DNA from: Candidatus Raymondbacteria bacterium RIFOXYA2_FULL_49_16
Lineage (GTDB): Bacteria > Fibrobacterota > OXYB2-FULL-49-7 > XYB2-FULL-49-35
Direction: 5' to 3'
NCBI GenBank assembly: GCA_001789205.1
Contig: MFYT01000104.1
Span: 1 to 22,010, forward strand
Length of the DNA: 22,010 nucleotides
In this document: piece after piece, positions 1 to 22,010 of the stretch
Position numbering within the stretch: position 1 is the first letter of the stretch
Layout: the number at the start of each line of letters is the position of its first letter
Program-made: the position numbers and the translations under genes
Notes under the pieces: model-generated
Databases searched by the model: none
Told to the model about the DNA's origin: nothing
What the model saw: the letters and a program-made list of their open reading frames with translations, nothing else

Positions 1-79
1 GAATGAAGAGCCGTATGCGGGAAAGCTGCTCGTACGGTTCCGCGAGGGGCTGGGCAGGCAACTGCCCGGTCTACTCAAC
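1..79 (+). mobile_element. 3' end of a group II intron (domains V and VI); the rest lies upstream of the window
   Basis: Bases 8-40 read as domain V. The lower stem GAGCCGTA pairs with TACGGTTC, there is a two-base CG bulge at 31-32, and an upper stem GCGG/CTGC closes a GAAAG loop (one U-U mismatch at 16/30). This matches the well-known bacterial/chloroplast-like domain V consensus. Bases 44-76 form domain VI: a long helix capped by a GCAA tetraloop at 58-61, with a single unpaired A at 73. That is the expected branch point, seven bases from a 3' boundary ending in AAC at 79. The intron therefore ends at about 79. Its 5' part and reverse-transcriptase gene, if any, are outside the window. The fold was worked out by hand, but every helix position is accounted for. 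Confidence 0.85.
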
Positions 80-88
80 AACAAAGTA

Positions 89-1954
89 TTGACGGCATCC
101 ATCCTGGTATGCATGCTGGCAGGTGTTCAGCCTTGGGCTTTTGACGGATCAGGATACTGGCCTGAATTTTATCCATACCTTACCTGCGACCAGGGATGCG
201 TTGACTCTATGCGTAATGTCAACGTGCGCTGGCAGGAAAGCCAGGGAATCCGGGGATGGAACAAATACCGCTTCGGGCTCATAGGTAATTCCATAACAAA
301 CGACGGGCCTTTTCCCTCTGACCTGTCGTCGGGGTGCCATGCATGGTGCGGAACAGGTATTATGAATTGTTCAAGACCTGGAAACTCGTTCTGGGCCACC
401 TTTCTCAACGAAACATGGGGCGGACCCGGCGCTGGCGGGGACGACCATCCCTGGCTGTACGACCAAGCCTGCCATGGTTCCGCCAATGGCAACCAGATCG
501 GCGCCACAACATCGGGCGGCTATACGTTGCTGGGGAATGCGCTGAACAATCTCAAGCCAATGTGGGTCACCCTTGAATACGGCCATAATGACGGCGCCGT
601 ATGGAATGCGACCCGGAGAAGTGAATGGGAAAGGCTCATCGGCCGGGCGCTTGATAGCAATATCATACCTATCGTGGTTACTATCAACCCTGAACAGATT
701 GGTTCATCATGGGACCACGATGGACGGACACCCATTTACAACGATTCCCTCAAGACCGTGGCCGCCCAGTTCCGGGTTCCCTGCCTGGATTGGTATGGCG
801 CTGCGGTGGATCCGGATATCGGGGGTTGCAGGATACGGACCGATGGCTGCACGCGCGACGGGGTCCATCCTGAAAGGTCGCAATCCGCGGGCAATTTTTC
901 AGACAGTGTGATATTTTATCCCCTGGCGCACGCCAAGGGCGTTTTAAACCCCGTATGCGGCTTGTGGACCGTCATGCTTCTCGAAATGACCTATGAATTA
1001 CGTGAAAAAGTCATATATCCCGCTGACACGCTCGCCGCGGGAAACGTTTTCACCTATACACTGAAGGATGAAATATCAGCCGCCTATATCAGGACAAGCA
1101 ATCCAACGGTAAATTACGGCAGTTCCCAGGATGTCCATGCGGAATTTTCACCCACAAGTGAAACCGAAAAAGGCATGGTACGGTGCAATCTTGCGGCCTT
1201 TAACAGCGTTGATATTAGTAAAATCGCCTCTGCGGTCTTTGAATTTCATCAGACACGCGGCAACGTGGCCATACAGGCTGGTCTGAAAAAAATGCTGGTG
1301 TCCTGGGACGAAACATCCGTCACTTGGAACGACCGTTCTTTGGGAACAGCGTGGGGCACGCCGGGAATGGGCACATCCGATTACGACAATGCAAGCCTCA
1401 AATATGCCTCGCTTGCCACCTCGACCTCGGGTGCGGGATGGGCCACGGACAGTTGGCGGTCTGTTGATGTCACTGACTGGGTGAAGGGATGGATTACCAG
1501 TCCGTCCACGAACAACGGTTTTGCTGTTGTGGTAACCAACAACTATACCGACCTTGTTTTCAATTCTGACGACGCCTCGGATGCCAGTCTCAGGCCCCGG
1601 CTTGTGATTAAAGCGACCGAGGACCTGGGAGTAAATAGCGTTGTAAAAAACCCGGCAGCCCAAACGCCTGAGGATTTTGCGATCAGTGCGTTTCCAACGC
1701 CATTCAATCCATCAACGACCATATCGTTTGCCATACCGCAAAGCAGTAATCCAAAACTTTTGTCGGTTTCTGTGTATACCGCATTGGGAAAAATGATACG
1801 TACGTTTGCGGAAACAGCGTACGGCCCAGGCAGTTTCAGCATACGGTGGGATGGCAAAGACGAAAAAGGCGTTCAACAAGCGACCGGCATGTATTGCATT
1901 GTTCTCAGCACGGAAAAAATACATAAAAGCTGCAGGGTTGTCTTAGTGAAATAA
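89..1954 (+). CDS. Secreted SGNH/GDSL-type esterase with DNRLRE module and C-terminal sorting-like domain; 5' exon cut off by a group II intron
   Basis: Numbering starts at a TTG at 89, but the frame is open to the window edge and no ribosome site precedes it. The real start codon is probably in an upstream exon, with coding resuming at about 80 (N-K-V-L-T-A-S), just after the intron. The first ~17 residues are a hydrophobic signal-peptide core. Residues ~60-265 form an SGNH hydrolase: block I GNSIT with Ser68 (usual GDS is GNS here), block III GHND (165-168), block V DGVH (Asp257, His260). Residues ~327-510 look like a DNRLRE/CBM-type beta module ('WDETSVTWNDR', 'VDVTDWVKGW'). Residues ~533-621 are a FlgD/type-A-like sorting domain. 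The esterase part has several CxxxC and CxxC-type cysteines, fitting an exported, disulfide-bonded protein. It is probably a carbohydrate esterase; the substrate is unknown. Confidence 0.8.
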   Translation: MTASILVCMLAGVQPWAFDGSGYWPEFYPYLTCDQGCVDSMRNVNVRWQESQGIRGWNKYRFGLIGNSITNDGPFPSDLSSGCHAWCGTGIMNCSRPGNSFWATFLNETWGGPGAGGDDHPWLYDQACHGSANGNQIGATTSGGYTLLGNALNNLKPMWVTLEYGHNDGAVWNATRRSEWERLIGRALDSNIIPIVVTINPEQIGSSWDHDGRTPIYNDSLKTVAAQFRVPCLDWYGAAVDPDIGGCRIRTDGCTRDGVHPERSQSAGNFSDSVIFYPLAHAKGVLNPVCGLWTVMLLEMTYELREKVIYPADTLAAGNVFTYTLKDEISAAYIRTSNPTVNYGSSQDVHAEFSPTSETEKGMVRCNLAAFNSVDISKIASAVFEFHQTRGNVAIQAGLKKMLVSWDETSVTWNDRSLGTAWGTPGMGTSDYDNASLKYASLATSTSGAGWATDSWRSVDVTDWVKGWITSPSTNNGFAVVVTNNYTDLVFNSDDASDASLRPRLVIKATEDLGVNSVVKNPAAQTPEDFAISAFPTPFNPSTTISFAIPQSSNPKLLSVSVYTALGKMIRTFAETAYGPGSFSIRWDGKDEKGVQQATGMYCIVLSTEKIHKSCRVVLVK

Positions 1955-2013
1955 GTTTGGTACGCGCTACTATGCGTATTGTCGATGGATTAGACCAGGG
2001 CAAGCGTATGGGC

Positions 2014-2226
2014 TTACTGTTTGGCCTGTGGTTCTTCAACGGGTTCTGGGTTGGGTGCCGGTTCCGGAACAGGCCTGTCAGCAGGACCTTCGTTCCCATC
2101 ATCCTTTGATGGTTTGGTCCCAATGCCCATGGCAAGCGCGACAAGCAGGGCGATTATGCCAGTATTAATAAGGCGGAAGACGTTCCAGACAATACGCTTC
2201 ATGGGCATTAAGATAATCGAAACCAT
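2014..2226 (-). CDS. Possible small single-pass membrane protein with acidic, Pro-rich tail
   Basis: This 70-residue frame lies 24 bases downstream of the isochorismatase-like gene on the same strand. It has a basic N-terminus (MKRIVWNVFR at residues 9-18), one hydrophobic helix (about residues 19-37, INTGIIALLVALAMGIG) and a charged tail rich in Pro-Glu pairs (PVPEPAPNPEPVEEP). This is the usual shape of a small inner-membrane protein with a periplasmic or cytoplasmic tail. Neither the start at 2226 nor the one at 2202 has a clear Shine-Dalgarno sequence, which lowers confidence. I do not recognise a family and assign no function. Confidence 0.45.
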   Translation of the reverse strand: MVSIILMPMKRIVWNVFRLINTGIIALLVALAMGIGTKPSKDDGNEGPADRPVPEPAPNPEPVEEPQAKQ

Positions 2227-2250
2227 GGCTTGGAATCAAATGGGGTGTTT

Positions 2251-2823
2251 TCATTGTTTGCCTATGTATTCCCGCACGGTACAGCAGGTAACGCCGATGT
2301 TTTTGATATCCGCAATGTTCGCCTGCGCCACTGCATCAGAGGCGGCAGAGGTTGCGTCAGTGAGGACCGTGACCGCATACCCGTAACAAACCCCGTCAAA
2401 GACCGTTGTCCTGACACAGTTGGGATACTGGGTGCCGCAAACTGCGATCTGGGTGACGTCGAGCCTGCGCAGCATAAAATCAAGCTCAGTATTCATGAAA
2501 GCGCTGAACCGGTTTTTCACTATCCGGTATTCGCCCGGTGCAGGGGCGAGTTCCTTGATTATTTCGCACCCAGGGGTCCCGGGGAGCGCGTATTTTTTTC
2601 CCTGCCTGAATTTTTCAAGCCGCGTGATCTCCACATCGCTGCCGTCCTCCCGGTATTCGCGGACAACATGGAAAACGGGCCGTCTGTTGTTTCTGAAATA
2701 CGTCAATGCTTCGACGATTGTGGGCACCGTGGCCAACGCGCCCCTAACACAGGCGGGGCCGTCCGGCAGCACGATATCGTTCTGCATGTCGATGATAATG
2801 AGCGCGGTTTGTTTGTATTCCAC
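2251..2823 (-). CDS. Isochorismatase-family cysteine hydrolase
   Basis: The 190-residue product has the isochorismatase/nicotinamidase fold and the family's Asp-Lys-Cys triad: Asp12 in 'LIIIDMQND', Lys103 in 'RIVKNRFSAF', and Cys136 in 'CGTQYPNCVRTT'. Family members hydrolyse amides such as nicotinamide, or the vinyl ether of isochorismate, and many have unknown substrates; nothing nearby settles which. The motif before the cysteine (TQYPNC instead of the more usual T-N-x-C pattern) suggests a less common subfamily. The start is GTG at 2823, preceded by AAAGGAG at good spacing. Length is normal for the family. It is divergent from treS across a 194-base gap and probably co-transcribed with the small protein that follows. 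Confidence 0.85.
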   Translation of the reverse strand: MEYKQTALIIIDMQNDIVLPDGPACVRGALATVPTIVEALTYFRNNRRPVFHVVREYREDGSDVEITRLEKFRQGKKYALPGTPGCEIIKELAPAPGEYRIVKNRFSAFMNTELDFMLRRLDVTQIAVCGTQYPNCVRTTVFDGVCYGYAVTVLTDATSAASDAVAQANIADIKNIGVTCCTVREYIGKQ

Positions 2824-2951
2824 GGATGCTCCTTTTTCAATAGGTAAAAAATCGTTATTGACCGGGTACTATGCAAGGACCATCTTGTGTCCGCCGCATT
2901 TTGTTCCCTGTTCCATCATGCTGTTTTGTCTCGTTTGAACATCCCTATGGC

Positions 2952-2979
2952 TTGCAAGGCGCTTTTCGGTGTATATTTT
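2952..2979 (+). promoter_or_regulatory. Candidate promoter for the treS-malQ unit
   Basis: TTGCAA (2952-2957) and TATTTT (2974-2979) are separated by 16 bases, about 40 bases before the GTG start of treS. An overlapping TATATT (2972-2977) is another possible -10. The pair sits in the only sizeable gap upstream of treS, between two divergent genes. It is a match by eye to sigma-70-type elements and is not otherwise supported. Confidence 0.35.
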
Positions 2980-3017
2980 ATTCTTAAGTGCTCCACGAAC
3001 ACAAAGGACAATAGCGC

Positions 3018-6365
<3,348 letters not shown>

Positions 6366-6379
6366 GAGGATTCCCTTCC

Positions 6380-7873
6380 ATGGAAAAACGCTCGAGCGGC
6401 GTTCTGCTGCATCTCTCCTCGCTTCCCTCACGTCACGGTATCGGCGACATGGGGCCCGCAGCCTACGGGTTCGCTGATATGCTCGCCCGGGCTGGACAGT
6501 CGGTCTGGCAGGTGCTGCCCCTTGGTCCAACCAATGCCGGCTGCGGCCACTCTCCCTATTTCAGCGCCTCCGCTTTTGCGGGCAACCCGCTCCTAATAAG
6601 CCTCGATGAGCTTGAAAAACAGGGTCTGCTCGACCCCGGCGCCATTGCACTGCCCCGGTTTTCCGAGGGCGCGGTCGATTATGAATCAGTCAAGGAATAC
6701 AAGACTGCGGCGCTCGACGCGGCCTACGCCCGCTTTAAAAAAAGCGCGCAGCGCGGCCCGTTCGACCGGTTTTGCCGCGACCAGAAGGCATGGCTCGACG
6801 ATTTCGCCCTTTTTTCCGTGTGCAGCAGGCTATACACCGGCGCCGTATGGAGCGACTGGCCAGGCGAACTCCGCGAACGGCGCGCCTCGGCGCTTACAAT
6901 CTTGCGCGAAAAGGAGGCCGCCCTTCTGGAAAAAACCAAGTTCTTCCAGTTCCTTTTTTTTACACAGTGGGCCGCCCTGAAAAAACACTGCAACAGCCGC
7001 GGAATACGCATTCTGGGCGATCTTCCCATTTACGTGAGCTACAACAGCGCCGATGTCTGGGTGCATCAGGACCTTTTCAAACTTGACGCGCAGGGAAGAC
7101 CCCTTGCTGTTTCCGGCGTGCCGCCCGACTATTTCAGCGCCACGGGACAGCTATGGAACAACCCGGTCTACCGGTGGCCTGAAATGCGGCGCACAGGCTT
7201 TGCCTGGTGGCTGGAGCGGGTGGCCGCGCTCTTCGGCAAGTTTGATTATGTGCGTATAGACCATTTCCGCGGGCTGGTGCAGTACTGGGAAGTCCCAGCC
7301 GGAGAAGCTACCGCGATCAACGGATCGTGGCAAGACGTACCTTCCTACGAATTTTTCGACGCGCTGAAACAGCGCTTTCCCTCGTTTCCCGTGATTGCCG
7401 AGGACCTGGGCACCATTACGGACGACGTGATCGCCGTAAAAAACCATTATGGGCTGCCGGGCATGAAAGTGCTTATCTTCGGATTCAGCGAGCACGACCC
7501 CGACAGCCCGCACCTGCCGCACCGGTACAAGGAGAACTGCGTGGCCTATACGGGCACGCACGACAACAATACGGTACGGGGCTGGTTCGAAAACGACGCC
7601 TCACAGGAAAACAAATGGAAGTTCTTTGGATACGCGGGAAAAGAGGTGACCGCGGCCGATGCGCCGTGGGAAATGGTCCGGATGGTCATGGAATCGCGCG
7701 CCAGCCTCGCCATTGTCCCGGTCCAGGACCTCTGCTGCCTGCCCGGCAGCGCGCGCATGAACAATCCCGCCCAAACTTTCGGCAATTGGACATGGCGGCT
7801 TACTGGCGATCAGTTTGACGCCATGCCAGTGGCCCGCCTTAGGGAACGTACCCGCGCCACTGGACGCGCCTGA
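6380..7873 (+). CDS. malQ: 4-alpha-glucanotransferase (amylomaltase, GH77)
   Basis: The 497-residue product transfers alpha-1,4-glucan segments between malto-oligosaccharides, releasing glucose and lengthening acceptors. GH77 landmarks are complete: N-terminal 'GVLLHLSSLPSRHGIGDMG', nucleophile Asp294 in 'VRIDHFRG', acid/base Glu341 in 'VIAEDLG', third carboxylate Asp395 in 'GTHDNNT', and the C-terminal 'RMNNPAQTFGNWTWRL' acceptor-site block. Length is normal. The ribosome site AAGAGGA overlaps the treS stop codon, so the two genes are very likely co-transcribed and serve trehalose/maltose/glycogen turnover together. The stop codon is only 12 bases from the end of the convergent rhamnose operon, with no obvious terminator between them. 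Confidence 0.96.
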   Translation: MEKRSSGVLLHLSSLPSRHGIGDMGPAAYGFADMLARAGQSVWQVLPLGPTNAGCGHSPYFSASAFAGNPLLISLDELEKQGLLDPGAIALPRFSEGAVDYESVKEYKTAALDAAYARFKKSAQRGPFDRFCRDQKAWLDDFALFSVCSRLYTGAVWSDWPGELRERRASALTILREKEAALLEKTKFFQFLFFTQWAALKKHCNSRGIRILGDLPIYVSYNSADVWVHQDLFKLDAQGRPLAVSGVPPDYFSATGQLWNNPVYRWPEMRRTGFAWWLERVAALFGKFDYVRIDHFRGLVQYWEVPAGEATAINGSWQDVPSYEFFDALKQRFPSFPVIAEDLGTITDDVIAVKNHYGLPGMKVLIFGFSEHDPDSPHLPHRYKENCVAYTGTHDNNTVRGWFENDASQENKWKFFGYAGKEVTAADAPWEMVRMVMESRASLAIVPVQDLCCLPGSARMNNPAQTFGNWTWRLTGDQFDAMPVARLRERTRATGRA

Positions 7874-7885
7874 TCCCCGCCGCGC

Positions 7886-9031
7886 CTATGTGAGCTGTGC
7901 GGACCGGTAGGACTCCGCCTCCCAGGTCAGAATGGCCTTGATGGTCGCGGGCGCCATGCTCTTCACCCTCCCCTTGGCCAGAAGGCTTATCTGGAGTACT
8001 GCCTGGGCGCATGCTTCTCCCGCTGCGCACAGTTTTTCCGAAGCCCCGGCAACCACCAATCCCGCGCCTTTAACGATGATGAGTTTTGGCGGCCTCTTCC
8101 AAAATGCCGCGTAGCCGGCAATGGCGTCATAGACTTCTTTTTCAGTAAATCCCGGCGCAAGAAAAAGGGCCGCGGGGCCATTGTACACCACATAGTCGGG
8201 CGCGAGCGCCCCTTCAAAGGCCTGGAGGTGCTTTGACGAAGCAGCCAACTGAAAAAAGAGGCCGTTGCACTCGCGTACAACAAGGGGCTCGCTCTTTCTT
8301 TCGGCCGTGATCTTCTCGAACGCCGCCCTGATCGCCTTTACATCCAGCACCGCTGCGGAGAGGCTGTCCTTGAGTTCCTCCGGCGCGCCAAAATAGGCCT
8401 CGAGCCGCGCCATCCACGCCTCGTGCAGGCCAATGCACCCGGCCGCGGTATCGTCGGCGCACACAAACCCGTGGTTTTCGAGGAAAATGACCCGGGGAGA
8501 TACCGTGTGCGCTTGCTGATACTCGCGTATTTTTTCGCGCAGCAAAAAGGCGAGGGACGCTCCCGGATCAACATAGGGAACAAACAGGGACGGCGGTCCC
8601 TTCACGTCTAGCGCAATTGCCTGGAACATCTCCTCGGCGTTTATATTGCATGTGAGCGCATTGGCGGCCACCGCGTGGCTGTGGATGACCGCGTGTCCCA
8701 AAATGGCGTGAAGCGGGGTTTCGACCGAGGGTCGCGCTCCCTGAGGTTCAACAACGCTGCGGTAAAAATAATCAAGTACCCGCTTTTCCCGTTCAGCCGG
8801 AGCGCATTGCCGTAAATCCGCGTCGTCGTAGAGGGCCATGATGGCGGGAATGGAAAGCTTCACCCATCCTTTTGTTTCGGACATGTCCCTGAGCGGCACC
8901 CCGCTGCTCTTGATGAGCATTTCGCTGGCACCTGATTTAATTGACGTATTGCCTCCGCCCGCCTGCACATACGACGGGTTGCTTCCCAGATAATGGCTGA
9001 TGGTGATAAGATCGGTCAGTTCGCGTGTCAT
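7886..9031 (-). CDS. Class II aldolase/adducin-family protein, probable rhamnulose-1-phosphate aldolase
   Basis: The 381-residue product should cleave L-rhamnulose 1-phosphate to DHAP and L-lactaldehyde. Residues ~1-215 are a class II (zinc) aldolase domain: phosphate-binding 'AGGGNTSIK' (24-32), Glu104 in 'PSVETPLH', and metal ligands His117, His119 ('IHSHAVAAN') and His187 ('LENHGF'). Residues ~250-381 form a second domain that resembles the middle part of bifunctional RhaEW enzymes rather than the short E. coli RhaD. The SDR half of such an enzyme appears to be the separate gene at 18462-19580. It is the last gene of the operon, 15 bases after rhaA, with an AGAAAGGG ribosome site. The family is clear from sequence; the substrate is inferred from neighbouring rhaA and rhaB. 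Confidence 0.82.
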   Translation of the reverse strand: MTRELTDLITISHYLGSNPSYVQAGGGNTSIKSGASEMLIKSSGVPLRDMSETKGWVKLSIPAIMALYDDADLRQCAPAEREKRVLDYFYRSVVEPQGARPSVETPLHAILGHAVIHSHAVAANALTCNINAEEMFQAIALDVKGPPSLFVPYVDPGASLAFLLREKIREYQQAHTVSPRVIFLENHGFVCADDTAAGCIGLHEAWMARLEAYFGAPEELKDSLSAAVLDVKAIRAAFEKITAERKSEPLVVRECNGLFFQLAASSKHLQAFEGALAPDYVVYNGPAALFLAPGFTEKEVYDAIAGYAAFWKRPPKLIIVKGAGLVVAGASEKLCAAGEACAQAVLQISLLAKGRVKSMAPATIKAILTWEAESYRSAQLT

Positions 9032-9046
9032 GGGGGCCCTTTCTGT

Positions 9047-10324
9047 TTATATCCTTTTTGATAATACATTCTTCTCGTATTGTTGTACCTCGGTGAGCCA
9101 CCCTGTTCCCGTTGGCACGCCATGGTTCTGGCAAAAATGGTCCCATACTGCGCCAAGAGGCATGGTGCGCGTCTCCTCGAACAGGGCCAGCCTGCGCGTA
9201 AAATCCCGCGCCTGCTCGGCCTCGCGAAGCGCCGCCCGGGGCGAAAGCAGCGCCGCGAGGAGCGCTTTCTGGGTCGCCTGCGCGCCAATGACCCAGGCTG
9301 CCACGCGGTTTATGCTCGCGTCAAAATAGTCGAGGGCAAGGTGCACACGGTTGAGGAAATCTTTTTGCGTCATCTCGTACGCCAGGGCATACAGGTCGTC
9401 GGAGAGGGTGACCACGTGGTCGCTGTCCCAACGCACGCCCCTGCTCACATGCACGAGCAATTCGTCGATATAGAGCAGGACCGACGAAATTTTGTCGGCA
9501 ATGGTTTCCGTGGGATGGAAATGGCCCATGTCGAGGGTGAGCATTTTTTTGCGCGACACCGCGTACCCGAGGTAAAACTCGAACGATCCGGTGACAAACG
9601 ACTCTGATCCAATGCCGAAGAGTTTGCTCTCAACCGCGTCGCGCATGGTACGGGGGTCAATTTTTTCGGTAAAGACGCTGTCGAGCGCCTTGAGCAGGGC
9701 CTCGCGATGGACCATCCTGTTCGCAGGATTGTCTTTGTAACCATCGGGGATCCAGAGGTTGACATAACAGGTTGATTTCTGGTTTTTCCCCAGCGCCTCT
9801 CCTATGGCGCGCGAGCCTTTACCGTGCCGTATCCAGTACCCGCGGACTAATTTGTCAAGGCTCGATAGCGTGAACCCGCTCGCTGCCATGGGGTGCGAAA
9901 AAAAACTGCCGTTATAGTCGAGGGCGATTGTCTGCTCTTTTGACCACGCCATCCAATTGGAAAAATGACACGGTTCAAGGTCAGCGCGGTCTATCTTTTT
10001 CCCGTTGGTTTCCGCGTAAATGGCGTGAAGGTTGACCCGGTGTTTTCCGGGAATAAGTTTCAGGGCCATCTCGAGGTCTGCACGCAGCTCATCGCCATTG
10101 CGCGCCTTGCCCGGATACGAACCGGTTGCCATGATGCCGCCGCCCGTGAGCCCTTCGGCGGACTCGAATCCGCCCACATCGTCACCCTGCCAGCAGTGCA
10201 TGGACAGCGGTATTTTGGCAAGCACCTGCAATGTTTTTTCCGTGTCAATGCCCATGCTTGCGTAGCGCTCCTTTGCGGCCAGATAAGACCTGTTGATCTG
10301 CTGATCTGACAGGGAACCGTTCAT
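9047..10324 (-). CDS. rhaA: L-rhamnose isomerase
   Basis: The 425-residue protein matches RhaA along its whole length (E. coli RhaA is about 419). It interconverts L-rhamnose and L-rhamnulose in the cytoplasm. Diagnostic blocks are 'IPLSMHCWQGDDVGGFE', 'GGIMATGSYPGKARNGDELRADL' near the N-terminus, 'AVESKLFGIGSESF', metal-binding 'DMGHFHPTE' (Asp265, His268, His270), 'RWDSDHVV' (Asp300, Asp302, His303) and 'YFDASINRVAAWVIG'. Its ATG overlaps the rhaB stop in an ATGA, and its AAGGAG ribosome site lies inside rhaB, so translation is probably coupled. Confidence 0.97.
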   Translation of the reverse strand: MNGSLSDQQINRSYLAAKERYASMGIDTEKTLQVLAKIPLSMHCWQGDDVGGFESAEGLTGGGIMATGSYPGKARNGDELRADLEMALKLIPGKHRVNLHAIYAETNGKKIDRADLEPCHFSNWMAWSKEQTIALDYNGSFFSHPMAASGFTLSSLDKLVRGYWIRHGKGSRAIGEALGKNQKSTCYVNLWIPDGYKDNPANRMVHREALLKALDSVFTEKIDPRTMRDAVESKLFGIGSESFVTGSFEFYLGYAVSRKKMLTLDMGHFHPTETIADKISSVLLYIDELLVHVSRGVRWDSDHVVTLSDDLYALAYEMTQKDFLNRVHLALDYFDASINRVAAWVIGAQATQKALLAALLSPRAALREAEQARDFTRRLALFEETRTMPLGAVWDHFCQNHGVPTGTGWLTEVQQYEKNVLSKRI

Positions 10325-11829
10325 GCATTTCTCCTTTTTTGTACTATGGTCCTATACCTCGTATATTCCTTTTCCCACGTGCTGGTATCCTGTGGTGCGT
10401 AGCGCTCTATTTTTTCCGATGCGCGTACAACCTGCCTGATGTTCTGGACATCCTTCAGGTGGCCAAGACCCCACGCCTGCACCAGCAGATTGCCCATGGC
10501 AGTGCCTTCAACTGGGCCTGTGACAACGGGAATACCGCACGCATCGGCTGCCATCTGGCAGAGCAGCCTGTTTTTTGTTCCACCGCCAATTATGTGAAGC
10601 GTTTTTATCTGATGCGGCGATACCTCGCGAAGTTGATCAAGTGTTGTGCGATAGGTGAATGCGAGCGATTCCAGCACGCACCTGATTATGGCGCCCGGTG
10701 TTGACGGTACGTTCTGCCTGGTGTTTTTGCAATATGTTTTTATGGCCTTTGGCATGTCCTGTGGATTTGCAAACAGAGGATCGTCTGGGTTTATATATGA
10801 TTTGAACGGCGTGGCCTGCTGGGCCATCCCGGTCAAATGAGAAAACGAGATATCGCTCTCCTCGCGCCTCGTGCCTCGTGCCTCGTGCCGCCATTTCTCC
10901 CTGCATTGCTGCACAATCCACATGCCTGTAATGTTTTTAAGAAACCGGTAGGTATTGTTTATCCCACCCTCATTGGAAAAATTGTATCGAAACGCCCTGT
11001 CGTTGATAATGGCATCCGGCACCTCAATCCCCATGATCGACCATGTTCCGGAAGAAATGAAAGCCCATTCTTTTCCCTCGGCCGGTATGGAGGCAACTGC
11101 CGCGGCAGTATCGTGGCTCGCTGTTGCCAGAACAGGGACGCGGGACATACCTGTTTCAGCTGCAAGGTGGTTTTGGAGCACACCTATCTTTGTCCCTGGC
11201 ATGACGATCTTCTGAAACAATGATCTTTTCGCACCTGTTGTTTTAATGAGTGTTGCGTCCCAGTTTCGGGTTGCCGGATGTACGAGCGCTGATGTTGATG
11301 CGTCAGTGAATTCATTGAATTTTCTCCCAGTCAGGTAATAATTAATCAAATCCGGTATCATAAAAAAAGCATCTGCGGCAGCCAGTTCCGCTGCTGTATC
11401 AGATACGGCCGAATGGATCTGAAAAATAGTGTTAAAATACAGGTGCTGTAATCCGGTCCTGTTGAAAATGTCCCTCTTTGATATTTTTTTTAGCAGCTTT
11501 GGTATTGTCCTGTGCGTACGATTGTCTCGATATGCATAGGGAAGCCCTGAAAGCGACCCGTCTTTGGTGATCAGCGCGTAATCAACACCCCAAGTGTCAA
11601 CGCCAATTGCATCGGGCACAGGACATATCAGTGCGCATTTGCGAAGACCTTTTTTGATTTCATCCAGAAGATGCACAATGTTCCAGTAATAATGGCCGAA
11701 CAGGAATGACATGCGGTTCTCGAAACGGTGCAGTTCGCGGATAGAGAGCTTTCCGTTCTTCAGCGTGCCGAGCATTGCCCTGCCGCTGCTTGCGCCAAGA
11801 TCAAATGCGAGGTAGTGATGTGTTGGCAT
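10321..11829 (-). CDS. rhaB: L-rhamnulokinase (FGGY family)
   Basis: The 502-residue sugar kinase phosphorylates L-rhamnulose at C1 with ATP. FGGY/rhamnulokinase signs include the N-terminal phosphate loop 'FDLGASSGRAMLG', 'GVDTWGVDYALI', the probable catalytic base Asp240 in 'ATASHDTAAAV', 'FISSGTWSIMG', and adenosine-binding 'HIIGGGTKNRLLCQ' with 'GPVEGTAMGNLLVQAWG' near the C-terminus. Residues ~314-324 (RHEARGTRREE) form an extra segment encoded by four tandem copies of a 7-bp unit; the sites named above lie outside it. It follows the E1 gene after a 52-base gap containing a palindromic repeat, has an AAAGGA ribosome site, and overlaps rhaA by four bases. Confidence 0.95.
   Translation of the reverse strand: MPTHHYLAFDLGASSGRAMLGTLKNGKLSIRELHRFENRMSFLFGHYYWNIVHLLDEIKKGLRKCALICPVPDAIGVDTWGVDYALITKDGSLSGLPYAYRDNRTHRTIPKLLKKISKRDIFNRTGLQHLYFNTIFQIHSAVSDTAAELAAADAFFMIPDLINYYLTGRKFNEFTDASTSALVHPATRNWDATLIKTTGAKRSLFQKIVMPGTKIGVLQNHLAAETGMSRVPVLATASHDTAAAVASIPAEGKEWAFISSGTWSIMGIEVPDAIINDRAFRYNFSNEGGINNTYRFLKNITGMWIVQQCREKWRHEARGTRREESDISFSHLTGMAQQATPFKSYINPDDPLFANPQDMPKAIKTYCKNTRQNVPSTPGAIIRCVLESLAFTYRTTLDQLREVSPHQIKTLHIIGGGTKNRLLCQMAADACGIPVVTGPVEGTAMGNLLVQAWGLGHLKDVQNIRQVVRASEKIERYAPQDTSTWEKEYTRYRTIVQKRRNA
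10861..10888 (-). repeat. Heptamer tandem repeat inside rhaB
   Basis: On the plus strand, four consecutive units of CTCGYGC (CTCGCGC once, CTCGTGC three times) occupy this stretch. They encode the Arg/Gly/Glu-rich segment at RhaB residues ~314-324, between the conserved 'QQCREKW' and 'SHLTGMAQQA' blocks, where rhamnulokinases normally have only a short loop. A 7-bp unit is not a multiple of three, so gain or loss of one unit would shift the rhaB frame. Confidence 0.85.
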
Positions 11830-11850
11830 AGCTGTTCCTTTCCCCGTATT

Positions 11851-11890
11851 TCCCCCTCCTTTAAAAAGGCGGGGGGTGGGATCATACTCC
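11851..11890 (-). repeat. C-rich palindromic repeat, copy A (E1-rhaB gap)
   Basis: On the plus strand it starts TCCCCCTCCTTTAAAAAGGC and ends GGGGGGTGGGATCAT. In the transcript it folds as CCCCC/GGGGG and CCTTT/AAAGG helices around a small loop. The TGATCCC part supplies the stop codon of the upstream E1 gene. The same consensus recurs at 15735-15770 and 16731-16764, always in the same orientation. It could be a mobile palindromic element (REP/MITE-like), a partial terminator or an mRNA-stabilising hairpin. It lacks a clear U-run, so it is not called a terminator. Confidence 0.7.
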
Positions 11891-14338
11891 TGCTTTATTT
11901 TTCCTGACCATTTCGCCCAATGTCTGGTTTGTCTCTGGCCGATACCCTTTCAGGGGTATAATACGCTCGTGAATGGCATCGAGCAGCCACGACACCTGCG
12001 GGAAAAACATGTTCTCCAGTTCTGCGGCAGGCGTTATCCAGTTGCGCGAGCCAATGACAACCGGCGGCGCGTCGAGATAGTCGAACGCAAGCTGCGTGAT
12101 GTTCGCGGCAACATTGTGCAGGAACGACCCGCGTTCAACGGATTCTGATCCAAGCAATACTTTCCCTGTTTTTTTAACAGATTCTATTAGTAACTCATAA
12201 TTCAACGGTGAAATGGCGCGCAGGTCGATTATCTCGGCATTCACGCCGTATTTCTCCAGCTCCCTGGCAGCGTCAACGGCCTTATACAGCAACGGACCGG
12301 ACGTAATAATGGTAAGGTCATTGCCTTTTTTCTTGATCGAAGGCTGCGACAGATCAATCTCATAATATCCTTCAGGAACACCCGCCTGCTCAAACAATTC
12401 ACCATAGTCATAGAGTTTCTGGCTCTCAAAAAACACAACCGGGTCCGTACCCGCAAGCGCCGCGTTCATCATGCCCTTTGCATCGTACGGAGTGACCGGA
12501 TAGACCGCCTTGAGCCCGGGAATATGGTTGATGATTGCCGTGAAATCCTGTGAATGCTGGGCGCCGTATTTTGCGCCCACCGATATCCTGAGAACCACGG
12601 GCATGCGCAGAATACCGCCGGACATGGACTGCCATTTTGAAAGCTGGTTAAAAACCTCGTCTCCTGCCCTGCCCAGAAAATCGCAGTACATGAGTTCGAC
12701 AACAGCTCTGCCGCCTTCAAGCGCATAACCCACGCCTGCGCCAACGATTGCGGCTTCGGAAATGGGTGAATTGAACAGTCTATGATACGGAAGTGCTTCA
12801 GTGAGGCCGCGGTACACGGCAAAGGCGCCGCCCCAATCCCGGTTTTCCTCGCCAAAAGCCGCCAGGGTGGGGTCTATGTAGAACCGATGCATGAGCGCCT
12901 CAAACACGCCGTCCCGGTAATTGTACATTTTCATCTTGGGTACCGGCTTGTTGTCTACAACCGCGGTGCGGACCTTGCCCGCGATCTGCTTGACTCTGGG
13001 ATTCTCGGCCTGGGGGTGGTTCACCTCGGGTTGCCGGTCATCCAGCTTTTCGGCCCTCTGGTTGGAAAGCATGACCGTGCTTATGAATTCCGAATCCATG
13101 GCAAAACGGGGCGAAACAGCCGGATCAATGGCTGTTTTAAATATATCAAAGACCAGCGTGTTCATGGATTCCCTGATCGTATCTGTTTCAGCGGAAGCCG
13201 CAATGCTGCCAGCTGCCAGCTTCTTGCTGAATGCTTTTATTGCGTCAGCCTCCATCCACGCCTCCATCTCCTCCTTGGTCCTGTAGCTGGACGCGTCCGA
13301 TGGCGAATGGCCGCTAAGGCGGTAGGTGACCACATCGAGCAGCACCGGTCCATGGCCGTCGAGGAGCACCTGTTTCTTGCGTTGCATAGCGTCAATTACC
13401 GCGAGCGGATTGTACCCGTTCACGCGTTCCGCGTGCATCTGCTCGGGGTTTACGCCAGCGCCCAGACGCGCGAGAAAACGGTAGCCCATGGTTTCGCCAT
13501 TGGTCTGTCCGCCCATGGCATAGTGGTTGTTGAAACAATTGAACATGATGGGCAGTCCGCCGCCCAACGACTGGTCCCACAATGTGCGGTACTGGTCCAT
13601 GCTGGAAAAACAGATGCCTTCCCACACAGGGCCGCATCCGAATGAACCATCGCCAATGTTACAAACCACAATGCCCTTTTTCCGGTTCACCCTTTTGAAA
13701 AGCGCTGCTCCGGGTGCGACAGAGCCTGACCCGCCCACAATGGCGTTGTTGGGATAAATGCCAAATGGCGTGAAAAATGCGTGCATGGAGCCGCCAAGGC
13801 CGTAGTTGAACCCGGTTGTCCTGGCAAAAATCTCGGCATAGGCGCCGTAGATAAGGAATTTCCGCGCCAATTGTTTCACGCCGCCCCAATGGCCTTTTTC
13901 AACGACCGCAAGAATATCACCAGCTTTGAATTTCTGCATGATCTCCATAAGCGCGCTATCGTTGAGTTGCCGTATGGCGGAGAAACCCTTGGCAAGTATT
14001 TCAGAATGGCTCCGGTGCGATCCATAGATATGGTCGTCGACCGTAAGCGACCACGCCTGCCCCACTGCCGAAGCCTCCTGGCCCAGCGACAGGTGTGCGG
14101 GCCCTGCGTGATTGTAGGCAACGCCTTTGTACACACCCTCCACTTTGATGCGGTCGAGTATTGTCTCGAACTCGCGCAAGGCGCACATGTCCGCGTATAT
14201 GGCTAAAAAATCCTCGCGTGAATAAAGCTTCTTCTCATCTTCAATGCTCTTATGGTACGCATTCACGGGAATGGCGGAAAACTCAATTGTACCGGACTGA
14301 AAGACCTCTACCGGTAAAACGGGCTGACTTTTTGGCAT
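11882..14338 (-). CDS. 2-oxoacid dehydrogenase E1 component, alpha and beta chains fused (pyruvate dehydrogenase-like)
   Basis: The 818-residue protein joins both E1 chains. Residues ~45-400 are the thiamine-diphosphate-binding alpha part, with GDG at 229-231 and the partner NN at 270-271. The spacing is about 12 residues longer than in typical PDH E1-alpha, owing to a '[13 protein letters not shown]'-like insert. Residues ~478-800 are the beta part ('[13 protein letters not shown]', '[15 protein letters not shown]', '[11 protein letters not shown]'-type blocks). E1 decarboxylates a 2-oxoacid and passes the acyl group to the E2 lipoyl domain. Pyruvate is the simplest substrate; acetoin or a branched 2-oxoacid cannot be excluded. 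Its AAGGAG ribosome site overlaps the stop of the E3 gene 10 bases upstream. The stop codon lies in palindromic repeat A. Confidence 0.9.
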
Positions 14339-14348
14339 GATTCGCTCC

Positions 14349-15707
14349 TTATGCGAGATGCAGAATTGCTTCTTTCAACGCTTCCGAAACCGTGGGATGA
14401 GGAAAAACAATTTGCCGCAGGTCAGCTGCGCGCAGTTCGTGCTCGATAATGAACGAACCGCCGAAAATTATCTCGCTGCACGGCCCGCCTATCATGTGGA
14501 TGCCCAGCACTTGCCCGTATTTTTTATCGCACAAGACCTTGATGGTGCCGCTTTTGCCTTCATTCTCAACGATAAACCTGCCCGCAATGCCCATGGGCAC
14601 AATGGCCTTGACATATTCAATGCCTTCCGCCTGCAGCGCTTCCTCGGTCTTGCCCACCACGGCGACTTCCGGGTGAGTGTAAATGACCCCGGGCATTGCT
14701 GTGTACCTCATCCGGTCTTGTATGCCACACATAGTGTTCACGGCAACAATGCCCTCGCGCGTGGCCGCGTGCGCCAGTTGCATACGGCCGGTAACATCGC
14801 CGCATGCCCAGATACCTGGAATATTCGTTTTGCCGTATTCATCAACACTAACGCCTTTTTTCGTATAGACAACACCGGCTTCGTCAAGCCCCAGGTCGTT
14901 GAGCGCCGGCATTCTGCCTGTGGCATTGAGCATATACTCTCCAACAACCTGCTGCTGCGCATTGCTGCTGTCGATACAATGTACTATGCCCTCTTCGATT
15001 TTTGCGACCTTGCACGAGAGGTGAAACACAATGCCCGCGCGTTTGAGCGACTGAAGAAGCCTGTTTGCTATGTCCCCGTCTATGCCTGCCGCAATGCTCG
15101 GCAGCATTTCCACCACTGTCACCTTTGTGCCAATGGCGGAGAAAAAACCGGCAAACTCGAGGCCAATCACTCCACCGCCGATAATCACCAGGGACACAGG
15201 GGCTTTCTGCAGTGACAATATCCCGGTCGAATCGAGTACATTCGCTGAATCAATGCCTGGAATCGGAGGCTTGGCAGGCCGTGAACCTGAAGCGATCAAA
15301 ACGTTTGTTCCGGTTACGACGGTATCCGTATTCCGGATCCTGATTTCTATCTTCCCTTCGTTTCTCTCAAGTATTGCGTTTCCTTTCAGTATCTCGACAC
15401 CCGATGTTTTCAACAGGCTTTCAACGCCTTTTTTTAGTGTGGATACAACTTTGTCTTTTCGGGAAAGAACTTTTGCCATATCGACCGTGGGGACCGAAAC
15501 GTTGACCCCATACAGCGACGCTGATCTGCATTCTTCGAACACATGCGCTGATTTAAGCAAGGTCTTTGTGGGTATGCATCCCACGTTAAGGCAGGTGCCG
15601 CCTATCTCGCCCTTTTCAATAAGCGCGACTTTTTTTCCCATGCGTCCTGCGTGGGCCGCTGCTTCGTATCCGCCCGGCCCCGAACCAACGACAATTAGAT
15701 CGTACAT
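14349..15707 (-). CDS. lpdA: Dihydrolipoyl dehydrogenase (E3)
   Basis: The 452-residue flavoprotein reoxidises the dihydrolipoyl arm of E2 with NAD+. The FAD-binding [10 protein letters not shown] is at residues 8-17. The redox disulfide is Cys39-Cys44 in '[13 protein letters not shown]'. The NAD-binding glycine loop is '[14 protein letters not shown]', and the second FAD motif is '[10 protein letters not shown]'. The C-terminal His437/Glu442 dyad is in '[10 protein letters not shown]'. Everything needed for activity is present and the length is normal. It lies between E2 and E1, an E2-E3-E1 order that differs from the usual E1-E2-E3, with a GGAGGAG ribosome site. Confidence 0.96.
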
Positions 15708-15734
15708 GTATTTTCTCCTCCGTTGCCCTCTTGG

Positions 15735-15770
15735 ACTCCCCCTTTAACAAGGGGTGACAAGGGGGGATCA
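15735..15770 (-). repeat. C-rich palindromic repeat, copy B (E2-E3 gap)
   Basis: On the plus strand it starts ACTCCCCCTTTAACAAGGGG and ends GACAAGGGGGGATCA. In the transcript CCCCTT pairs with AAGGGG around GTTA. As with copy A, its TGATCCC end provides the stop codon of the preceding gene, here E2. Repeat and stop codon are arranged identically in the two places, suggesting insertion at the 3' ends of genes. Confidence 0.7.
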
Positions 15771-17087
15771 TAGCCCTACTACTGTTCCAATATTTTCTAT
15801 CATCTTCACGATTGTCTGTAAAAACCGCGCCGCAGGCGCTCCATCCAGGACCTGGTGGTCCGAGGTGAGTGACAGCCCGATACTATCAATAAAAAAAACA
15901 TTTTCTCCCTTCCTGACCGGCTTTGGCTGAATGCTGCACACGCCGAGAATGGCAACCTGGGGCGCATTGATGACCGGTGAAAACGACTCAATGCCGAACA
16001 TTCCCAGATTGCTTACTGTAAATGTGCCGCCCGTCAGGTCGTCAGGCGATATTCCGCTGTCGCTTGCCTCCTGCGACAGTGCCTTGATGCGTGCCCCAAG
16101 TTCAATGATTGTCATGGTGTGGGCATTGCGCACTACGGGCACAAGCAGGCCGCGCGGGGTGTCGCAGGCAAATCCAATGTGGATTGCCTTGCTCCCAAAG
16201 ATCTTTCCATCAGAATACAGGCCGTTTACCTCTGGATGTTTTTTAAGGGCCTTGATTGTCGCGAAGATGACCATGTCGTTTATGGAAACATTCGGGACAT
16301 TTTTGCCCGCTGCTTTTGCCTCTTTGACTTTTTTTCTAATAGCGAGCATAGCGGTCGCATCAGCTGATGTGTTGAGCGTATACTGGGCGGTTTCAGCAAG
16401 AGACCCGCGCATGCGGGATGCGATTGTTCTGCGTATCTTGGACAGGGGTTTGGGCGCCTCACCAAGATCATCCGCGCATATAAGGCCATTGACACCACTG
16501 CCCAAAACAGGCGTTGTTTTCCCCTCTTGTATAAGCTGCGCCGCCAGGGGGGAAACGCGTGGCCCGCTCATATGCTGTTCACGCACGTCCTGTTCAACTA
16601 TTCTGCCACCCGGCCCCGATCCCCGTATGCCATCGAGATTGACAGCATGTTCCCGCGCATGGCGCCGTGCCCTGGGGCTTATTCCTGCGTCTTCCGTGAC
16701 CGGAGTCCCTTCCTGTACTAGGTGAACGTCACTCCCCCTTGTAGGGGGGGCAGGGGGGTTCTTCAGTTCGCCTTGTTCTTGCTTCTCTTTTTTTCTTTCT
16801 GTCTGCTGCCCACTGCCCGCTGCCTTTCGGTATTCCTCAACATCCTCTCCCACATTCCCTATCACGGCAATATTCGCAAACACTGGCACTAAATCGCTAG
16901 GTTCAAAAAATAGAGCCAAAAGTGTTCCCGTGGTCGGAGATTCAATTTCAAAGGCCGCTTTGTCTGTTTCAATATCAGCTATAATTTCTCCCTGCGCAAC
17001 GGTTTCGCCGATTTTTTTTCTCCACCCCACCAGGGCGCACGCTTCAACCGTATTGCCGGGTTTGGGCATCAAAACAGGTGTTGCCAT
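15768..17087 (-). CDS. 2-oxoacid dehydrogenase E2, dihydrolipoamide acyltransferase
   Basis: The 439-residue E2 is the core of the complex and moves the acyl group from E1 to CoA. Residues 1-~80 are one lipoyl domain with lipoyl-lysine Lys43 in 'IETDKAAFE'. Residues ~87-125 are a flexible linker. Residues ~130-165 form the peripheral-subunit-binding domain ('ISPRARRHAREHAVN...GSGPGGRIVEQDV'). Residues ~205-439 are the acyltransferase, with catalytic His411 and Asp415 in 'DHQVLDGAPAA'. The linker is unusual: 'NPPAPPTRGSDV' is the translation of a C-rich palindromic repeat, and a 'CTGCCC' heptamer run encodes the stretch before it. The ribosome site AAAGGAAG is 12 bases after the Zn-dehydrogenase gene. 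The exact acyl substrate is not determined by sequence. Confidence 0.94.
   Translation of the reverse strand: MATPVLMPKPGNTVEACALVGWRKKIGETVAQGEIIADIETDKAAFEIESPTTGTLLALFFEPSDLVPVFANIAVIGNVGEDVEEYRKAAGSGQQTERKKEKQEQGELKNPPAPPTRGSDVHLVQEGTPVTEDAGISPRARRHAREHAVNLDGIRGSGPGGRIVEQDVREQHMSGPRVSPLAAQLIQEGKTTPVLGSGVNGLICADDLGEAPKPLSKIRRTIASRMRGSLAETAQYTLNTSADATAMLAIRKKVKEAKAAGKNVPNVSINDMVIFATIKALKKHPEVNGLYSDGKIFGSKAIHIGFACDTPRGLLVPVVRNAHTMTIIELGARIKALSQEASDSGISPDDLTGGTFTVSNLGMFGIESFSPVINAPQVAILGVCSIQPKPVRKGENVFFIDSIGLSLTSDHQVLDGAPAARFLQTIVKMIENIGTVVGL
16731..16764 (-). repeat. C-rich palindromic repeat, copy C, in frame inside the E2 gene
   Basis: On the plus strand it starts ACTCCCCCTTGTAGGGGGGG and continues CAGGGGGGTTCTTC. 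It shares the ACTCCCCCTT...GGGG...AGGGGGG layout and orientation of copies A and B. It encodes E2 residues ~108-120 in the linker between the lipoyl and subunit-binding domains and keeps the reading frame open. Confidence 0.7.
16805..16825 (-). repeat. Short CTGCCC heptamer run inside the E2 linker
   Basis: The plus strand has three adjacent 7-base units, CTGCCCA, CTGCCCG and CTGCCTT, directly after 'gtctg'. They encode part of the Ala/Gly/Ser/Gln stretch of the E2 linker, close to palindromic copy C. Only three imperfect units are present, so this is a weak repeat call. Confidence 0.5.
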
Positions 17088-17099
17088 GACTGCTTCCTT

Positions 17100-18362
17100 T
17101 CACAATTCCGGTGCATGGGCCAGTAAATATTCCTCAGCGTCGATAGACCAGAGACCATTGTGCTGTTGCGTAATCTTGTCAAGTTGCTTGAACATGGGGT
17201 CTGTTGCGCCTGTTGACACAAAATCGTTAATCGCAATTAAATCCAGTTTTATGTTCGTATAAATCAGCTTTTTGCCTCCTGGTATATCGGGAAGCCGCAT
17301 GGTTGTATCAACAACAGCGTTTAGTCCGCCAATGTGCGTTACCATGACAGAAGGGTCTATTTCCCCGGCAGACATGCATGCAAGCGCTTCTTTCATATCG
17401 TCAGTGTTTCCGCCGCTGGTGCCCACGATATGGGTAGATGCGTAATGGACATTATAGAAATTAAATTCAGCTGTAAATGTAGGGTTTGTGGGGCCTGCGA
17501 AGAAATTCAGGCATCCGTCCCTGCCAAGTATTTTGTCGCCGGTTTCAATCACTGGCTTCACGGGCGCATAGACAAATACATCATCATAGCCCTTGTTGTT
17601 CGTATGTTTCAGAAGTTCGGCAACGGGATCGTCCACGGTTTTAGTATTTACATACATGAGTCTGACCCCATTTTTCTGTGCCTCTGCTTCCGTGTGGATC
17701 GATGCTGCGCGTGTAATGCGGTCTTCGTCAATATCTGTGACAACAAGAAGTCGCGGTTTCCTGTCGCAATGAATGGCATAATCAATGGCGCCAAGACCCA
17801 TGGGGCCAACACCCGCCAATATGGCCATTGTCCCGCCCTCAACAATGCCCATCTTGTGAATATAGGAACCGCCTGTGGTATGATACGAAGCGTGGAAGGC
17901 ACCGATAATGCACGACATGGGCTCGGAAAGCGACGCGGGAAAAAAACCAGGACCGTTATAGGCGAGCAGGCACCCGCACTCCATGACCTCATTGGGGATA
18001 ATAATATATGTGGCACTGCCGCCGATATACTGGTATGAATATCCCGGAGCGTTGAGACTGCCTTGGTAATTGAGTGCTGGCTGGATGGAAAATTTGTTTC
18101 CCTCTTTAAACTGGGTCTGCCACTTTTTGCCGACTGTCTTGATAATCCCGCAGAATTCGTGTCCTATGATCGTAGGGTTCTTATCAATATCCTTGGGTAC
18201 GCGTTTATGATCTGTTCCCTGAAGCGCGGCCTTATGGCTCGACATGCAGATGCTGTCCGAGATTACCTGCGCGAGTATTTCGTCGTCTTTGATCTGCGGC
18301 AGCTCAAACTCATCGAGCCGTATATCGTTTTTCCCATGGATCCGTACGGCCTTGGTTTTCAT
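17100..18362 (-). CDS. Zinc-type medium-chain alcohol/sugar-phosphate dehydrogenase (SorE-like)
   Basis: The ATG at 18362 gives a 420-residue protein beginning MKTKAVRIHGKNDIRL, the normal family start. A longer frame to 18458 would only translate the palindromic repeat upstream. Catalytic-zinc ligands are Cys39 (SICMSSHK), His68-Glu69 (GHEF) and probably Glu147 (SEPMSC). The four-cysteine structural-zinc loop is missing, as in L-sorbose-1-phosphate reductase-like members. The coenzyme fold has GVGPMGLG (184-191) and an acidic 'VVTDID' strand end, favouring NAD(H). Possible substrates are 1,2-propanediol/lactaldehyde, a ketose phosphate or another polyol. The operon suggests a role in rhamnose breakdown products, but sequence does not settle it. 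E2 starts 12 bases downstream. Confidence 0.83.
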   Translation of the reverse strand: MKTKAVRIHGKNDIRLDEFELPQIKDDEILAQVISDSICMSSHKAALQGTDHKRVPKDIDKNPTIIGHEFCGIIKTVGKKWQTQFKEGNKFSIQPALNYQGSLNAPGYSYQYIGGSATYIIIPNEVMECGCLLAYNGPGFFPASLSEPMSCIIGAFHASYHTTGGSYIHKMGIVEGGTMAILAGVGPMGLGAIDYAIHCDRKPRLLVVTDIDEDRITRAASIHTEAEAQKNGVRLMYVNTKTVDDPVAELLKHTNNKGYDDVFVYAPVKPVIETGDKILGRDGCLNFFAGPTNPTFTAEFNFYNVHYASTHIVGTSGGNTDDMKEALACMSAGEIDPSVMVTHIGGLNAVVDTTMRLPDIPGGKKLIYTNIKLDLIAINDFVSTGATDPMFKQLDKITQQHNGLWSIDAEEYLLAHAPEL

Positions 18363-18399
18363 GTTTTTATCCCGCTTGCTTTCATCTTTTGTATTTCCT

Positions 18400-18443
18400 G
18401 CCCTCTCCCTGTAGGAGAGGGCCGACGCGATCGAAAGATCGCG
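18400..18443 (-). repeat. Double-hairpin palindromic repeat D (SDR-dehydrogenase gap)
   Basis: Two adjacent perfect hairpins: GCCCTCTCC / GGAGAGGGC (18400-18422) around CTGTA, then CGCGATC-GAAA-GATCGCG (18426-18443) with a GNRA-type loop. This is a different family from repeats A-C and resembles the CCCTCTCC...GGAGAGGG interspersed repeats seen in many genomes. There is no U-run, so it is more likely a REP-like or mRNA-processing structure than a terminator. Confidence 0.75.
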
Positions 18444-18461
18444 ACGGGGTAAGGTCATAGG

Positions 18462-19580
18462 TCATTTCATCTCCTGCCCGCCGGTCACGGGTATTGCCTG
18501 TCCTGTTTCGTAGGTCTGGTCAATGACATATAGTATCGCCTTTGTAACATCCTCGGGAGTGCAGCCCCGCTTCATGGGCACCTTGTTCTCGTAAAAACGT
18601 TTTACATCAGCGATTGTCTTTGCTTCCGGCGCCTTGCCGGCCTTCAGGTACTGGACAAAAAGACCATTCTGCGGGTCGGACCAGAGCGGCCCTTCAAAAA
18701 AATTGCCCGGACACACGGCATTGACCTTGATGTTGTGCTCAATGAGTTCGAGCGCAAAGCTCTGCGTCAATCCAATGCCGCCGAATTTTCCGCCTGCATA
18801 AGCGAAGTTTTTTTTGCTGCCCGAGAGCCCGGACTTTGAGTTGATCTGGATAATATCCATGAACAGCTCCGGGTTTAAACGGTGCTGCAGCTTCATATAG
18901 AATGATGCGTGTTTGACGCACAAGAAATATGCTGAATAATTTATTTTAGTGACCAGTTCAAAGGTCTCAATATCCATTTCGTCCAAACCGCCTGCCCGAA
19001 GGATGCCTGCGTTGCTCACCAGAACATCGAGCCCGCCGAACGCGAGTACGGTTTCAATGCAGAGCTGTTTGATGGATTCCTCTCGGGTCACGTCTACGCA
19101 TATTGCCCGCGCAGCCCATGGCCCGAATTCAGCGCAGAGTTTATCCGCTGTTGCGCGAGCGCGCGCCTCCTGAATATCAGCCACCACAACGTGAGCGCCT
19201 TCGCGCGCCATAAGCCCGGCAATGCCCTGGCCAAAACCCTGTGCGCTGCCAGTCACTACTGCTATTTTTCCCCGAAGCCGCATTCCCGCTGTTTTGTCTG
19301 TTGGTTGAAGGGTAAAGACACCAAGGCCATTCACTTCCACGACAGCGGGAATGGCGCCTGTTTTTTTCCTAAAGGTTGCTATGATTTGCTGGAGAAGCGC
19401 ACACTGTTTTTCACTGTCAGGGGCACGGGGCACGAAAAGAACCTCGAGACCTGTGATCGGTTTTTTTCCCGTGGTAGGACGGAACCACACCACTGGCAGT
19501 AGCTCGTTGTTGCCAGAAGCCATGCGTATCGCAGTCGCGCAAAACGAGGCAAAGACCGCGTCCGATATTTTTGTCTTCAT
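18462..19580 (-). CDS. SDR-family dehydrogenase with RhaEW-like N-terminal extension (probable lactaldehyde or sugar-alcohol dehydrogenase)
   Basis: The 372-residue protein has an N-terminal extension of about 105 residues followed by a classical short-chain dehydrogenase. The coenzyme motif is 'TGSAQGFGQG', with 'VVADI' ending the second strand (Asp, NAD preference). 'SNAG' and the catalytic Tyr261-x3-Lys265 (YAGGK) follow. The extension ends in 'EVNGLGVFTLQPTDK', which resembles the linker of bifunctional rhamnulose-1-P aldolase/lactaldehyde dehydrogenase RhaEW, whose aldolase half is here a separate gene at 7886-9031. Oxidation of L-lactaldehyde is therefore the best guess; sorbitol-6-phosphate-type activity is an alternative. 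Its ATG overlaps the stop of the DeoR gene by four bases (ATGA). Confidence 0.85.
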   Translation of the reverse strand: MKTKISDAVFASFCATAIRMASGNNELLPVVWFRPTTGKKPITGLEVLFVPRAPDSEKQCALLQQIIATFRKKTGAIPAVVEVNGLGVFTLQPTDKTAGMRLRGKIAVVTGSAQGFGQGIAGLMAREGAHVVVADIQEARARATADKLCAEFGPWAARAICVDVTREESIKQLCIETVLAFGGLDVLVSNAGILRAGGLDEMDIETFELVTKINYSAYFLCVKHASFYMKLQHRLNPELFMDIIQINSKSGLSGSKKNFAYAGGKFGGIGLTQSFALELIEHNIKVNAVCPGNFFEGPLWSDPQNGLFVQYLKAGKAPEAKTIADVKRFYENKVPMKRGCTPEDVTKAILYVIDQTYETGQAIPVTGGQEMK

Positions 19581-20326
19581 AGAATTTTACCTTTGAATAT
19601 TTTTTTCAATTCCTTGTCCAAGGGATTGTCAGTTACTAGGTGGTCCACCTGATCAGCGGAACACAGGACCAGGCCGGCTGACTGGGTTATCTTTGACGAG
19701 TCGAGGAGAATGACGGTTTTTTCAGACGCTTTCATAAGCGCTTGCTTGACCATGATTTCATCCGCATACGGATCGACAAAGCCAAATCCCGGAACAAACG
19801 ACTCTGCTGAAATAAAACAAAGGTCAAAATGGTAGTTGCGGATGACCGAAACAGCCTCAGAACCGCTCAGTGTGTTGGTCATGCGGTTGAGCCTGCCGCC
19901 AGCTAAAACAAGCTGCACGTGGGGGTGTTCGGAAAGCTTGGCAAAGGTGTCCACACCCAGTGTGAGGACCTGTATGTTTTCCGGAAACATGCACTCAGAG
20001 AGATAATAGACCGTGGAGCTCGCATCCATGCCAATATGGGCCCCTGGTTTTATCAGATTCGCGGCCTTTGCCGCAATCTTGCGTTTGATATCAACATTGA
20101 GGGTTTTGCGCAGCGTATGGTCGTACAGGTTCCCCGCATAGTCGCGGCTCATAGCGCCGCCGTGAAACCGTTTGAGCAGGCCGCGGTTCTCTAATTCGAC
20201 CAGGTCGCGTTGGATAGTAATGCGCGAGGCGCGGAGCTCAGACTCCAGGTCGGAAAGCGCGACCCGCTGCCTGTCGGCAATGGCTTGCAGAATACGTTTA
20301 TGACGGTCTATTTTGAGGATCGACAT
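19577..20326 (-). CDS. DeoR-family transcriptional regulator of the rhamnose operon
   Basis: The 249-residue protein has an N-terminal winged helix-turn-helix ('ALSDLESELRASRITIQRDLVELENRGLLKRFHGGAM', about residues 23-59, split here by position only) and a C-terminal sugar-phosphate-sensing DeoRC domain with 'IGMDASSTVYYLSE' and 'LVLAGGRLNRMTNTLSG'. Such regulators usually repress sugar operons and release DNA on binding a phosphorylated sugar; DeoR-type regulators of rhamnose operons are known, for example in rhizobia. It is the first gene of the nine-gene unit and overlaps the SDR gene by four bases. It has no Shine-Dalgarno sequence, and its promoter ends about 11 bases before the ATG, so the message may be nearly leaderless. 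The ligand is inferred from context. Confidence 0.9.
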   Translation of the reverse strand: MSILKIDRHKRILQAIADRQRVALSDLESELRASRITIQRDLVELENRGLLKRFHGGAMSRDYAGNLYDHTLRKTLNVDIKRKIAAKAANLIKPGAHIGMDASSTVYYLSECMFPENIQVLTLGVDTFAKLSEHPHVQLVLAGGRLNRMTNTLSGSEAVSVIRNYHFDLCFISAESFVPGFGFVDPYADEIMVKQALMKASEKTVILLDSSKITQSAGLVLCSADQVDHLVTDNPLDKELKKIFKGKIL

Positions 20327-20337
20327 ATTTTGTTATA

Positions 20338-20376
20338 AATATATCATAATATATCATTAATAGCAATATATTTCAT
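20338..20376 (-). promoter_or_regulatory. Promoter and candidate operator of the deoR-rha operon
   Basis: On the minus strand, TTGCTA (plus 20361-20366) and TATATT (plus 20338-20343) are spaced by 17 bases, a good sigma-70-like pair. The plus strand carries a perfect 10-bp tandem repeat AATATATCAT at 20338-20347 and 20348-20357, with a looser third copy AATATATTTCAT at 20365-20376. The repeats cover the -10, the spacer and the edge of the -35, where a repressor would block transcription. That DeoR binds here is inferred. Confidence 0.6.
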
Positions 20377-20428
20377 AAGCCGCTTCATCTATTTTCATTG
20401 CCGCAAAGGAAAAGCCTTATGTATGTTT

Positions 20429-20438
20429 TATGATCATA
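20429..20438. promoter_or_regulatory. Perfect 10-bp palindrome in the divergent intergenic region
   Basis: TATGATCATA is a perfect palindrome about 15 bases before the start of the plus-strand secreted-protein gene and shares the ATCAT core with the tandem repeats nearer deoR. It could be a second operator half-site pair or part of the -10 region (TATGAT) of the plus-strand promoter. Confidence 0.3.
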
Positions 20439-20452
20439 TACAAAGGATTATT

Positions 20453-21253
20453 ATGAAATCGCTCATCATAGTATTCGCGGTACTTTCATGTTCCTGCATC
20501 GCGTTCGCAAAGAACTTCGTCGAAGACATCCCAAATGAAACATCCATTCCCAACATGCTCCTTGAACGCAAGGATTTTGATTTTCAGTACGCACCGCAGT
20601 ATCTCTGGAAGGCCCTGGAGCGTAACGCCCTTTATATCGGTATAGACACCGCCTTTCTGGCAGACGTGCGCGCCATGAACATCGGAAAAGTCGTTGACCT
20701 GCCCAAGCTGAAAAGTCTGCCCGGCGTATCGCTCTACCGTCTCGATGAATGCCAGGCGATAATCCCGGCTATTTTCATCGCCAACAATCTGCCGGTCATG
20801 TTCGAGAGGGCAAAGGACGCCACGGACACAGACCATAGCTACGCGCTTTTCTACCGGTATGTGCTCAAAAACGAAGAGGTAATTAATAAAAAAACAGAAT
20901 TTGTCTACCTGGCGCATTATATGCACAATTATATCAATGTCATCAAACAAAACGCCACAACGCGCATGGATAAAAACCAGAACCCCCTCTCGTCCGACCT
21001 CTTTGACTACGATGAAAAAAAACAGTATTCCTCCCTTACCAAGCACAACTACCAGAAGGATGTGACTATTGATGATAACAAAAACGTAAAATACGAGGTG
21101 GAATCCTACATGCTCCCCCACCTCTGGTTCGATAATATTTACGTGCTTGTGCCCTCGTCCATGTCTCAGAAAAATATAGAACAGCTCATTGAGGCAGGAT
21201 TAGGCTCGCGCGATTTCTCGTATAAGGTGCCGAAAATCCTTAAACTAATGTAA
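20453..21253 (+). CDS. Secreted or periplasmic protein of unknown function
   Basis: The start is ATG at 20453, giving 266 residues. It has AAAGGA five bases upstream, and the product then begins with a clean signal peptide (MKSLIIVFAVLSCSCIAFA, cleavage after residue 19). An ATG ten codons earlier has no ribosome site and would bury the signal. I recognise no family. The mature part is mixed alpha/beta in appearance, rich in Asn, Lys, Tyr and Asp, with a central hydrophilic stretch ('KNQNPLSSDLFDYDEKKQYSS'). It has no cysteines after the signal region except one in 'RLDECQAII', and no further membrane segment. A methyltransferase gene follows 10 bases later, so the two are probably co-transcribed. 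It is divergent from the deoR operon and may share regulation with it. Confidence 0.75.
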   Translation: MKSLIIVFAVLSCSCIAFAKNFVEDIPNETSIPNMLLERKDFDFQYAPQYLWKALERNALYIGIDTAFLADVRAMNIGKVVDLPKLKSLPGVSLYRLDECQAIIPAIFIANNLPVMFERAKDATDTDHSYALFYRYVLKNEEVINKKTEFVYLAHYMHNYINVIKQNATTRMDKNQNPLSSDLFDYDEKKQYSSLTKHNYQKDVTIDDNKNVKYEVESYMLPHLWFDNIYVLVPSSMSQKNIEQLIEAGLGSRDFSYKVPKILKLM

Positions 21254-21263
21254 AGGCCCTGCC

Positions 21264-21791
21264 ATGAAACAAAGTACAAAATTTGGCCTCATGTCACTCT
21301 TGTTCAAGATACGCGACCTGGTGCGTCCGCGCAGCCGCATTCTCGCCGAAATTGATGTGCGAGAAGGTTCTTCAATTCTTGACTTCGGGTGCGGTCCGGG
21401 AAGCTATGTGGTCTCTGCGTGCGGCCGCATTGGTCCTTCCGGCGCCTACTACGCGCTCGATAAGTTTCCCGGCGCCCTGGAATCCATAGAAAAGCTCGCT
21501 AAAAAAAATACTCTTTCAAATGTCAAAACCATCCTTTCTGAAAGCGCCACTGGCCTGGCAGACGCTTCAATCGATATCGTCTTTCTTTTCGATGTGCTGC
21601 ACCATTTGGTGGAACGCGAGGCAATTTTCCAGGAAATTTTCAGAGTACTCAAGCCCGAAGGCAGGCTTTTAGTGAATGATCATCATATGAAACACGATGA
21701 CATTGTGTCCGCTGTCTCAAAAGGCGGGTTCTTTTCCCTGTCTGCTCAAGGGCGCTATTCCCTGACTTTCGAAAAAAGCAACCCTTTCTAG
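21264..21791 (+). CDS. Small class I SAM-dependent methyltransferase (type 11-like)
   Basis: The 175-residue product has a complete class I methyltransferase core. Motif I is 'ILDFGCGPGSY' (about residues 34-44). The acidic ribose-binding position is in 'YYALDKFPGAL', and the motif IV-like segment is 'IDIVFLFDVLHHL'. 'IFRVLKPEGRLLVNDHH' forms the post-core strand. The conserved 'DHHMKHDDIVSAVSKGGFF' tail is typical of a compact subgroup of about 175-195 residues, so the gene looks full length rather than truncated. It uses SAM to methylate an unknown acceptor, probably a small molecule or lipid. AAAGG at 21252-21256, overlapping the stop of the preceding gene, is its ribosome site. Confidence 0.88.
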   Translation: MKQSTKFGLMSLLFKIRDLVRPRSRILAEIDVREGSSILDFGCGPGSYVVSACGRIGPSGAYYALDKFPGALESIEKLAKKNTLSNVKTILSESATGLADASIDIVFLFDVLHHLVEREAIFQEIFRVLKPEGRLLVNDHHMKHDDIVSAVSKGGFFSLSAQGRYSLTFEKSNPF

Positions 21792-21953
21792 GCTGACATA
21801 TTCTTGTTTTAACATATCAAAACGATATATCAATTCAATATTTTTCTCCCTTCTTTAAATACGTAAAATAAATATTATCAGCCTGTTACGTTGTCGATAA
21901 GCTTTGGATCGCACTTTGCGTTAATACTGCCAAACGACCCATGGAGGTAAAAA
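21792..21953 (+). other. Intergenic region, AT-rich, upstream of a new gene
   Basis: The first half is AT-rich, with ATATCAA at 21814-21820 and again at 21827-21833, echoing the ATATCAT repeats upstream of deoR. The only inverted repeat I see is a weak GTTTT/AAAAC, too poor to call a terminator. The promoter for the next gene is probably here, but no -35/-10 pair stands out. Confidence 0.4.
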
Positions 21954-22010
21954 ATGAGCGCGCCGAGCGAAATTTATACTGACCAGCTGGTGGAAATCCA
22001 GCCTGGGGAA
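21954..22010 (+). CDS. 5' end of an unidentified gene (runs off the window)
   Basis: ATG at 21954 is preceded by a strong GGAGG at 21943-21947 with six-base spacing. The 19 visible codons (MSAPSEIYTDQLVEIQPGE) are open to the window edge. The first residues are soluble in character, with no signal peptide. Too little is present to identify the product. Confidence 0.65.
   Translation, partial: MSAPSEIYTDQLVEIQPGE

Follow-up and report, generated by a model that had tools for sequence, protein, structure and literature searches.

The window analysed here, a stretch of 22,010 nucleotides, is contig C104 of a draft genome of 5.43 Mb in 112 contigs, which its closest public matches, from Fibrobacter sp. 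and Chitinivibrionales bins, put within or close to Fibrobacterota. It begins with the last part of a group II intron, directly followed by a gene for a secreted GDSL esterase, and it opens inside the intron because the intron repeat was collapsed in the assembly. Positions 6-79 of the plus strand matched Intron_gpII (Rfam RF00029) over the full model and without truncation, with 49.7 bits against a cut-off of 40 bits (E 3.2e-7). This was the sole Rfam match in the window, which holds a single domain V/VI set, and the segment is confirmed as the 3' end of a group II intron. The features are as follows.

1..79, plus strand: group II intron 3' end (RF00029 over 6-79; same in seven places in the genome)
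2..79, plus strand: open frame NEEPYAGKLLVRFREGLGRQLPGLLN across domains V-VI, sharing the phase of the 3' exon, a putative leader for translating unspliced RNA (translated sequence; start seen in the C84 copy)
8..40, plus strand: domain V hairpin (RF00029 alignment and minimum-energy fold)
44..76, plus strand: domain VI hairpin with GCAA tetraloop (RF00029 alignment and minimum-energy fold)
73, plus strand: bulged A, presumed branch point (all other bases of the domain VI stem are paired in the fold)
77..79, plus strand: intron 3' terminus AAC, splice junction 79/80 (copies same to 79, different from 80)
80..1954, plus strand: 3' exon, secreted GDSL esterase gene from codon 2 (open frame, domains, intact paralogues with Met)
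80..136, plus strand: signal peptide minus Met, N-K-V-L-T-A-S-I-L-V-C-M-L-A-G-V-Q-P-W (comparison with paralogue C2)

An earlier note, made from the letters alone, had proposed domain V at 8-40, domain VI at 44-76 and A73, and these were reproduced right to the base by RF00029 and by the minimum-energy fold of window 1-79, in which A73 would act as the branch point. The 3' end AAC at 79 given there held as well: the terminus reads ...CTACTCAAC with base 79 as its last, and the boundary is placed at 79/80 because the six other copies in the genome match through base 79 and diverge at the next base. So did the frame N-K-V-L-T-A-S-I-L-V directly behind the intron, since it stays open for 624 codons from base 80 (AAC AAA GTA TTG...), and the signal peptide follows the end of the intron with no ATG in between. 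The encoded protein has a signal peptide, a Lipase_GDSL_2 domain, a CBM96 domain and a FlgD_ig / FlgD-like C-terminal tail. Farther along the window lie an ordinary glycan pair, TreS (trehalose synthase fused to maltokinase) and then MalQ (4-alpha-glucanotransferase), at 3018-7873, and on the minus strand at 7886-11829 a rhamnose catabolism cluster of an aldolase-like protein, L-rhamnose isomerase and rhamnulokinase.

Three intact paralogues of the esterase were found in the same genome (C2, C30 and C40), each opening with M and 18-19 residues before an (A/G)FxG motif. Their starts are, in this order, MVKPAVIFSAVCVWFVLANG-AFQGSGYWPEFYPYL, MVNRLLVFLFLVAGVFSCAL-GFQGTGSWTEFYPFL and MRYITVIFIIISFCTLSQA-AFDGSSYWPEFYPYL. 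The window protein starts NKVLTASILVCMLAGVQPW-AFDGSGYWPEFYPYL and has 19 residues before AFDGSGYWP, where paralogue C2 has M and 19 before AFQGSGYWP. Because the N-termini are equal in length save for the Met, it is the Met alone that is missing from the window gene, and the comparison supported the reading that the intron separates codon 1 from codon 2 of the esterase gene.

Intron copies and their insertion sites

Intron 3' ends occur at seven places in the genome (C95, C46, C66, C84, C97, C102 and C104); they share every base up to 79 and part at base 80. Probing with the 5' portion of a complete relative (G076:C81, L022) recovered seven 5' ends (C99, C85, C86, C102, C29, C87 and C92), each at the end of a contig, and since the two counts agree the set of copies is probably complete. 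The 5' boundary was set by the seven divergent 5' exons together with the frame. Every one of these exons ends in ATG right before GTTAACCTGG, positions -3 to -1 being invariant, and every one of the seven 3' exons starts with A. Five of the 5' exons are candidates for the window copy (C99, C86, C87, C102 and C92), and gene content did not discriminate among them.

The earlier note had expected the start codon in a 5' exon upstream, together with one or two basic codons and further residues. The ATG is where it was expected; the basic codon lies in the 3' exon, and by the paralogues no residue other than Met belongs upstream. The note had also sought GUGYG at the intron 5' end, and the actual sequence is GUUAACC (GUUAACCUGG) in all seven copies, with GUCAACC and GUAAACC in relatives. 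GUGYG is the 5' consensus of group II introns but is not invariant. The element is filed as a group II intron despite its 5' end, because this consensus varies and the features of domains V and VI are present.

The 5' exon contexts resemble translation starts. A Shine-Dalgarno-like (SD) stretch lies ahead of the ATG in most of the seven, with G at -12 in 5/7 and at -11 in 6/7, the SD position, and the contexts include AAGGAGCGGGAAAATG, AAAGGAGATTGATTATG, a TAATG, a TAAATG right after a gene, and an ATGA stop-start overlap. On the other side of the intron, the 3' exons open in phase 0 in five of the seven copies, for 173-624 codons, and their proteins, lacking Met, begin with KTLLLVASF, KYTIVLLI, RISFIVIY, NKVLTASILV and IAACTILVAEDN. 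The last of these (C95) is a receiver-Hpt protein and matches the 5' exon on C85: there a CheR gene ends in a TGA that shares bases with the ATG of the receiver-Hpt gene, a normal operon junction. As exceptions, C29 and C102 fit together as one gene, split in phase 1 at an SD-like ATGA that is apparently not a start, and behind the C66 copy comes a 5-codon mini-ORF and only farther downstream the real start. These exceptions therefore suggested that the intron recognises sequence, not function.

Group II introns pick their sites by EBS/IBS pairing, and the IBS1 of the window's family ends in ATG with A at +1, so the position at start codons might only reflect that EBS1 and IBS1 match over a short stretch, ATG plus A, in an ordinary retroelement that splices efficiently enough for its host and whose frame through domains V-VI is due to chance. 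This explanation, which we rate a little below even odds, also agrees with the C29/C102 insertion, made within a gene at an ATGA sequence. It accounts poorly for the distribution of sites: start-like sites were 3.8% of the ATGA sites in 188 kb of the window genome, whereas five of the seven insertions are at such sites (at least 5/7 by chance, P about 2e-6), and GG recurs at -12/-11 in the SD position. The excess over the 3.8% background indicated that recognition extends beyond ATGA. As a control, 39 3' exons were taken from other multicopy group II introns of the phylum (G020, G068, G089, G058, G092, G056 and G046); these had no common phase, and only 3 had at least 150 open codons. Because the pattern is lacking in this control, start-codon insertion is taken as specific to certain intron lineages, not to the phylum or the method. 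Judged by these junctions, the insertion in the window gene is a target preference of a seven-copy intron family and not a lone oddity, so that the claim of insertion into a coding gene in the earlier note was right but understated.

The window genome contains a second, two-copy intron family (G000:C48:12-86 and G000:C39:19-93; L013, L014, L045 and L046). The C39 3' exon begins RKALIVLGVF..., and its residue 1 aligns to residue 3 of the intact C66 protein MMRKALVGVL... at 66% identity. By this alignment the C39 copy appears to sit directly behind a start codon, in a gene that lacks its start only. The 5' exons of this family were sought in the window genome and not found.

Close relatives provided a view of how the site may be chosen. 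The introns of G076 and G024 are 86% identical, complete, ORF-less and about 680 nt long, and their EBS1 loops are flanked by conserved bases. EBS1 is CATTTT in G076, against a 5' exon end ATAATG (5/6 pairing), and CGAAAT in G024, against ATTTCG (6/6 pairing). As the two differ at EBS1 in the way their 5' exons require, exon specificity follows EBS1, and for the intron of the window genome EBS1 is predicted to read CATTTA. The option that the intron itself begins with this ATG was rejected, as G024 has ATTTCG in that place and the exon phase demands an exonic ATG. The close relative with EBS1 CGAAAT targets a dispersed TTTCGAATTTCG-like sequence (G024:C97, C100, C122 and C320; L053, L056, L058 and L072). 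Related 5' ends in G034:C260 and C112 and in G008 lie at sites other than ATG. When public genomes were scanned for the pattern of the 5' end, matches came from Fibrobacterota, Paenibacillus, an actinomycete, an acidobacterium and an Aminicenantes bin, some of the matches outside Fibrobacterota looking like chance.

We put at roughly 0.8 the probability that a group II intron family targets translation starts and in the window splits the esterase start codon from codon 2. This reading draws on the junctions, the ATG/A target, the frames, the paralogue comparison, the multicopy spread and the EBS1 change between relatives, all of which can be read directly from the DNA. The intron would insert between ATG and the next A, in most cases only a few bases past a purine-rich SD stretch, and in the window genome the site would be chosen by EBS1 pairing to 5' exons that end in ATG. 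After splicing the native gene would be exactly re-formed, with a junction reading ATG-AACAAAGTA, that is, ...ATG-AACAAAGTATTG. The maturase would be supplied in trans. A search of the window genome's bin with the G076 intron body found no intron interior (domain I, maturase), and the five maturase domains of the genome all belong to other introns.

Putative start signals within the introns

All seven copies can be read without a stop through domains V-VI in the phase of the exon, and the GCAA tetraloop of the window domain VI has no in-frame stop. The loop is GAAA in G076 and GTAA in G024, G048 and G036, relatives outside the group seen at ATG sites, where TAA is a stop in this frame. The second family of the window genome (C39/C48) also has GTAA, with a stop in that frame. 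The C84 copy extends farther upstream, with AATCAGGAGGAACCT-ATG-TCCGTTTC..., that is, AGGAGG-AACCT-ATG ahead of domain V. Its frame starts MSVSSMNTKPRRP... behind the AGGAGG, and the product MSVSSMNTKPRRPNEEPYAGKLLVRFREGLGRQLPGLLN is fused directly to codon 2. Such a start by chance was met in about 1% of shuffles of the C84 upstream stretch. Being observed in the C84 copy only, the start ahead of domain V is also compatible with the side effect of a short EBS1/IBS1 match discussed above. In the G076 relative the SD is badly spaced and the 3' exon is no clear gene, and among viral sequences SD-ATGTCTACTCGAC was matched once, at an ordinary gene start with no domain V upstream.

Within the window's family these arguments make a modest case for a fallback start. 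The 3' part of the intron, open in the host frame, probably provides it, and at least one copy has a ribosome site and an ATG of its own there. Unspliced RNA would then yield the esterase lengthened by 39 residues at its N-terminus, with peptides of MSVSSMNTKPRRPNEEPYAGK.... The earlier note had proposed that export of the esterase would depend on splicing; for the window itself, translation of unspliced RNA from a start upstream of the window is possible from the frame, and the evidence leans towards a second expression route via unspliced RNA. Ribosomes coming from the intron start would cross the catalytic domains, and one may speculate that splicing and translation of the unspliced RNA are mutually exclusive.

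A second lineage carries the start in domain VI itself. In G034, six intron copies have AAGGAGAAACTTATA-ATG-TCT-ACT-CGA-C in domain VI up to the junction, and their 3' exons open in phase 2, in frame with this ATG, for 141-620 codons in five and 28 in one. The 5' exons end in ATGA behind an SD in the three found in G034 and in one in G010, and in both genomes SD+ATG+TCTACTCGAC in domain VI shares the frame of the 3' exons. The complete G010 copy has a 5' exon ending AAGGGGATATTACATATGA and a 3' exon beginning AAAAAAGTTTTTGT, so that its host protein is MKKSFCFTLIL in native form and MFTRQKSFCFTLIL when started from the intron. The host frame is kept because the 13 intron bases from ATG to junction and the 4 exon bases leave an equal remainder. 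When started from the G034 intron, residues 6-619 of HtpG cover positions 2-614 of the 614-long NCBIfam model, and the protein aligns to a solved HtpG (2iop) from residue 4. SD+ATG was also kept in domain VI of G056 and G050, whose 3' exons are not long frames, and was absent from the eleven other domain VI sequences tested. On these sequences G034 and G010 would represent an independent lineage and a strong case for an intron-borne start, and the shared frame argues for selection. That a frame appears selected there speaks against chance as the origin of the frame through domains V-VI.

Taking both lineages together, we give even odds to a wider proposal, namely a class of introns that homes to start sites through pairing with the start region and brings along, in the host frame, a substitute ribosome site and start codon. 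Spliced RNA would then give the native protein and unspliced RNA one whose N-terminus is encoded by the intron, and the class would have evolved at least twice in one phylum. It seems improbable that the copies are dead for splicing and act as a mobile start cassette, the host genes being silent or expressed only via the intron start. The missing intron body in the window genome and the ORF-less state of G076 and G024 would fit, as would C.te.I1 of Clostridium tetani, where unspliced RNA is the main mRNA and the downstream ORF starts in domains V/VI (PMC3919590); domains V/VI that are intact, with the bulged A, in seven identical copies nevertheless point to recent activity, and maturase genes of other introns are present in the genome. 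A start of the window gene at the non-ATG TTG 89-91, with an intron merely inserted upstream, is very unlikely: this codon is in frame and a gene finder would choose it, but no ribosome site precedes it, the start would remove N-K-V from a signal peptide whose length with Met equals that of paralogue C2, and other copies likewise have 3' exons opening with KTLLLV, KYTIVLL and RISFIV.

Additional candidates were seen in G073 (C71, C15) and G094 (C93, C165; L150, L154, L129 and L152), with 5' exons ending in CAATG or ACATGA and a kept domain VI insert, MGKPVQHKxxKVESRLLD from its ATG, in phase 0 with the exon. The G094 insert lies ahead of a HicA-like protein. The domain VI ATG is suggestive of a start here, with no clear ribosome site.

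Relation to known introns

The usual view is that bacterial group II introns stay clear of host genes, since an intron left unspliced would inactivate the gene. If the proposal is true, an insertion between codons 1 and 2 with its own in-frame start would be nearly harmless, spliced or not, which would explain introns in ordinary bacterial genes, including htpG in G034. Splicing and translation would also become linked, and the targeting of start codons would follow a natural rule. A search of the open-access literature found no account of introns directed at start codons or of replacement starts carried by introns. In Clostridioides difficile, splicing of a c-di-GMP-dependent group I intron decides the translation start of the downstream gene; that system differs in being a group I ribozyme with a riboswitch, neither of which occurs in the window with its one Rfam match.

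The C. tetani intron C.te.I1 is a single, alternatively spliced locus with a coding unspliced RNA and a downstream ORF starting in domains V/VI (PMC3919590). Like the relatives of the window's intron it is ORF-less, and like the window's intron it lies in a protein gene. It differs in being one locus with several 3' ends, spliced alternatively behind a long 5' exon ORF that gives a full protein, whereas the window's family is multicopy and its 5' exon supplies a bare ATG. The tandem domain V/VI copies behind one 5' exon that mark the C.te.I1 type are absent from the window. In Thermosynechococcus elongatus, the TeI3 family F3 comprises seven identical ORF-less introns, five of them between two close start codons (PMC2882425), and there, too, a second start remains behind the insertion. 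However, these introns occupy one repeated site, a reverse transcriptase gene carried by other introns, and do not target host genes at large; the second start belongs to the target and not to the intron.

Bacterial group II introns are mostly located outside housekeeping genes, and ORF-less ones are rare (PMC4424553). The window's family shares with ordinary mobile introns (RF00029) the anatomy of domains V/VI and probably also the choice of site by EBS1-IBS1 and the spread by retrohoming; ordinary introns differ in their usual place outside housekeeping genes, and the other multicopy families of the phylum follow no start-codon rule. A different arrangement was seen at G000:C34:5508-6649 (L040), where two different maturase-bearing group II introns lie nested or adjacent within about 1.2 kb, possibly as a twintron.
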